In this document: one piece after another, positions 1-64,000 of the stretch
Layout: the number at the start of each line of letters is the position of its first letter
Numbering within the stretch: position 1 is the stretch's first letter
Source: Lachnospiraceae bacterium NK4A179
GTDB lineage: Bacteria > Bacillota > Clostridia > Lachnospirales > Lachnospiraceae
NCBI GenBank assembly: GCA_000421045.1
Contig: ATWC01000003.1
Coordinates: 1-64,000, forward strand
DNA: 64,000 nt
Direction of reading: 5' to 3'
The notes under the pieces: model-generated
Told to the model about the DNA's origin: nothing
What the model saw: only the letters and a program-made list of their open reading frames with translations
Database searches by the model: none
Position numbers and translations under genes: made by a program

Positions 1-636
1 ATTAGTATCAGCCTTCTTTGCTGCAGGCTTAGCTGCTGTCTTCTTTACAACTGCCTTCTTAGTATCAGCCTTCTTTGCTGCGGGCTTGGCTGCTGCCTTC
101 TTAACAACTGCTTTCTTATTATCAGCCTTCTTAGTATCAGCCTTCTTCGCTGCAGGCTTGGAGGCTGCCTTCTTATTATCAACCTTCTTTACTGCAGGCT
201 TGGAGGCTGTCTTCTTTGCATCAGCCTTCTTATTATCAGCCTTTTTAGTATCAGCCTTCTTTACTGCGGGCTTAGCCGCTGTCTTCTTTGCATCAGCCTT
301 TTTAGTATCAGTCTTCTTGACTGCCTCAGGCTTTGAAATTTCTTTCTTATCAGCCTTCTTGCTTTCAGCCTTTACTGTAGCAGCTTTTACAAGCTGGGCT
401 CTGAGAAGTTCACGCTGCTCATCGTGGCTTAAGCCGCCTGTATTGACTACTTCAACCTTAACAGGTTTTTCGGCAGGCTTAACTGCAGGTGCGGCTTTTT
501 TCTCCTCATCCTGCGGCTTTTCTTCCGGCACCATCTGAAGGAATGCGATAGCATTCTGTTTCATTATACTGCCGTTCTTTTTAACCTCTTTTTTTACTTC
601 TTTTATTTCTTTTTTAGCTTTCTTCTTGTCTGCCAT
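1..636 (-). CDS. Lys/Ala-rich repeat protein, histone H1-like (3' end outside window)
   Basis: An open frame on the minus strand starts at ATG 636 and runs off the left edge without a stop, so at least 212 residues are visible. A ribosome binding site (GGAAGGAG) lies 7 bases upstream. The N-terminus is basic (MADKKKAKKEIKEVKK), followed by a mixed segment ending near SHDEQRELLRAQL. From about residue 100 there are degenerate tandem repeats built from KKADTKKAD, KKAAAKPA and KKTASKPA blocks. This is the composition of bacterial histone-H1-like and eukaryotic H1-tail proteins, which bind DNA or RNA non-specifically through lysines. Nucleoid association is therefore an inference from composition only. 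A surface or ribosome-associated role is also possible. The repeats are nearly identical at DNA level, so copy number may vary between strains. Confidence 0.75.
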   Translation of the reverse strand, partial: MADKKKAKKEIKEVKKEVKKNGSIMKQNAIAFLQMVPEEKPQDEEKKAAPAVKPAEKPVKVEVVNTGGLSHDEQRELLRAQLVKAATVKAESKKADKKEISKPEAVKKTDTKKADAKKTAAKPAVKKADTKKADNKKADAKKTASKPAVKKVDNKKAASKPAAKKADTKKADNKKAVVKKAAAKPAAKKADTKKAVVKKTAAKPAAKKADTN

Positions 637-696
637 TTCAGACTCCTTCCGGATCAGATCATCTCCCCAAAATCTGCAGTCAAAACAATCCGTATT

Positions 697-725
697 ATTG
701 TACAATCTTTTATGCGATTTGTAAA
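697..725 (-). promoter_or_regulatory. Promoter of the Lys/Ala-rich gene
   Basis: On the minus strand TTTACA (720-725) is followed after exactly 17 bases by TACAAT (697-702), about 60 bases upstream of the start codon at 636. This is a good vegetative promoter and the best match in the 170-base gap between this gene and uppP. Confidence 0.6.
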
Positions 726-806
726 GAATTATAGGTGAATCTGACAATCTGATTCAAACAAAAAGCAATCTGTACGGCAAAATAATAACATAAGTATTGC
801 GGAATA

Positions 807-1763
807 TCACATTACCGGTGCGGTTCCGGCTCCCATGAAGCCCATGATGACTAAGGCCAACACCAATACACCCAGCACTATGCGGTACCAGGCAAATACC
901 TTGAAATCATGTTTCTTAACGTATCCCATCAGGAATCGGATGGATATCATCGATACGATGAAAGCAACCGCTGAACTAACACATAAAACAGCTATCTCCC
1001 TGAATCCAAGGCTCATGCCTTCGCTCAAATATTTAAGCATCTTCAAAAGACTCGCGCCGAACATCGTGGGTATGGCAAGGTAGAAAGTGAACTCCGCAGC
1101 TACCGTTCTTGAAAGTCCGAGCAGGAGACCTGCTATGATCGTGGCCCCCGAACGGCTGGTCCCGGGCAGAGCCCCGGCGATAACCTGCGCAAGTCCTATG
1201 ATAAGGACTGCAGGGATTGTTATATCCTTTATATCTCTGACTGCGGGTTTTTCTTTCCCTTTAATGATCTCAACCACAACAAATACGATACCTACGACTA
1301 TCAGCATCACCGCTACTATGATCGTCATTACAGGTGCCGTAACAGTTTCGATCAGATCATCAAGCAGCAAACCGTATGCAAGACCCGGGATACAGGCAAG
1401 CGCGATCTTTACCCAGAGCATAAATATGTCTTTTCTTATCACAAGGGGACTGCCTAATATCCTCCAATAATGCTCTTCCAGATCACCGACCTTACGTTTC
1501 ACTTCTTTATCCGGATTCTCAATCCCGAACGGCCATATCTCCTTAATAAATATGACCACAACAGCAAGTATTGCACCCAGCTGTATCACCACGTCATAAA
1601 GCTCCATGAAGGATGCCTTTGCTGCTGCATCTCCCGGAAGATCAAAACTTATAAAATTACCTAAAAGGATAAGATGTCCTGTACTGGATATAGGAAGCCA
1701 TTCGGTAATACCTTCAACAAATCCAAAAACTACGGCTTTAAGTATTTCTATCAAAGTTTCCAT
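807..1763 (-). CDS. uppP: Undecaprenyl-diphosphatase UppP (BacA)
   Basis: Integral membrane phosphatase that recycles undecaprenyl pyrophosphate to the monophosphate carrier used for peptidoglycan and other wall polymers; extra copies confer bacitracin resistance. The N-terminal motif EGITEWLPISSTGHL and the second family motif PGTSRSGATI are both intact, and hydrophobic segments extend through the protein. At 318 residues it is about 45 longer than usual; the extra length is a charged stretch around residues 75-110 between the two motifs. The start is fixed by a GTGGAG ribosome binding site that belongs to a hairpin element (1771-1807). Three inverted repeats lie directly upstream, so post-transcriptional control of the leader is plausible. 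Confidence 0.95.
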   Translation of the reverse strand: METLIEILKAVVFGFVEGITEWLPISSTGHLILLGNFISFDLPGDAAAKASFMELYDVVIQLGAILAVVVIFIKEIWPFGIENPDKEVKRKVGDLEEHYWRILGSPLVIRKDIFMLWVKIALACIPGLAYGLLLDDLIETVTAPVMTIIVAVMLIVVGIVFVVVEIIKGKEKPAVRDIKDITIPAVLIIGLAQVIAGALPGTSRSGATIIAGLLLGLSRTVAAEFTFYLAIPTMFGASLLKMLKYLSEGMSLGFREIAVLCVSSAVAFIVSMISIRFLMGYVKKHDFKVFAWYRIVLGVLVLALVIMGFMGAGTAPVM

Positions 1764-1770
1764 ATATGTA

Positions 1771-1807
1771 CTCCACGAAGAGAAATCCGCGTATGCGGTT
1801 TCTCTGA
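1771..1807 (-). repeat. Dispersed hairpin/SD element, copy 1 (uppP leader)
   Basis: A 37-base segment that recurs at 48486-48522 with two mismatches. On the minus strand it forms a stem (AGAGAAA plus CCGC pairing, arms 1779-1790 and 1795-1805) and ends in GTGGAG, the ribosome binding site of uppP, 7 bases from the ATG. Both copies sit in the same position relative to a start codon. Confidence 0.7.
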
Positions 1808-1812
1808 GCTGG

Positions 1813-1858
1813 CAAATTGGTGCGCACGCCGAAGGCGTCTTTTTTTCGCACCAATTTG
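1813..1858. repeat. Nested inverted repeat upstream of uppP
   Basis: Outer arms of 12 bases (1813-1824 and 1847-1858) match perfectly. An inner hairpin (ACGCC-GAA-GGCGT, 1826-1838) followed by eight T residues lies between them on the plus strand. The inner part resembles a plus-strand terminator, yet both flanking genes are on the minus strand. Confidence 0.65.
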
Positions 1859-1859
1859 G

Positions 1860-1893
1860 GTTTGAAAGAAATGTATCAACATTTCTTTCAAAC
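1860..1893. repeat. Perfect 15-bp inverted repeat after the aminotransferase
   Basis: Arms 1860-1874 and 1879-1893 are perfectly complementary with a 4-base loop and start directly after the aminotransferase stop codon. There is no T-run on the minus strand, so if it terminates transcription it is not a classic intrinsic terminator. It may stabilise the 3' end of the upstream mRNA. Confidence 0.65.
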
Positions 1894-1894
1894 T

Positions 1895-3085
1895 TTACCT
1901 GCCGTATTCTTCCTTCACAAACTTCTCAAGAACGGGAAGAGATCTCTCCACCTTCTCCGTATCTATGCAGTATGCCATACGGAAAAAGCCTTTTGCATGG
2001 AATGAATCACCGGGTACAAGGATAAGATCATATTTCTTTGCCTTTTCACAGAAGGCTTCTGAAGACTCCTCAAGTGCCTTGGGGAAAATATAGAAAGTTC
2101 CTCCGGGCTTAACAACCGTGAATCCGAGTTCTGTAAGCTTGTTATAAAGCAGGTTCATATTGGTCTCATAAACTGACAGATCACTTGTAAGGTATGCACA
2201 TCTTGCTGCTGCCATCTGTATGATAGATGAAGGGCAATTGTGTCCGATACCTCTGGAGATCTGCACGCACATAGGTACGATAAGATCAGCATCCTTTGCA
2301 GCAGGATTGACTGCTACATATCCGATACGTTCACCGGGAATGGAAAGTGACTTTGAATAGCTGTAGCAAGAGAGCGTGTTGTCATAGAATGTTGATACAT
2401 AAGGAGCATCAGCACCCTGGAAGACTATCTCTCTATAAGGTTCATCAGAGATAAGGAATATCTCATGGCCGTATTCTTTCTGCTTAGCATTAAGGAACTC
2501 GGCAAGTCTCTTCAGCGTTGCAGAAGAATATGCAACACCGGAAGGGTTGTTGGGTGTATTTATGAGCACTGCCTGAACATTCGGGTTCATCATGCTCTCA
2601 AATGCATCGAAATTGATCTGGAAGCTCTCGGTATCTGCAGGAACAACCTTGAGAACTGCGCCGGACTGATTTATGTAAGGAACATATTCCGGGAAATAAG
2701 GCGCAAAAGTGATGACCTCATCTCCGGGGCTTGTTACACAGCGTACTGCATGAGCAATAGCAGAAGCAGCTGCCGAAGTCATGAATATGTGCTTCTGCTC
2801 ATAAGGAATGCCAAAACGCTTCTTTAAAGATTCTGCGATCTGTGTCCTTGCATCAGGATTTCCGGGATTGGGGCTGTATCCATGAAGAGCAGATGATGAG
2901 AGAGTCTTTGTAAGCTCTCTTATCGCCTCATTGAATTCCTCAGGCACGGGCACTGAAGGATTTCCAAGACTGTAATCGAATACGTTCTCGTAACCTATTT
3001 CTTTTCCTCTCTCCTGTGCATAACCGGCAAGTGCTCTGATAACTGACGGTGCACTTATCATATCCTTATATTTCTGTGAAAGCAT
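1895..3085 (-). CDS. PLP-dependent class I/II aminotransferase
   Basis: A 396-residue fold-type I aminotransferase of the aspartate/aromatic family. Visible landmarks are the NNPSG motif, the SDEPYREI segment with the cofactor-ring aspartate, and SYSKSLSIPGERIGY containing the Schiff-base lysine at about residue 245. The amino-acid substrate cannot be read from sequence. It lies 13 bases downstream of the membrane protein gene at 3099-4490 and has a strong AGGAGG site, so the two probably form an operon. Downstream come three inverted repeats and uppP. Confidence 0.9.
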   Translation of the reverse strand: MLSQKYKDMISAPSVIRALAGYAQERGKEIGYENVFDYSLGNPSVPVPEEFNEAIRELTKTLSSSALHGYSPNPGNPDARTQIAESLKKRFGIPYEQKHIFMTSAAASAIAHAVRCVTSPGDEVITFAPYFPEYVPYINQSGAVLKVVPADTESFQINFDAFESMMNPNVQAVLINTPNNPSGVAYSSATLKRLAEFLNAKQKEYGHEIFLISDEPYREIVFQGADAPYVSTFYDNTLSCYSYSKSLSIPGERIGYVAVNPAAKDADLIVPMCVQISRGIGHNCPSSIIQMAAARCAYLTSDLSVYETNMNLLYNKLTELGFTVVKPGGTFYIFPKALEESSEAFCEKAKKYDLILVPGDSFHAKGFFRMAYCIDTEKVERSLPVLEKFVKEEYGR

Positions 3086-3098
3086 TTTTTCTTCCTCC

Positions 3099-4490
3099 TT
3101 AATTATTGGAACCGTTTATTCTTGTTGCAATACGGTTGAATTTACCTTTCCATTTATCCATTTGTTCTTTTGCTTTCTGATCACGTTCATCTTTCTTCCT
3201 GTTAAGGACTATCTGATAATCCGGAAGATCAAGTTCCGTAAGCAGATCGGCAAAGCGATCGCTGTATTCTGAACTGAATATCAGCTCAACCCTTCTGTCT
3301 TCCGTACATATCCTGTTGAACCTGACTGCCTTATGAAGATACAGGGGATCACCTTTTCTGTTTATTGAAGCAATATCTATCTCAAGCGGCTTCCTAAACC
3401 TGCGCATGCGCATAAGACATACGCCCGGATTCTTATCCACAAGCCAGAGCATCTCTCTCTTCTTTAATATCCCGTAATGATCGTTCATTGAGAAGATCGG
3501 TACTGCAAGGACCACATCCGGATATAGCTTTTGCGCCTTTCTCGGGAACTTCTTATGCACAGCCTGTGATGCATCTCCGTGATGGAATATCGCTTTCATC
3601 AACGGCTGGATATAAACATATTTGTAATATGTCATCATCACTGTCAGTATGCGGAACAACACAATCCCGACTATCAGAAGTATCACACTGCAGATGACGC
3701 TCAGCACCGGACTGAATATCTGAAGCGCAACCAACACAGCATGAAGGATCATCTTCAGTATCTCTGTTACCAGATTGGCTCCGTTTACAGGTATCGCCAC
3801 TGCTATAAATTCAACTGCATCGATACAGTTGTAGATGACCATATATACAAGCGCATTGAAAATTGCACTCATCACCGCGATCACCGCAAGGATCATATAG
3901 CTGAATGCGGTCATATATTTCTTTGCGGGCTGGGCAGGATCTGCCGCGCTTGCTATTTCCGTCTGCGCGAGAGGGAGGAGCGAGAGCGCAACCGTCACTA
4001 CATAACCGAGTGTCTGCTCTATCTTATCAACTGTGGCTTCGGAAAAAGCCTTGGCAGCTGCCACCGAACGCATCACATACAGCGCTATGGTTATCACGGT
4101 TAGTATGACTGCCGCTGTGGGATTGGAAATGGGCAGGGTTTCCGCTGTCCTCACAAATGGAACATTCTCCAGCATATCATCAAGCTTTATCAGCCATTTG
4201 GTATTAGGAAAATAAATATGTGAATTCTCAACCATCCCGACAACCGAAAGGACCGCCAGGGTTGCAGTCGGATTTACCGAGGTGGTGACAGTCGTTGAGA
4301 AAATACCGGCATAATACTCCATATTCTCGCCGAGCGTTGTATTCACCTGTGTTTCGGTATCAGCTGCGATATCCGCGCTAAACGCCTGACGACCACCGGA
4401 AAAACATACAGCCGTCACCATAAATACAAGTATGGCGGCCAGAAATCGCCAGTATCGTTTGTTCTGAGTAATGAATTCTCTGTCAGGCAT
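3099..4490 (-). CDS. Unknown polytopic membrane protein
   Basis: Not recognised. The chosen start ATG 4490 (463 residues) has the AGAGG site 10 bases upstream; an ATG at 4499 is too close to it. An N-terminal hydrophobic segment is followed by an extracytoplasmic Thr/Asn-rich region. Several long hydrophobic stretches follow in the middle (PTAAVILTVITIALYVM, a long Met/Ala/Ile-rich pair, and an Ile/Val/Leu-rich block). The roughly 160-residue C-terminal tail is basic and hydrophilic, ending in Lys-rich KKDERDQKAKEQMDKWKG, and is presumably cytoplasmic. It is probably co-transcribed with the aminotransferase. No catalytic motif was seen. Confidence 0.75.
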   Translation of the reverse strand: MPDREFITQNKRYWRFLAAILVFMVTAVCFSGGRQAFSADIAADTETQVNTTLGENMEYYAGIFSTTVTTSVNPTATLAVLSVVGMVENSHIYFPNTKWLIKLDDMLENVPFVRTAETLPISNPTAAVILTVITIALYVMRSVAAAKAFSEATVDKIEQTLGYVVTVALSLLPLAQTEIASAADPAQPAKKYMTAFSYMILAVIAVMSAIFNALVYMVIYNCIDAVEFIAVAIPVNGANLVTEILKMILHAVLVALQIFSPVLSVICSVILLIVGIVLFRILTVMMTYYKYVYIQPLMKAIFHHGDASQAVHKKFPRKAQKLYPDVVLAVPIFSMNDHYGILKKREMLWLVDKNPGVCLMRMRRFRKPLEIDIASINRKGDPLYLHKAVRFNRICTEDRRVELIFSSEYSDRFADLLTELDLPDYQIVLNRKKDERDQKAKEQMDKWKGKFNRIATRINGSNN

Positions 4491-4610
4491 TTTGATCATA
4501 CCTCTCTTTGCTTGATCACATGGCGTATTATAATTTGTATATCAGTTAATGACAAGGCAATACGGGTCACTCTTCAATACTGTAGTATAATACATTGCGG
4601 AGGAAACGTT

Positions 4611-5417
4611 ATGCAATTTGTTATTCTTACAGAAAATCACAGTGACTGTGGCTATGCATTTGAACACGGACTCAGTGTATATGCTAAAACCGATAAACAC
4701 AGACTGTTACTTGATTCAGGACAGACAGGTATCTTTGCTTATAATGCAGCAAAGCTTGGAATAGATCTTACACAGGTCGATACAGCGATCTTAAGCCACG
4801 GGCATTACGATCATTCCGGCGGACTGCTCACATTCAATTCGATCAATCCGGATGCTCACATTTACATGCAGGCATCAGCTGACGGAGAATTCTATAACGG
4901 TGAAAGATATATAGGCGTTGATAAGAAACTGCTCGCTCTTCCACAGGTCATAAGATTAAACGGAGACAAGATCATCGATGAAGAGCTTTCCATCTTTACC
5001 GGTATCAAAGGCAAAAAGTACTGGCCCTCAGGAAACCGGCTGCTTAGCAGGATGGAGAACGGCCAAAAGATACAGGATGATTTCAGACATGAACAATGTC
5101 TTGTCATAAGCTGCCGCGGAAAAAATGTTCTTCTTTCAGGCTGTGCACACAATGGCATACTCAACATACTGGACAGATATCATGAAATATATGAAGACGA
5201 TCCCGTTGCCGTGATCAGCGGTTTCCATATGATGAAAAAAACAGAGCATACCGATGAGGAAAAAGAACAGATCCGCAACACGGCTTTTGAACTTATGAAA
5301 ACAGAAACTGTTTATTATACAGGCCATTGCACCGGCGAGCCTGCATTTGAACTCATGAAAAAGATCATGGGAGATAAACTTATACATATCGGTGCGGGAA
5401 TGAGGTTTGAAATATGA
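4611..5417 (+). CDS. Metallo-beta-lactamase-fold hydrolase (COG1237 type)
   Basis: A 268-residue MBL-fold protein. The zinc motif HGHYDH (His63, His65, Asp67, His68) follows a LLLDSGQTG strand, and distal metal ligands are expected in GCAHNG, GFHMM and TGHCTG. This arrangement matches the family annotated as dihydropterin/ribofuranosyl-aminobenzene phosphate synthase-like hydrolases; the bacterial substrate is generally unknown. A longer in-frame start at 4512 is possible, but GGAGG at 4599-4603 sits 7 bases before ATG 4611, so that start is preferred. TATAAT occurs at 4586-4591 just upstream. The stop overlaps the rsmG start by 4 bases. Confidence 0.85.
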   Translation: MQFVILTENHSDCGYAFEHGLSVYAKTDKHRLLLDSGQTGIFAYNAAKLGIDLTQVDTAILSHGHYDHSGGLLTFNSINPDAHIYMQASADGEFYNGERYIGVDKKLLALPQVIRLNGDKIIDEELSIFTGIKGKKYWPSGNRLLSRMENGQKIQDDFRHEQCLVISCRGKNVLLSGCAHNGILNILDRYHEIYEDDPVAVISGFHMMKKTEHTDEEKEQIRNTAFELMKTETVYYTGHCTGEPAFELMKKIMGDKLIHIGAGMRFEI

Positions 5418-6157
5418 AAGAACTGGTGATAGACAAGGCCGGAAAACTTGGGATACATCTCACAGACGAGCAGGCTGACAGATTTGTGAGATACTACGAA
5501 CTGCTCATTGAATGGAATGAAAAAATAAATCTCACAGCAGTTACGGAAAAAGATGAAGTGGCCGTAAAGCATTTTGAAGACAGCCTTGCGCTTGTGATGC
5601 TGAGGGATAATGATATAGTAAAACGCATTATAAAAGGCGAAAGTGTAAAGCTTATAGATATAGGCACCGGAGCAGGTTTCCCGGGACTTCCTTTAAAGAT
5701 CGCTTTTCCGAATATAAAGCTTACACTCCTTGATTCACTCAACAAGCGCATCAACTTCTTAAACGAAGTGGTGAATGAACTGGGGCTTAAGGATGTGGAA
5801 ACACTTCACGGAAGGGCAGAAGATTTTGCAAAGCCCGGCGAAGGAAGAGAAAAATATGATCTGGCAGTATCACGTGCCGTTGCAAATATGTCTTCTCTTT
5901 CAGAATACTGCATACCCTATGTTAAAAAGGGCGGATACTTCATTGCATATAAATCAGAGGAATACGCAAAGGGGCCCGAAAAAGAAGAGGCTATGAAAGC
6001 AATAAAGGTCTTTGGCGGTGAACTCACCGAAGTAAAGGAATACCGGCTTCCTGACAGCGATCTGTTCCGCTGTTTTGCTGTGGTAAAAAAGAAAGAACCC
6101 ACACCTAAGAAATATCCGCGAAAGGCGGGAACACCTTCAAAAGATCCCATTAAATAA
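5414..6157 (+). CDS. rsmG: 16S rRNA (guanine527-N7)-methyltransferase RsmG
   Basis: A 247-residue GidB/RsmG methyltransferase that makes m7G527 in 16S rRNA; loss in other species gives low-level streptomycin resistance. The SAM-binding motif LIDIGTGAGFPGLPLKIAFP and the downstream LTLLDSLNKRINFL are clear. The tail ends with the family-typical PRKAGTP. It is translationally coupled to the MBL hydrolase by an ATGA overlap. In many Firmicutes rsmG lies between mnmG and parA near the origin; here it is about 43 kb from parA, which indicates rearrangement of that cluster. Confidence 0.95.
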   Translation: MKELVIDKAGKLGIHLTDEQADRFVRYYELLIEWNEKINLTAVTEKDEVAVKHFEDSLALVMLRDNDIVKRIIKGESVKLIDIGTGAGFPGLPLKIAFPNIKLTLLDSLNKRINFLNEVVNELGLKDVETLHGRAEDFAKPGEGREKYDLAVSRAVANMSSLSEYCIPYVKKGGYFIAYKSEEYAKGPEKEEAMKAIKVFGGELTEVKEYRLPDSDLFRCFAVVKKKEPTPKKYPRKAGTPSKDPIK

Positions 6158-6161
6158 AAGA

Positions 6162-6195
6162 GAGGTTTCGTACTAATCACTTAGTACGAAACCTC
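6162..6195. terminator. Bidirectional terminator between rsmG and flotillin
   Basis: A perfect 15-bp stem (6162-6176 and 6181-6195) with a 4-base loop lies between convergent genes. On the minus strand it is followed by TCTTTTAT. The plus-strand T content is weak but present. Confidence 0.75.
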
Positions 6196-6212
6196 CTTAT
6201 TCTTACCCGCTA

Positions 6213-7823
6213 TCAGATATTTGTATCTGATACAGTCTCAACAGCAGCTTCAGGTGCTGCCGCTACCTTAACTTCATTTGTAACAGCCTGTTTTACTGCT
6301 TCAGGTGAAAGACCTGTTACGTTGATATTCTTGTTTACCTTTGCATCATATGTGCCTGCACGCATGATGTCTGCAAAATCAACGCCTGTTGCTTCTGACA
6401 TGGTATCAAAAACCTGCTTCATAACTACAGGAAGGCTTCCTGATACCTGTGAAACACCACTTCCGCCTTCTCCCGAAGTACCATAGATGTTGACCTTGTC
6501 GATGGATGCAAGAGGCTTTGCGATCTCGGCAGCCATATCCGGCATGATCTTTACCATCATCTCAACGATAGCTGCGTTGTTGTACTTCTTGTAAGCTTCA
6601 GCCTTCTTCTCCATGGACTCAGCTTCTGCAAGACCCTTTGCACGGATCGCATCAGCTTCTGCGATACCCTTTGCCTTGATACCTTCAGCTTCCTGAACGG
6701 CTGCATACTTAAGAGCTTCAGCCTGTGCCTTCTTAGCTTCGGCATCCTTCTCCTGCTCGTACTTTCTTGCTTCAGCTTCACGCTGTCTTGTAACCAGTGC
6801 TGCAGCTGCTCTCTGCTCTGCTGCATACTTCTCAGCATCTGCCTGCTTACGGATAGTAGCATTAAGAGTTTCTTCCTGAACGGCAACTTCCTGACGCTTC
6901 AGTTCTGCATCACGCTCAGCCTTTGCGATCTGGGCATTAACAGTTGCTGTCTGGATAGCTTTCTGCTGTTCCTGTTCCTGAATGGAATATGCTGCATCAG
7001 CTTCAGCACGCTTCACATCGGATATTCTCTTCAATTCTGCCTGCTTGATAGCCAGTTCGTTGTTTCTCTCAGCGATAACAGTCTGTGACTGAACTTCTGC
7101 CTCGTTTGCTTCCTGATTTGCCTTAGCCTGTGCAACTTTTACTTCCTTGTCAGCATTGGCTTTTGCAATGGCTGCATTCTTGGCGATCTGGCTCATGTTG
7201 TCCTGACCAAGGGCAGTGATGAGACCGTTCTCATCTTCGATCTTCTGGATGTTGCAGGATATGATCTGGATACCAAGTGCATTCATATCCTTCTGTGCTT
7301 TTTCCTGAACCTCATCACCGAATTTCTTACGGTCGGTATTGAGTTCCTTCAGATCTACGGTACCGATGATCTCTCGCATGTTACCCTGAAGAGAATCTGT
7401 AAGAGCTCTTACGATATCGATCTCCTTCATGTTCAGGAAGTTCTTTGCTGCAAGCTCGATACCCGAAAGGGTCTTGGCCTCGGGTGTTCCATCAGGACCT
7501 TCAACCATGATGGTTACAGGTTCAGTCATAACCCTTACCTTTGCAACTGCATCGATATCTACACCGATGAAGTCATGTGTGGGAACAAAACCGTTTGTCT
7601 TGATATCGATCGATATCTGCTTGAGCATCAGAGCATCTTTTCTTTCAAGGAAAGGTATCTTGATACCGGCACGTCCGATAAGTATCTTCTTTTTCTTTCC
7701 GAGACCCGAAATGATGTAAGCCATATCAGGCGGAGCTTTTACATATCCGGATGCAAGTATTATAAGCACCAGGATTATCGCAACTACTGCGATGATGATT
7801 GGGATCAATGTGTTGATTGGCAT
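6213..7823 (-). CDS. floT: Flotillin-like SPFH-domain membrane scaffold protein
   Basis: 536 residues. An N-terminal hydrophobic anchor (about residues 6-27) is followed by an SPFH/band-7 domain (IISGLGKKKKILIGRAGIKI onward) and a long Ala/Glu/Lys/Gln-rich coiled coil (about 210-420) with repeated AEA and EAE motifs. A small C-terminal region of Val/Thr/Ala character follows. The order and length match bacterial flotillins (FloT/YqiK), which organise membrane microdomains. It is monocistronic, with an extended -10 promoter upstream and a shared terminator with rsmG. The gene symbol is by family resemblance only. Confidence 0.85.
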   Translation of the reverse strand: MPINTLIPIIIAVVAIILVLIILASGYVKAPPDMAYIISGLGKKKKILIGRAGIKIPFLERKDALMLKQISIDIKTNGFVPTHDFIGVDIDAVAKVRVMTEPVTIMVEGPDGTPEAKTLSGIELAAKNFLNMKEIDIVRALTDSLQGNMREIIGTVDLKELNTDRKKFGDEVQEKAQKDMNALGIQIISCNIQKIEDENGLITALGQDNMSQIAKNAAIAKANADKEVKVAQAKANQEANEAEVQSQTVIAERNNELAIKQAELKRISDVKRAEADAAYSIQEQEQQKAIQTATVNAQIAKAERDAELKRQEVAVQEETLNATIRKQADAEKYAAEQRAAAALVTRQREAEARKYEQEKDAEAKKAQAEALKYAAVQEAEGIKAKGIAEADAIRAKGLAEAESMEKKAEAYKKYNNAAIVEMMVKIMPDMAAEIAKPLASIDKVNIYGTSGEGGSGVSQVSGSLPVVMKQVFDTMSEATGVDFADIMRAGTYDAKVNKNINVTGLSPEAVKQAVTNEVKVAAAPEAAVETVSDTNI

Positions 7824-7898
7824 AGTCTCCTCCTCCTCTTTTTTTGTACTATGATCGTATGAATTATGGATGCATATGCGTCTTAATCCATTGGAATC

Positions 7899-7907
7899 AT
7901 TATATCA
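7899..7907 (-). promoter_or_regulatory. Extended -10 promoter of the flotillin gene
   Basis: TGATATAAT on the minus strand about 75 bases upstream of the start. No good -35 is seen. The TGnTATAAT form recurs at several promoters in this window. Confidence 0.45.
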
Positions 7908-7974
7908 TTTAACCTGATCAAAATAATCCGCTATTTTCGCGAGATAGACATCATAAATGCTCAAAAGGAAAGAA

Positions 7975-8976
7975 TTAGCATATCCTCGGAAGACCTTCTC
8001 CGCGCAGTATATCAAGGCTTCTCTCACCTCCGAGCATAGTACGCATGATCAGTTTCTTATTTCTCTTCTCTTCGTTCTTTACTTCACCGATAACAGCGGC
8101 ATTTTCACCGTAACGGCTGCTCTTTATAAGTTCCAGAGCTTTGGCTGAATATTCTGCCGGCAATGTGAGCACCATTTTTCCTTCATTTCCCATATACATC
8201 ACATCCGTGCCCATCAGTTTTGCAAAATCCTTCACCGCTTCCGATACAGGTATGCTCTCCTCATCAATATAGAAAGTCTTTCCCGAACTTTCGGCGAGTT
8301 CCTTGAGAACAGTCCCCAGACCGCCTCTCGTCACATCTCTCATCGTATGGATCGGAATACCTGAATCAACAAGTTTTTCGGTCATCTCCACAAGAGGAGC
8401 ATTGTCGCTTTGCATATCACTTTCTATATTCAGACGATGCGAAAGTATTGTGCAGTGATGATCGCCCATGGTGCCGGATACGATTATCACATCACCTTCC
8501 TTGGTATTTGCTGCAGCAATATCAGGCGCCCCGTCAGGTATAAGACCTACACCTGCAGTATTTATATAAAGCCCTCCCTTGCCGTCTATAACTTTTGTAT
8601 CACCTGCGACGATGTTTATATTTGCTTCTTTTGCGGTATCTGCAAGAGACTGAACAACCCTTTTCAAAACATCGATCTCAAGTCCGCTCTCAAGTATGAA
8701 TCCGCAGGTAAGATACCTTGGGATCGCGCCACGCATAAGCAGATCGTTTACGGTTCCGCAAACACAGAGCCTTCCTATATCTCCTCCTCTGTATTCAAGC
8801 GGTGTCACAACAAAGCTGTCCGTGGTGACCGCGATCTTTTCAGATCCCTTTACAACCGCGCTGTCCTCCATAGCTAGCAGGGTCTCATTTGCAAACGCCG
8901 GTGCAAATATACCGTCTATAAGTTTTTTTGTTTCACTTCCACCGCTGCCGTGCGCTACTGTTATCACATCTGACAT
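7975..8976 (-). CDS. hypE: Hydrogenase maturation protein HypE
   Basis: 333 residues of the PurM/AIR-synthetase fold. HypE accepts a carbamoyl group from HypF on its C-terminal cysteine and dehydrates it to the thiocyanate that becomes a CN ligand of the NiFe centre. The required C-terminus PRIC is intact. The Gly-rich N-terminus AHGSGGSETKKLI and MRDVTRGGLGTVLKELA are family hallmarks. It lies 14 bases after a lipoprotein gene, separate from the other hyp genes, and has an AAGGAG site. It should serve the Ech hydrogenase at 22.3-27.7 kb. Confidence 0.95.
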   Translation of the reverse strand: MSDVITVAHGSGGSETKKLIDGIFAPAFANETLLAMEDSAVVKGSEKIAVTTDSFVVTPLEYRGGDIGRLCVCGTVNDLLMRGAIPRYLTCGFILESGLEIDVLKRVVQSLADTAKEANINIVAGDTKVIDGKGGLYINTAGVGLIPDGAPDIAAANTKEGDVIIVSGTMGDHHCTILSHRLNIESDMQSDNAPLVEMTEKLVDSGIPIHTMRDVTRGGLGTVLKELAESSGKTFYIDEESIPVSEAVKDFAKLMGTDVMYMGNEGKMVLTLPAEYSAKALELIKSSRYGENAAVIGEVKNEEKRNKKLIMRTMLGGERSLDILRGEGLPRIC

Positions 8977-8990
8977 GTTGTTACTGCTCC

Positions 8991-10295
8991 TTATATCTTT
9001 GCGGAATCAAGGAATTCCTTCAGAACCCTCATGGCTTCTTTGTTCTCACCCTCGGATAATATTAATACTGTATGATCCTCATAAGTAAGACCGACAAATG
9101 CCGCACCCTTGAAGTCCGGCTGATCCGGAGTGGGCTTTACGATAATGCCGGGAATACTCTGTACCATACGGAATTCCATATCTCTATTACTTCGATTGAT
9201 GATTATCTTTATGATATTGCTGTTATATGCAAGCACATCATGATCTACTTCTTTACCGAAAACATTTTCTTTTATGACCATAAGAAACATGCCTTCTCTT
9301 TTGTTGCTATCCGGATCGTAATCCTCAGGCATGATCATATAGATACATTCGAGCTGGTCCTTCACATTATTAGGAATATTAAGCGCATCCATAATGCCGC
9401 TGTATCCGCCCTTCATCAGATAACCCATAGCCTGCGGACTGTCATCAAAATTCATATAGCCCTCCGGGATAGTAAATTGCACACCCGAAATTTTGATATT
9501 CCTTGAGGGCTGATAGATATCGGAACACATTTTCTTGAAATCTTTTACGTAATTGTAATCCGTATCATCTCTCTGACGAAGCCTTGCAGTGAAAAGTCCG
9601 TTCTCTGACGGAAGCGCATAAATAAGTCCCTCTGCCCATACTCCGTCATCTGAATAGATATAATCAAACAATATGCCTTCACCTGCTTCACATTGCATTT
9701 TTCTGGAAGAAAGAAGCTTAAACTTGTTGGTCTCTCCCGGATTGTGAATTGCAAGCCACTTTTCTTTTTCATCCTGAGAAGCATCAAGACTCAGCAGATC
9801 ATTTTCATTCGTATATCCTTCAACAGCCATATCCGCTCCGCTCTCGGCAGAAGCAATAACCTTTTCATCTACATGCTTCACTTCCCAATAGGAAGGAACC
9901 TGCATCTTGAAACCAACAGCCTGAGCAGATACATTACCTTCGCCGTCCTTTTCATATTCCTCTTTTACGGCACGGTAATCTTCATTCTTAGAATAATAGG
10001 TAATATCAACCTTCGCATCTTTGCTGAATTTCTGTTTCTTTGAAAACTCGTGAACTCCGTCTATCTCTACCTGCTTAACTTCATTGTTTCCCTGACTCTC
10101 ATCAGCGATCGCAAGTTCAATGGCTTTGAAATTGATGTTTTCAAAACCGGCATCCCTGAAGTCCTCTTCAACTTCGCCTCTCTTCATATTCACCACGTTC
10201 TCTGATGATAATGGCGCCTTTACGCTTCCGCAGGCTGTAAGCAGACATACAGATACAGATGCAAAAAAAAGACCTGCAAGATTTGATTTTTTCAT
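8991..10295 (-). CDS. Secreted lipoprotein with PASTA-like N-terminal segment
   Basis: 434 residues from ATG 10295, chosen because GAGAGGGG lies 6 bases upstream and a lipoprotein signal peptide starts there (lipobox LLTAC, Cys at about residue 22). The first about 75 mature residues (VVNMKRGEVEEDFRDAGFEN followed by VEIDG and KVDITYYSK) resemble PASTA-type or related domains common in clostridial lipoproteins. The remainder is unrecognised and lacks obvious catalytic motifs. hypE follows 14 bases downstream, so it may be co-transcribed; a functional link to hydrogenase maturation is not evident. Confidence 0.75.
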   Translation of the reverse strand: MKKSNLAGLFFASVSVCLLTACGSVKAPLSSENVVNMKRGEVEEDFRDAGFENINFKAIELAIADESQGNNEVKQVEIDGVHEFSKKQKFSKDAKVDITYYSKNEDYRAVKEEYEKDGEGNVSAQAVGFKMQVPSYWEVKHVDEKVIASAESGADMAVEGYTNENDLLSLDASQDEKEKWLAIHNPGETNKFKLLSSRKMQCEAGEGILFDYIYSDDGVWAEGLIYALPSENGLFTARLRQRDDTDYNYVKDFKKMCSDIYQPSRNIKISGVQFTIPEGYMNFDDSPQAMGYLMKGGYSGIMDALNIPNNVKDQLECIYMIMPEDYDPDSNKREGMFLMVIKENVFGKEVDHDVLAYNSNIIKIIINRSNRDMEFRMVQSIPGIIVKPTPDQPDFKGAAFVGLTYEDHTVLILSEGENKEAMRVLKEFLDSAKI

Positions 10296-10318
10296 TAATA
10301 CCCCTCTCTTTTTAACCG

Positions 10319-10353
10319 AAGAAGTCAGGCACCAAAACAGCACCTGACTTCTT
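10319..10353. repeat. Inverted repeat between flavodoxin and lipoprotein genes
   Basis: Eleven-base arms AAGAAGTCAGG and its complement (10319-10329, 10343-10353) with a 13-base loop lie downstream of the flavodoxin gene on the minus strand. There is no T-run after it. It may be a weak terminator or an mRNA 3'-stabilising hairpin. Confidence 0.55.
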
Positions 10354-10379
10354 AAAAATGTTGCAATTTTTAATAAACG

Positions 10380-11099
10380 TCAGAATTGTTCAGCCCAGGC
10401 TTTAAGTTCTTCCTTTGATGCATTTACCGGAAAGCGTTTTCCTTCATATATATTCGCACCTCTTGCAGAAGGACCTATCTCTTTATTGGTATGACCCATC
10501 TGACTTGATCCTGATGTGGCAAACGGAACTATCGTCATGCCGCGCAGATCATACTGTTCAAGGAATGTGCATATGATCGTGGGTGCAACATACCACCAGA
10601 TAGGAAAGCCTATAAATATAGTATCATACTGGTCTATATTCTCAACAGAATTTGCAACGGCGGGACGTATGGTCTTGTCGTTCATCTCTATGCTTGAACG
10701 GCTGTTTCTGTCCTGCCAGTTAAGATCCTCTGTCGTATACGGTTTCTCGGGAATTATCTCATGCAGATCGGCATCTATTGAATCAGCAAGCGTCTTTGCA
10801 AGTTTTCTTGTGTTTCCGGTAGCAGAGAAGAAAACAACCAGCTTCTTTCCGCCTCTCTTTATCTGTATCCTTTTGTAATCAGGCTGCTCCTCATGTTCAT
10901 CGATATAAGCTATTTCTGCAGCATACTCTTCATCATCGATCTCACCCATTGCATGACACATCTCAACAGTATCACGATCATTGAGGATAAGCTCGCCATT
11001 GTCATTCTTTCTGTACAGATAGTTCGTTCCAACAACTTTACCGGGCCATGAATCATTCTCATCTACATTAATTCCATGTACTTTATTATCTTCAGCCAT
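10380..11099 (-). CDS. Flavodoxin-family protein with N-terminal extension
   Basis: 239 residues from ATG 11099 (GGAGAGG 8 bases upstream). The flavodoxin core starts at about residue 87 with the strand KLVVFFSATGNTRKLAKTLA, whose SATGNTRK loop binds FMN phosphate. It continues with IFIGFPIWWYVAPTI, typical of the flavodoxin_4-like subgroup. The approximately 85-residue N-terminal part (DSWPGKVVGTNYLYRKNDNG onward) is not a standard flavodoxin element and is rich in acidic residues. It is probably a low-potential electron carrier or FMN-dependent reductase; the partner is unknown. Confidence 0.85.
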   Translation of the reverse strand: MAEDNKVHGINVDENDSWPGKVVGTNYLYRKNDNGELILNDRDTVEMCHAMGEIDDEEYAAEIAYIDEHEEQPDYKRIQIKRGGKKLVVFFSATGNTRKLAKTLADSIDADLHEIIPEKPYTTEDLNWQDRNSRSSIEMNDKTIRPAVANSVENIDQYDTIFIGFPIWWYVAPTIICTFLEQYDLRGMTIVPFATSGSSQMGHTNKEIGPSARGANIYEGKRFPVNASKEELKAWAEQF

Positions 11100-11138
11100 A
11101 GTCTTAACCTCTCCGTTTCGTTTCGACATATGTTTCGC

Positions 11139-11200
11139 GGGTTCCAAGGTCAAAATCCTCATTCAAGCAGGCTTGATTCGGATTTTGTACTTCGGAACCG
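11139..11200. repeat. Nested intergenic inverted repeat
   Basis: Outer imperfect arms of about 20 bases (GGTTCC...AAAATCC, 11140-11158, against GGATTTT...GGAACC, 11180-11199) enclose an inner hairpin TCAAGC-AG-GCTTGA (11163-11176). It lies between the lipoprotein and flavodoxin genes. Its architecture resembles the nested repeats at 1813-1858 and 18280-18333. Confidence 0.6.
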
Positions 11201-11215
11201 TTATATCATTATATA

Positions 11216-12922
11216 TCAGCCCTCTGAAATATCAAACTCATATGCAACATCGTAGGCAAATACGTACAGTTTTGCGCCCACGAGGATAAATTCATCGGGA
11301 GCCTTGTCAAGCTTGATCTTCTGAACCGTCTCACCGGTCTGCAGATCCAGTTCGTAAAGGTAATCTTTTTCATCGGTAAAACCGTAGCCGCAGATAAGAG
11401 AACTGTCTGTAATAACGAAGTTATTTGCATTTGCCACCAGCGGATCGCTCCTCCAGATAAGCTTTCCCGTATCCATATCGATAGCCACTATATAGCTTGA
11501 ATTGGGATTGCTGTTGGAATAACCGTTATACTTGCATTCCACATAAAGTACATTTCCACGTTTTACAGCATACTGTACATACTGATTCATGTGGCCTTTG
11601 CTGTATTCACCTGCCTCATCATCAGGGCCGTTCATCACATAATTCAAATAGAAACGGTACACTTCACCGGTGTTATCATTAGCCACTTCCAGAGTCTGGA
11701 AGTCATAGAAATAGTCCACCTCATCCATCGGTGTGAATACCCAGAGATCCTCATCGGTATAAGGAAGGGACTGATTGATAAAGCCATGTTCAATTTCCCA
11801 GTCATCAAGGAACTTGTCCTTGTAGCTTTCCTTCTTAACAAACTCTATGGTTGAATGAAGTTCATCGGGTGTGCTGTTAACGCTGAAATGTTTCCAGCTG
11901 GGGTTTTCCGGCGTGTATTCAACCATCTCCGGAGCCGTATAATCAACTTCTCCATCCGGTAAAGAAGTATTCCTTATTTCCGTAAGCGTCGCCATGCTAA
12001 GCGTCATATCCGTAAGGTAATCTTCATTAAATCCCTTTGCTTCATCAGCAGTAAGCTTTACTAAAAAATCGCCTGCAGCATAGCATCCCAGCACATAAGT
12101 AGGGAAATACACATAGTATTCACCGCCGTAACTCGTGACAATGAGATTGCCGCTTTCGGCCTCATCCGAGATCACATCCTTCATTTCTTCGATATTTTCA
12201 TATTCACCGTACAGGTTTTCGCTGTAATATTCATCAGCTAAAAGAGCGTCATAAACAGCAGTGACCGCAGCATCCCTATCGGTGATAAAATCGTTTGCAT
12301 CAAGAACCTCACCTGTCTGACTGTCTATGCTCACGTAAATGCTGTTGTAGGTTCCATGCGCACCGCCATGAAAGTCATCATAGGCCCCGCCTATGACAAA
12401 AAGCTTATCATCAAAACGAAGAAGATCCTCATCTGTATACTCATAAAACGGAAGCATGTTGATGCCGCCATCATTTGCGGCATCCTCGGCCATACTTACC
12501 ATTTCATCCATTCCGCCGCCATCAAGGAATTTCTTATCCTCATCCCTGCGTTTTTTAAGCACATCATTAAGCTTAGGATACTTCGCAGCCATCTCATCAT
12601 TCAGCCAAAAATATGTTCTTCCGGCTGAAGCAAAGCATGTTCCGTCTTTAGATCTGTATTGTTTGATCTGATGTTCTATAGTAACAGGCTTAACTAACTT
12701 AGCCTCCTCTTCAGAAGCAGCCTCTGTGGGGCCTTCCGCCTCCTTGGTTTCAGCCGCACTTACTGTCTCTTCGGTGGCTTCAGCAACTTCTGTTGAAGCC
12801 ACTTCGGTTGCAGTAGCCTCTGTTGCCGGCTCCGCAGGCTTTACTGTAGCTGTTCCGCCTTTTGTACATCCTGTAAATGCAATCGTTACAAGCAGCATTA
12901 AAGCTATATATCTTTTTTTCAT
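11216..12922 (-). CDS. Lipoprotein with RsiV/DUF3298-like and beta-propeller-like regions
   Basis: 568 residues. The signal peptide ends in the lipobox AFTGC (Cys at about 19). A Thr/Glu/Ala-rich linker (about 25-75) follows, as is common in wall-spanning lipoproteins. The central segment DDFHGGAHGTYNSIYVSIDS with GEVLDANDFITDRD resembles the DUF3298/RsiV fold. The last about 150 residues contain repeated Ile/Val-x-x-D-x-x-TGK/TGE blades (VAIDMDTGKLIW, LYELDLQTGETVQ), suggesting PQQ-like beta-propeller repeats. The cell-surface role is unknown. A strong GGAGGG site and an extended -10 promoter lie upstream. Confidence 0.75.
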   Translation of the reverse strand: MKKRYIALMLLVTIAFTGCTKGGTATVKPAEPATEATATEVASTEVAEATEETVSAAETKEAEGPTEAASEEEAKLVKPVTIEHQIKQYRSKDGTCFASAGRTYFWLNDEMAAKYPKLNDVLKKRRDEDKKFLDGGGMDEMVSMAEDAANDGGINMLPFYEYTDEDLLRFDDKLFVIGGAYDDFHGGAHGTYNSIYVSIDSQTGEVLDANDFITDRDAAVTAVYDALLADEYYSENLYGEYENIEEMKDVISDEAESGNLIVTSYGGEYYVYFPTYVLGCYAAGDFLVKLTADEAKGFNEDYLTDMTLSMATLTEIRNTSLPDGEVDYTAPEMVEYTPENPSWKHFSVNSTPDELHSTIEFVKKESYKDKFLDDWEIEHGFINQSLPYTDEDLWVFTPMDEVDYFYDFQTLEVANDNTGEVYRFYLNYVMNGPDDEAGEYSKGHMNQYVQYAVKRGNVLYVECKYNGYSNSNPNSSYIVAIDMDTGKLIWRSDPLVANANNFVITDSSLICGYGFTDEKDYLYELDLQTGETVQKIKLDKAPDEFILVGAKLYVFAYDVAYEFDISEG

Positions 12923-12957
12923 GACCGCTTCCCTCCGAATAACAATATACAGTTCTT

Positions 12958-12966
12958 ATTATAGCA
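12958..12966 (-). promoter_or_regulatory. Extended -10 promoter of the lipoprotein gene
   Basis: TGCTATAAT on the minus strand, 35 bases upstream of the start at 12922 and just downstream of the alpha-galactosidase stop. Confidence 0.5.
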
Positions 12967-12978
12967 TGACGCAATGCT

Positions 12979-14832
12979 TTAGGTGTAACTGATAAAGGCC
13001 TCAGCGCTGAAATCAGCCCCTGCTTTTCCGAAGCTTTTTATACATGATCCGGGCTTTTTCCCGATCTTATCTTTATGAGCTTCCATGAAGCTTTCTATAT
13101 CTTCCGAACCGGCAAATCTGTGATATACATACAATGCCCTGTCTTTATATTTTCTGATGACAAGCTGGCCGCCATGCGGATCGTTATATGATCCCGGTTC
13201 CGATATGTTTACGATCGTACTTCCGTTTTTGATGATATCAGCCGCTTCTTTATAAAACGCTATGCTCTCATCAATTATCTTCCACTGTGCATCCGTCAGA
13301 TCATTGATATCTCCCGAAAGACCCATACGTCCTAAGAATGCCGCGCATAAGGAATAATATAATCTGTCATCACTGTCAGTTGCTCTGAACACGGCCCATA
13401 TCTGATTCTGTGAAGGCTTTACCAGATAATGCAGATTGGCTGCGATTATCGGAAGTGCGGGTATCTCATGTGCATCCGAGAAGCTTGCCATGCTTGATAA
13501 TTCCATCATCGAAGGCTCAAGCCTGTGGCCGCCGCTAGAACAGTTTTCTATGACCAGTTCAGGTATCTCTTTAACCATCTGTCTGAAGAAATCCTGAGTC
13601 TTTAATACTTTCTGCCTCAGGTTCTCTCCCATGCCGTCAGGCCCGTCACAGCCTGTACCAATGGTATCGTTGTAATCGACCTTTATATATCCGAAACCGT
13701 TTTCCTTTAGCGCATCTATAACATATTTTTTCAGAAATGCCTGCACGTTTTCTTTTTCAAGATCAAGAAATCTGCGGCCGCCAACGGTTAAGGGCACTCC
13801 ATCCTTTTTTATGAGCATCTCTTCATCGTTATAGACTCTGCTCTTCATCCCTGCTGTTTCAAATTCATACCATATTCCCGGTATCATGCCTTTTGAACGT
13901 ATGTAGTCAGTTACGGGCTTTAAACCATTCGGGAAACGTTCCTTATTCACATCCCAGTTGCCGCTGTATTCCCACCAGAAAGCGCCTTTATCCAGATACC
14001 ATCCGGAATCCATCACCAGATACTGTATACCGTGCCCTTCAAGCTTGTCGGCGATCTTTATCATATTTTCTTCCGAAGGATCTCCCCATGTGGCGCAATA
14101 TTCATTGAAGGTGATCCCCATCTGATCATCAACGGGACTCACGGCAGGATGCTGCGATCTTACAAGCTTGTCACACACTTCTTCAAGCGACGAGCCTTCG
14201 GCCACCACTGCTTTTGGTGCATATACAGTCTCGCCGGGGCTTACAGTTTTAGTAAAATGACCAAAATCCCTGTCTGCTATGCCGCCTGCAAGCGTCACTT
14301 TTTCATCATTCCTTATGATCACTTCGATCTGCCAGGATGCGGGAGAGTACAGCTGCACAGCCGTAAATTTTCCCGTGCGACTGTCTTCGATCGCCGCAAA
14401 AGGAAAATATCTCCGCACGGGCATGCTTCCAGTGTTTCCGTATTTTTCTATTCTGTATGCCAGATGACTCCAGGAGTATTCCAGATTCAGATCACTTAAG
14501 CGATCTGTTTTGTGACGGCCTTCCGCCGACCAGAATGATGTGAAGCGGTGAAGTGTGTCTCCTTCTATGTCTTCGATCACAAAAGAATCAAGCATCTCAA
14601 GAGTGCATGGCTTAGTACCTTTGTTTTCAACAACAGTCTGCACATGCACCGCACCTGTCTCTTCGTCAGTTTTCTTTATAACAGAAAGCACCAGACCGTT
14701 ATCAGATCTTTGAACATCCTCATCATCTGCTTTAAAACCAGTCATCGTGCGGCTGTTGATCATTGAGAGTCCGCAAGAATAAAAACCCTCGTATTCGTCA
14801 CCGGTTACCTTAAGCTGAGAACTTATCTTCAT
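12979..14832 (-). CDS. Alpha-galactosidase-like glycoside hydrolase (GH36)
   Basis: 617 residues, no signal peptide. An N-terminal beta-sandwich is followed by a TIM barrel starting near YCATWGDPSEENM. YIKVDYNDTIGTG carries the expected nucleophile Asp. ENCSSGGHRLEPSMM and FSDAHEIPALP form the region of the second carboxylate in GH36; the usual family sequence around the acid/base is SD(N/D), so the SDAHE form marks a divergent branch. Alpha-galactoside specificity is the most likely but not certain. It has a GGAGG site and starts 23 bases after the histidine kinase stop, so it may belong to the regulator-transporter operon. Confidence 0.85.
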   Translation of the reverse strand: MKISSQLKVTGDEYEGFYSCGLSMINSRTMTGFKADDEDVQRSDNGLVLSVIKKTDEETGAVHVQTVVENKGTKPCTLEMLDSFVIEDIEGDTLHRFTSFWSAEGRHKTDRLSDLNLEYSWSHLAYRIEKYGNTGSMPVRRYFPFAAIEDSRTGKFTAVQLYSPASWQIEVIIRNDEKVTLAGGIADRDFGHFTKTVSPGETVYAPKAVVAEGSSLEEVCDKLVRSQHPAVSPVDDQMGITFNEYCATWGDPSEENMIKIADKLEGHGIQYLVMDSGWYLDKGAFWWEYSGNWDVNKERFPNGLKPVTDYIRSKGMIPGIWYEFETAGMKSRVYNDEEMLIKKDGVPLTVGGRRFLDLEKENVQAFLKKYVIDALKENGFGYIKVDYNDTIGTGCDGPDGMGENLRQKVLKTQDFFRQMVKEIPELVIENCSSGGHRLEPSMMELSSMASFSDAHEIPALPIIAANLHYLVKPSQNQIWAVFRATDSDDRLYYSLCAAFLGRMGLSGDINDLTDAQWKIIDESIAFYKEAADIIKNGSTIVNISEPGSYNDPHGGQLVIRKYKDRALYVYHRFAGSEDIESFMEAHKDKIGKKPGSCIKSFGKAGADFSAEAFISYT

Positions 14833-14855
14833 TTGTAAAACCTCCGGGATAGTAT

Positions 14856-15746
14856 TTAAAATCTGATCGAAATGCTAAACATCCCGTTATTATGATCAGC
14901 TGAAATCTTTCCGCCCATTTTTTCCGTAAGAGCTTTTGCGATCGAAAGGCCTATGCCTGTTGAATTCTTTCCTGTGTTTACAGTATAGAAGCGGTCAAAA
15001 AGTTTTTTTACATTAAGCTCATTCAATTCTTTAGCGTTGTTACTGAAACGAATCTCGCCGTCATCCGTAAGCTCTATCTTCAGTTTATCTGCAGTATACT
15101 TAAGAGCATTACTCATAAGATTGGAAAGAATCCTGTCGACTGCGGCAGGATTCAGTTTCCTCACTATTTCATTTTCGGTTATATATACTTCAGGCGTGAT
15201 ACCCTTTTCAGTAAGGGCGCCGTAATAATCCATCAGACAGTCTTCCACCATCTGATTGAGCCTCACATCTGACAGTTCAAGCGGTTTTCCTATATCATCC
15301 CTGAAAGTAAGCGAATACTCAAACAGTTCATCCGTAAGATCCTTCATATAATGCGCACGGTCATCGATTATCTTAAGATAACCGGTGACCTCTTCCGACA
15401 TTTCCTTACAGTTTTTTCCTTTTATCATATCCAGATAGCCGATGATGGCTGTAAGCGGAGTTCGCAGATCATGTGAGATATTTATTATCGTGCGTTTCAG
15501 TTCCGCATCACCCTGCACATTCAGCTCATACTTGGCATGCATCTTTTCCTGAGTGCGGTTTAGCTCGGATACCAGTTTTCTTATCTCACCATCTCTGGAT
15601 GAGGTTCCGATCTTTGTTCCGGAATTCATCTCTTCCCGCGATGAAAACTTCATCCGTATCTCACGAATGGATTTTCTCATCACCATAACTTTTATAAAAA
15701 GAATGATCGAAATGATAATGCTGATACCAAGCACTGCTGTTTCCAT
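14856..15746 (-). CDS. Sensor histidine kinase
   Basis: 296 residues. A single hydrophobic segment at the very N-terminus (about 4-23) and no extracytoplasmic sensor domain suggest intramembrane sensing or dependence on the neighbouring ABC transporter. The H-box ISHDLRTPLTAIIGYLDMIK (His92), the N-box LSNLMSNALKY and the G-box GIGLSIAKALTEKMGG are complete. It is the fifth gene of the set regulator-ATPase-permease-permease-kinase, an arrangement known from lantibiotic/bacitracin-response loci. The cognate regulator is the gene at 18415-19080. Confidence 0.92.
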   Translation of the reverse strand: METAVLGISIIISIILFIKVMVMRKSIREIRMKFSSREEMNSGTKIGTSSRDGEIRKLVSELNRTQEKMHAKYELNVQGDAELKRTIINISHDLRTPLTAIIGYLDMIKGKNCKEMSEEVTGYLKIIDDRAHYMKDLTDELFEYSLTFRDDIGKPLELSDVRLNQMVEDCLMDYYGALTEKGITPEVYITENEIVRKLNPAAVDRILSNLMSNALKYTADKLKIELTDDGEIRFSNNAKELNELNVKKLFDRFYTVNTGKNSTGIGLSIAKALTEKMGGKISADHNNGMFSISIRF

Positions 15747-15770
15747 AACCGCCTCTTCTTTTGAATATTT

Positions 15771-16520
15771 TTACTGGATCTCTTTTTTGTTTAATATACT
15801 GATGCCAAGATATGTGAATACCGCAATCTTTAAAAGTGAGAGTACAATGCTTCCGATAAACGGAAGATGAATTGCATCTTCTCCTGCTCCAAGGTAGATT
15901 GAAGAAAACCACTGTCCCACAGCTGTCAGGTTATATACTATTTTTGCCACAAATTCCAACGGTGTTTCATAAAACACCATGCAGCATAAATAATTTGCTA
16001 AAAGCATAAAATTAAATGTCAGATAAAGAATACCTACGCCCGCAAACGAAGATATATACTTTTTTGAAACACACATTCCTATAAAAGTGAGCAGTGCAAT
16101 GATGCCGGCTACATAAAAGAATGTACGGAAAGCATATCCGATAAAAGCAGCATCTATATTTGCACCTGCCGCATCACCTGCAATGATCCATACAACTATC
16201 ATCACTGCTTCTGCGATCAGCTGTGTGATAAGGTGTGAAAAGTATATCTCTGCTCTGCTGTGACCGGCAGCTATCTTATTTTTAATCACACCGTCAGAAT
16301 ATTCAACACATATAAAGGCTCCGCTGAAGATGCAGAAAAAAGCGATTATCGCAGCACTGAGTATCTGCATCATATTGTTTGCGGCTGCTACCGAAAGTAT
16401 GCCCGCAAAATGCCCGGTCTTTACTGCTATGAATGTGATCACAGCTGCAAGGATAAGTCCGATAATATAAAATATATTTGAAAATAATCTTTTAAGATTA
16501 ATTTTAACCAGATTTTTCAT
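15771..16520 (-). CDS. ABC-2 type permease (LanE/LanG-like), second
   Basis: 249 residues with about six hydrophobic segments and the motif SDGVIKNKIAAGHSRAEIY, typical of lantibiotic-immunity/bacitracin-type permeases. It pairs with the permease at 16536-17309, from which it is separated by 15 bases. GGGAG lies 9 bases before its start. With the ATPase it should form a heteromeric exporter or flippase that removes a membrane-active compound. Confidence 0.85.
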   Translation of the reverse strand: MKNLVKINLKRLFSNIFYIIGLILAAVITFIAVKTGHFAGILSVAAANNMMQILSAAIIAFFCIFSGAFICVEYSDGVIKNKIAAGHSRAEIYFSHLITQLIAEAVMIVVWIIAGDAAGANIDAAFIGYAFRTFFYVAGIIALLTFIGMCVSKKYISSFAGVGILYLTFNFMLLANYLCCMVFYETPLEFVAKIVYNLTAVGQWFSSIYLGAGEDAIHLPFIGSIVLSLLKIAVFTYLGISILNKKEIQ

Positions 16521-16535
16521 TTTTGTATTCTCCCA

Positions 16536-17309
16536 TTATGAAAGTTCTCTTCTGTTAAAAACGATCAGTCCGACTGCCAAAGATATCACAGTCAGCACGG
16601 CTATACCTGTCGCATAGCTCATTCCGTCCCATCTGGGTGTTCCCTGCAGATACATGAAGGGAACAAATCTGTCGATCACTGTATATGCTTTTATCTTAAT
16701 ATCCGAAAGATTGGACACACCGTCAGGAGGATACAGATAATTTAAGATCACCGTTGATGTAACTTTGAATGCCAGTGCCGTGATCGCAGGAATTATGTAT
16801 GCAGCTTTTGTACCTCCGAATATAAATACCAGTGCCGTAAAGAATACAGCCAGCGCACATCCAGAATAGATATATACTGAAATATTTACCAGGAAGATCT
16901 CAAGCGGCATGCTAAACCCACCGGGAAGGATGAGTGAGATGATGATAAGCACCAATGCATCAAGAAGCTGCACGGCTGCAGAAACTATCGCAGAAAAAAT
17001 GCATGCTGAAAGGAATATGGAACTCCTTTTGTTTCCTACCGCCAGACGGTTTTTGATGGTTCCGTCTGTAAAGTCGCCTGCTGTGAATATGGCCGCAAAT
17101 CCCGCCGTAAACACTGATACTACTTCGGCAAAGCTTCCTATGTTTGTATCTACCGTTATATCGTTTATATCCACATCCATCGCACGATATACAAGAAAGA
17201 AAACTACTGCATAAAATATTGCATATGACACCGTGAGAGCAATGATCGCGATCCAGACTCTTTTTGATGCGCAGAATCTTTTGATGTCACCTTCAAGCAT
17301 TTTCGGCAT
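16536..17309 (-). CDS. ABC-2 type permease (LanE/LanG-like), first
   Basis: 257 residues from ATG 17309, supported by GGAGGTG 8 bases upstream; an in-frame start at 17357 lies deep within the ATPase gene and lacks support. It has about six transmembrane segments and the paralogous motif TDGTIKNRLAVGNKRSSIF, matching the second permease. It overlaps the ATPase 3' end by 17 bases, which implies translational coupling. Confidence 0.85.
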   Translation of the reverse strand: MPKMLEGDIKRFCASKRVWIAIIALTVSYAIFYAVVFFLVYRAMDVDINDITVDTNIGSFAEVVSVFTAGFAAIFTAGDFTDGTIKNRLAVGNKRSSIFLSACIFSAIVSAAVQLLDALVLIIISLILPGGFSMPLEIFLVNISVYIYSGCALAVFFTALVFIFGGTKAAYIIPAITALAFKVTSTVILNYLYPPDGVSNLSDIKIKAYTVIDRFVPFMYLQGTPRWDGMSYATGIAVLTVISLAVGLIVFNRRELS

Positions 17310-18219
17310 TGTTCTCACCTCCAAGAAGTGAAAGATAGAAAGATTCGAGACTTTCATCTTTTTCTTCTGCCTTGATCAGTTCACATCCGGCATTTGCAAG
17401 CGTAATAGCAAGCTTGCTTATGGTCACATCGCTGAATACATCTGCCGTGCTGTCGTCTATCATCTTGTATTCGATATGCTGCTCATCCATGGTGCGTGCA
17501 AAGATCTCGCTGTCAGAGATCTTTATCCTTATGCACTTTGAACACTCTTTTTCGAGTTCTTCAGCGCTCATCTCGCGTACAATGCAGCCGTTATCTATGA
17601 ATCCGTAATGAGTAGCTATTCTGGAAAGCTCATCAAGTATATGGCTTGAGATAAGTATCGTTATTCCTTTTTCATGATTAAGCTTAAGTATCAGCTCTCT
17701 TATCTCGATTATTCCTTCAGGATCAAGACCGTTAACCGGTTCGTCAAGAATGATGAAATCAGGGTTTCCGCAAAGAGCAATGGCGATCGCAAGGCGCTGG
17801 CGCATACCAAGTGAAAAATGTCCGGCATGCTTCTTTCCGGTATCGCTTAAACCTACCAGTTCAAGCAGCTCATCTATACCTTCATAATCAGGAAGACCGA
17901 GATTGAGGTACTGCATCTTAAGATTATCAACTGCTGTCATATTTTTATAGATAGCAGGATTTTCGATGATAGCACCGATGCGCTCTCTTGCAGTGCTGAG
18001 CTCTTTTGTGTTCTGGCTGTTTACACCGAGAAGGTCAAAAGATCCTGATGTAGGTTTCTGAAGACCGCAGATCAATCTGATGAGAGTTGTCTTTCCGGCT
18101 CCGTTCCTGCCTACAAACCCGTATATCGATCCCTTGGGGATATTCATATTGAGATTTTTAAGAACCTGAACCCGACGGTAGTTTTTGCAAAGATTGTCAG
18201 TTTTAAGTACGTATTCCAT
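17293..18219 (-). CDS. ABC transporter ATPase (LanF/BcrA-like)
   Basis: 308 residues from ATG 18219 (AAGGAG 8 bases upstream). Walker A is GRNGAGKTT (37-45), the signature FSLGMRQRLA and Walker B FIILDEPVNGLDP. In the place of the usual Q-loop glutamine the sequence reads GAIIENPAIY, with Glu86. An E-loop in place of the Q-loop is the documented mark of lantibiotic self-protection ATPases, which supports a peptide-antibiotic immunity function. About 90 extra C-terminal residues follow the nucleotide-binding domain. It has a leader of about 125 bases with hairpins and an RR-type promoter at 18352-18406. Confidence 0.93.
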   Translation of the reverse strand: MEYVLKTDNLCKNYRRVQVLKNLNMNIPKGSIYGFVGRNGAGKTTLIRLICGLQKPTSGSFDLLGVNSQNTKELSTARERIGAIIENPAIYKNMTAVDNLKMQYLNLGLPDYEGIDELLELVGLSDTGKKHAGHFSLGMRQRLAIAIALCGNPDFIILDEPVNGLDPEGIIEIRELILKLNHEKGITILISSHILDELSRIATHYGFIDNGCIVREMSAEELEKECSKCIRIKISDSEIFARTMDEQHIEYKMIDDSTADVFSDVTISKLAITLANAGCELIKAEEKDESLESFYLSLLGGENNAENA

Positions 18220-18245
18220 GTTTCGTTCTCCTTTTGTTTTATAGT

Positions 18246-18333
18246 AAACGACAAAACTCTTTTCGTTTTGTCGTTTGCTGCGCCGGATTTTGGCCGCTAA
18301 AAGCGGCATATTTCCTTTTAAAATCCGTGCGCT
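18246..18333. repeat. Hairpin-rich leader of the ABC operon
   Basis: Two structures in the untranslated leader. The first is a perfect 12-bp inverted repeat (AAACGACAAAAC, 18246-18257, with 18265-18276). The second is a nested repeat whose outer arms GGATTTT/AAAATCC (with flanking GCGC pairing) enclose an inner hairpin GCCGCT-AAA-AGCGGC near 18293-18307. Regulation of the operon by leader structure or mRNA stability is possible. Confidence 0.6.
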
Positions 18334-18351
18334 TTATATATCACAAACCGG

Positions 18352-18406
18352 ATTATGAACCATGGACGTCAAGAAACCGGCCAAAAAATAGTCAAAAAAT
18401 CGTCAA
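18352..18406 (-). promoter_or_regulatory. Response-regulator operator and promoter of the ABC operon
   Basis: On the minus strand: TTGAC-N6-TTGAC-N6-TTGGC-N7-TTGAC-N10-CATAAT. The four repeats start 11, 11 and 12 bases apart, one helical turn each. The same spacing, including the distance to the -10-like hexamer, is found before the esterase gene at 19152-19206. OmpR-family regulators bind such same-face direct repeats. It begins 9 bases after the response-regulator stop codon. The -10-like hexamer is 21 bases from the third repeat, so without an activator the promoter should be weak. Confidence 0.75.
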
Positions 18407-18414
18407 GATTGATC

Positions 18415-19080
18415 TTACAGGTGAAATTTGAATCCGACGCCATAAACAGCTTCAATATAATCCTTGCCGTTCACAGTCTGCATTTTCTTTCTGATATTGC
18501 TGATATGTTGTTTTAAAGACCTCTCCGTACAGTCCGGCGTTTCATCGGCAATACGATCAAGAATGGTATTACGTCCAAGCGGTCTGCCGCAGTTGAGCAT
18601 AAGAAGATGAAGAATTGCTGTTTCCGTTCTGGTAAGTGATATCTCAGATCCTTCAACTGTAACACACAGCAGATCCTTATCCAGGCTAACCTCCCCCTGT
18701 GTCAGGATATTCCCTGTATCTACAGCTACTGCCGCACTCTTTCTTAACTGTACGGCAATCCTTGCCTTTAACTCACTCACTTCAAACGGTTTGGTAATAT
18801 AATCCGCAGCACCGTTCATAAGCAGATTTACCTTATCCTCGGTGCCGGTTTTTGCACTCATTATTATGACAGGAAGATCCTTTATCTTCTCAAGGACCTC
18901 TTCACCGGTCATACCGGGCAGCATCAGGTCAAGAAGCACCAGATCTGGTCGCTTTTTTTCCACTGCAAGCACCGCTTCCGTTCCCGAAAAGGCTCTGGTC
19001 ACTTCGTATTCATCCTTCAGCGCCTCTTCAACCATATCTCCTATATACATGTCATCATCAACGATAAGAATATTTTTCAT
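18415..19080 (-). CDS. OmpR-family response regulator
   Basis: 221 residues from ATG 19080 (GGGGGAG about 9 bases upstream). The receiver domain has the acidic pocket VDDD, the phosphorylation Asp51 in LLDLMLPGM, and conserved Ser-Ala and Lys positions (IIMSAK, ITKPFEV). The C-terminal winged helix ends in ISNIRKKMQTVNGKDYIEAVYGVGFKF, a typical recognition-helix region. It is transcribed ahead of the ABC operon and divergently from the esterase gene. Matching repeat arrays flank it on both sides, so it is the obvious candidate to bind both. Confidence 0.95.
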   Translation of the reverse strand: MKNILIVDDDMYIGDMVEEALKDEYEVTRAFSGTEAVLAVEKKRPDLVLLDLMLPGMTGEEVLEKIKDLPVIIMSAKTGTEDKVNLLMNGAADYITKPFEVSELKARIAVQLRKSAAVAVDTGNILTQGEVSLDKDLLCVTVEGSEISLTRTETAILHLLMLNCGRPLGRNTILDRIADETPDCTERSLKQHISNIRKKMQTVNGKDYIEAVYGVGFKFHL

Positions 19081-19151
19081 AATAGAGCTCCCCCTTTTTT
19101 GCAATATCGATTTTAGCAGATTTAAGCCCAACTTGCAGTTCATTTAAAAAC

Positions 19152-19206
19152 TTGACCATATCTTGACCATCATTTGACCGCTTTCTTGACTGCATTATGT
19201 TTATAT
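19152..19206 (+). promoter_or_regulatory. Response-regulator operator and promoter of the esterase gene
   Basis: On the plus strand: TTGAC-N6-TTGAC-N6-TTGAC-N7-TTGAC-N10-TTATAT, the same geometry as the ABC-operon array at 18352-18406. An inverted half site (TGGTCAA, 19212-19218) follows the -10 region. As it lies in the divergent gap, it could also affect the response-regulator promoter. Confidence 0.75.
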
Positions 19207-19249
19207 ATCACTGGTCAAAACAAAAATAAATACACAGGAGATCCTCATA

Positions 19250-20569
19250 ATGAAGAACAATTCAACAAAGAAACATGTAAGAACAGGAACAATACTCATA
19301 GCAATATCATTATCACTTGTTCTGATAAATGCTCTGGTCTACGCGGTGATCATATATGCGCCGGAGATACGATCCAAAAAGAATATAGACGGTCTTGAAG
19401 CAAAGGCAGTTCCCGTTAATGATATTTACATCCCCGATGATGCGGTTGTTATAGGACTGGGAGAAGCAACTCACGGCAATGTTGAATTCCAGGAACTGAA
19501 GCTGCAGGTACTGCAGGAAACCGTTGAACGTTACGATGTGGGATCCATCTCAATGGAACTTGATTTTGGAACAGGTATAGCGATCAACCGTTATGTGCAC
19601 GGCGGATCAGGCGATCCCGCACTTCTTGCAGAGTCCACAGGTTATCCCATCTACGATACAAAGCAGATCGCTGATCTGATCCGGTGGATACATGACTATA
19701 ATCTTACATCAGAAGATAAAGTTTCTTTTTACGGCTTTGATATGCAGGCGCCCATGTATGACCTGCCCTACATCGAGGAGTTTTGCAATAGATATGCGAT
19801 CCTTTCCGCTGAAGAAGTGACTGCAATGTATTACGGACTTAACTGGGAAAGCCACAGCGTCAATAAAGAATCAGAGAAAGCTTCTTATGATGTTATACGA
19901 AGAGTGGAAGCAGAATTAGTCGATAATGCAGATAAATATTCAGATGACCCTGATTACCGTATCATACTTCAGGCGTGCAGAAGTGCTCTGTACTGCAGTA
20001 AATTCGACAATATAGATTCGGATTCAGAAGATGAAGAGAAATCGGGAATGGAAATACGTGACCTTTCAATGGCTGAAAATATCAGATGGATACAGGAGTA
20101 TGAAGCTGATCTCGGACACAGCCGTATCCTTATTTCTGCACATAACGGCCATGTAGCCGCTTCCGGACAGGAATTCAAAGCAATGGGTAATAATCTGAGA
20201 GACTTCTACGGAAGCGGATATTTCGTTATCGGAACGGATTTTTATTACACATCAGATAATATGAACATGTTCGGTGCATCGACCGAAAGAAGCGATGAAC
20301 ATTTCTGCTCAGCTGACCCTCTTGCAGAAAAGGCAAAAGACTATCCCAACGGGGAATTCTATATTAACTTCAGAGACCTGAAGGAATCTGACGGTGAGAT
20401 CTATACTGTTGCACATTCACCGATGATGATGGGTTCGATCGGTGAAGGCTACCAGCCTATGTGGCACCTGATGCCCTCATACATCCGTGGAAAAGAGGTT
20501 CCCTCCAAAATCTTTGATGCGATGATAATGGTATATGATGCCACTCCTATAAGAGTAGTGCATCAATAA
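19250..20569 (+). CDS. Erythromycin esterase-family protein, membrane-anchored
   Basis: 439 residues; AGGAG lies upstream. A Lys-rich N-terminus and one transmembrane segment (about 13-37) predict an extracytoplasmic enzyme domain. The family motif GLGEATHGNVEFQELK (Glu72, His75) and SAHNGHVAASG match PF05139, which includes EreA/EreB macrolide lactone esterases but also many members of unknown substrate. Macrolide hydrolysis is therefore only a possibility. Its promoter carries the same array as the ABC operon, linking it to the resistance-type island. Its stop overlaps the convergent hypD stop by 7 bases. Confidence 0.85.
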   Translation: MKNNSTKKHVRTGTILIAISLSLVLINALVYAVIIYAPEIRSKKNIDGLEAKAVPVNDIYIPDDAVVIGLGEATHGNVEFQELKLQVLQETVERYDVGSISMELDFGTGIAINRYVHGGSGDPALLAESTGYPIYDTKQIADLIRWIHDYNLTSEDKVSFYGFDMQAPMYDLPYIEEFCNRYAILSAEEVTAMYYGLNWESHSVNKESEKASYDVIRRVEAELVDNADKYSDDPDYRIILQACRSALYCSKFDNIDSDSEDEEKSGMEIRDLSMAENIRWIQEYEADLGHSRILISAHNGHVAASGQEFKAMGNNLRDFYGSGYFVIGTDFYYTSDNMNMFGASTERSDEHFCSADPLAEKAKDYPNGEFYINFRDLKESDGEIYTVAHSPMMMGSIGEGYQPMWHLMPSYIRGKEVPSKIFDAMIMVYDATPIRVVHQ

Positions 20570-21606
20570 CTGTATGCTGTGTTGCAGCTTCCTTCCGGTG
20601 ATACCATGCAGGCACCCTGCGGATTCTCGGGTGTGCAGATCTTTCCAAAGAGCGGACATTTTTCCGGCGGCATGAGCCCCATGATAACCTTATCGCAGCT
20701 GCAGGCCTTGTTTCTCTTTTCATCTTCCGAAAGGCCTGCACTGCCTGCATCGAAGGCAGCATAACTTTCGCGGATAAGATACCCTGAACCCGGCACGTTT
20801 CCTATACCGCGCCACACAGCATCCGACTTGCAGAAATATTTATCTATCAGTTCCTGCGCTTTTACATTTCCGTCATGATCAACAACAGACTGATAATTAT
20901 TTATTACCACTCCCTCTCCCCTGTGCTTTACAAGCATTGCAATGGATGCGAGAAGACCCGGGCCGTCAAAGCCTGAGACAACAAATGGAAGAGAATATTT
21001 CTCTGCTGCTTTTTCAAATACCCTGCTGCCCGTGACCACGCATACATGTCCAGGTGCGAGAAATGCATCTATCTGCGCACCTGAAGAACAGAGCGTATCC
21101 ACTATCTCCGGCATGGTCTTTAAGGCTGTGAGAAGCTTTACATTTTTAATATTCTCTTTGATAAGAGTATCCAACAAAAGTGCATATACGGGAGTTGTGG
21201 TTTCAAAGCCGATCGCTGCGAAAACATATTTCTTATCCGGTGCTTCTTTTGCTATGGCTACCGTATCCATCGGAGAATAGACCATCTTTACCGATGCTCC
21301 GCGACCCTCTGCTTCGCGCAGTGATTCACGGCTTCCGGGAACTCTCAACAGGTCACCGAAAGTAAGTACCGTTGTGTCAGGCTTTAACGAAAGCTCTATA
21401 AGCCTGTCAACATATGAACTGGGCGTAACACAGACAGGGCATCCCGGGCCCGATATCAGATGGATCTTCTCTGACAACATGCCGGGTATGCCATTCTTTG
21501 CTATAGCGCCCGTATGACTTCCGCATATTTCCATTATACGTATATCCGGGCCGCTGTATTCATGCAGATATTTTTTTATCGCTACAAGTTCGGTATTGTT
21601 ACTCAT
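20563..21606 (-). CDS. hypD: Hydrogenase maturation protein HypD
   Basis: 347 residues. HypD is the 4Fe-4S scaffold protein that with HypC assembles the Fe(CN)2CO unit of NiFe hydrogenases. MEICGSHTGAIAKNGI contains the conserved Cys, SGPGCPVCVTP the CPVC motif, and the C-terminal Cys-rich segment includes NKACSCDKVIMGLMPPEKCP. The only in-frame start is ATG 21606; its nearest GGAGG is 15 bases away, and the start overlaps the preceding small gene by 8 bases, so translation is probably coupled to that gene. Confidence 0.95.
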   Translation of the reverse strand: MSNNTELVAIKKYLHEYSGPDIRIMEICGSHTGAIAKNGIPGMLSEKIHLISGPGCPVCVTPSSYVDRLIELSLKPDTTVLTFGDLLRVPGSRESLREAEGRGASVKMVYSPMDTVAIAKEAPDKKYVFAAIGFETTTPVYALLLDTLIKENIKNVKLLTALKTMPEIVDTLCSSGAQIDAFLAPGHVCVVTGSRVFEKAAEKYSLPFVVSGFDGPGLLASIAMLVKHRGEGVVINNYQSVVDHDGNVKAQELIDKYFCKSDAVWRGIGNVPGSGYLIRESYAAFDAGSAGLSEDEKRNKACSCDKVIMGLMPPEKCPLFGKICTPENPQGACMVSPEGSCNTAYSY

Positions 21607-21997
21607 ATCTGTTGCTCACAACCTCCAGTTGCATATAACCTTCAGGTATTTTGTATCCCTTCTTGTTCTGCAGTTCAAGAGTATCTTTCTTTATGATATT
21701 TCCGGACTCATCCTTCACTTCGCCCATCATTACTTCGAAAGTAACTCTCCCGTCATGAGTGATATCTGTAATCTTTAAATCAACACTCCCTATGCCGATA
21801 TAGTCTCCTTTGAGACACTCCTGCTGGGAATAAAATGCATCCGATATATCAGATTTATTATATGCTCCATCCACAGCGATAGTTGCCCATGAATGTGTAT
21901 CTATATATTTTTTTATACCACCTATCATAATGATCGCGAACAGGCCTGTAATAACAGACAGGACAATTAAAACTATTATTAATCTTTTCTTTTTCAT
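21599..21997 (-). CDS. Small single-span membrane protein of unknown function
   Basis: 132 residues with a hydrophobic N-terminus (about 5-28) followed by an extracytoplasmic domain of beta-strand character (GDYIGIGSVDLKITDITHDG, RVTFEVMMGEVKDESG). Not recognised. It lies between the terminator after hypC and hypD and overlaps hypD by 8 bases, so it leads a two-gene unit with hypD. AAAGGA is placed 10 bases upstream. Conservation beside hypD in other genomes would be needed to argue for a hydrogenase role. Confidence 0.7.
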   Translation of the reverse strand: MKKKRLIIVLIVLSVITGLFAIIMIGGIKKYIDTHSWATIAVDGAYNKSDISDAFYSQQECLKGDYIGIGSVDLKITDITHDGRVTFEVMMGEVKDESGNIIKKDTLELQNKKGYKIPEGYMQLEVVSNRYE

Positions 21998-22027
21998 CAG
22001 CAGTTTTCCTTTGGATAGATACAGAAA

Positions 22028-22058
22028 AGAGCCCGGAAATCCTTATCTTCCGGGCTCT
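22028..22058 (-). terminator. Terminator of the ech-hypC operon
   Basis: Eleven-base arms AGAGCCCGGAA and complement (22028-22038, 22048-22058) with a 9-base loop. On the minus strand the stem is followed by TTTTCTG. It lies 29 bases after the hypC stop. Confidence 0.75.
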
Positions 22059-22087
22059 CAGATACATCTTTCAAATGATAATAAGCT

Positions 22088-22303
22088 TTAACCATCCAGT
22101 TCTTCGGCAAGCTTTACCCATTCATCATACTGCTCATCCGATACTTTCTGGAGGATGCAGCCGGCATGAACGAGGACCCGTTCTCCGGGTGCCACATCCA
22201 TAAGGCCCGTACGTGCTTCAATACGACTTCCGTGAAAATCCACCAAAGCTATATTTTTTTCATTATCAATTGAGATCACCTTACCGGTATTAGCAACACA
22301 CAT
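22088..22303 (-). CDS. hypC: Hydrogenase maturation chaperone HypC
   Basis: 71 residues. The N-terminal MCVA provides Cys2, the residue with which HypC-family proteins bind HypD and the Fe unit and then the large subunit. VDFHGSRIEARTGLMDVAPGERVLVHAGCILQ is reduced here to its parts: the central GERVLVHAGC is the OB-fold signature. It follows echF with a TAATG junction (1-base overlap) and is the last gene before the terminator. It should be the dedicated chaperone of EchE. Confidence 0.95.
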   Translation of the reverse strand: MCVANTGKVISIDNEKNIALVDFHGSRIEARTGLMDVAPGERVLVHAGCILQKVSDEQYDEWVKLAEELDG

Positions 22304-22821
22304 TATGCTTTATCCTTTGAATCATCTGCAGCTTTCTCTTCAGGCTTTGCAGCTTCAGGCTTAGCTCCGCCTTCTGCGGCAGCCTTTGCTTCTGCAGCCT
22401 TCTTGGCTTCCATTGCAGCCTTGGCTTCAGCCGCTTTTTTAGCCATCTCTTCACGCTTCCTTGCTTCCTCGGCAAGCACTTCAGGTGACTTTGTAAATGT
22501 AACATCACCCTTTTCACTGCCGGGTTCCTGATAGCCTGCAACCATTGTCAGGCAATGCTTCGGGCACTTCTCAACGCAGAAACCGCAGGCTATGCAGTCA
22601 AAGCGATTGATAGTCCATGTGCCTTTTATCTTATCGACTGAAAGCGTTCCGCAAGGACATGATCTTACACACATGCCGCAGCTGATGCAGTCGTCGATGC
22701 TTATCTCTATATGGCCTCTCGTGCGCTCTTTGTACTCGGCGGGCTCCGCAGGATACGAAGTTGTGACCGGCTTTGAAAACATATTCTTAAGCGCCGTTTT
22801 GGCAAATGTCATTACTGCCAT
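22303..22821 (-). CDS. echF: Ech hydrogenase subunit F, 2x[4Fe-4S] ferredoxin-like
   Basis: 172 residues from ATG 22821 (AAGGAG site; a longer in-frame ORF to 22863 lacks support and overlaps echE). Two cluster motifs, Cys45-48-51-55 (CISCGMCVRSCP) and Cys76-79-82-86 (CIACGFCVEKCP), match the NuoI-like subunit that passes electrons from ferredoxin to EchC. The last about 57 residues are an unusual low-complexity tail of Ala, Lys and Glu (KKAAEAKAAMEAKKAAEAKA), likely helical and highly charged, absent from typical EchF proteins known to me. Confidence 0.92.
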   Translation of the reverse strand: MAVMTFAKTALKNMFSKPVTTSYPAEPAEYKERTRGHIEISIDDCISCGMCVRSCPCGTLSVDKIKGTWTINRFDCIACGFCVEKCPKHCLTMVAGYQEPGSEKGDVTFTKSPEVLAEEARKREEMAKKAAEAKAAMEAKKAAEAKAAAEGGAKPEAAKPEEKAADDSKDKA

Positions 22822-22831
22822 TTTTCTCTCC

Positions 22832-23911
22832 TTATCTCTCTGTACAGCTGATGCAGGGGTCAATAGTTACAACAAGTATTCCCACATCCGCATAATCAGC
22901 GCCCTTAAGTGTCTCACAAAGACCTGCAAGGTTTGCAAACGTCGGTGTGCGGACTCTCATTCTGTCGAGATTGGGAGTTCCATTACCACGGATGTAATAA
23001 TCTGCCTCACCGCGAGGCTGTTCTATACGCATGAAATACTCGCCATCGGGATTGCCCTTAACAGCCGCAGCAATCTCTCCTTCAGGTATCTTTGATATTG
23101 CCTGACGTATGATATCGATCGACTGGAATATCTCACGTATACGCACATCACATCTTGCATAGCAATCGCAGTCATCAGATGTGATCGGCTCCATATCGAT
23201 CTCGCCGTATGCGGCATATCCGCGCATACGCATATCTGTTGCTATTCCGCTGGCTCTTGCAAAGGGACCTGCACATCCGAATGCATGTGCCTGCTCTTTT
23301 GTAAGGATACCTACGCCTTTCATACGTGACTGAACTGAATAGTCATTCATGAAAGTCTTCTGAAGGCTCTTTGTCTCCTTCTCAACAAAATCAACGGTCT
23401 CGAGTATCATCTTCTGCATCTCGGGAGTGATATCCTTAAGCACACCGCCCACCTTGTTAACCGAAAAGATTACACGTCCGCCGGTTGTAAGTTCGATCGC
23501 ATCAAGAACCTTCTCACGTACTCTCCAGCACTGATAGAAAAGGTTTTCAAATCCGAAGGCATCAGCCATAAGACCTGCCCAGAGCAGGTGGCTGTGAAGC
23601 CTTGAAAGCTCAAACCAGATAGTTCTTAAGAACTTTGCCCTGTCGGGAACTTCAACATTCATCACATGTTCAACTGCTTCGCAGTAGCCATAGCCGTGAC
23701 CGAAGCTGCAGATACCGCAGATACGTTCTGCAACATAAGCCATCTGGTTGAAGTCTCTTTTTTCTGTAAGTTTTTCAAGACCTCTGTGAATAAAACCGAT
23801 GGAAGGAATAGCTTCAACTATCTTCTCATCTTCGATCACAAGGTCAAGGTGTATCGGCTCCGGAAGCACAGGGTGCTGGGGACCGTAAGGTATTACGCTT
23901 CTCTTGCCCAT
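22832..23911 (-). CDS. echE: Ech NiFe-hydrogenase large subunit
   Basis: 359 residues. Nickel-iron ligands come from the N-terminal RICGICSFGHGYGY and the C-terminal DPCISCTER motifs, both CxxC. The protein ends just after the second motif, so it needs no or little C-terminal processing, as usual for Ech. It is homologous to NuoD. Catalytic subunit of the membrane-bound group 4 hydrogenase that reduces protons with electrons from ferredoxin. Confidence 0.96.
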   Translation of the reverse strand: MGKRSVIPYGPQHPVLPEPIHLDLVIEDEKIVEAIPSIGFIHRGLEKLTEKRDFNQMAYVAERICGICSFGHGYGYCEAVEHVMNVEVPDRAKFLRTIWFELSRLHSHLLWAGLMADAFGFENLFYQCWRVREKVLDAIELTTGGRVIFSVNKVGGVLKDITPEMQKMILETVDFVEKETKSLQKTFMNDYSVQSRMKGVGILTKEQAHAFGCAGPFARASGIATDMRMRGYAAYGEIDMEPITSDDCDCYARCDVRIREIFQSIDIIRQAISKIPEGEIAAAVKGNPDGEYFMRIEQPRGEADYYIRGNGTPNLDRMRVRTPTFANLAGLCETLKGADYADVGILVVTIDPCISCTER

Positions 23912-23913
23912 TT

Positions 23914-24303
23914 TTATGCCTCCTCCTTTTTCTTCGGAACAAAAGGTGTCTCCTCTTTGATCCGGTATAATTTGTTGTGGAAATCAGGATCTATCACTTT
24001 GATATTAGCTCCGAAAAGCTCGCGCATCTCATTCTCATAGAATGCAGCATACGGGAATATACCGCTTATGCTGGCAACCTCTGAATCCCTCTCGGCTTCC
24101 TCAAGTGAAACCCTGTATGTGAAAGCATCATAGGTCGTATCATCAACAAAGGAATAAAGCAGTTCAAGCTTGCTCTCCTTCTTTACCCATGCGGCACATG
24201 CCTGTGAAAGACGCAGGCCTTTCTCTTTCATCTCCATTGCTCTGATGGGGAGCTCCGCAGCTGTGATGGTTATTATCTCATTCTTTCCTTCTGTTGCATT
24301 CAT
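23914..24303 (-). CDS. echD: Ech hydrogenase subunit D (NuoC-like)
   Basis: 129 residues, homologous to the 30-kDa NuoC subunit. Visible family positions are LLYSFVDDTTYDAFTYRV and the terminal FYENEMRELFGANIKV, in which the E-x-x-x-x-E-LFG core docks to the large subunit. Two bases separate it from echE. Confidence 0.9.
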   Translation of the reverse strand: MNATEGKNEIITITAAELPIRAMEMKEKGLRLSQACAAWVKKESKLELLYSFVDDTTYDAFTYRVSLEEAERDSEVASISGIFPYAAFYENEMRELFGANIKVIDPDFHNKLYRIKEETPFVPKKKEEA

Positions 24304-24306
24304 GCG

Positions 24307-24807
24307 TTACTCCTCCTTTCCTGCTTCTTCTTTTTCTTCGGAAGAATCTTTTTCTTCCTGTGAGGATTTTTCATCCTCGCCGCTTTCCATCTTATTAAGT
24401 CTTTCCTGGAAAATACCGATGCCCTTTACGATACCGTCAATGATAGCCTGGGGTCTTGCTGCACATCCCGGAACATACACATCAACCGGGATCACCTGAT
24501 CGGCACCGCCAAGGATGTTGTAACATTCCTTGAAAACACCGCCTGTGCAGGCACATACGCCTACGGCAACCACTACCTTCGGATCTGACATCTGCTCATA
24601 TAACTGCTTTACAACAGGTGCGTTCTGAGTATTTATACCGCCGGTGATGAGAAGTATATCTGCCTGCATGGGATCGCCGGTATTTACGATTCCGAATCGC
24701 TCGGCATCATAGACCGGTGTGAGGCAGGCAAGCACTTCGATATCGCAGCCGTTACAGCTCGATCCGTCATAATGCATCACCCACGGAGATCTTGTGATTT
24801 TATACAT
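24307..24807 (-). CDS. echC: Ech hydrogenase small subunit (NuoB-like)
   Basis: 166 residues. The proximal [4Fe-4S] ligands are visible as GSSCNGCDIEV (Cys18, Cys21), VGVCACTGG and VPGCAARPQ. It transfers electrons between EchF and the EchE active site. The last about 32 residues form an acidic low-complexity tail rich in Glu, Lys and Ser (SSQEEKDSSEEKEEAGKEE), unusual for NuoB-type proteins. Confidence 0.95.
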   Translation of the reverse strand: MYKITRSPWVMHYDGSSCNGCDIEVLACLTPVYDAERFGIVNTGDPMQADILLITGGINTQNAPVVKQLYEQMSDPKVVVAVGVCACTGGVFKECYNILGGADQVIPVDVYVPGCAARPQAIIDGIVKGIGIFQERLNKMESGEDEKSSQEEKDSSEEKEEAGKEE

Positions 24808-24822
24808 ATCTTCGTCCCTTTC

Positions 24823-25701
24823 TTAATTGAACATATAAATTAAAACTAAGAAATTTGTTCCTGCAAGTGCCAGAGTCACACCCCATGAAAGCTTGATCAT
24901 AAGATCCGACTTCATACGCGCTGAACTGTTGTCTATAAGTATCTCGAGGAAATATACAAGGAACACAACGATCACTGCCGCAAGTATGCTCCAGAGATTC
25001 TTGTTTAAGATGAACAGCGCTACCATACCCATGAGGAATACTGTCTCGTACCACTCTGCAAGTGTATATACCGCAAGATTCTTGGCACCGAGCTCAGAAG
25101 TGATACCCTTTACTATCTCCTGGTTGGGATGATGTGATGTGCTTATATCAAAAGGTGACTTTCTCATCTTGATCGTAAGTATGAATACGAATGCGATGAA
25201 CACACCGGGCATATAAGCTATGGGACTGATATCCTTGCTAATGATATCGGCTGTGTTGAAGCTGCTGCTTACAACATAGAATGCAACGCAGGTGAGCAGT
25301 ACGCAGGGCTCGTATGCAACCATCTGAAGAAGCTCACGTGTTGCACCGATATTTGTGTAATGAGATCCGGTCACAACAGCTGTGAAATAAAGGAACATTA
25401 CTGCTGTTGAAAGGATGAACATGCACATAAGCAGGTCCATTCCAAGGAACATCATTCCGCCTGTAAGTATTATAAAGAACAGATATGAAAGCATCATGAA
25501 ATCCTGTGAAGGAGCCACATGGATGGGATCCTTGTGGAGAAGCTTTCCAAAATCATAGAACGGCTGAAGAATGGGAGGTCCCACACGTCTCTGCATACGA
25601 GCCGAGATCTTTCTTCCGATTCCGTCAAGCAGACCGCCGATCAGCGGAGCTAAAAGTACATAGCAGACAGCTATTATTATCTTAATCGTCATATCACTCA
25701 T
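24823..25701 (-). CDS. echB: Ech hydrogenase membrane subunit B (NuoH-like)
   Basis: 292 residues with about eight hydrophobic segments. RRVGPPILQPFYDFGKLLHK is the NuoH-type loop facing the peripheral arm, and KMRKSPFDISTSHHPNQEI contains the conserved acidic/loop region. It anchors the hydrogenase module to the membrane and helps couple redox to ion movement. Its start overlaps the echA stop by 4 bases. Confidence 0.95.
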   Translation of the reverse strand: MSDMTIKIIIAVCYVLLAPLIGGLLDGIGRKISARMQRRVGPPILQPFYDFGKLLHKDPIHVAPSQDFMMLSYLFFIILTGGMMFLGMDLLMCMFILSTAVMFLYFTAVVTGSHYTNIGATRELLQMVAYEPCVLLTCVAFYVVSSSFNTADIISKDISPIAYMPGVFIAFVFILTIKMRKSPFDISTSHHPNQEIVKGITSELGAKNLAVYTLAEWYETVFLMGMVALFILNKNLWSILAAVIVVFLVYFLEILIDNSSARMKSDLMIKLSWGVTLALAGTNFLVLIYMFN

Positions 25702-27674
25702 AACAGCCCTCCGATCACAAAGCCCCCAAGTAAGCAGAATATTATGATAAGAGCTGCACTTGAGATGATCTGACTGGGAACCATAAGCTTATCAATACCC
25801 AGCATTTTTTCAAAATAGTAATTGGAAATATAAAGGCCTTTTTCCTCGCCCATATAATCAACGAAGCCGTCATTCTTTCCTGTATTGATACCACCCATAT
25901 ATGCAAGCTTCTTTGTGGATCCGTTGTTCTTCTCCGAGAAGTAGAGCACAAGAGGGATGATAAATACGAGCATCAGGATACCTACAAGTATGTAAAGAGT
26001 GGATCCTGAAATGGCAGGCTCTGCTACGCTCATAAGATCTGTTGATGCAAGCATAGGCTCAACATAATAAGCAGATACTGCAGGAAGACCTGCACAGAGG
26101 AGCACCATGATCAGTGCGTGTATCCAGAAAGAAAATTTCTCTCCGCCCTCTGTCACGTCCTTAACTTCCTTTGTTTTGTGAGGATGAGCGATGAGCTTGC
26201 CCATCCATTTGCTCCAGTAAAGTGATGTTACTGCACTGCCGAAGACGATGAAGAGCACGATAAGTGCGTTCTTTGCATCTACCATTCCCTTCAGTGCAGA
26301 CCACTTGGAAATGAGCATACCGAAAGGAGCAAGGAACATTCCCGTGATACCGATAAACATGAACATTGCCTGCTTAGGCATCATGTAAAGCAGTCCATGG
26401 AAATCTTCCACATCACGGCTGTGAAGTGAATTCTCAACAGCACCAACAAGCTGGAAGAGAAGTGACTTTGAAACCGCATGGAAGAGCATAAGGAATACGC
26501 AGGCCCATACTGTTTCGGGTGTGCCTATGCCGGCACATGCAACCATCAGTCCGAGGTTTGAAATGGTGGACATCGCAAGAACCTTCTTCGCATCGCTCTG
26601 GGAGATTGCCATGAATGATGCTGCAAGGAATGTGAAGCCGCCGATAAATGATATGAATGATCCTACAATACTGCCGCTCATGAGGGGAGCGAGTCTTATG
26701 AGGATATAGATACCTGCCTTAACCATCGTTGCACTGTGAAGCAGTGTAGATGAAGGTGTGGGGGCTACCATGGCACCCAGCAGCCATGTTGAAAACGGCA
26801 TCTGTGCCGACTTGGTAAGTGCGGCAAATGCTATAAGGAAAACAGGGAAAAGTGCTATGCCTGCATACTGAGGTGCACCGGTTATGATCTGTGATGTGAG
26901 CGTAACAAACTGCCTGCATGAAAGGCTTCCGCCGTTACTTCCACCGTACAGATAATAGAAGAAGATAACACCGCCCACAAGAGCAACTCCACCGAGCAGG
27001 TTCATCCATAATGCGCGGAAAGAGTTGTTCACCGCTTCATCACTTCTTGTATATCCGATAAGCAGGAATGAGCATACGCTTGTGCACTCCCAGAAGAAGA
27101 TCAGCCATACAAGGCTTGCGCATGTTACGAAACCGAACATCGCACCCATGAACATAAAAAGAAGTGCGAGGAAATAATTTCTTCTGTCCTGCACTTCTTT
27201 ATGGTGTTCGTGATAACCTTCCATGTATCCGACTGCGTATAAAATAATAAGGCTTCCTATGACTCCTACAAGAAGGATCATGATCATCGCAAGCTTATCG
27301 AGGAAAATGTGTGCCATCTCCTCCTTGGCAGCGGTCTCTTCAACGTAAATAATAGCCACTGTCGGAATGACCGAAAGAAGGCTGATCCAGTACTTCTTAT
27401 ACTTAAAGCACAGAAATACCACAACGACAACGAGCAGGATCTCACCGCCGAGTATCACATAATCCGCGATCTCTGTATCAGTGAACAGACTCGCTGTTTC
27501 GAATGATCTGTTTATTCCCTGAGCCGCAAAAAAAGCGACCGAGGTGATAAGTATCACCACAGCGCCTATCCGCGCAAACGCATTTCCTATTGCCTTGTTC
27601 TTACCTGAAAGAAGCAGAAACACGGAAATAAGAAAAGGGAAACAGATCAGAAAGGGTACTGCATAATCCAACAT
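25698..27674 (-). CDS. echA: Ech hydrogenase ion-translocating subunit A (NuoL-like)
   Basis: 658 residues with about 16 hydrophobic segments, homologous to NuoL/Mrp antiporter subunits. MGAMFGFVTCASLVWLIFFW with WECTSVCSFLLIGYTRS gives the conserved Glu, and KSAQMPFSTWLLGAMVAPTP and LLHSATMVKAGIYI carry the conserved Lys and His. First gene of echABCDEF-hypC, with AGGAGG 8 bases before its start. It is expected to pump H+ or Na+ when ferredoxin is oxidised. Confidence 0.96.
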   Translation of the reverse strand: MLDYAVPFLICFPFLISVFLLLSGKNKAIGNAFARIGAVVILITSVAFFAAQGINRSFETASLFTDTEIADYVILGGEILLVVVVVFLCFKYKKYWISLLSVIPTVAIIYVEETAAKEEMAHIFLDKLAMIMILLVGVIGSLIILYAVGYMEGYHEHHKEVQDRRNYFLALLFMFMGAMFGFVTCASLVWLIFFWECTSVCSFLLIGYTRSDEAVNNSFRALWMNLLGGVALVGGVIFFYYLYGGSNGGSLSCRQFVTLTSQIITGAPQYAGIALFPVFLIAFAALTKSAQMPFSTWLLGAMVAPTPSSTLLHSATMVKAGIYILIRLAPLMSGSIVGSFISFIGGFTFLAASFMAISQSDAKKVLAMSTISNLGLMVACAGIGTPETVWACVFLMLFHAVSKSLLFQLVGAVENSLHSRDVEDFHGLLYMMPKQAMFMFIGITGMFLAPFGMLISKWSALKGMVDAKNALIVLFIVFGSAVTSLYWSKWMGKLIAHPHKTKEVKDVTEGGEKFSFWIHALIMVLLCAGLPAVSAYYVEPMLASTDLMSVAEPAISGSTLYILVGILMLVFIIPLVLYFSEKNNGSTKKLAYMGGINTGKNDGFVDYMGEEKGLYISNYYFEKMLGIDKLMVPSQIISSAALIIIFCLLGGFVIGGLL

Positions 27675-27745
27675 TTTAAAACCTCCTGATTTTCCTTTTC
27701 TGTTTGTATTTTCCGGGCAGGAACCCCCTCCCCGGGTTTCAATAT

Positions 27746-27777
27746 AGTTTACACTTTATTCTAATTTAAGTAAAGTG
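27746..27777 (-). promoter_or_regulatory. Possible promoter and operator of the ech operon
   Basis: On the minus strand TTTACT (27769-27774), 17 bases and TAAACT (27746-27751). An inverted repeat CACTTTA-N12-TAAAGTG (27752-27758, 27771-27777) occupies the spacer and -35, suggesting an operator. The leader to echA would be about 65 bases. The assignment rests only on the hexamers. Confidence 0.35.
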
Positions 27778-27864
27778 AAATAACCGCTTATTCTATGCAT
27801 TTTCGAGAACTGCTAAGGCTCACTTTAACACAGTCAGATATGGCTGCCGGTGTAGGAAATTTTA

Positions 27865-29595
27865 CTAATACATTTCCTGCATATTTTTGAGAACACGCTT
27901 ACGACCAAGCGTCAGCATGGGGATATCGGCCGCGATTATCACACCAAGAACTATGAAATGATCAGCCACTATGCCTATATGAACGAATTCATATGACAGA
28001 AAGGCTATGGCACACAAAAACAGTGCAATAAGCATTGCTACAGCCATATTGAAGAAGCTGTTTAAATTGCCCCTTAAGGCGCTGTATTCATCGGACCATT
28101 CGGTATAAGGTGCCGAACTGTCCATAAGTAGACCTGTCATCACCGAAAGCAGGAGCGCTGCCAGTGAAAGGACTATATAGAAGACCATGGTGGGTGCTGG
28201 GATCTTTAAGTAATACGCTGCCACTAGTATGGCAGCTATCACTGCCGGCCAGGTCAGTAAGATACTTACAAAGGCTTTGGCCCTTAACTGGGCACTGAAA
28301 TTCATGGGCAGATATTTGATGACATCCGCATGAAGCCCTTCTCTTGTAAATGCAGTGGAAGCAAGCGAGTTCATGGCACAGGCTATAAAAGAAACGGCTA
28401 TCACTGCAAGAAGCACTATCAGCTCAGCACGCGGATAGGTTCCATCAATATACATCTCTATAAAATCATTCATTCCGTCACTGTTCCTGTTCAGATAAAA
28501 CAGGATAAACACGCCAAAGGGCCAGAGCAGATTGATATATACACAATTTGAAGCATATGCGCGTGTTCGTGTGAGTATCTTCAGTTCCTTCTTCAGATAT
28601 GAAATAAACGGGTCTGTTACCTTGAATCTGAGACCGTCCACATCGGCAGCCTTTTTCTTTTCTCCAAGAGCAGCGGCATTATACAGGCATGCGGGATAGA
28701 GCTTTCCGCCTATGGCGAGCATTGCATAAAGTGAAAGGCTCGTAAGGCCCAGATACAAAAGCAGATCTGAAATACTTCCTGTCTCTATCGCTCCCATAAG
28801 AAACGGTGTGGTAAAGAATATCCTGTTGCATACTGTCAGAAAGAGGTTCCTGTCCCCGGCAACCGAATCCATATAATTCTGCATATTTATGCCTTCCATA
28901 CCGCTGAAGGAAAGGAAAAACAATGCTACAAACAGAAGGAGCAGCACAGTCGATGAATGATAGAATATCTTTCTGCTGTGAACACCTTTTAAAACCAGCA
29001 TAAGAAAAAAACTTAAGAGCACGCAGTAGATAAGCGGAAGCATAGGTGTTAAAACCGTGCCGATCACAACGGATATTATCTGTACCGGGCCTAACCATGA
29101 TGCCACCCCCAGGTTTTGATGGGCAGCAACCATATAACCGATGAATACTGAAAGGAGTATCATAAACTCCATTACGCTCTCTGCCATATAGGTATGAAAG
29201 AAGCGGCCTCTAAGTATCTCAACCGGCTTAAACGGAAGCGGGATAAGATGCTGAAGGTCTGCTGAGAAAAACAGTACGTTAAATATCACAAGAAGTGAAA
29301 AGACCAATGAAAATATCGATAAAATGTGCAGCTCCGTCGCAAGGCCGTTCATCTGCGCACCTTCGATAACGAAACCGCCGGGCAGTGTCAGACCTTCTGC
29401 GCTCATCATGGAAGTGGAGAGCATATAACTGACTAACCCCATAGCCAGACAGCATGGGATCATGATGCAGGTAAGGGCAATTATACCTAAGGACATATAG
29501 ATATGCCCCTTCAACCCTTCACTTGGCATAGACATTTCAGAATTCTTTGCAAGCGTTTTAAAAAGCACATTGGAAGCAGAAACATCTTTTTTCAT
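27865..29595 (-). CDS. ABC-2 type transporter permease, large
   Basis: 576 residues with about twelve hydrophobic segments in two halves, separated by a cytoplasmic loop around ALGEKKKAADVDGLRFKVTD and YLKKELKILTRTRAY. This is the organisation of large clostridial ABC-2 permeases, usually encoded beside one ATPase. The matching ATPase is probably 34320-35048, about 4.7 kb upstream, with two secreted-protein genes between them. The substrate is unknown. GGAG upstream and its own extended -10 promoter. Confidence 0.8.
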   Translation of the reverse strand: MKKDVSASNVLFKTLAKNSEMSMPSEGLKGHIYMSLGIIALTCIMIPCCLAMGLVSYMLSTSMMSAEGLTLPGGFVIEGAQMNGLATELHILSIFSLVFSLLVIFNVLFFSADLQHLIPLPFKPVEILRGRFFHTYMAESVMEFMILLSVFIGYMVAAHQNLGVASWLGPVQIISVVIGTVLTPMLPLIYCVLLSFFLMLVLKGVHSRKIFYHSSTVLLLLFVALFFLSFSGMEGINMQNYMDSVAGDRNLFLTVCNRIFFTTPFLMGAIETGSISDLLLYLGLTSLSLYAMLAIGGKLYPACLYNAAALGEKKKAADVDGLRFKVTDPFISYLKKELKILTRTRAYASNCVYINLLWPFGVFILFYLNRNSDGMNDFIEMYIDGTYPRAELIVLLAVIAVSFIACAMNSLASTAFTREGLHADVIKYLPMNFSAQLRAKAFVSILLTWPAVIAAILVAAYYLKIPAPTMVFYIVLSLAALLLSVMTGLLMDSSAPYTEWSDEYSALRGNLNSFFNMAVAMLIALFLCAIAFLSYEFVHIGIVADHFIVLGVIIAADIPMLTLGRKRVLKNMQEMY

Positions 29596-29630
29596 ATGAA
29601 CATCTCCATAAGACCGCAGTAACTGTATTA

Positions 29631-29639
29631 ATCATATCA
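29631..29639 (-). promoter_or_regulatory. Extended -10 promoter of the permease gene
   Basis: TGATATGAT on the minus strand, 36 bases before the start codon and after the terminator of the upstream gene. It would be needed because that terminator separates the permease from its ATPase. Confidence 0.45.
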
Positions 29640-29667
29640 AAAATATGACCGGATATGCGATAAAAAA

Positions 29668-29690
29668 CCGGCGGGGAAGATCCCCGCCGG
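29668..29690 (-). terminator. Terminator of the large secreted-protein gene
   Basis: Perfect 10-bp stem CCGGCGGGGA with a 3-base loop. On the minus strand it is followed by six T residues. It is closely related in sequence to the terminator at 33043-33066, consistent with tandem duplication. Confidence 0.9.
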
Positions 29691-29726
29691 CAGGTATTTT
29701 GGTTTATCCGTTTGTTTGTATCAGGA

Positions 29727-32700
29727 TCACGGAGTTACGACAACGGTTACAGACTTCTTCTTGCCGAGGTAATCAGCAGTGATCTTAACCTTTGTGGCAA
29801 CCTTCTTGCCCTTCTTCTCCTTAACACCTACAACCTTGAACTTACCGTCAGCATCAACTGTAACGTAGTTCTTATTGTTTGATGTCCAAGCGATGTCCTT
29901 GTTATCAACAGCCTTGCCGTTATTCTTGATGACTGCATTTGCACTTGCATCAAGCTTCATAGCAAACTGTGTCTTCTTGGCACCCTTTGTGCCTAAAGGA
30001 GGTATAACGCTGTTGTTGCTTGCATCCCTAACCTCGCCAACTTCAAGCTTTGTGCCCTTAGCTGCCTTAGGTCCGATAACGATGACTACATTTGCGCTTG
30101 CATCAGGATTGCCCCATGCTGCAACGCCGATATTGATCTTTCTGGGAGCTGTAAGCTTGCCGCCCTGCTCCTTAACAGAGATCTTCATCTTGCCTGTGCC
30201 CTGAAGCTTGTTTGAAGAAGCATCAACATTAATGAATTCCTGATCTTCAGGAGATACAAAGAATACAAGTTCCTTTGCAACTTTCTTATCATCAAATTTA
30301 AATTTTGCTGTTACAGACTTTGCTGTAACCTTGCCCTTCTTACTTACAGTATACTTGTTCTGGAGATATAAAGCTTCTTTTACGGGTACAACCTTCTTAG
30401 CCTTATTCTTTACTAATACTGTATATGTAGCCTTAACTGTCTTAGCTTTTCCCTTTACCATCTTAACAGCTGTGATCTTGATCTTGGTCTTACCTACACC
30501 TACAGCTGTAACGGTTCCTGTTACAGGATCAACTGTTGCAACAGACTTGTTTGTTGAATCAAACTTGAAGTCTGAGAATGAACCCTTAAGGTACTTCTTG
30601 ATCTGATTCTGAGGATCAACAGTATATGTCTTAAGTGAGTTGTCTGATGCATCTGCAAGGAGTGTTAATGTCTGCTTTCTTGCGTTGAAGAAAGGAAGGT
30701 CATCCTGTGCAGCACGCTTTACTTCTTTAACCGGCTTATCTTTTGAAGGCTTAATATCTGAATAACCGATCAGACCGGTCCTTGAATAAGCATAATATCT
30801 TCCGTCAGCTTTTCCTCTTGCAAAAACTGTTACGATGTCATCTTCTTTGAAAACTGCAGTGATCTTTTTCTTTGCAGCGGCACCGAAAAAATAATATATA
30901 TTACCACTCTTTGTAAGATCACTGGGACTTAAAGCTACCTTCTTAGTAATATCATCAGGTGAAGTAAGTATTATCTGTACATCTGACATAGAGCTTGATA
31001 TCTGAATATAATTAATTGCGTTATAAGCCTTATTCTTTTTATCAACTTCTGATGTTACTCTATCCGTATTTATATAAATATAATTTGAATTAGTTATATT
31101 TACTGTCTCCTTTTCACCATATTCTGATGAATAATACGGATTACCATTATATCTAACCACCTGAGAACCGGCTGCTACAACCTTAACATAATACTGACGT
31201 AATACATCTTTCTTTGCTATACCTGAGAAATAGAATAATTTGCTTCCCTTGCTTGCAGGCTTTGCAGTAGCAACTTTCTTATGAGCATCAGAGCAGTCAT
31301 AAAGCTCTACACTAAGATCAAACTCACCGGCAAGAGATGTGCTTAACGAAGCATAAAATTTATTATCTGTCTCATTGTAATAAAGGTTTGTGCCACTAAG
31401 AACAAAATCCTTATAGATAGTAATAGTATCGCTTGTATGTCCACCCTTCATCTCGCCAGTTATAGAATAACGACCTATTCCAAGCTTTGATGTATCTATT
31501 GTTGTGGTATATTCAAGCCTCTGTGCATCAGTTTCTTTTGTTACCTTAGCTGTTCCAATATTAAGTGTCTGTATTTCCTTACCGGTATTATCAATAATCT
31601 TTACTACAGGAACTTCTTTAGGATCGAGTTTATTAGATTTAGCGTAATCATAAACAGTGATCCTGTAATTCAGAGTCTTTCCGGTTTTAACATAATTGGC
31701 TTCTGTCTTGTAGCTGCTGTCTGTATATGCTGCACCATATACCGAATCAGTAGCTTCATAAACTTGTTCAACAGCAGTTAATATTTCATTTATATATGTA
31801 TCTACAGTTTTTGTCTGACCATCATCTGTATATGTGCACCAGAGATGCACGCTGTAATAATCTATCTGAGGAACAAATGCCGCTCCGCTCATATCTGTAA
31901 GATTCAACTTTACTGCTGTTCCGGGGCCTGCTGTTACTGTTCCCTTGGCAAATGCATTTACGGATGCATCCGTGCTTAACAAAACATTGTATGTTGTATT
32001 GGCAAGTTTTGCAGGGGTATAGAATTCAACCTTATCTGTCCTTCCGTTGTAGATGAAACCATAAGGACGATCTGTTGAATAAATATATTCTGTATCATCC
32101 GTGATCCTTGTATCATCAGTTGCAGAAACTTTAACTCTTACAGATGTAACATCATTCCATGAATCCTTCTTGAACTTGTACACCAGATTTCCGGTAGAAT
32201 TAAACTGCCAGCCTTCAGGTGTTACTTTCAGCTCTTCATCATTATCATTTGTAAACTTAAAGCTCAGTTTATCAGGATCAAGGGCTGTTCCGCTAACTGC
32301 GATATATATATAATCGCCAGTGCTGTCATACTCACTTATATCATATACACTGTAAAGAACGGGCTTATCGCTGATCTCAACAGTACCCGCAACAACCGGT
32401 GCACTGCCGTCTTCAAATTCAACATAAACATCATGCTTGCCTATAGTATTAAAAGCGTAATTAAAATATAATCTTGCGTCAACAGTTGTGCCATAATCAT
32501 ATATGCTGTTTGTATCCTGAAGCTCTGCAGTTACAACATTGCCACATTTAAGAACAACATTCTTTATTTTCTTACCTGTTTTGTTATCAAGGTTTATATG
32601 AATATCTTGATCCTTAACAGAAGCATACTGTACGCCTCCGTTAACGCTCACGGACCCTTTTGCCTCATCTGCAAAAACATCCGTTACAACCACATCGGAA

Positions 32701-32873
32701 TCAACTTCATCCGCATCAAAAAGCGGAGCGACTGCTTCAGGAGTACCGTCTTCAGCCAGTTCCACTGCTTCTGTTTCTACAGCTGTGGTTGTATCGGCTG
32801 CCATAGTAAACATAGGCAGATCGGATACGATCATTGCTGCTGACAGAAGAACCGCAAGGATCCTTTTTTTCAT
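29727..32873 (-). CDS. Large secreted Ig-like (BIG2) repeat protein
   Basis: 1048 residues from ATG 32873 (GGAGG 8 bases upstream; the longer ORF to 32912 lacks a site). Signal peptide MKKRILAVLLSAAMIVSDLP to about residue 26. The first about 650 residues are beta-rich modules with little internal identity. From about residue 710 it contains a bacterial Ig-like segment (STNKSVATVDPVTGTVTAVG, YTVLVKN) and a C-terminal block almost identical to the paralogue at 33101-34270. No sortase motif, S-layer or transmembrane anchor is seen at the C-terminus, which ends in VVVTP. The pentapeptide DASxN occurs six times. Probably secreted or wall-associated. Confidence 0.85.
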   Translation of the reverse strand: MKKRILAVLLSAAMIVSDLPMFTMAADTTTAVETEAVELAEDGTPEAVAPLFDADEVDSDVVVTDVFADEAKGSVSVNGGVQYASVKDQDIHINLDNKTGKKIKNVVLKCGNVVTAELQDTNSIYDYGTTVDARLYFNYAFNTIGKHDVYVEFEDGSAPVVAGTVEISDKPVLYSVYDISEYDSTGDYIYIAVSGTALDPDKLSFKFTNDNDEELKVTPEGWQFNSTGNLVYKFKKDSWNDVTSVRVKVSATDDTRITDDTEYIYSTDRPYGFIYNGRTDKVEFYTPAKLANTTYNVLLSTDASVNAFAKGTVTAGPGTAVKLNLTDMSGAAFVPQIDYYSVHLWCTYTDDGQTKTVDTYINEILTAVEQVYEATDSVYGAAYTDSSYKTEANYVKTGKTLNYRITVYDYAKSNKLDPKEVPVVKIIDNTGKEIQTLNIGTAKVTKETDAQRLEYTTTIDTSKLGIGRYSITGEMKGGHTSDTITIYKDFVLSGTNLYYNETDNKFYASLSTSLAGEFDLSVELYDCSDAHKKVATAKPASKGSKLFYFSGIAKKDVLRQYYVKVVAAGSQVVRYNGNPYYSSEYGEKETVNITNSNYIYINTDRVTSEVDKKNKAYNAINYIQISSSMSDVQIILTSPDDITKKVALSPSDLTKSGNIYYFFGAAAKKKITAVFKEDDIVTVFARGKADGRYYAYSRTGLIGYSDIKPSKDKPVKEVKRAAQDDLPFFNARKQTLTLLADASDNSLKTYTVDPQNQIKKYLKGSFSDFKFDSTNKSVATVDPVTGTVTAVGVGKTKIKITAVKMVKGKAKTVKATYTVLVKNKAKKVVPVKEALYLQNKYTVSKKGKVTAKSVTAKFKFDDKKVAKELVFFVSPEDQEFINVDASSNKLQGTGKMKISVKEQGGKLTAPRKINIGVAAWGNPDASANVVIVIGPKAAKGTKLEVGEVRDASNNSVIPPLGTKGAKKTQFAMKLDASANAVIKNNGKAVDNKDIAWTSNNKNYVTVDADGKFKVVGVKEKKGKKVATKVKITADYLGKKKSVTVVVTP

Positions 32874-32917
32874 CTTTTTTCCTCCATCATATTGATAGTT
32901 TTTGTTTGCCACAAAGG

Positions 32918-32961
32918 CAAATTAATTATACCCCTTTACACTCTGTATTTTCAAGAAATAT
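32918..32961 (-). pseudogene. Remnant of the ABC ATPase 3' end, now the promoter of the large secreted-protein gene
   Basis: 44 bases match the end of the ATPase gene (34312-34355) at 36 positions. Translation in the original frame gives IFLENTECKGV-stop against IFLEITGYKGV-stop. The segment contains TTGAAA (32949-32954), 18 bases and TATAAT (32925-32930), so a promoter was duplicated together with the coding tail. Confidence 0.8.
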
Positions 32962-33042
32962 AGTGGACGGGCGCACATCCCCCGGAAGGCCTTTGCTTTA
33001 TAAAAATTGCAGGGCCATTTCCTATTAATTAAAGTAAAAAAA

Positions 33043-33066
33043 CCGGCGGGGATCGCTCCTCGCCGG
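33043..33066 (-). terminator. Terminator of the small secreted-protein gene
   Basis: Stem CCGGCG(A/G)GG around a short loop; on the minus strand followed by seven T residues. It shares its arms with the terminator at 29668-29690. Confidence 0.85.
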
Positions 33067-33100
33067 TCATTATTACTTGTTATAATCCGTCTGTATCAGA

Positions 33101-34270
33101 TTACGGAGTTACTATAACGGTTATAGCCTTCTTCTTACCAAGGTAATCAGCTGTGATCTTAACCTTTGTGGCAACTTTCTTGCCCTTCTTCTCCTTAATG
33201 CCTACTACCTTGAAGGTACCGTCAGCATCAACTGTAACGTAGTTCTTGTTGTTAGAAGTCCAAGCGATATCCTTGCTCTCAACAACCTTGCCGTTGTTCT
33301 TGATAACTGCATTTGCGCTTGCATCAAGCTTAAGCTTGAACTGTGTCTTCTTAGCACCCTTTTCGCCTTCAGGCTTGATAACGCTGTTGTTGCTTGCATC
33401 CTTAACCTCACCAACTTCAAGCTTTGTGCCCTTAGCTGCCTTAGGTCCTAATACTACAACAACATTTGCGCTTGCATCAGGATTACCCCATGCATAAACA
33501 CCAACGTTGATCTTCTTGGGAGTTGTAAGCTTGCCACCCTGCTGCTTAACAGAGATCTTTACCTTACCTGTGCCCTGGATCTTGTTTGAAGAAGCATCAA
33601 CATCGATAAGAGCCATATCTTCGGGAGCAACATATACTGCAAGCTCCTTAGCAACAGTCTTGTCATTGAAAGCAAACTTTGCTGTTACAGCCTTTGCAGA
33701 AACCTTGCCCTTCTTGCTTACAGCGTACTTATTCTCAAGGAATAAAGCTTCTTTTGCAGGAGCAACCTTTGTAGCCTTCTTCTTTACAACAACCTTAACT
33801 GTAGCCTTAACTGTCTTTGTCTTTCCCTTTACTGTGGTATCAGCTGAGATCTTGATCTTAGCCTTGCCTGCGCTCTTAGCCTTTACAACACCTGTAGTAG
33901 GCTCAACTGTTGCAACAGATGTGTTTGTTGACTCATACTTGAAGTTTGTGTAAGAACCGTTAAGGTACTTCTTAACCTGCTTCTGAGGATCAAGCTTAAC
34001 TGAATTCTCTGATGCATCAGCAGCAACATCTGAAAGGAGTGTTACTGTCTGCTTCTTACCATTGAAGAAAGGAAGGCTGTCCTGAGCCTGAGCCTTAGCC
34101 ATAACATCTGATACAGCTACATCATCAACATCGTATTCTGTACCGTCTTCAACCTGTTCAACTGCCTCTGTCTCAACAGCTACTGCTGTATCAGCTGCCA
34201 TTGCACATACAGGCAGGTCTGCTACTATCATTGCTGCTGAAACAAGAACCGCAAGGATTCTTTTTTTCAT
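33101..34270 (-). CDS. Secreted Ig-like protein, short paralogue
   Basis: 389 residues; signal peptide MKKRILAVLVSAAMIVADLP. After a short acidic N-terminus it consists of a BIG2-like segment (STNTSVATVEPTTGVVKAKS) and the C-terminal block shared with the large paralogue (GNPDASANVVVVLGPKAAKG, SNNKNYVTVDADG). Identity over about 300 residues is very high, whereas the large protein has an additional N-terminal part of about 650 residues. The GGAGG site and leader are also related. DASxN occurs five times. It begins 49 bases after the ATPase stop. Confidence 0.85.
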   Translation of the reverse strand: MKKRILAVLVSAAMIVADLPVCAMAADTAVAVETEAVEQVEDGTEYDVDDVAVSDVMAKAQAQDSLPFFNGKKQTVTLLSDVAADASENSVKLDPQKQVKKYLNGSYTNFKYESTNTSVATVEPTTGVVKAKSAGKAKIKISADTTVKGKTKTVKATVKVVVKKKATKVAPAKEALFLENKYAVSKKGKVSAKAVTAKFAFNDKTVAKELAVYVAPEDMALIDVDASSNKIQGTGKVKISVKQQGGKLTTPKKINVGVYAWGNPDASANVVVVLGPKAAKGTKLEVGEVKDASNNSVIKPEGEKGAKKTQFKLKLDASANAVIKNNGKVVESKDIAWTSNNKNYVTVDADGTFKVVGIKEKKGKKVATKVKITADYLGKKKAITVIVTP

Positions 34271-34318
34271 TTTTCTTTTCCTCCATCATAAAATAGTGTA
34301 TTCACAAAAAACAAAGTT

Positions 34319-34348
34319 ATTATACTCCTTTGTACCCTGTAATTTCAA
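34319..34348 (-). promoter_or_regulatory. Promoter of the short secreted-protein gene inside the ATPase 3' end
   Basis: TTGAAA (34343-34348), 18 bases, TATAAT (34319-34324) on the minus strand. The -10 hexamer includes the ATPase stop codon. The same arrangement is conserved in the duplicated copy at 32918-32961, which supports its function. Confidence 0.7.
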
Positions 34349-35048
34349 GGAATATTTCTTCAAGATCTTTTCCGTCGTGTTTTTTCTGCAATTCATCAAC
34401 AGTTCCCTGGTAAAGATCCTTTCCGTGATTGATGATAAGTATGTGATCACAGAGCTTTTCGGCCACTTCCAGGACATGGGTCGAGAAAAGGACACTGTTC
34501 CCGGCTGCGGCGTGTTCCTTCATAAGATTCTTGAGCTCATATGCTGCAGAAGGATCAAGACCTGTCATGGGCTCATCGAGTATCCAGGCCGGCGGATTAT
34601 GGGTAAGCGCGGCGATCACCATCAGTTTCTGACGCATGCCGTGTGAATAGCCCCTCATCTGTTGCATGAGCGAATCGGTCATGCCAAAGCGCTCGGCCAG
34701 ATCCTTCACCCTCTTTTTCCGTGCATCCTCCGGTATCTTATATATATCAGCAATAAAATTGATATACTCAAGCCCCGTAAGCTGAAGCATGACATCCGGA
34801 CTGTCCGCAACATATGCAAATGACATCTTTGCCGCAAGCGGATCCTTTACTATATCATGTCCGTTGATCACAGCCTTGCCTGATGCAGGTTTAAGCACTC
34901 CGGTAAGCATTTTTATGACCGTAGTCTTTCCTGCTCCGTTTGGTCCTGCAAATCCGACGATCTCGCCCTTTGCTATATGAAAGCTCAGATCGTCAACCGC
35001 TTTGAAATCTTTTCCGTAAGTAAATGATAAGTTATCTGCTTTGATCAT
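34320..35048 (-). CDS. ABC transporter ATPase
   Basis: 242 residues. Walker A GPNGAGKTT, signature YSHGMRQKL, Walker B WILDEPMTGLDP and the H-loop LFSTHVLEVAEKL are intact. Q-loop region FAYVADSPDVML. Typical short ATPase for ABC-2 exporters. The likely partner permease is 27865-29595. It is divergent from the glycosyltransferase at 35105, with a 56-base shared upstream region. Confidence 0.92.
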   Translation of the reverse strand: MIKADNLSFTYGKDFKAVDDLSFHIAKGEIVGFAGPNGAGKTTVIKMLTGVLKPASGKAVINGHDIVKDPLAAKMSFAYVADSPDVMLQLTGLEYINFIADIYKIPEDARKKRVKDLAERFGMTDSLMQQMRGYSHGMRQKLMVIAALTHNPPAWILDEPMTGLDPSAAYELKNLMKEHAAAGNSVLFSTHVLEVAEKLCDHILIINHGKDLYQGTVDELQKKHDGKDLEEIFLEITGYKGV

Positions 35049-35087
35049 AGTCAGAAAATCTCCTAAAAGCGTATGTGTGCACCTTTG

Positions 35088-35096
35088 TGATATAAT
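35088..35096 (+). promoter_or_regulatory. Extended -10 promoter giving a near-leaderless glycosyltransferase mRNA
   Basis: TGATATAAT ends 8 bases before the ATG at 35105. No ribosome binding site lies between, so the transcript probably starts at or within a few bases of the start codon. Confidence 0.55.
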
Positions 35097-35104
35097 AACA
35101 CATC

Positions 35105-36253
35105 ATGACACTTACATTCATCACAAATTACATGACGCCTCACCAGAAGCCGTTATGCGATGAACTTTACAGGCAGCTCGGCGATGATTTTCATTTTATT
35201 GCCGTTGAAAAAATGGATGAGGAACGTGTAAAGATGGGCTGGGGCGAAGATATGGATGATGCGCCCTACGCCTTTTTTAATGATGACGATTATGACCGTA
35301 GCAACCGTCTCATGCGCGAGAGCGATGTGGTCATATGCGGCAGCATACATCAGCTTTATATAGAAGAGAGACTCTCACTTCATAAACCCACTTTCCGCTA
35401 TTTTGAAAGACTTTATAAAAAGGGACGCCTCTACGGGCTGAATCCTTCAAGCCTTAGCAGAAAGAAAAAAGAACACGCTGCTTACAAAAACGATCCCGTG
35501 TATCTGCTGTGCGCCGGTGCATATACTGCCGGTGATTTCGCACTCTCAGGCTCATATCCCGGAAAGAAATACCGCTTTGGATATTTCCCTCGCACCATCG
35601 AATTTAAAGACGGAGAGCTCAAGGATCTTAAGAACAACCGTGTTCCCGAGATCCTCTGGAGCGGCAGGATGCTTGACTGGAAACATCCCGGCGCTGCAGT
35701 ATTTACCGCTATCCATTTAAGAAAGAACGGCATTCCTTTCCATATGACCATTATCGGAGACGGAGAATGCAGAAAAAATGTTGAGCTCACTATACAGGAA
35801 CATAATCTGTATGAAGATATAGAAATAAAAGACTTTATGAAACCCGAGGAAGTAAGGGAGATCATGGCCCGCTCGGATATATACCTGATGACAAGCGATA
35901 CAAACGAGGGTTGGGGTGCGGTCGTAAATGAAGCGATGAATGCAGGCTGTGCAGTTGTGGCTTCAAATGCTGCAGGTTCAGTTCCTTATCTGATAAAGCA
36001 TGAAGAGAACGGGCTTATATATAAAAGCGGCGACTTTAAGCAGCTTGGATATTTCACGGCCAAGCTTTGTCTTGATAAGGCTTTAAGAGAAAAACTCGGA
36101 AATGCTGCCGAAAACACCATACGTTCACTCTGGAACGAAAAAGAAACTGCTAAACGTCTTATAAATACCTGTGAAAATCTGCTTAAGGATAACGGATCGG
36201 GAAACATATTCCTTTACGAAGACGGACCCATGTCAAAGGCGCCTGAATTATGA
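35105..36253 (+). CDS. Family-4 type glycosyltransferase, first of tandem pair
   Basis: 382 residues of GT-B fold. The C-terminal domain has the retaining-transferase E-x7-E motif in NEGWGAVVNEAMNAGCAVVA, and EILWSGRMLDWKHPGAA and NGLIYKSGD precede and follow it. The N-terminal half (MTLTFITNYMTPHQKPLCDE) is distinctive and shared with the next gene. A cytoplasmic sugar transferase for a cell-envelope or exopolysaccharide glycan is likely; donor and acceptor are unknown. It overlaps the following gene by 4 bases. Confidence 0.88.
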   Translation: MTLTFITNYMTPHQKPLCDELYRQLGDDFHFIAVEKMDEERVKMGWGEDMDDAPYAFFNDDDYDRSNRLMRESDVVICGSIHQLYIEERLSLHKPTFRYFERLYKKGRLYGLNPSSLSRKKKEHAAYKNDPVYLLCAGAYTAGDFALSGSYPGKKYRFGYFPRTIEFKDGELKDLKNNRVPEILWSGRMLDWKHPGAAVFTAIHLRKNGIPFHMTIIGDGECRKNVELTIQEHNLYEDIEIKDFMKPEEVREIMARSDIYLMTSDTNEGWGAVVNEAMNAGCAVVASNAAGSVPYLIKHEENGLIYKSGDFKQLGYFTAKLCLDKALREKLGNAAENTIRSLWNEKETAKRLINTCENLLKDNGSGNIFLYEDGPMSKAPEL

Positions 36254-37419
36254 AACTTGTTTTTTTATCCAACTATTTCAACCATCATGAAAAACCTCTG
36301 TCGGATGCGCTTTTTGCACATCCCGGTATTGAATATACTTTCATACAAACGGAAAAGATGGCAGAAGAGCGCGTACGCATGGGCTGGGGCATTGATACAA
36401 AAGACATTCCATATGTAAGATATTTTGATGACGATCCTGAAGGAAACCGCGATCTTGTCATGAATGCGGATTGTGTCATTTTTGGCGGTGTGGATGACGA
36501 AAGCTATATCATGCCGCGTCTTGAAGCACGAAGGCTTACTCTCAGATATCAGGAACGCATCTATAAAGAAGGCCAGTGGAAATTCATATCTCCCCGCGGT
36601 CTTAGGAAAAAATACCACGATCATACGCGTTTTAAGAACGATCCCGTTTACCTGCTCTGTGCCGGAGCTTATGTCGCATCTGATTTTTCACTTATACATG
36701 CTTATCCGGGCAAAAAATATGTCTGGGGTTATTTTCCCGAGTTCATAGAACATGACATAGATGCGCTGATCTCATCAAAAGAAGAAAATGAACTGCTCTG
36801 GACCGGCCGTATGATAGACTGGAAACATCCCGATGCTGCGCTTAAGTCTGCGCTGTATCTGAAAGAAAAAAACATATCCTTCCATCTGACCATGGCAGGC
36901 GGAGGTGAACTTGAGGACTCGCTCAAACAATTCGTTACAGATAATGGTCTTGATAAATTTGTTACTTTCACCGGATTTTTAAAACCTTCTGAGATACGTA
37001 CTCTTATGGAAAAAGCCTCTGTCTATATTTTTACAAGTGATGAAAAAGAAGGCTGGGGTGCCGTTGTTAATGAAGCAATGAATTCAGGCTGTGCCGTTGT
37101 AGCTTCACATGCAGCAGGCGCTGTTCCTTACCTTTTAAGACATAAAGATAACGGTCTTGTCTACAAAAGTGGAATACAGAAGGAACTGGATTTTTATCTT
37201 GAAAATCTTCTGAAAAAAAATGAACTGCGTTGCAAGCTCGGCAAAAATGCTTATCATACGATCGCAGGAAAATGGAATGCATCCTACGCCGCAAACCGTC
37301 TTGCAGACTGGCTTAAAGAAATAAAAGAAACTTCTGTTGAAAAAATACCCTCACCCATGGATATGGCTGAATGCATATCGCCGGGTAAGGGTTATGATTT
37401 TGCTCACAGGGATCTCTGA
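36250..37419 (+). CDS. Family-4 type glycosyltransferase, second of tandem pair
   Basis: 389 residues, a clear paralogue of the preceding gene over its whole length: FLSNYFNHHEKPLSDALF, RMGWGIDTKD, KNDPVYLLCAGAYVASDF and KEGWGAVVNEAMNSGCAVVA all match. The E-x7-E motif is intact. The ATGA overlap indicates coupled translation. The duplicate may add the next sugar or a different linkage. Convergent with the C69 peptidase gene, 17 bases apart. Confidence 0.88.
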   Translation: MKLVFLSNYFNHHEKPLSDALFAHPGIEYTFIQTEKMAEERVRMGWGIDTKDIPYVRYFDDDPEGNRDLVMNADCVIFGGVDDESYIMPRLEARRLTLRYQERIYKEGQWKFISPRGLRKKYHDHTRFKNDPVYLLCAGAYVASDFSLIHAYPGKKYVWGYFPEFIEHDIDALISSKEENELLWTGRMIDWKHPDAALKSALYLKEKNISFHLTMAGGGELEDSLKQFVTDNGLDKFVTFTGFLKPSEIRTLMEKASVYIFTSDEKEGWGAVVNEAMNSGCAVVASHAAGAVPYLLRHKDNGLVYKSGIQKELDFYLENLLKKNELRCKLGKNAYHTIAGKWNASYAANRLADWLKEIKETSVEKIPSPMDMAECISPGKGYDFAHRDL

Positions 37420-37436
37420 TGCTAAAGCATCAATAC

Positions 37437-38882
37437 TCAGGCATCCGATCTGGCAAATGAATTCTTCATACAGTTGCTGGATTCTTTAAGAACATTGGCA
37501 AGAGCCTTATCTGTCTCTTCTTTCACCATAGCTGCAAGTTCTGCATTTGCTTCATCAGGATCGAATTTCTTCATCACATCATATTTATTGATTATCTCAT
37601 GTGATCTGGCAGCAACTTTATCCTTATATCTTTCAATATGGATCTCGGTACGCGCAAAATGCGGATCTGCAAGTGCACCTATGATACGGCTTGCCCAATA
37701 GAAGTTATCGGTACTTACGGTATCTGTCGTATTTGCAAGATACTTAGGCACAACGGTTCCTGCTGAATAAAAAGGCACAGTCACATTGAAAACACCTGAA
37801 CCGAATGATATCCATTCAAGTCCGCGCGCATCATTCGATGCATACGGACGTATCTGCACAAGTCCCATAAAATCAGTCCTGTTCACGCCTATGGGCCTGT
37901 ACTTCACATCGGAACTTTTTCTGTAAGGATCGTACGGCGTTCCCTGGAAATGATCCGCAAGTATCCTTGTGATGTCTTCAACAGTTATCTTCTTTTCGGG
38001 TTTTAAGCACCAGGGAATATCATCATTCTCAGGATTAAAATCAGCGCCTTCTCCGTCCCACTTATAGGTTCTGGGATTCAGATACCTTTCCACAACCCAT
38101 GCACGCGGTGTGTTATAAATATGATCCGAATCATCGTGGCTTCCGAAAGCCGCACGGGCATTGAATTTCCCGTCTGTTGAAATATCAAGGTGCGCATTCT
38201 CTATAAAACTCTTCATATCCTTTGAGCACATATAATTTTTCTGTGCACCTAATGCATCCTTCAGATCAAACTCATCTATACCAAGCTGGTTGGGCATCAC
38301 TACATACATATCATCGGGCACACGCTTTGCGATCCAGTGATGACCGCCTACAGATTCAAACCACCATATCTCATTCACATCTGAAAAAGCTATGCCGTTC
38401 ATTTCGTAGGTTCCGAATTTTTCAAGCAATGATCCGAGTCTTTCAACACCTTCCCTTGCAGTCTTGATATACGGAAGCACAATGCTGACCAGATCCTCTT
38501 CGCCAATACCCCCGGCAACTGCTTTCTTTCCGCCGGCTGCGGGTTTATACACAACAAGAGGATCTGCACCAAGTACTCTCGCATTTGATGTGATAGTTTC
38601 TGTTGCCGTCATTCCGACATTCTTTTCATTGATGCCGCAGGCCGCCCACACACCTTCACCCTTTAAGGCATTGGGTACAGATGTATATTTCAAGGGTCTT
38701 GAAGGAAGCGGTATCTCACAGTGTGAGAGTACGGATTTATAAACTATAGGCTGATCCTTCGGAAGCACTACCCTTATCTTCTTAGGGGTGTAGCCTCCCG
38801 CTCCGGAATCATCATTACGCGCTATCATGGTTGAACCGTCATAGCTTGCCTTTTTTCCTACAAGTATCGTTGTACAGGGCAT
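37437..38882 (-). CDS. C69-family dipeptidase
   Basis: 481 residues from ATG 38882 (AGGAGG 8 bases upstream). The N-terminus MPCTTILVGKKASYDGSTMI presents the conserved nucleophile Cys3, which in this N-terminal-nucleophile hydrolase family becomes the free N-terminus after processing. IARNDDSG and SFGSGVFNVTVPFYSAG are family landmarks. No signal peptide, so a cytoplasmic PepD-type dipeptidase is expected. Divergent from the small gene at 38919, whose promoter overlaps this leader. Confidence 0.9.
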   Translation of the reverse strand: MPCTTILVGKKASYDGSTMIARNDDSGAGGYTPKKIRVVLPKDQPIVYKSVLSHCEIPLPSRPLKYTSVPNALKGEGVWAACGINEKNVGMTATETITSNARVLGADPLVVYKPAAGGKKAVAGGIGEEDLVSIVLPYIKTAREGVERLGSLLEKFGTYEMNGIAFSDVNEIWWFESVGGHHWIAKRVPDDMYVVMPNQLGIDEFDLKDALGAQKNYMCSKDMKSFIENAHLDISTDGKFNARAAFGSHDDSDHIYNTPRAWVVERYLNPRTYKWDGEGADFNPENDDIPWCLKPEKKITVEDITRILADHFQGTPYDPYRKSSDVKYRPIGVNRTDFMGLVQIRPYASNDARGLEWISFGSGVFNVTVPFYSAGTVVPKYLANTTDTVSTDNFYWASRIIGALADPHFARTEIHIERYKDKVAARSHEIINKYDVMKKFDPDEANAELAAMVKEETDKALANVLKESSNCMKNSFARSDA

Positions 38883-38902
38883 GTTCCTTACCTCCTTACA
38901 AA

Positions 38903-38911
38903 TGCTATAAT
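38903..38911 (+). promoter_or_regulatory. Extended -10 promoter giving a leaderless small mRNA
   Basis: TGCTATAAT ends 7 bases before ATG 38919, and no ribosome binding site fits between them. Confidence 0.55.
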
Positions 38912-38918
38912 GCACCTT

Positions 38919-39125
38919 ATGAGTGCAAAGATCATTTCAATCGGTGAAGCGGATTACGGATGTGAAGAGAGACCCGAAGGTTCGCCTCTTAAACTAAGCC
39001 TTGAGATAGAACAGGACGGCAGGCGTTTCTTTGTGGAAAAGCCGGCATCTCTTGTTGACGGGATGGGGCTTAAAGAAGGTCAGATCCTTACCGATGAAGC
39101 CTTATCAAAGCTTAATTTATCTTAA
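38919..39125 (+). CDS. Small conserved-looking protein, RecX-N-terminus-like
   Basis: 68 residues from ATG 38919. The pattern LSLEIEQDGRRFFVEKPASL with GLKEGQILTDEALSKL faintly resembles the N-terminal segment of RecX/OraA (strand, 'DG', strand, 'L-x-x-G-x-x-L'), but no catalytic or binding residues are available to test this. The upstream in-frame ATG at 38910 is inside the -10 region and is unlikely. The stop is followed by an AT-rich gap of 243 bases. Confidence 0.6.
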   Translation: MSAKIISIGEADYGCEERPEGSPLKLSLEIEQDGRRFFVEKPASLVDGMGLKEGQILTDEALSKLNLS

Positions 39126-39368
39126 TATTCTATCATACTTCTTTACTGTAAATTATTTGTACACATAATGTGTATAAATCGGTTTACAAAATATTTTTAA
39201 TATCTGCGATATTTTCCCAATATAATGCATTGTAGTAATTGTAAACTACAGGGTTTAGATAAATCACAAAATTTTCACATTTAAATAAGTAGATTTTATG
39301 TAAACTCTATGTTATACTTCTTGTGGTTTATTTTATTTTTAACACAATATTTAGGGAGAGACTAAGGT
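39126..39368. other. AT-rich intergenic region upstream of the CAP-domain protein
   Basis: 243 bases without a gene. It holds a perfect palindrome TACACAT-A-ATGTGTA (39160-39174), a TATAAT at 39221-39226 and a TATACT at 39313-39318, either of which could be the -10 of the downstream gene. No convincing -35 was found. Confidence 0.4.
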
Positions 39369-41837
39369 ATGAAGAAAAGTTTTTTAACACGTGTACTTGC
39401 ATTCGCATCTGCCATAGTGCTTTCTGTTACCCCGGCTCAGGGCGCTTTTGCGGCAGGAGCTGACCCGTACACAGATGCATCCGGCGATTCTGTTGAGGTT
39501 ACAGATGCGGTATCGGAAGATGCCGAGGACGGGATCGAAGCAGAAAATGTAATGGCCAGCGGCGAGTACAAGAAGATCAACGATACAGAAGTTATCGCTG
39601 TAAATGACAAAGAAAAGCATTCTCGCAGCATACAGTGCGCAGTAAAGGGAACTGTTAAGTCAATTTCCAACAACAGCGCTGCCACAGTAACCAATTATAT
39701 CAACGATATCAGAAAGCAGAACGAAGGCGACAAGTATACAAAGATCGAATGGAGCGGTGAGCTTCAGATGGCTGCCCTTCGTCGTTCAGCAGAGAGAGCG
39801 GTACGTGATGCACAGACTCGTCCCAGCGGCGCTACATGGGATACCGCTATCAGCAATGAGTGCAACGGCTTCGGCAACAAAAAGGAGATCCGTATCAAAG
39901 TTGATTCAGATGATCCCATCCAGACTGCATTAAAAGTTATCGTTGATAAGAAAGACGGCGATTACAATGATGAATATAAGGCAATCTATAAAGGTTCAAC
40001 ATATTCTTATATCGGTATTTCCGCTTTCAGTACTGAAGGCAATAACAAGTACATCGTTGTCATCACTCTCGGCGGTGGCCTTACAAACGGCAGCAACAAG
40101 CCCAATAAGGGATATTTAAATCACAACGGATCCAGATATATCGGATTATTTGTTAAAGCTGACAGCGATCATGTCAGCAATTATGTGGTAACTCCCAAGC
40201 AGCTTTCTTTCAAGACAGGCGACAAGCCTAAGCAGCTTTTCATTCAGGCTAATCTTAAGACAAGCTCCAATGGCAATAACACAGTTGCCGGTGTCATCTA
40301 CAAGTACGACAATATCACCTGGAAAGTACAGAATGCCAAGGTAGCAAGTTTTGATGAACCGGCAACACCCGGAAAGATCTTCCCTAAAGCAAGCGGAAGC
40401 ACAGCTGTTGAAGCAACAATAACAATACCTGAAACTGATGGATTTACAACAAGAACAGCTCTTGGCATGGTCAGTGTCAGAGCAGGTCAGGTGGATATCT
40501 CAAAGAAAGGTGCCATATCCATCAATCAGATCCCCGATCAGATCTACACCGGTGAAAAGCTCATGCCTGAAATAGAGGTTTCCATCGGTGGAACAAAGCT
40601 TGTTGAAGGTGATGATTATTCAGTAACATATGCAAACAACAAGAATGCCTCAACACCCGGCAAGCCTGCAAAAATAACCATCAAGGCACTCTCAAACAAC
40701 TTAAAGGGAACACTTTCTTTTGCCAAGTCACATGACAAGGCCCTTACATTCCAGATAAAGAAGATGGATATCACTGATGCTTCCAAGAATGCGATCGATG
40801 GATCCATAAATCTGGTCGTTGCCGATACAGTTGTTAAGACCAGTGGAAAGAAGTTAAAGCCTTCCGTACAGCTTTACTTAAACGGAACAAAGATAGCAAG
40901 ATCAAATTATGACATTCTCTACTATGCTTACGGTGCCGATCCTTCAACAGCAACCAAGACACCTCGCAAGTGGAATGGAACAGATGCTTCAGGAAACATC
41001 CTTATCAGAGCTAAGGGCACAAGCAAGTGCATAACAGGATCAAGAAGTGCAACTTTCCGTATCGTAGGTCATGCACTTACAAATGATGAGAAGGCTACCA
41101 AGTTCACAGTTGATTTCAAGAATCCTGATGATGCTTTAGGTATCGTTTACACAGGAAAGTTTATCGAGCCCAAGGTTATAGTAAATGACAGGAACGGTTC
41201 ATACCTCACTGAAGGAAAGGATTACACTCTCTCATACTTTAAGAACCTTAAGAAGGGCACAGGTACCATTCTTATAAAGGGTATCGGAAATTACAGCGGT
41301 ATCAAAAAGAAGACCTTCAAGATCATCGCATGCGGCAGCAAGAACAATGATCCTGAACCCGCAGGTGTAGTTGCAAAGGTTGCAACAAATGCGACCTTCA
41401 CAGGTTACAGAGTAAATGCTCCTGTTGAAGTTACATATAACGGTATGAAGCTTCGCAATAAGAGAGATTACACATTAACATACAAGTTCAACAAGGCAGT
41501 ATCGGATGATTATGACAAAGCAGAAGTTACTATCAAGGGCAAGGGTAACTATGGATTCCTGATCGTAAAGCGCTTTGACATCACACCTCACGATCTCTCA
41601 TATGATGCTGAGATTCTCATTGAAACGGTGCCCAAATATAACGGCGTAAGCAATGTTGAACCCAAGCCCGTTGTATATGTAAACGGTGTTAAGCTCGAAT
41701 ATGATGTTGACTATACTCTTGAGTACGGCAACAACAAGATCGCAGATGACAAGACACAGGGTATCGGTACCGTAAAGGTTATCGGTAAGGGCAATTACAA
41801 AGGAAGCAGAACAGAACAGTTCCCTATGTACAAATAA
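39369..41837 (+). CDS. Secreted CAP-domain protein with Ig-like repeats
   Basis: 822 residues. Signal peptide (MKKSFLTRVLAFASAIVLSV, cleavage near AFAA). Residues about 100-245 form a CAP/SCP domain: YINDIRKQN, WSGELQMAALRRSAERAV, ISNECNGFG and YIGISAFSTEGNNKYIVVI. The His/Glu set of zinc-binding CAP proteins is not clear. After this follow four to five Ig-like modules of about 90-100 residues with the pattern YTG-x-P-x-V-x-DG-x-L-x-GKDYTL-x-Y-x-N and KGIGNYSGIKKKTFKI. No anchor at the C-terminus. Probably a secreted or wall-bound surface protein. Confidence 0.85.
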   Translation: MKKSFLTRVLAFASAIVLSVTPAQGAFAAGADPYTDASGDSVEVTDAVSEDAEDGIEAENVMASGEYKKINDTEVIAVNDKEKHSRSIQCAVKGTVKSISNNSAATVTNYINDIRKQNEGDKYTKIEWSGELQMAALRRSAERAVRDAQTRPSGATWDTAISNECNGFGNKKEIRIKVDSDDPIQTALKVIVDKKDGDYNDEYKAIYKGSTYSYIGISAFSTEGNNKYIVVITLGGGLTNGSNKPNKGYLNHNGSRYIGLFVKADSDHVSNYVVTPKQLSFKTGDKPKQLFIQANLKTSSNGNNTVAGVIYKYDNITWKVQNAKVASFDEPATPGKIFPKASGSTAVEATITIPETDGFTTRTALGMVSVRAGQVDISKKGAISINQIPDQIYTGEKLMPEIEVSIGGTKLVEGDDYSVTYANNKNASTPGKPAKITIKALSNNLKGTLSFAKSHDKALTFQIKKMDITDASKNAIDGSINLVVADTVVKTSGKKLKPSVQLYLNGTKIARSNYDILYYAYGADPSTATKTPRKWNGTDASGNILIRAKGTSKCITGSRSATFRIVGHALTNDEKATKFTVDFKNPDDALGIVYTGKFIEPKVIVNDRNGSYLTEGKDYTLSYFKNLKKGTGTILIKGIGNYSGIKKKTFKIIACGSKNNDPEPAGVVAKVATNATFTGYRVNAPVEVTYNGMKLRNKRDYTLTYKFNKAVSDDYDKAEVTIKGKGNYGFLIVKRFDITPHDLSYDAEILIETVPKYNGVSNVEPKPVVYVNGVKLEYDVDYTLEYGNNKIADDKTQGIGTVKVIGKGNYKGSRTEQFPMYK

Positions 41838-41854
41838 AGGATAGCAATAAAGAG

Positions 41855-41880
41855 CCGCGGCAGCGATGCCGCGGTTTTTT
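41855..41880 (+). terminator. Terminator of the CAP-domain protein gene
   Basis: Stem CCGCGGCA-GCGA-TGCCGCGG followed by six T residues, 18 bases after the stop codon. Confidence 0.92.
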
Positions 41881-41942
41881 ATTTCCTATAAATTTAAAAA
41901 AATCTTTTTAAATATATCTATGGGCTGTATACTTTACATGCT

Positions 41943-42890
41943 ATGAAAACAAAGATCATATTTGCGCCGATGGAAGGTGTCACCGGCTACATTTACAGAA
42001 ACGCTCATAAAAAATTCTATGGCGGTATCAACAGATACTGCTCACCTTTTATACCTGCCAGAGCAGAGGGGGCGCTGCCTCCGAAATATACTAAAGATAT
42101 ACTTCCGGAAAACAATCAGGATCTGGAGATGCTCCCGCAACTTTTGACAAAGGATCCCTCTCAGTTTATTCATTCCGCTAAGCTTATTCATGAAAAATAC
42201 GGATACAGTCAGGTGGATCTGAATCTAGGCTGTCCTTCATCTACCGTCGTATCACGCGGCAGAGGCGCAGGAATGCTGGATGATATTGATGCATTGGACA
42301 GGTTCTTTGATGAGGTCTTCAAAGCAGACGGACTTCCACTTATCAGCATAAAAACCAGGATAGGCATTTCCTTTGTTTCTGAAGCAGAGGATCTGCTTAA
42401 AGTATATAACCGCTATCCACTTGCTGAGGTTGCCGTTCATCCAAGGCTTAAGGATGAAGGCTATATGGGAAATGTACACCTTGATGTATTCGATATGTTT
42501 TACAACGATTGCAAACATCCTCTTATATACAATGGAGATATAAGGACTGTTTCCGATTTTGAAAACATTTCAAAAAAATATCCTGATCTTAAAGGGATCA
42601 TGATAGGCCGCGGCCTGCTTGCAGATCCCGCTCTTGCCGAGAAGATATGCGGGATAAATGATAATACCGATGAATTGCAAAAGCTTGAAACATTTCTTTC
42701 TTATGTCTATGACTCATATTTTGAAGTGTTTAAAAGTGAAAAGAATTCACTTTTTAAATTGAAAGAGCTGTGGGCAAACCTTTCCACACGCTTTGCAGAT
42801 GATAAGTATAAAAAAAGTCTTTCACAGATAAAAAAATCCAAAAACATCGCCGAATACCGGGCTGCATGCACAATGTTCTTTAATATCTGA
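41943..42890 (+). CDS. dus: tRNA-dihydrouridine synthase
   Basis: 315 residues, FMN-dependent TIM-barrel enzyme reducing uridines in the tRNA D-loop. IIFAPMEGVTGYIYRNA forms the FMN-binding start, and LNLGCPSSTVVSRGRGAGML carries the catalytic Cys. The phosphate-binding GIMIGRGLLADP follows. There is no ribosome binding site before the ATG, and TATACT (41928-41933) ends only 9 bases upstream, so the mRNA may be leaderless. The assignment to a specific Dus subclass is not made. Confidence 0.93.
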   Translation: MKTKIIFAPMEGVTGYIYRNAHKKFYGGINRYCSPFIPARAEGALPPKYTKDILPENNQDLEMLPQLLTKDPSQFIHSAKLIHEKYGYSQVDLNLGCPSSTVVSRGRGAGMLDDIDALDRFFDEVFKADGLPLISIKTRIGISFVSEAEDLLKVYNRYPLAEVAVHPRLKDEGYMGNVHLDVFDMFYNDCKHPLIYNGDIRTVSDFENISKKYPDLKGIMIGRGLLADPALAEKICGINDNTDELQKLETFLSYVYDSYFEVFKSEKNSLFKLKELWANLSTRFADDKYKKSLSQIKKSKNIAEYRAACTMFFNI

Positions 42891-42898
42891 GGATTTTG

Positions 42899-42907
42899 TG
42901 CTATAGT
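42899..42907 (+). promoter_or_regulatory. Extended -10 promoter of the sulfatase-hypAB unit
   Basis: TGCTATAGT lies 26 bases upstream of the start at 42934. A normal GGAGG site is present in this leader. Confidence 0.45.
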
Positions 42908-42933
42908 AGGACAGTCTCGGAGGCATTATTAAT

Positions 42934-44883
42934 ATGAAAAAATTTTTTAAAACTTTGGTGATCACACTGATCACACTTCTTATATTTATAAGTTCACTGC
43001 TTGTTTTTACGGTTATATGGTTCAGAAATACATGGGATGAAGGTCTTGGTATCAATGAGATACTCTTCCAGCTTGAACTGCTCGAAGGCACCGGAGGCGG
43101 CATGTTTGCAAGCTTTGCTCTAAAGGCTCTGCTTCCCGCGGTAATCCTTACTGCAACTATAATTATCATACGTCTTGTTATTAAAAAGAAAGAGAAAAGA
43201 TCAGCACCGTTTTTTGCTGTATCAACTCTTGCAACCTTTGCTGCTGCTGTATTTGCAGGCATTGTGATCTGGAACCAGCTTGGCATCGGCGATTATTACG
43301 GTATAGGTCCTTCAACTGCCGCTGCTGCGGATGATTATGTTCCGCCTGTTATAGAAACCATCGATGTTTCAGAACTTGAAACAAAAGTTTCATCAAACGA
43401 TGCTTCTGCATCTGATGATACAGCTGCAAAGGAAGTCAATCCCTGGGCTGATTTCATGATCGGTCTTTCTCAGGAGATGACACCCTATGAACCCCTTGAA
43501 ACATCTGACTTTGTAAAGAATTACTATGTTGATCCTTCAACTGTACAGATCACATTTCCCGAACAGAAACGTAATCTTATCTATATAATCCTTGAATCCA
43601 TGGAAGTTACATATGCCGATCCTTCTGTAGGCGGCGGTTTTGAGGAAAACCTTATTCCCAATATTACTTCCTTGGCGCAAGAGAATGAGAATTTCACAGC
43701 TGAGTATGATAAGGGTTCCGTGCTTAATGGTGCTTATGCTTATAACGGATCAAACTGGACCGTTGGCTCAATGTTCGGACAGACCTCAGGTCTTCCGCTT
43801 CAGACAGGATCCATCGGCCGCAACCAGTTCTCAACACAGGATCATTTCTATCCTACAGCCACTCTGCTCGGAGATATCCTTAATGATGCCGGCTACAGAC
43901 AGATGCTCTTTATCGGTTCAAAGGCTACATTTGCCGGACGTGACAAGCTTTTCACTGATCATGGATCATACGAGATAAGAGATTATGATTATGCTAAAGA
44001 AAAAGGCTTAGTAAGTGACTATATTTTCTGGGGCTATGATGACCAAAAGCTTTTCTCTTATGCAAAAGATGCACTTACAGAAATGTCTGTTTCCTCAAAC
44101 GGTCAGCCTTTTAACTTCACCATGCTCACTGTTGATACACATTTTCCTAACGGATATGTTTGTGATCTGTGTGAAAAAGATCATGACGATCAGTATTCAA
44201 ATGTCATAAGCTGCTCTGACAAACAGATCTATGACTTTGTTAAATGGATACAGGCTCAGGATTTCTACGAAAATACAACCATAATAATACAGGGCGATCA
44301 TCCTACAATGAACAGCACTTACTGTAACGATATCCCCAAAGACTATAAGCGCAAAGTCTACACCTGCGTTATCAATGCACCTGTTGCTCCGGTCCGCAAG
44401 GCTTACCGAGAATATTGCATTCTTGATATGTTCCCGACAACTCTATCAGCTATAGGCGCTGAGGTAAAGGGCGGCAGGCTTGGTCTTGGCACAAGTCTCT
44501 ATACCAATCAGCTTACTCTTACTGAGCAGCTTGGCTATGATACTGTAAGCAGATCTCTCAACAGATATTCAGGTTTCCTTGCCCAAATGGCTGATATAAA
44601 GGCTCTTCCTAAAACAGCACCTGCCGCAACAACTTTCATTCCAATGAATGACGGATCCGTTGCAGAGATAGATGAAAACGGAAACATATTGAGAGTGATC
44701 CCTGCAGATCAGGTTGCAGCTGCTGCGGCTGCACAGAATGCTGATCCGGCTGCTGCACAGCAGACCGTACCTGCCGATCCAGCTGCAATCCCGCAGACTG
44801 AAATCCCACAGGCCGATCCCGCTGCAATAACGGTTCCGGAGCAGACTGCTGTTGAAACAGTTCCGGAGGTTCCGGCAGAATAA
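42934..44883 (+). CDS. LtaS/MdoB-like phosphoglycerol transferase (alkaline phosphatase superfamily)
   Basis: 649 residues. Three N-terminal hydrophobic segments (about 5-30, 62-90, 95-115) are followed by a linker and an extracytoplasmic sulfatase-fold domain from about residue 205. Metal- and nucleophile-region motifs are NLIYIILESMEVTYAD, NWTVGSMFGQTSGLPLQ (nucleophile Thr) and IIQGDHPTMNSTYC. The family moves glycerol-phosphate onto teichoic acids or glycans. The last about 60 residues are a Pro/Ala/Gln-rich tail (ADPAAIPQTEIPQADPAAIT), unusual for LtaS. Only 3 bases separate its stop from hypA. Confidence 0.88.
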   Translation: MKKFFKTLVITLITLLIFISSLLVFTVIWFRNTWDEGLGINEILFQLELLEGTGGGMFASFALKALLPAVILTATIIIIRLVIKKKEKRSAPFFAVSTLATFAAAVFAGIVIWNQLGIGDYYGIGPSTAAAADDYVPPVIETIDVSELETKVSSNDASASDDTAAKEVNPWADFMIGLSQEMTPYEPLETSDFVKNYYVDPSTVQITFPEQKRNLIYIILESMEVTYADPSVGGGFEENLIPNITSLAQENENFTAEYDKGSVLNGAYAYNGSNWTVGSMFGQTSGLPLQTGSIGRNQFSTQDHFYPTATLLGDILNDAGYRQMLFIGSKATFAGRDKLFTDHGSYEIRDYDYAKEKGLVSDYIFWGYDDQKLFSYAKDALTEMSVSSNGQPFNFTMLTVDTHFPNGYVCDLCEKDHDDQYSNVISCSDKQIYDFVKWIQAQDFYENTTIIIQGDHPTMNSTYCNDIPKDYKRKVYTCVINAPVAPVRKAYREYCILDMFPTTLSAIGAEVKGGRLGLGTSLYTNQLTLTEQLGYDTVSRSLNRYSGFLAQMADIKALPKTAPAATTFIPMNDGSVAEIDENGNILRVIPADQVAAAAAAQNADPAAAQQTVPADPAAIPQTEIPQADPAAITVPEQTAVETVPEVPAE

Positions 44884-44886
44884 GCC

Positions 44887-45234
44887 ATGCATGAGATGAG
44901 TTATGTGGTGCGGGTCGTAAACCTTGCACTGAAAAAATGTGAAGAAGAAAAACTCACAGATATAAAGAAGATCGTGGTTTCCATTGGCCAGATGGTCGGT
45001 ATAGAACCCTTCTATATGGAAAAGTATTATTCACAGGCAATAAAGAATACCATACTTGAAGGTTCTGAAATAGAATGTGAAATACTTCCGGTCATCGCAA
45101 AATGTGAAAACTGCGGAAAAGAATATCATCCATCCAAAGACAACGATTATATGTGTCCTGAGTGCGGATCCGGTACCGCTAAGACCATACAGGGCAGGGA
45201 ATTTATACTAAAACAGATAGTTTGCGTTATGTAA
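44887..45234 (+). CDS. hypA: Hydrogenase nickel-insertion protein HypA
   Basis: 115 residues. The canonical MHEMSYV start supplies the nickel ligand His2. Two CxxC pairs (CENCGKEY and CPECGSG) form the zinc site. Translation probably depends on coupling to the preceding sulfatase gene, because no good ribosome binding site is present. It delivers nickel with HypB to the EchE large subunit encoded at 22.8-23.9 kb. Confidence 0.94.
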   Translation: MHEMSYVVRVVNLALKKCEEEKLTDIKKIVVSIGQMVGIEPFYMEKYYSQAIKNTILEGSEIECEILPVIAKCENCGKEYHPSKDNDYMCPECGSGTAKTIQGREFILKQIVCVM

Positions 45235-45308
45235 ACCCTGTTTTCAATTTTCAGCATTTAAAAGCATATAATTCCACATTTACACACAAAAAAAGGAGTA
45301 CAGAGCTT

Positions 45309-45968
45309 ATGTCAGAAATCAAGATCGTAGACCTCAAAGCCAATGTTTTAGAAGACAATGACAAATTAGCAGAGAAAACAAGGGAGCGATTGAACATCGA
45401 ACATACGTTCTTATTGAACCTTATGAGCGCTCCCGGCTCCGGCAAGACCACCACACTTACAAGACTTATCGAAACACTTAAGGATGAGATGAAGATCGCG
45501 GTTATGGAAGCCGATATCGATTCCGATGTTGATGCGATCCGAATTAAAGAAGCCGGTGCTGAATCCGTACAGCTTCATACCGGTGGCATGTGTCATCTGG
45601 ATGCCGATATGACCTGCCAGGGTCTCGACTCCATAAATTCAAAAGACTATGATCTGGTAGTTCTTGAGAATGTTGGAAATCTCGTATGTCCTGCTGAATT
45701 TGATACAGGTGCTACCAAGAATGCAATGATACTTTCCGTTCCGGAAGGTGATGACAAACCCCTTAAATATCCGCTTATGTTCCAGGTAGCGGATGTAGTC
45801 ATCATCAACAAAACCGATGTAATGCCTTATTTTGATTTTGATCTGGTAAAAGCTAAGAAGAATATTCTTATGCGGCATCCGGGGATAGAGATCATCCCCG
45901 TCTGCGCAAAGACCGGCGAAGGTATAGATAAACTTGCCGATTGGATAAGAAAAGAAGTCAGAAAATAA
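45309..45968 (+). CDS. hypB: Hydrogenase nickel-insertion GTPase HypB
   Basis: 219 residues from ATG 45309, preceded by AAAGGAG; the longer ORF from 45222 is disregarded. P-loop APGSGKTT (41-48), metal/switch region EADIDSDVDA, LVVLENVGNLVCPAEFD and NKTD are present. It lacks the His-rich nickel-storage N-terminus seen in some HypB proteins. Operon with hypA. Confidence 0.95.
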   Translation: MSEIKIVDLKANVLEDNDKLAEKTRERLNIEHTFLLNLMSAPGSGKTTTLTRLIETLKDEMKIAVMEADIDSDVDAIRIKEAGAESVQLHTGGMCHLDADMTCQGLDSINSKDYDLVVLENVGNLVCPAEFDTGATKNAMILSVPEGDDKPLKYPLMFQVADVVIINKTDVMPYFDFDLVKAKKNILMRHPGIEIIPVCAKTGEGIDKLADWIRKEVRK

Positions 45969-45971
45969 AGA

Positions 45972-47138
45972 TCAGAAATCTATTTCAACATTTCCCATTT
46001 TTGCTTCAGCTTTTATAGGAATGCCGTCTTCGACGGCATTTTTATAATTGCGGCCCTCCTTATGTCCGTCTACTCTGATCTCGCCAAGATCGGTTTTGGC
46101 CGTGATGCTGTAGCTGTCCTTATCTTTCATGCAGTCTATATCAACATTTCCCATGCTGCTTTCAGCATCCAATGATGTAAAAGCCGTATCATCAACACCT
46201 ATGCTTCCGGCATCACACTCAATGCTTGCACTGCCCAGGTCACAATTCTTCACATCAATATTTCCGGCATTCATTTTTATATTTGATTCATTAAAGAATG
46301 AGTCTCTGATAACAAAGTTTCCGGCATTTAATTCCAGATCAAATTCTTCACATTTGAGATCCTTTATATTCAGATCACCTGCATTCAGATTAAGATCTGC
46401 CTCTTCCAGCATGATATCGGGATTTATCTTAACTTCAATCTCAGATACTACACCATTCAGATCTAAATTGAACTTATCATTCTTTTTCTTCTGCTTGATC
46501 TTCAGTTTGCCGTTATCGTATTTGATAGTGGGAAGAAGTTCTTCATCTCCTTTATATAATATTTCTATACCGACCGCACTGTTATCGGAAACGATCCTGA
46601 CAGCTCCTGCTTTTATATCCATATCAAGAGCTGTTATTTTCTCTTCGGCCGAATCATAACTTACGGTTTCAGAAGACTTTGAACTGTTACCTGTATCTAC
46701 CTTTATTCCGTCTACCGCATTAACATTTACATCGGTACCACCTGTTTCTACCTTTATTCCGTCTACCGCATTAACATTTACATTGGTATCACCCGTTTCT
46801 ACCTTTATTCCGTCTACCGCATTAAGATTTACATCCGTATCACCGGCTTTTACCTTTATCCCATCTACAAAATTGAGTTTTACATCAACATCATCCAGAT
46901 CTACATCAATGCCATCGCCACCAACTGATGAATTCTTTATCAATTCTTTTGCATCCTCGGTCAGGGTGGCTCCATCATAATCTTTAATAGCATCTATTGT
47001 CTCGATCACCTTTGCCGTTGAAGTTTTCTTATTTGAATCCTTTGTTATCCTGGGCAGGATAACATGTACACCTATGCCTATGACCACACAGGCAAAAGTT
47101 ACGATAGATAATACTGACAGAAACAATCCCTTTTTCAT
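45972..47138 (-). CDS. DUF4097-type beta-helical envelope protein
   Basis: 388 residues. One N-terminal transmembrane segment (about 5-25) is followed by four 17-residue repeats (VDGIKVETGDTNVNVNA type, about 85-150) and a DUF4097-like repetitive strand domain (AGDLNIKDLKCEEFDLELNA, NAGNIDVKNCDLGSASIECD). Such proteins often act with HAAS-domain membrane proteins and PadR regulators; the biochemical role is unsettled. The stop codon is 3 bases from the convergent hypB stop. The hypB terminator lies inside its 3' end. Confidence 0.85.
   Translation of the reverse strand: MKKGLFLSVLSIVTFACVVIGIGVHVILPRITKDSNKKTSTAKVIETIDAIKDYDGATLTEDAKELIKNSSVGGDGIDVDLDDVDVKLNFVDGIKVKAGDTDVNLNAVDGIKVETGDTNVNVNAVDGIKVETGGTDVNVNAVDGIKVDTGNSSKSSETVSYDSAEEKITALDMDIKAGAVRIVSDNSAVGIEILYKGDEELLPTIKYDNGKLKIKQKKKNDKFNLDLNGVVSEIEVKINPDIMLEEADLNLNAGDLNIKDLKCEEFDLELNAGNFVIRDSFFNESNIKMNAGNIDVKNCDLGSASIECDAGSIGVDDTAFTSLDAESSMGNVDIDCMKDKDSYSITAKTDLGEIRVDGHKEGRNYKNAVEDGIPIKAEAKMGNVEIDF
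46021..46043 (+). terminator. Terminator of hypAB within the convergent DUF4097 gene
   Basis: Stem ATGCCGTC-TTC-GACGGCAT followed by five T residues on the plus strand, 53 bases after the hypB stop. It lies inside the coding sequence of the convergent gene. Confidence 0.8.
46695..46875 (-). repeat. 51-bp tandem repeats in the DUF4097 gene
   Basis: The block beginning ACCTTTATTCCGTCTACC recurs at 46699, 46750, 46801 and 46852, exactly 51 bases (17 codons) apart, with the last copy diverged. Repeat number may vary between strains. Confidence 0.85.
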
Positions 47139-48133
47139 TTTGTTTTCTCCTCCTTTGAACTGCTCTTAAGAACACTGTCTATGATCACAAGTACGATAAA
47201 ACCTACAAGACCCCAGGGCCAGACTAAAAGTGCTATTCCCCACTTGAATGTAAGGAAGCCTATTATAAGAAAGACACACAGAACCGTATACCAATATACC
47301 GATATCACTTTGCCGGTCCAGGTATTATTTACCTTCTCTTTACCCGGGATAAACTCGCCTTCCATGGTCCCGTTTTCGTTAAGCTTAAGAAGAGTCTCAT
47401 AAGCTCCGGACTTTATGGATGTGTTGATAATGAGAAAAACGCCGGCTGCTATAAATAAGAACATCAGCATTGCTCCAAAATCCATTGCTCCGTCCGCCAC
47501 TATCGCGGGAACCAGACTTACAATACAGAGAATGATACCGGCCGAGAGCATTACAGTCTTTGTATGTTCATATCTCTTCCTTTCTTCTCTTATATAATCA
47601 GTAGTCTCCACATCAAGTATACAGTTGCCTTTTCTGATATTTTCATATTTTTCATCTGACCTGGTCCCTTTTACAAAGATCACGATCGCGGCAGCTATGA
47701 TGATCAGCATAAATATAAGACTTAACATATTGGCATAGTTCTGGCCGATCATCATAAACATTCTTAAAAAATTTGATGATGCGGCTGCACTTACCGAAAG
47801 GATACATAACATAACTCCAAGTGCTATCCTTAATCCTCTTTTTCCGCTTTCTTCTATAAAACCTTTGGCATCTTCAAGTGAAAGAATATCTCTGGTATCT
47901 TCTTTCTTGGCCTGAACTTCTGAGCTGATTCCCAAAGCTTCAGCAAGTTCTTCCAGGTTTCCAAATTCCGAAATGATCACCCCGACAGCTTCATTCTCAG
48001 ATTTTCCTTCAGCAATGAGGTCTTCATATCTGTCTTCCATCATCTGAAAAAGTTCTTCCTTGGCCTTATGTACTTCAGGCGTGGCCGGAAGCTTCATAAA
48101 CATATTGTCCAGATAATTTTTTATCGTTTCCAT
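47135..48133 (-). CDS. HAAS/DUF1700-domain membrane protein
   Basis: 332 residues. The N-terminal about 75 residues (ATPEVHKAKEELFQMMEDRY, EGKSENEAVGVIISEFGN) are the helical 'permease prefix'/HAAS domain. This is followed by five or six transmembrane segments and a soluble loop (KNTWTGKVISVYWYTVLCV). The domain typically co-occurs with a PadR regulator, as here. It overlaps the DUF4097 gene by 4 bases and lies 3 bases after padR. Function is unknown; a regulatory membrane partner is inferred. Confidence 0.8.
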   Translation of the reverse strand: METIKNYLDNMFMKLPATPEVHKAKEELFQMMEDRYEDLIAEGKSENEAVGVIISEFGNLEELAEALGISSEVQAKKEDTRDILSLEDAKGFIEESGKRGLRIALGVMLCILSVSAAASSNFLRMFMMIGQNYANMLSLIFMLIIIAAAIVIFVKGTRSDEKYENIRKGNCILDVETTDYIREERKRYEHTKTVMLSAGIILCIVSLVPAIVADGAMDFGAMLMFLFIAAGVFLIINTSIKSGAYETLLKLNENGTMEGEFIPGKEKVNNTWTGKVISVYWYTVLCVFLIIGFLTFKWGIALLVWPWGLVGFIVLVIIDSVLKSSSKEEKTK

Positions 48134-48136
48134 ATT

Positions 48137-48475
48137 TTAATTACCCCTTTTTATAAATCTACCGATCACGTCTCTTGTCAGATCCCATTCTTCACATTTT
48201 TCTCTATAGTATTCTTTCCCCTCATCTGTGATACGGTAGTAGGTTCTCTTTTTTCCGCCGGAAAGTACATCATCGGTAAATGAAACTATGTATCCGTTTT
48301 TTTCCATTCTGGTAAATGCCGAATAGAGAGTAGTTTCTTTTATGATATATTTGCTGTCGGTAATCCTGCGGATCTCTTTGGAGATTTCATAACCATAGGA
48401 AGGTTTATCATATAATATGCAGAGGATCATTGTATCGTTATATCCTCTGATGACATCACTGCTTATTTCTGCCAT
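48137..48475 (-). CDS. PadR-family transcriptional regulator
   Basis: 112 residues with the winged helix SYGYEISKEIRRITDSKYII, ETTLYSAFTRMEKNGYI and the wing VLSGGKKRTYYRITDEGKEY. PadR repressors bind a palindrome in their own promoter, and a matching one lies exactly between -35 and -10 (48542-48570). It is first in the padR-HAAS-DUF4097 operon. The GGAGG site belongs to the hairpin element copy 2. Confidence 0.92.
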   Translation of the reverse strand: MAEISSDVIRGYNDTMILCILYDKPSYGYEISKEIRRITDSKYIIKETTLYSAFTRMEKNGYIVSFTDDVLSGGKKRTYYRITDEGKEYYREKCEEWDLTRDVIGRFIKRGN

Positions 48476-48485
48476 AGTTGATTTC

Positions 48486-48522
48486 CTCCACGAAGAGAAA
48501 TCCGCGTATACGATTTCTCTGA
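48486..48522 (-). repeat. Dispersed hairpin/SD element, copy 2 (padR leader)
   Basis: 35 of 37 bases match the uppP copy at 1771-1807. On the minus strand it forms a 9-bp stem (AGAGAAATC, 48494-48502 and 48512-48520) and ends with GTGGAGG, the padR ribosome binding site. Confidence 0.7.
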
Positions 48523-48541
48523 CTCTGATTTTACTATGCCT

Positions 48542-48570
48542 ATCGTACTACGTTAGTCGTAGTATGTCAA
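48542..48570 (-). promoter_or_regulatory. padR promoter with a palindromic operator in the spacer
   Basis: On the minus strand TTGACA (48565-48570), 17 bases and TACGAT (48542-48547). The spacer holds the palindrome TACTACG-N5-CGTAGTA (48546-48564), so bound repressor would cover both promoter hexamers. Autoregulation by PadR is the simple reading. Confidence 0.75.
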
Positions 48571-48579
48571 TCTTGAATT

Positions 48580-48595
48580 TGTTTCACGTGAAACA
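48580..48595. other. parS site 1
   Basis: TGTTTCACGTGAAACA, a perfect 16-bp parS palindrome of the Spo0J/ParB type, upstream of parA. Confidence 0.95.
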
Positions 48596-48637
48596 TTCAG
48601 GTTTAATCAAAATTTAACCACTAAATCTTGTCAGATA

Positions 48638-48653
48638 TGTTTCACGTGAAACA
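48638..48653. other. parS site 2
   Basis: A second exact TGTTTCACGTGAAACA, 58 bases from the first. Together they mark the ParB loading site of this origin region. Confidence 0.95.
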
Positions 48654-48689
48654 TAATGTGGTAAAGTGCCTGTGAAACAATATAAAACC

Positions 48690-48718
48690 TTGACTGAAGC
48701 CCTCTTTTACCATACTAT
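48690..48718 (+). promoter_or_regulatory. parA promoter
   Basis: TTGACT (48690-48695), 17 bases, TACTAT (48713-48718), 33 bases before the parA start. It is adjacent to parS, so ParB binding may modulate it. Confidence 0.6.
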
Positions 48719-48750
48719 TGACCTTGTACAGAAGAAAAAAGGAGAGAAAA

Positions 48751-49506
48751 ATGACCAAAATCATTACTATAGCAAACCAAAAAGGCGGAGTTGGCAAGAC
48801 TACAACTGCCGTAACCCTTTCCGCAGCACTCGGTGAATTAGGAAAACATATCCTACTTGTAGATATCGATCCTCAGGGAAATGCGACGACTGGTTTTGGT
48901 GTGGATAAAAATGAGCAGGAAAACACAGTATATGAAGTGATCATTGGTGACTGTGCTGTTAACGAAGCGATCATCAAAGATGTTGTACCGTTTGTTGATC
49001 TTATGCCTTCTAATGTAAATCTTTCAGGTGCAGAAATAGAACTTACTCAGTTTGACAACAGAGAATACCGATTGAAAGAACAGCTTGATTATATTAAAGG
49101 CAACTACGACTTTATTTTCATAGACTGCCCTCCTTCGCTTAATACACTAACACTTAATGCTATGTGTGCATCCGAAACTCTTCTTGTTCCTATTCAGTGT
49201 GAATATCTTGCACTTGAAGGATTAAGCGATCTGATTCAGACAATTAATCTTGTAAGAGAAAATCTTAATGCTGATCTTGATCTTGAAGGAATCGTTCTTA
49301 CAATGTACGATGCAAGAACTTCTCTTTCGGAACAGGTTATGGAAAGTGTAAGAGAAACATTTCCGGATAAAACTTATGAAACTGTAATTCCAAGAAATGT
49401 TAGACTTGCCGAAGCTCCTTCATTTGGAAAACCCATAACCATTTATGATCCAAAGTCTGCCGGAGCTGAAGCATACAGAAAACTTGCCAAGGAAATGCTT
49501 AAATAA
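48751..49506 (+). CDS. parA: Chromosome-partitioning ATPase ParA (Soj)
   Basis: 251 residues from ATG 48751 (AAGGAGAG site). Deviant Walker A KGGVGKTTTA, FIFIDCPPSLNTLT and IPRNVRLAEAPSFGKPI match Soj. It works with ParB at parS sites to position origins and regulate DnaA. Two parS sites precede it, but no parB follows: the next gene is mnmE in the opposite orientation. ParB must be encoded elsewhere. Confidence 0.94.
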   Translation: MTKIITIANQKGGVGKTTTAVTLSAALGELGKHILLVDIDPQGNATTGFGVDKNEQENTVYEVIIGDCAVNEAIIKDVVPFVDLMPSNVNLSGAEIELTQFDNREYRLKEQLDYIKGNYDFIFIDCPPSLNTLTLNAMCASETLLVPIQCEYLALEGLSDLIQTINLVRENLNADLDLEGIVLTMYDARTSLSEQVMESVRETFPDKTYETVIPRNVRLAEAPSFGKPITIYDPKSAGAEAYRKLAKEMLK

Positions 49507-49546
49507 TTAATTGCTTAAATCTTAAATAAAGAAAAAATATATAAAG

Positions 49547-49575
49547 AAAAGGCTGCGGTAGTACCGCAGCCTTTT
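49547..49575. terminator. Bidirectional terminator between parA and mnmE
   Basis: AAAAGGCTGCGG and its complement (49547-49558, 49564-49575) around a 5-base loop, with A- and T-runs on both sides, between convergent genes. Confidence 0.88.
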
Positions 49576-49578
49576 GAT

Positions 49579-50985
49579 TTATTTACCCATACAGAATTTT
49601 GAAAAAATCTCATCCACAAGATCTTCACCCACATCTTCACCAATGATATAACCCAAATGTTCATAAGCACTCATCAGATCGATAGAGAAAAAATCCTCCT
49701 GCATTCCGTCATCAATACTTTTTTTCACCAGCTGAAGTGAATCATATGCCTGATCAAGTTCTTTTTTATGTCTGGCATTTGTAATGATTATCTCATCATT
49801 AAGTCCGTGATCCGGATCCTCAAAAAACTTTTCCGTTAACTCTTTAAGTTCATCTATACCTTCTCCTGTTTTTGAAGATATCTTTATAACAGGAAAAGAA
49901 TTAGTTAAATCTTCCTTTATCTTCTTTTCATCAAGTACAGGAGGAAGGTCTGATTTATTAAGTATGATAACTGCATTCTTATCTTTAATGAACTCAATGA
50001 TCTTTTTATCATTCTCATCGATCGGAACAGAAGAATCCAGTACGAAGAAAATCATATCAGCTTTATCAGCCTGTTCAAATGCCCGTTCCACTCCTATCTT
50101 CTCGACAGTATCATCTGCATTTCTGATACCGGCAGTGTCTATAAGTCTTAACTGCAGTTTTCCGAAATTAACATTTTCTTCAATACTGTCTCTGGTCGTT
50201 CCGGCTATATCCGTCACTATAGCTCTGTCATATCCGGAGATATTATTTAATAATGAAGATTTTCCTGCATTTGGCTTACCTAATATTGCAGTTCTGACTC
50301 CATCCTGCATAATTCTGCCATTATCATAGCTATCCTTCATATCCGAAATTGCTTTTGAAAAAACAATAACCTTTTCCTTAAGTTTTTCCGGATAGCCGGT
50401 AAGATCATAATGTTCAGGATCATCCAGAGCTGATTCGATATAGGCAGTTTCAAACAGGATATCCTTTCTTAATGAAATGATCCTGCTTTTAAGTCTGCCC
50501 GAAAGTTGATCCATGGAATTTTTTAATGCGTCTTCATTTTTGGAATTTATAAGACTCATCACTGCCTCTGCTTCAGACAGATCCATTCTTCCGTTTAAAA
50601 AAGCCCTCTTTGTAAATTCTCCTGGTTCGGCAGGACGGACTCCGGTTGAAAAAATGATCTCAAGTATTTTTTTTGTAATATAGAATCCACCGTGACAATT
50701 TACTTCAACAACATCTTCACCTGTATAACTGTGAGGACCTCTCATTACAGAAAGCATAACTTCATCTGTTTTTTCAGGTAAGGATTTTCTGATATCGTAA
50801 ATAAATCCATGACGAATGGAATTATTAGGAAATTCAGAAATCTTTTTTCCGGCACCCGTAAGAAAGATCTTATCAGCAACATCGATAGCATCTTTGCCGC
50901 TGATCCTTATCACACCTATACCGGCCTGAGTCATTCCACTGCATTGTGCAGCTATAGTATCATTTATATAATCTTTATTAAACAT
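49579..50985 (-). CDS. mnmE: tRNA modification GTPase MnmE
   Basis: 468 residues from ATG 50985 (a GTG two codons upstream is possible). N-terminal tetrahydrofolate-binding domain, helical domain, and a central GTPase domain with GKPNAGKSSLLN, DIAGTTRDS, DTAG and NKSD. The C-terminal CMGK gives the conserved catalytic Cys. With MnmG it makes cmnm5U34 in tRNA; mnmG is not next to it, unlike in many Firmicutes. Confidence 0.95.
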   Translation of the reverse strand: MFNKDYINDTIAAQCSGMTQAGIGVIRISGKDAIDVADKIFLTGAGKKISEFPNNSIRHGFIYDIRKSLPEKTDEVMLSVMRGPHSYTGEDVVEVNCHGGFYITKKILEIIFSTGVRPAEPGEFTKRAFLNGRMDLSEAEAVMSLINSKNEDALKNSMDQLSGRLKSRIISLRKDILFETAYIESALDDPEHYDLTGYPEKLKEKVIVFSKAISDMKDSYDNGRIMQDGVRTAILGKPNAGKSSLLNNISGYDRAIVTDIAGTTRDSIEENVNFGKLQLRLIDTAGIRNADDTVEKIGVERAFEQADKADMIFFVLDSSVPIDENDKKIIEFIKDKNAVIILNKSDLPPVLDEKKIKEDLTNSFPVIKISSKTGEGIDELKELTEKFFEDPDHGLNDEIIITNARHKKELDQAYDSLQLVKKSIDDGMQEDFFSIDLMSAYEHLGYIIGEDVGEDLVDEIFSKFCMGK

Positions 50986-51000
50986 TTTCACCTTTTAAAA

Positions 51001-51028
51001 AGACCGCCCCGGTTTTCCGGAGCGGTCT
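51001..51028 (-). terminator. Terminator after jag
   Basis: AGACCGCCCCGG and AGCGGTCT-type arms around TTTT; on the minus strand the stem is followed by TTTTT. It ends the yidC-jag transcript ahead of mnmE. Confidence 0.85.
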
Positions 51029-51043
51029 GATTTCTACAAAAGA

Positions 51044-52021
51044 TCAGTGAGCGTTCTTTAATGTAACAACTACCTTACGATAAGGCTCTTCACCTTCAGA
51101 ATGTGTTGTAACATATCTGTCATTCTGAAGAGCAGAATGGATGATCCTTCTTTCATAAGGATTCATCGGCTCAAGTGCTACCGGTCTGCGATTTCTCTTT
51201 ACCTTAAAAGCAATGTTCCTTGCAAGCTTCTCAAGAGTTTCTTTTCTGCGCTCTCTGTAATCCTCGGTATCAACCTTTACTCTTACATAATCATTCATGT
51301 TCTTATTTACAACAAGACTTGTAAGATACTGAACTGAATCAAGAGTCTGTCCTCTCTTTCCGATCAGAAGACCCATATCCTCACCTTCAAGATTTACATT
51401 GAGAGTATATTCCTCATCAAATGCACATGTGATCTTAGCATCAACTTTCATAGCATCGAAAAGATCTGTAAGGAATTTCTGTGCTTCTGCAGTAAGCTTT
51501 TCCTGATCTTCGGGTGAAACAGGCTTTACGGGTTTTGAAGGTTTAGAATCAGCAACAGGTGTTTCCTCATTTGCATTTTCATCCTCAAATCTTCTTCCTC
51601 TTCCGCGTCCGCGTCTTGCATCTCTCATCTCTCTGTCGCGACGACGGTTTTCTTTTATCTCTTCCTCATCATGTTCTTCAAGAACATTCTTTTCACGGAG
51701 CTTCTCTACCATTTCGGCATTTGCTTTTTTCTCAGCTTCTTTCTTAGCTTCCTGCTCCGCATTCTTTCTGTCTATCTCTTCCTGACGTGCAGCCTGTTCA
51801 GCTGCAGAAGAAGCAGCCTGTTTTTCTTCAAGTTCCGTAAAAGATTCTTCTTTAACACGAGCTTTGATCACAGCATTTTTAGCTCCGATGCCCATGAATC
51901 CTGAACTGCCTTCTTCAACTACTTCATAATCAAGACGGTCACTGGTTACACTGAATGTCATGCAGGCATCTGTTATGCAGTCATCAACTGTTTTAGCTTT
52001 GAATTCTCTGAAATCTGCCAT
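51044..52021 (-). CDS. jag: RNA-binding protein Jag/KhpB
   Basis: 325 residues. Jag_N domain (FREFKAKTVDDCITDACMTF with GFMGIGAKNAVI), a long charged Glu/Arg/Lys linker (about 70-165), a KH domain (GEDMGLLIGKRGQTLDSVQ) and a C-terminal R3H domain (RRPVALEPMNPYERRIIHSA). It binds RNA and is usually co-encoded with YidC, as here (27 bases apart). Confidence 0.93.
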   Translation of the reverse strand: MADFREFKAKTVDDCITDACMTFSVTSDRLDYEVVEEGSSGFMGIGAKNAVIKARVKEESFTELEEKQAASSAAEQAARQEEIDRKNAEQEAKKEAEKKANAEMVEKLREKNVLEEHDEEEIKENRRRDREMRDARRGRGRGRRFEDENANEETPVADSKPSKPVKPVSPEDQEKLTAEAQKFLTDLFDAMKVDAKITCAFDEEYTLNVNLEGEDMGLLIGKRGQTLDSVQYLTSLVVNKNMNDYVRVKVDTEDYRERRKETLEKLARNIAFKVKRNRRPVALEPMNPYERRIIHSALQNDRYVTTHSEGEEPYRKVVVTLKNAH

Positions 52022-52048
52022 CTGTTTTCTCCTCTGATAATGTATCAG

Positions 52049-53380
52049 TTAATTGTTGTTTTTCTCGTTATAGTTCTTGACCATCGCAGCCTTGGAAGCA
52101 AGTGAACCGGGCTTTGAAGAATTCTTATTATAGTATTCTGTTGAATCCTTGATATTCTTTTCTACCCTTGCTTTTTTGGAAGCTTCACTTTCAACAGGTT
52201 TAGATGAACCAACATTTCTGGTATTGATCTTTGCATTTGTTGAAATCTGCTCTACGGGAAGTCCCTTTTTCCTGCGTATTTCATTGGCTTTCTCAACATT
52301 TTTCTTGATCATGGCATCAACATCCATTTTATCAAGATGCTTGTTTACTACTATCTGTATGATACTTCTTACAACCGAACCGGTTATCCAGTAGATACCC
52401 ATACCTATAGGAAGAGAAAAGCAGAAAACTGCTGACATGAGAGGCATGATATTGTTCATAGTCTTCATAGATGAAACCATGGGATTCTCATCTGCCTGAG
52501 GTTTCTTACTATCCTGATTAGGCTGAGGCATAAGTTTTGTGTTTATCCACTGTGTTGCAGCTGAAAGAAGGGGTATTGCAAGAACACCTATAATGACAGC
52601 CCAGTTTTTTGCATCTCCGAGTGCCCATTCAGATTTTATAACAAAACTGGGAGTAAGTCCTATATTAAGACCTAAGAAAGAATTGTACTTAGCAAGCTCT
52701 GTTGAAGTAGTAAGTGCCTGATCAGCTAATGAAGGGAATTTTTCAGCAACTTTATCCCATTCAGCTGTAGATGCTCTGTTTAAGATATCGATAACAGTAT
52801 TTTTAGTATATTCGATACCTTCGGCAGTATCAGCACCGAAAAGTCCGTTGCCGAACTGTTTCTGATAATAAGCAAATCCTGTAAAATCTTTAAAGAATTC
52901 CTTCAGTTCCTCACCTGAAGAAGAAGCTACGATATTGCCTACAAGAGGATTGAAAACATTCTTGATACGTGTAACATAAGCAGGCATATTGTAGATAACT
53001 CTGTAAAGAGCATAAAGAATAGGGAGCTGGATCAGAAGCTGGATGCAGCTTCCGGAAGGATTAACTCCGTATTTCTGATAAACCATCTGCGTTTCCGTCT
53101 GCATCTTGGTCATGGATTCCTGATCCTGGCGACCCTTATACTTTTCGCGGATTGCAGTAAGTTCCGGATTCATTTTATTGGAAAGTTTTGAAAACTTCTG
53201 CTGTTTTACAGTAAGCGGAAGTAAAAGGACATATATAATGACTGTCATTATTATGATAGCCAGTCCTGCACTGGGATAATCAGTGAAAAGTCCCAGAAAC
53301 CAGAAAATCCCCTCAAGTATTTTTCCAATTATCAATGAAAACGGACGCAGTATTAAATTGGTATTCTGTGTCAGCAGCAT
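52049..53380 (-). CDS. yidC: Membrane protein insertase YidC/SpoIIIJ
   Basis: 443 residues. The conserved five-segment core is split: TM1-TM2 (GLAIIIMTVIIYVLLLPLTV and MNPELTAIREKYKG, then GSCIQLLIQLPILYALYRVI) and the later segments (AVIIGVLAIPLLSAATQWIN, SAVFCFSLPIGMGIYWITGS). Between them is an about 110-residue extracytoplasmic insert (GEELKEFFKDFTGFAYYQKQ to SEWALG). A basic C-terminal tail of about 100 residues follows, as in ribosome-binding variants. No lipobox was seen at the N-terminus. Confidence 0.94.
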   Translation of the reverse strand: MLLTQNTNLILRPFSLIIGKILEGIFWFLGLFTDYPSAGLAIIIMTVIIYVLLLPLTVKQQKFSKLSNKMNPELTAIREKYKGRQDQESMTKMQTETQMVYQKYGVNPSGSCIQLLIQLPILYALYRVIYNMPAYVTRIKNVFNPLVGNIVASSSGEELKEFFKDFTGFAYYQKQFGNGLFGADTAEGIEYTKNTVIDILNRASTAEWDKVAEKFPSLADQALTTSTELAKYNSFLGLNIGLTPSFVIKSEWALGDAKNWAVIIGVLAIPLLSAATQWINTKLMPQPNQDSKKPQADENPMVSSMKTMNNIMPLMSAVFCFSLPIGMGIYWITGSVVRSIIQIVVNKHLDKMDVDAMIKKNVEKANEIRRKKGLPVEQISTNAKINTRNVGSSKPVESEASKKARVEKNIKDSTEYYNKNSSKPGSLASKAAMVKNYNEKNNN

Positions 53381-53419
53381 TAATAATCTTCCTCACAATC
53401 TAAAATTTTCTTTCTAAAA

Positions 53420-53689
53420 TCAGACCCGGTATTTAGATTTTATCCTGGTCTTCATTCCCGAAAGATCTTCCGGTACAGGATCATATCCCCCTTTAGAAAA
53501 AGGATTGCATCTTAAAATACGCCAAAAAGCAAGCACAGAACCTTTAACGGCTCCATACTTCTTTACGGCTTCAAGCCCATACTCCGAACAGCTCGGATAA
53601 TACGGACACTTTGTACTCTTCATAGGAGATATGAATCTTCTGTACAAATTGATCAAATTAATCAGTAAAAACTTCACTGTATAATTCAC
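53420..53689 (-). CDS. yidD: Membrane protein insertion efficiency factor YidD
   Basis: 89 residues with the family core KCPYYPSCSEYGLEAVKKYG and LRCNPFSKGGYDPV. It sits between rnpA and yidC and overlaps rnpA by 4 bases, the standard arrangement. Confidence 0.94.
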   Translation of the reverse strand: MNYTVKFLLINLINLYRRFISPMKSTKCPYYPSCSEYGLEAVKKYGAVKGSVLAFWRILRCNPFSKGGYDPVPEDLSGMKTRIKSKYRV

Positions 53690-54027
53690 CTTTTAATATG
53701 ATGAAGCTTTGCAAGATGAAGAATAGCACTCTCACTTTCAGCATATCCTATACCAACAGCGCTTTTCTTTACTATTACGACGATGTCCAAACCACTATTG
53801 AACACTGCTTCATTCCGTCTATAGCTTTCTTTGATCAATCTTTTCATTCTGTGTCTTACGACACTGTTACCTGTTTTTTTACTAACCGAAATTCCCAGTC
53901 TGTTGCGTCCTGTTCCGTTTTCTGACACATACATAACGTAATATCTGTTGGACGCAGACTTTCCCTCACTATAAACTTTTTTAAAATCTTCGTTTTTCTT
54001 TAAACCTTCTGAGAATTCCATATACAT
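53686..54027 (-). CDS. rnpA: RNase P protein component
   Basis: 113 residues. RNRLGISVSKKTGNSVVRHR with MKRLIKESYR is the RNR motif region that binds the P RNA. ATG 54027 (or 54021) has no ribosome binding site, and a terminator-like hairpin lies between it and rpmH, so its expression depends on read-through and initiation near a transcript end or on structure in the leader. Confidence 0.93.
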   Translation of the reverse strand: MYMEFSEGLKKNEDFKKVYSEGKSASNRYYVMYVSENGTGRNRLGISVSKKTGNSVVRHRMKRLIKESYRRNEAVFNSGLDIVVIVKKSAVGIGYAESESAILHLAKLHHIKR

Positions 54028-54036
54028 AAGAAAAAG

Positions 54037-54059
54037 GGGTCACCCCAAATTGGTGACCC
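54037..54059 (-). terminator. Terminator-like hairpin between rpmH and rnpA
   Basis: GGGTCACC and complement (54037-54044, 54052-54059) with a 7-base loop; on the minus strand followed by CCTTTTTCTT. It would partially terminate transcription and give more rpmH than rnpA mRNA. Confidence 0.75.
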
Positions 54060-54194
54060 TTAAGCTGATAATACTTTTCTTCCTTTTCTTCTTCTGGCAG
54101 CAAGTACCTTTCTTCCACCGGGAGTACTCATTCTTGCACGGAAGCCATGAACTTTGGATCTCTGTCTGTTTTTAGGCTGAAATGTCATCTTCAT
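54060..54194 (-). CDS. rpmH: 50S ribosomal protein L34
   Basis: 44 residues, the canonical bacterial L34 length; sequence begins [20 protein letters not shown] and ends [18 protein letters not shown] lies upstream. Transcribed away from dnaA, the usual origin arrangement. Confidence 0.97.
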
Positions 54195-54720
54195 GATCAG
54201 AACACCTTCCTTTCTATTTAATTTTTAATCATTTATCGTATTTATGTCAGAAAACATCAAGTGCCATTATATTAGAACAGATTGTCAAAGTCAAGCAAAT
54301 TCGCGTGTTTCAAGGCCTTTTAGAAAATCTGTAAATGTTTATTTTGTGGAAAAGTTTTTTTAATTTTTTTTATTTCCATATATTGGGAGTTATCAAAAAT
54401 CTATGCACAATATGTGGATAAAAACATATGTTCTTTTTTAGTGGTGATATTTACATAATTTTATCCACTTAATGTGGAAAAAATGTTGATAAATGTTTAA
54501 AAAAATTTCAAAAGCCTTATTTTTAAGGGTTTTTACACTGTTGTTTATTGTCGATTCTTTATTCACAGTTAAAAAAATGATTACTGTTATGAAATTATAT
54601 GTAAACTGGTTATACACATACTTATCCACTTATCAACATTTTTTTAACAGTCCATGTGTTTGATTTTTATTTTACTATGTTTTATTATAAGCACACGAAC
54701 AAATAAAGAAGGAAATAGTT
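54195..54720. other. oriC: Replication origin, left part (rpmH-dnaA)
   Basis: 526 bases of very AT-rich DNA with DnaA boxes and close variants: TGTGGAAAA (54345, 54473), TGTGGATAA (54413, perfect), TTATCCACT (54461, 54622), TGTTGATAA (54484), TTATTCACA (54559, perfect), TTATACACA (54610, perfect) and TTATCAACA (54630). Long A/T runs at 54353-54376 could be an unwinding element. The boxes in both orientations and the gene context place oriC here. Confidence 0.9.
54660..54688 (+). promoter_or_regulatory. dnaA promoter
   Basis: TTGATT, 17 bases, TATTAT, 32 bases upstream of dnaA and directly after the DnaA-box cluster at 54610-54638, so DnaA autoregulation is plausible. Confidence 0.5.
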
Positions 54721-56130
54721 ATGAACGATACAGAAGCTCTCATAAGATCTACATGGGAACAGATTAAGGAAAATATCAGAGAGGAAAACGATATCACTGA
54801 TATTGCCTATAATATATGGGTTAAACCTCTTCAGTTCTACAGCTGCGAAGGTAATATATTCACAATCCTCATACCTGATACAAATACCGGTATGCTTGAT
54901 TATATAAGCAAAAACTATACCAACTGTTTTCAGGATGCTCTCTATTCACTTCTTTCAGAAAAGTATGAAGTTGTTTTTATCTTAAAAACAAAGGATACTG
55001 AAAATACAGGCATAAGTGATAAGGAAAGCGATAGTATTTCGTCAGGATCCTATACTCATGATGAGGATGAGGTCAATGAATCAAACCTTAATCCAAAGTA
55101 TCGTTTTGAGAATTTCGTTGTAGGTTCAAACAATAACCTTGCACATTCTGCAAGTCTTCATGTAGCTGAATCTCCCGGAAAAGAATTCAATCCCCTTTTC
55201 ATATACGGAGGATCAGGTCTTGGAAAGACCCATCTTATGACATCAATAGGCCATTATATTATTGAACACAGTAATATGAAGGTTCTTTATGTCACATCCG
55301 AACAGTTTACAAATGAAGTCATCGAATCTATTCGTTTTGGTCAGACAGGATCTGCCGGATCTACAGCTATGACCAAATTTCGTGAAAAATATCGTAATAT
55401 TGATGTGCTGCTTATCGATGATATCCAGTTCATCATAGGAAAGCCTTCTACCCAGGAGGAATTTTTCCATACCTTTAATGCACTTTTAAACAGCGGAAAA
55501 TCCATAGTCATAACTTCCGATAAGCACCCTTCTCTTATGAAAGAGCTTGATGAAAGATACCGTTCACGTTTCTCCAGTGGTCTCTGTGTTGATATACAGC
55601 CTCCTATATATGAAACAAGAATGGCAATTCTCCAAAAATATGCGGGAAGTCTTAATATAAAAGTATCTAATGACATAATCGACTATATAGCAAAGAATAT
55701 CAAATCCAACGTCAGGGAACTTGAAGGTGCCTTCAACCAGATCTACGCCAAGTCAAAGCTTGACGGAGATGAATGCGAAATGACCCTGGAAAATGCCATG
55801 GATATCTTAAAGGATACCATTTCACCCAACAGACCCGCTGTTGTAACTGCTCCTCTTATACTTGAGGAAGTAGCAAAATACTACGGAATATCTCCCGAAG
55901 ATATCACTTCAAAGAAGAGAAATGCTGAAATAGTCCTTCCCAGACAGATTTTTATGTATCTTTGCAGAGAAATGACAGATATAACACTTAAGGGAATAGC
56001 TGCTCTTCTTGATAAAAAGGACCATTCAACAGTTCTTCACGGCTATAATAAGATAAGTGATGAAATAAAGACCAACTCCGAACTCAGGGAGACAATTGAC
56101 CTTATTATAAACAATATTAAGTCATCCTGA
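54721..56130 (+). CDS. dnaA: Chromosomal replication initiator DnaA
   Basis: 469 residues. Domain I with the N-terminal helices (TWEQIKENIREEND), a poorly conserved Ser/Asp-rich linker (about 100-125), the AAA+ domain with GGSGLGKTHLM and LLIDDIQFI, and the box-binding domain IV with the signature KKDHSTVLHGYNKI. AAGGAAA ribosome binding site upstream. Confidence 0.97.
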   Translation: MNDTEALIRSTWEQIKENIREENDITDIAYNIWVKPLQFYSCEGNIFTILIPDTNTGMLDYISKNYTNCFQDALYSLLSEKYEVVFILKTKDTENTGISDKESDSISSGSYTHDEDEVNESNLNPKYRFENFVVGSNNNLAHSASLHVAESPGKEFNPLFIYGGSGLGKTHLMTSIGHYIIEHSNMKVLYVTSEQFTNEVIESIRFGQTGSAGSTAMTKFREKYRNIDVLLIDDIQFIIGKPSTQEEFFHTFNALLNSGKSIVITSDKHPSLMKELDERYRSRFSSGLCVDIQPPIYETRMAILQKYAGSLNIKVSNDIIDYIAKNIKSNVRELEGAFNQIYAKSKLDGDECEMTLENAMDILKDTISPNRPAVVTAPLILEEVAKYYGISPEDITSKKRNAEIVLPRQIFMYLCREMTDITLKGIAALLDKKDHSTVLHGYNKISDEIKTNSELRETIDLIINNIKSS

Positions 56131-56432
56131 ACGAGTTTCTTCTTATATATAATAGTAAAAATTAAGACATTTTTAAACAAAATGGTTATTACTTGTGTTT
56201 AATATATGTCTTTTATATGTGAATTGAGTGCTATAAATTTATCATACGGTCTTTTAAGCCTTTAAAACGTCTTTATAAGCTGTCTGTTTTTTCAAAAATA
56301 GTCCCCTATTATTCACAACTTATTCTTTTCATTATAGGCCTTTTTTTGTATAATATTTAAGGTTGTTCACATATCAACCGTCCCTATTATTAATACTATA
56401 ATTTATATAATAATTATGATGGAGGATAACGA
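56131..56432. other. Replication origin, right part (dnaA-dnaN) and dnaN promoter
   Basis: 302 bases without a gene, AT-rich. It has one perfect DnaA box TTATTCACA (56309-56317), a variant TTGTTCACA near 56373, a TATAAT (56349-56354) that is the probable dnaN -10, and a small inverted repeat GGTTG-N9-CAACC (56371-56389). Boxes on both sides of dnaA suggest a bipartite origin as in Bacillus subtilis. Confidence 0.7.
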
Positions 56433-57542
56433 ATGAAGATAACAGCTTCCAAACAGGCTGTACTTAATGGAATAAGTATTGTTTCCGGTGCAGTTCCCGT
56501 TAATACTACCATGCCTATACAGAAATTCATACTTATCAGTGCATCAGGCGGAAAGATAACCTTTACTGCCAATGATTCTGATCTTGGTATAGAGACTGTT
56601 GTGGAAGGAAGTATAGAAACTGCAGGAATAGCTGCTATAGAAAAAGGCATGTTCATGGAAGCTGTCAGAAAAATGCCTGATGGGGAAATGAATATTGAAG
56701 TCGGAGAAGACTTCACCATGCATATAAGAAATGAAGAGCAGAAGATAGATCTTTCAATAAAGGGAAACTCAGGTGAAGATTTCACTTCTCTTCCTGATAT
56801 AGAGAAAGAAGAACCTATAGAGATATCCATGCTTACTTTCAGGGATATGGTAAGGCAGATCATATTCTCTATCAGTACCGGAAATGAAAGCAACAAGGTT
56901 ATGAGTGGTGTTGACTGTATCATATACGGAGATTATATGAGACTTACCACTCTTGATGGACACAGAGTATCGATAAGAAATGTCGATTTTGATAAGGAAT
57001 ATAAGAAACAGGAAGTAATAATACCCGGTAAAACTTTAAGTGAGATAAGTAAGATACTTCAACCTGATGCTGAAAAGAAGGTTTTGATCTATATTACAGA
57101 ATCTCATATAAGTTTTGAGTTTGAAAATACTGTTGCTGTATCACGTCTTATTTATGGCAGTTATATAAATGTCGATAAGATGATCAAGTCTGAATTCCAG
57201 ACAAGCATCAAAGTAGATAAGAAAAAACTCATGGAATGCATAGACCGTTCTACTCTCTATTCAAAAGAGGGAAACAAAAAACCGGTTATCATTGATGTAT
57301 TTGATGATGAACTTGAGATACAGGTTGCTGCCACATATGGTGGACAGGACGAACATATAGATATTGAGAAACAGGGCAATGATATCAGGATAGGATTTAA
57401 TCCTAAATTCATTCTCGATGCCCTTAAGGTTATAGATGATGATGAGGTAAGTATTTATTTTATTAACTCTATCTCCCCTCTTTACATAAAGGATGCGGAA
57501 GAGACATACATATACATGATACTTCCTATCAATCTTAATTAA
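56433..57542 (+). CDS. dnaN: DNA polymerase III beta clamp
   Basis: 369 residues, three clamp domains. TTLDGHRVSIRN and the C-terminal SPLYIKDAEETYIYMILPIN with the conserved peptide-pocket sequence (M/ILP) are recognisable. GGAGG precedes the start. Confidence 0.97.
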   Translation: MKITASKQAVLNGISIVSGAVPVNTTMPIQKFILISASGGKITFTANDSDLGIETVVEGSIETAGIAAIEKGMFMEAVRKMPDGEMNIEVGEDFTMHIRNEEQKIDLSIKGNSGEDFTSLPDIEKEEPIEISMLTFRDMVRQIIFSISTGNESNKVMSGVDCIIYGDYMRLTTLDGHRVSIRNVDFDKEYKKQEVIIPGKTLSEISKILQPDAEKKVLIYITESHISFEFENTVAVSRLIYGSYINVDKMIKSEFQTSIKVDKKKLMECIDRSTLYSKEGNKKPVIIDVFDDELEIQVAATYGGQDEHIDIEKQGNDIRIGFNPKFILDALKVIDDDEVSIYFINSISPLYIKDAEETYIYMILPINLN

Positions 57543-57546
57543 AGTG

Positions 57547-57755
57547 ATGAAGAATATAAAGATCAAAGATGAATATATAAAACTCGGACAGGCAATGAAA
57601 CTTGCCGGACTTGTTTCCGAAGGTTTTGAAGCAAAGCTTATTATTGCTGACGGAAAAGTTAAAGTCGGAGGAGAAGTATGTACGCAGAGAGGGAAGAAAC
57701 TTTATGAAGGTGATTTTTTTTCCTTTGAAGGCGAAGATTATGTTGTGGTGCATTC

Positions 57756-57759
<4 letters not shown>
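57547..57759 (+). CDS. yaaA: S4-domain RNA-binding protein YaaA
   Basis: 70 residues from ATG 57547 (a GTG at 57544 is possible). S4 fold: IKLGQAMKLAGLVSEGFEAK and VKVGGEVCTQRGKKLYEGD. The standard position between dnaN and recF; it overlaps recF by 4 bases. Confidence 0.92.
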
Positions 57760-62446
<4,687 letters not shown>

Positions 62447-62463
62447 AAGAAAGGCCGAATAAA

Positions 62464-64000
62464 ATGGACGAAATAAAATATGACCAGATTCATGAAGTAG
62501 ACATGAAGGAAACAATGGAGAAGTATTACATCGACTATGCGATGAGTGTAATTGCTTCCCGTGCTCTTCCCGATGTACGCGACGGACTTAAGCCCGTTCA
62601 GCGTCGTATACTTCACTCTATGATAGAACTGAACAATACGCCGGATAAGCCTCACAGAAAATGCGCGCGTATCGTCGGTGATACAATGGGTAAATACCAT
62701 CCTCACGGAGATTCCTCAATCTACGGTGCATTGGTAAACATGGCTCAGGACTGGAACCTGCGCTACCCTCTTGTAGACGGTCACGGAAACTTCGGTTCTG
62801 TCGACGGTGATGGTGCAGCTGCCATGCGATACACTGAGGCAAGGCTTTCCAAGATGTCTATGGAAATGCTCCGTGATATCCAGAAGGATACGGTTGATTT
62901 TGTACCTAACTTTGATGAGACAGAAAAAGAACCTACAGTCCTTCCTGCAAGATTTCCAAATCTTCTTGTAAACGGAACAACAGGTATAGCAGTAGGTATG
63001 GCAACTAACATACCTCCTCACAATCTTCGTGAAGTTATACGCGCAGTTGTAAAGATAATAGACAATCGTGTTGAGGAAAACAGGGAAACTTCAATTGACG
63101 AAGTTATGGATATAATTCCAGGCCCCGACTTCCCTACAGGTGCAACTATTCTCGGAACACGCGGAATAAAAGAAGCATATCGCACAGGCCGCGGAAAAGT
63201 TATACTCCGAAGCGTTGCAAATATGGAAACTCTTCCTAACGGAAAGACTCAGATCATAGTCACAGAGTTTCCTTACATGGTAAATAAGGCAAACACTATA
63301 AAGAAGATCGCTGATCTGGTAAATGAAAAGAAGATCGACGGTATTACAGCAATACGTGACGAATCCAACAGAGAAGGTACACGTGTTGTTATTGAAGTGC
63401 GCAGGGATGCAAATGCAAACGTTATTCTCAAGAAGCTTTACAAGCATTCCGATATGCAGACCACATTCGGTATCATCAATCTTGCTCTTGTGAACAATGA
63501 ACCTAAGGTTATGAATATGCTTGAGATACTCAATCATTATCTTAAGCATCAGGAGGATGTTGTAACAAGACGTACCAAGTATGATCTCAAAAAAGCTGAA
63601 GAAAGAGATCACATACTGCAGGGTCTCCTCATAGCTCTTGATAATATTGATGAAGTGATCTCAATAATCCGCGGCAGTGCCACAACACAGGAAGCCAAGG
63701 ATAAGTTGATGGATCGCTTCGGACTTACAGAGCTTCAGGCAAATGCTATCGTCGAGATGCGTTTGAAGGCTCTTACAGGTCTCGAAAGAAACAAGCTCGA
63801 AGATGAGCATGCACAGCTTATTAAGCAGATCGCTGAATGGAAAGCAATCCTCGCAGATGAAAATCTCCTTCTCGGCGTTATCAAGACAGAAATATCAGAG
63901 ATCGCTGATAAATACGGTGATGACAGAAGAACAACCATTACCTATGATGATTCGGAAATAAAGGATGAGGAACTTATCCCCGTTCAGAATACAGTCATAA
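62464..64000 (+). CDS. gyrA: DNA gyrase subunit A (3' end outside window)
   Basis: ATG 62464 is preceded by AAAGG; 512 codons are visible without a stop. [20 protein letters not shown], the [19 protein letters not shown] and [15 protein letters not shown] with the catalytic Tyr123 confirm subunit A. At the position matching E. coli Asp87 the residue is Gly88; Ser84 matches Ser83. Confidence 0.97.

Follow-up and report, generated by a model that had tools for sequence, protein, structure and literature searches.

We analyzed a window of 64,000 nucleotides from the gut/rumen-type Lachnospiraceae bacterium NK4A179 (contig ATWC01000003.1, positions 1 to 64,000), in which genes for a response regulator (R), an ABC transporter (F, E and G), a histidine kinase (K) and an Erythromycin-esterase-family protein (ere) lie side by side (Table 1). 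As the R, F, E, G and K genes are all encoded on the minus strand, they read in the order R-array-F-E-G-K, while a second array and ere are divergent from R. The identities of R, the transporter and ere, proposed by an earlier sequence-only reading, are borne out by the domain content of R and ere and by the likeness of F to the lantibiotic-protection ABC family TIGR03740, against which F scores 237 bits (curated cut-off, 310). Both E and G contain several hydrophobic segments, consistent with about six helices each; their ABC2_membrane matches are weak. By hydropathy, K has one N-terminal membrane helix only, in relatives as in the window. The window's genome contains no LanC-like domain or protein, and because of this we regard the module as one of resistance rather than lanthipeptide self-immunity. 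Directly downstream of ere, and convergent with it, the translations show a HypD-like gene and apparent [NiFe] hydrogenase genes (20563-25701, minus strand).

Table 1. Genes and regulatory features of the R-F-E-G-K and ere locus (window coordinates).
Feature	Position	Strand	Evidence and remarks
-10-like hexamer TTATAT, ere	19201..19206	+	TATATA if read one base on; 10 (or 11) bases beyond array
ere: Erythromycin-esterase-family protein, N-terminal membrane anchor	19250..20569	+	PF05139, 1.1e-41
Four-repeat array before ere	19152..19190	+	TTGAC x4; spacing 11/11/12; sequence TTGACCATATCTTGACCATCATTTGACCGCTTTCTTGAC
R: OmpR/PhoB-type response regulator	18415..19080	-	Response_reg + Trans_reg_C; recognition helix CTERSLKQHISNIRKK
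Four-repeat array before F-E-G-K	18368..18406	-	TTGAC x3, repeat 3 = TTGGC; spacing 11/11/12; sequence TTGACGATTTTTTGACTATTTTTTGGCCGGTTTCTTGAC
-10-like hexamer CATAAT, F operon	18352..18357	-	10 nt beyond 4th repeat
F-operon leader	18229..18345	-	two strong hairpins, z -6.5
F: ABC ATPase, LanF/CprA-like	17293..18228	-	best NCBIfam match TIGR03740, 1.5e-70
E: ABC permease, 273 aa, ~6 membrane segments	16536..17357	-	PF12679 weak; hydropathy; E position in relatives
G: ABC permease, 249 aa	15771..16520	-	hydropathy; homologous to relatives' G
K: histidine kinase	14856..15746	-	single N-terminal membrane helix, no extracytoplasmic domain

The two arrays are exact matches (0 mismatches) to the pattern TTGAC-N6-TTGAC-N6-TTGRC-N7-TTGAC. 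They lie where the sequence-only reading had placed them, at 18406-18368 (-) and 19152-19190 (+), flanking the regulator gene and facing the transporter operon and ere, and the -10-like hexamers that it reported after ten further nucleotides are found as CATAAT and TTATAT. Its description of the spacers as identical applies to their lengths (6/6/7 in both arrays) and fails for their letters; since the letters differ, we dropped the idea that the arrays arose by recent duplication. In 100 dinucleotide shuffles of the window, matches at ≤3 mismatches averaged 0.02, and no shuffle gave two. Between the F promoter and F, the second leader hairpin has a sequence that was found in no retrieved relative, and an Rfam search of window positions 14000-22000, leader hairpins included, returned no match.

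To place these arrays in the whole genome (3.2 Mb, 73 contigs), we scanned it with the pattern, allowing up to 3 mismatches, and with a 58-column profile of 21 F-operon promoters from other genomes, the window being excluded. The pattern scan found three sites: the two window arrays and a third, weaker array with 3 mismatches on a different contig (C20:45393-45431, equal to L017:9394-9432). The profile ranked the same three sites at the top (ere array, E = 4.4e-11; F array, 7.7e-11; C20 site, 1.7e-6), with the next match at 0.14. The search proposed by the sequence-only reading, for random occurrence of the motif throughout the genome, yielded three sites only and left that reading unrefuted. 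The third site, which it had missed, stands upstream of a second Ere-family gene, likewise missed, at C20:45663-46880 (L017:9637-10893). Some 210 nt of leader precede this gene, and close to its start an A-tract shows an apparent one-base shift, possibly an error of the draft sequence. Because the genome-wide list consists of these three promoters, the predicted regulon is F-E-G-K, ere and the second Ere gene (ere-2).

In genomes of the same genus, R-array-F-E-G-ere-K forms one gene run with the array inside the R-F gap, and a search with the Ere alignment extended this order to other Lachnospiraceae, among them Butyrivibrio sp. XPD2002 and VCD2006. Judged by this gene order, the pairing of ere with the pump operon is real: in relatives, ere sits inside that operon behind the same array. 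The 35 genus genomes contain 13 pattern sites, compared with 0 for a reversed-pattern control, and ere is present in 8/10 operon-bearing genomes vs 1/25 others (p = 1.6e-5, a value that is partly by construction, ere often being in the operon). The gene is nevertheless an optional part of the operon, and three loci (L131, L133 and L136) have R-array-FEG-K without it. An ere outside the operon slot with an array of its own occurs in the window and at L088, where the order is R-array-F-E-G-K-array-ere (profile E = 3e-5); the L088 record is labelled Bacteroidales and may be misbinned. In 1.3 Mb of sequence from 73 sources whose Ere genes are not in the operon slot, arrays were found only at the window, L088 and the C20 locus. 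In the R tree, the window and L088 regulators occupy separate positions, both among regulators from operons that mostly include ere. Sites at L138, L144 and L145, with no R-F pair alongside, look like chance matches and were set aside. An extra array (L132:6717-6755, G029:C82; profile E = 5e-9) is followed by a 45-aa hydrophobic peptide from 6909, in a genome whose operon is without ere.

The operator has a constant architecture. In 21 aligned operons the array lies between R and F, beside the regulator gene, with direct repeats at 11/11/12, one helical turn apart; the sequence-only reading had described just such repeats next to an OmpR-type gene. Conservation across these 21 sites is strong for all four repeats, least so for repeat 3, and for the TTTC that precedes the last one; the repeats had been selected for, whereas columns 50-55 had not. 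Those columns, 10 nt on, read TATNNT (T 20/21, A 20/21, T 17/21, last T 21/21). Because the fourth repeat lies close to the -35 position, in a promoter without a good -35 of its own, R probably takes the place of the -35. In one sub-clade (L020, L021, L086, L089, L098 and L131; approximately array positions 22-55), the fourth repeat is part of a stem-loop followed by a U-run (z -3.4 to -5.0), and one stem pair varies between A-T, C-G and T-A. This is probably the terminator of R, overlapping the F promoter; no terminator hairpin over the fourth repeat is present in the window.

A second tier of profile matches (E from 3e-4 to 0.03) reveals a paralogous family, R'-array'-F'-E'-K' (L182-L190), whose arrays are built of four TTAAC repeats, with TATCCT or TATTCT as the hexamer. 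Spacing is 11/11/12 in 5/9 of them, with one spacer a base or so shorter elsewhere. The R' regulators form one clade (support 100/99) and carry the recognition helix CTEDSLKIHIHNLRRK, compared with CTERSLKQHISNIRKK in R. The joint change of repeat base and recognition helix, in few events, offers the strongest indication at hand that the array would be the regulator's own site. Read at this level, the TTAAC and TTGAC operons represent a natural operator-specificity switch.

The window Ere protein was modeled with AlphaFold2 at a pLDDT of 94.9, and the model matches BcR135 of B. cereus (TM 0.71, E = 7e-24) and EreC (TM 0.60, E = 2e-15). The catalytic residues of EreC are E47, H50, E78, R261 and H289 (PMC7979712). 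The first three align with E72, H75 and E103 of the window protein, and R261 and H289 correspond to R270 and H298 by conserved motif rather than by printed alignment; all five window residues are invariant in 48/48 proteins. The fold and the catalytic E, H, E, R, H are thus shared with EreA, EreB, EreC, BcR135 and BcR136 (PMC7979712). In contrast to these proteins, the window protein is membrane-anchored and falls far below the EreB/EreD family cut-offs (37.8 vs 800 bits). Because its N-terminus is one membrane helix, the enzyme is predicted to lie outside the cytoplasm. BcR135, the nearest structure, has no established natural substrate.

In the Ere tree the operon eres form a single clade, and the window ere groups with proteins of Peptostreptococcus, Streptococcus, Peptoniphilus and Catonella (97/97). 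Several of these nearest relatives (in Peptoniphilus, Streptococcus and Peptostreptococcus) adjoin FtsX-type BceAB modules with a two-component system. A single clade of window and C20 Ere is rejected (AU p = 8e-54), indicating that Ere genes of no fewer than two lineages have been placed under this operator; a clade of window and operon ere, which bears on the idea that the window gene is a relocated operon ere, is neither found nor rejected (p = 0.36). More broadly, Ere genes beside BceAB-type or other two-component modules were noted at L029, L032, L037, L039 and L060-L062 (Peptoniphilus, Streptococcus, Peptostreptococcus and Blautia).

It is instructive to compare the locus with known systems. 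Like CprABC-CprK-CprR of Clostridioides difficile and other CprABC/LanFEG-type operons, it combines an ATPase, two ~250-aa permeases and an adjacent two-component system, and like CprABC/LanFEG-type operons it is free-standing, without peptide biosynthesis genes, and locally regulated. It differs from Cpr operons in its Ere-family companion, its four-repeat operator and the position of R, which comes first and is separated from F by the array. CprK has two membrane helices and an external loop (PMC8003753), whereas window K has one helix and no external loop; because this kinase feature is absent, the module is not a strict Cpr member. The spa-box consists of pentanucleotide direct repeats with 6-nt spacers. 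In subtilin producers, the LanR-type SpaRK regulator acts on several promoters, including that of the SpaIFEG immunity operon (PMC8991943). The window resembles this system in repeat length, 6-nt spacers and a LanR-type regulator predicted to act on several promoters including that of FEG, but its repeat sequence is different, its repeats number four instead of two, and no lanthipeptide cluster is present. The NsrFP-NSR-NsrRK operon of Streptococcus agalactiae unites a peptide-antibiotic transporter, a two-component system and an extracytoplasmic hydrolase (PMC5786555); there, however, the hydrolase NSR belongs to the serine proteases and the pump to the BceAB type, in place of an Ere-family protein and a LanFEG-like transporter. 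BceAB-BceRS modules, which the nearest Ere relatives adjoin, differ in having an FtsX-type permease of ~650 aa where the window has two short ABC-2 permeases. Operons of the Cpr type and companions such as LanI or NSR have been described before (PMC5786555, PMC8003753), and operators made of direct repeats, as in the spa-box, are known too. In the literature searched, mostly papers available without subscription, we found no Ere-family companion in Cpr/LanFEG or Bce operons and no Lachnospiraceae Ere operons.

Taken together, these observations are best explained by a Cpr/LanFEG-like peptide-antibiotic resistance module joined by an Ere-family extracytoplasmic hydrolase, all probably activated by R; we give this reading a probability of about 0.7. 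The sequence itself establishes the arrays, with their number, position and conservation, as well as the linkage and the catalytic residues, whereas binding, activation and inducer are inferred. K would sense envelope attack, probably jointly with the transporter because it has no external domain, and would then phosphorylate R. Two head-to-tail dimers of phosphorylated R would occupy the four TTGAC direct repeats, which recur once per turn of the helix, and would recruit RNA polymerase, the last repeat lying near the -35 region and a short way upstream of the -10. Pump and kinase (F-E-G-K) would be switched on in this way, as would ere, from the divergent array, and the second Ere gene, behind the C20 site. 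The Ere protein would act as a membrane-anchored extracytoplasmic hydrolase alongside the pump, in a role like that of LanI lipoproteins or the NSR protease. We infer that it may protect against the same compound as the pump, a substrate class taken from the transporter only. Counted against this explanation were the missing CprK-type external loop, the score of F under the lantibiotic cut-off, the optional nature of ere and, at the C20 site, the 3 mismatches, the long leader and the apparent one-base shift.

The alternatives concern both the arrays and the enzyme. TTGAC is a common promoter word, and the arrays might be no more than a chance or low-complexity likeness of two AT-rich promoters; the shuffles, the reversed-pattern control and the restriction of genomic matches to three sites in the profile search refute this idea and leave it practically no probability. 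By itself TTGAC also resembles a -35 hexamer, and the binder is read from sequence alone, so that some other OmpR-type regulator might bind the arrays, or R might repress instead of activating. We consider this improbable: the array is nearly always beside R, each R paralogue goes with its own repeat base, and four repeats upstream of a -10 without a proper -35 fit activation.

For the enzyme, the sequence-only reading had proposed a combined peptide and macrolide-type response, in which one regulator turns on both export and an extracytoplasmic esterase. Its regulatory half is supported by comparative genomics, through the ere genes found in the operon behind the same array and the list of three sites; its macrolide half is not. 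Membership in PF05139 and conservation of the Ere catalytic residues (those of EreC, PMC7979712) would suit an enzyme that opens macrolactone rings while the pump exports peptides. Such a role is unlikely, given the missed EreB/EreD cut-offs, a best structural match to BcR135 rather than EreC, nearest relatives next to BceAB-type modules, and a protein predicted outside the cell when macrolides act intracellularly. A less distant prospect, which we hold possible yet doubtful, is that Ere modifies the envelope, cleaving an ester of some polymer of the cell wall or of polysaccharide as a damage response rather than destroying an antibiotic. The most similar structures belong to B. cereus proteins whose names refer to polysaccharide biosynthesis, and members of the family are widely distributed outside resistance modules, also in records labelled Bacteroidales and Actinomycetota; against this, Ere is tied to pump operons in this clade, and no envelope biosynthesis genes were seen beside it.

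What, then, might Ere-family proteins do in these bacteria? To our knowledge, gut and rumen bacteria commonly carry homologues of erythromycin esterases, which annotation generally labels macrolide-resistance-like and for which no substrate is known. The module of pump, regulator and Ere-family hydrolase suggests a broader view, which we put forward tentatively as somewhat short of an even chance: Ere-family proteins may be a recurrent, independently recruited enzymatic arm of Bacillota peptide-antibiotic resistance modules, extracytoplasmic hydrolases that act on a damaged target in the envelope or on an antibiotic containing an ester (a cyclic depsipeptide, for instance) and share their regulator with LanFEG- or BceAB-type pumps, with a LanFEG-type kinase that has no external sensor reading the transporter. 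A group of Ere homologues would thus be tied to peptide-antibiotic resistance modules, and their inducers thereby predicted. The system also provides a clean regulon whose operator code (TTGAC vs TTAAC) can be read, and the two named Butyrivibrio isolates would allow it to be tested.
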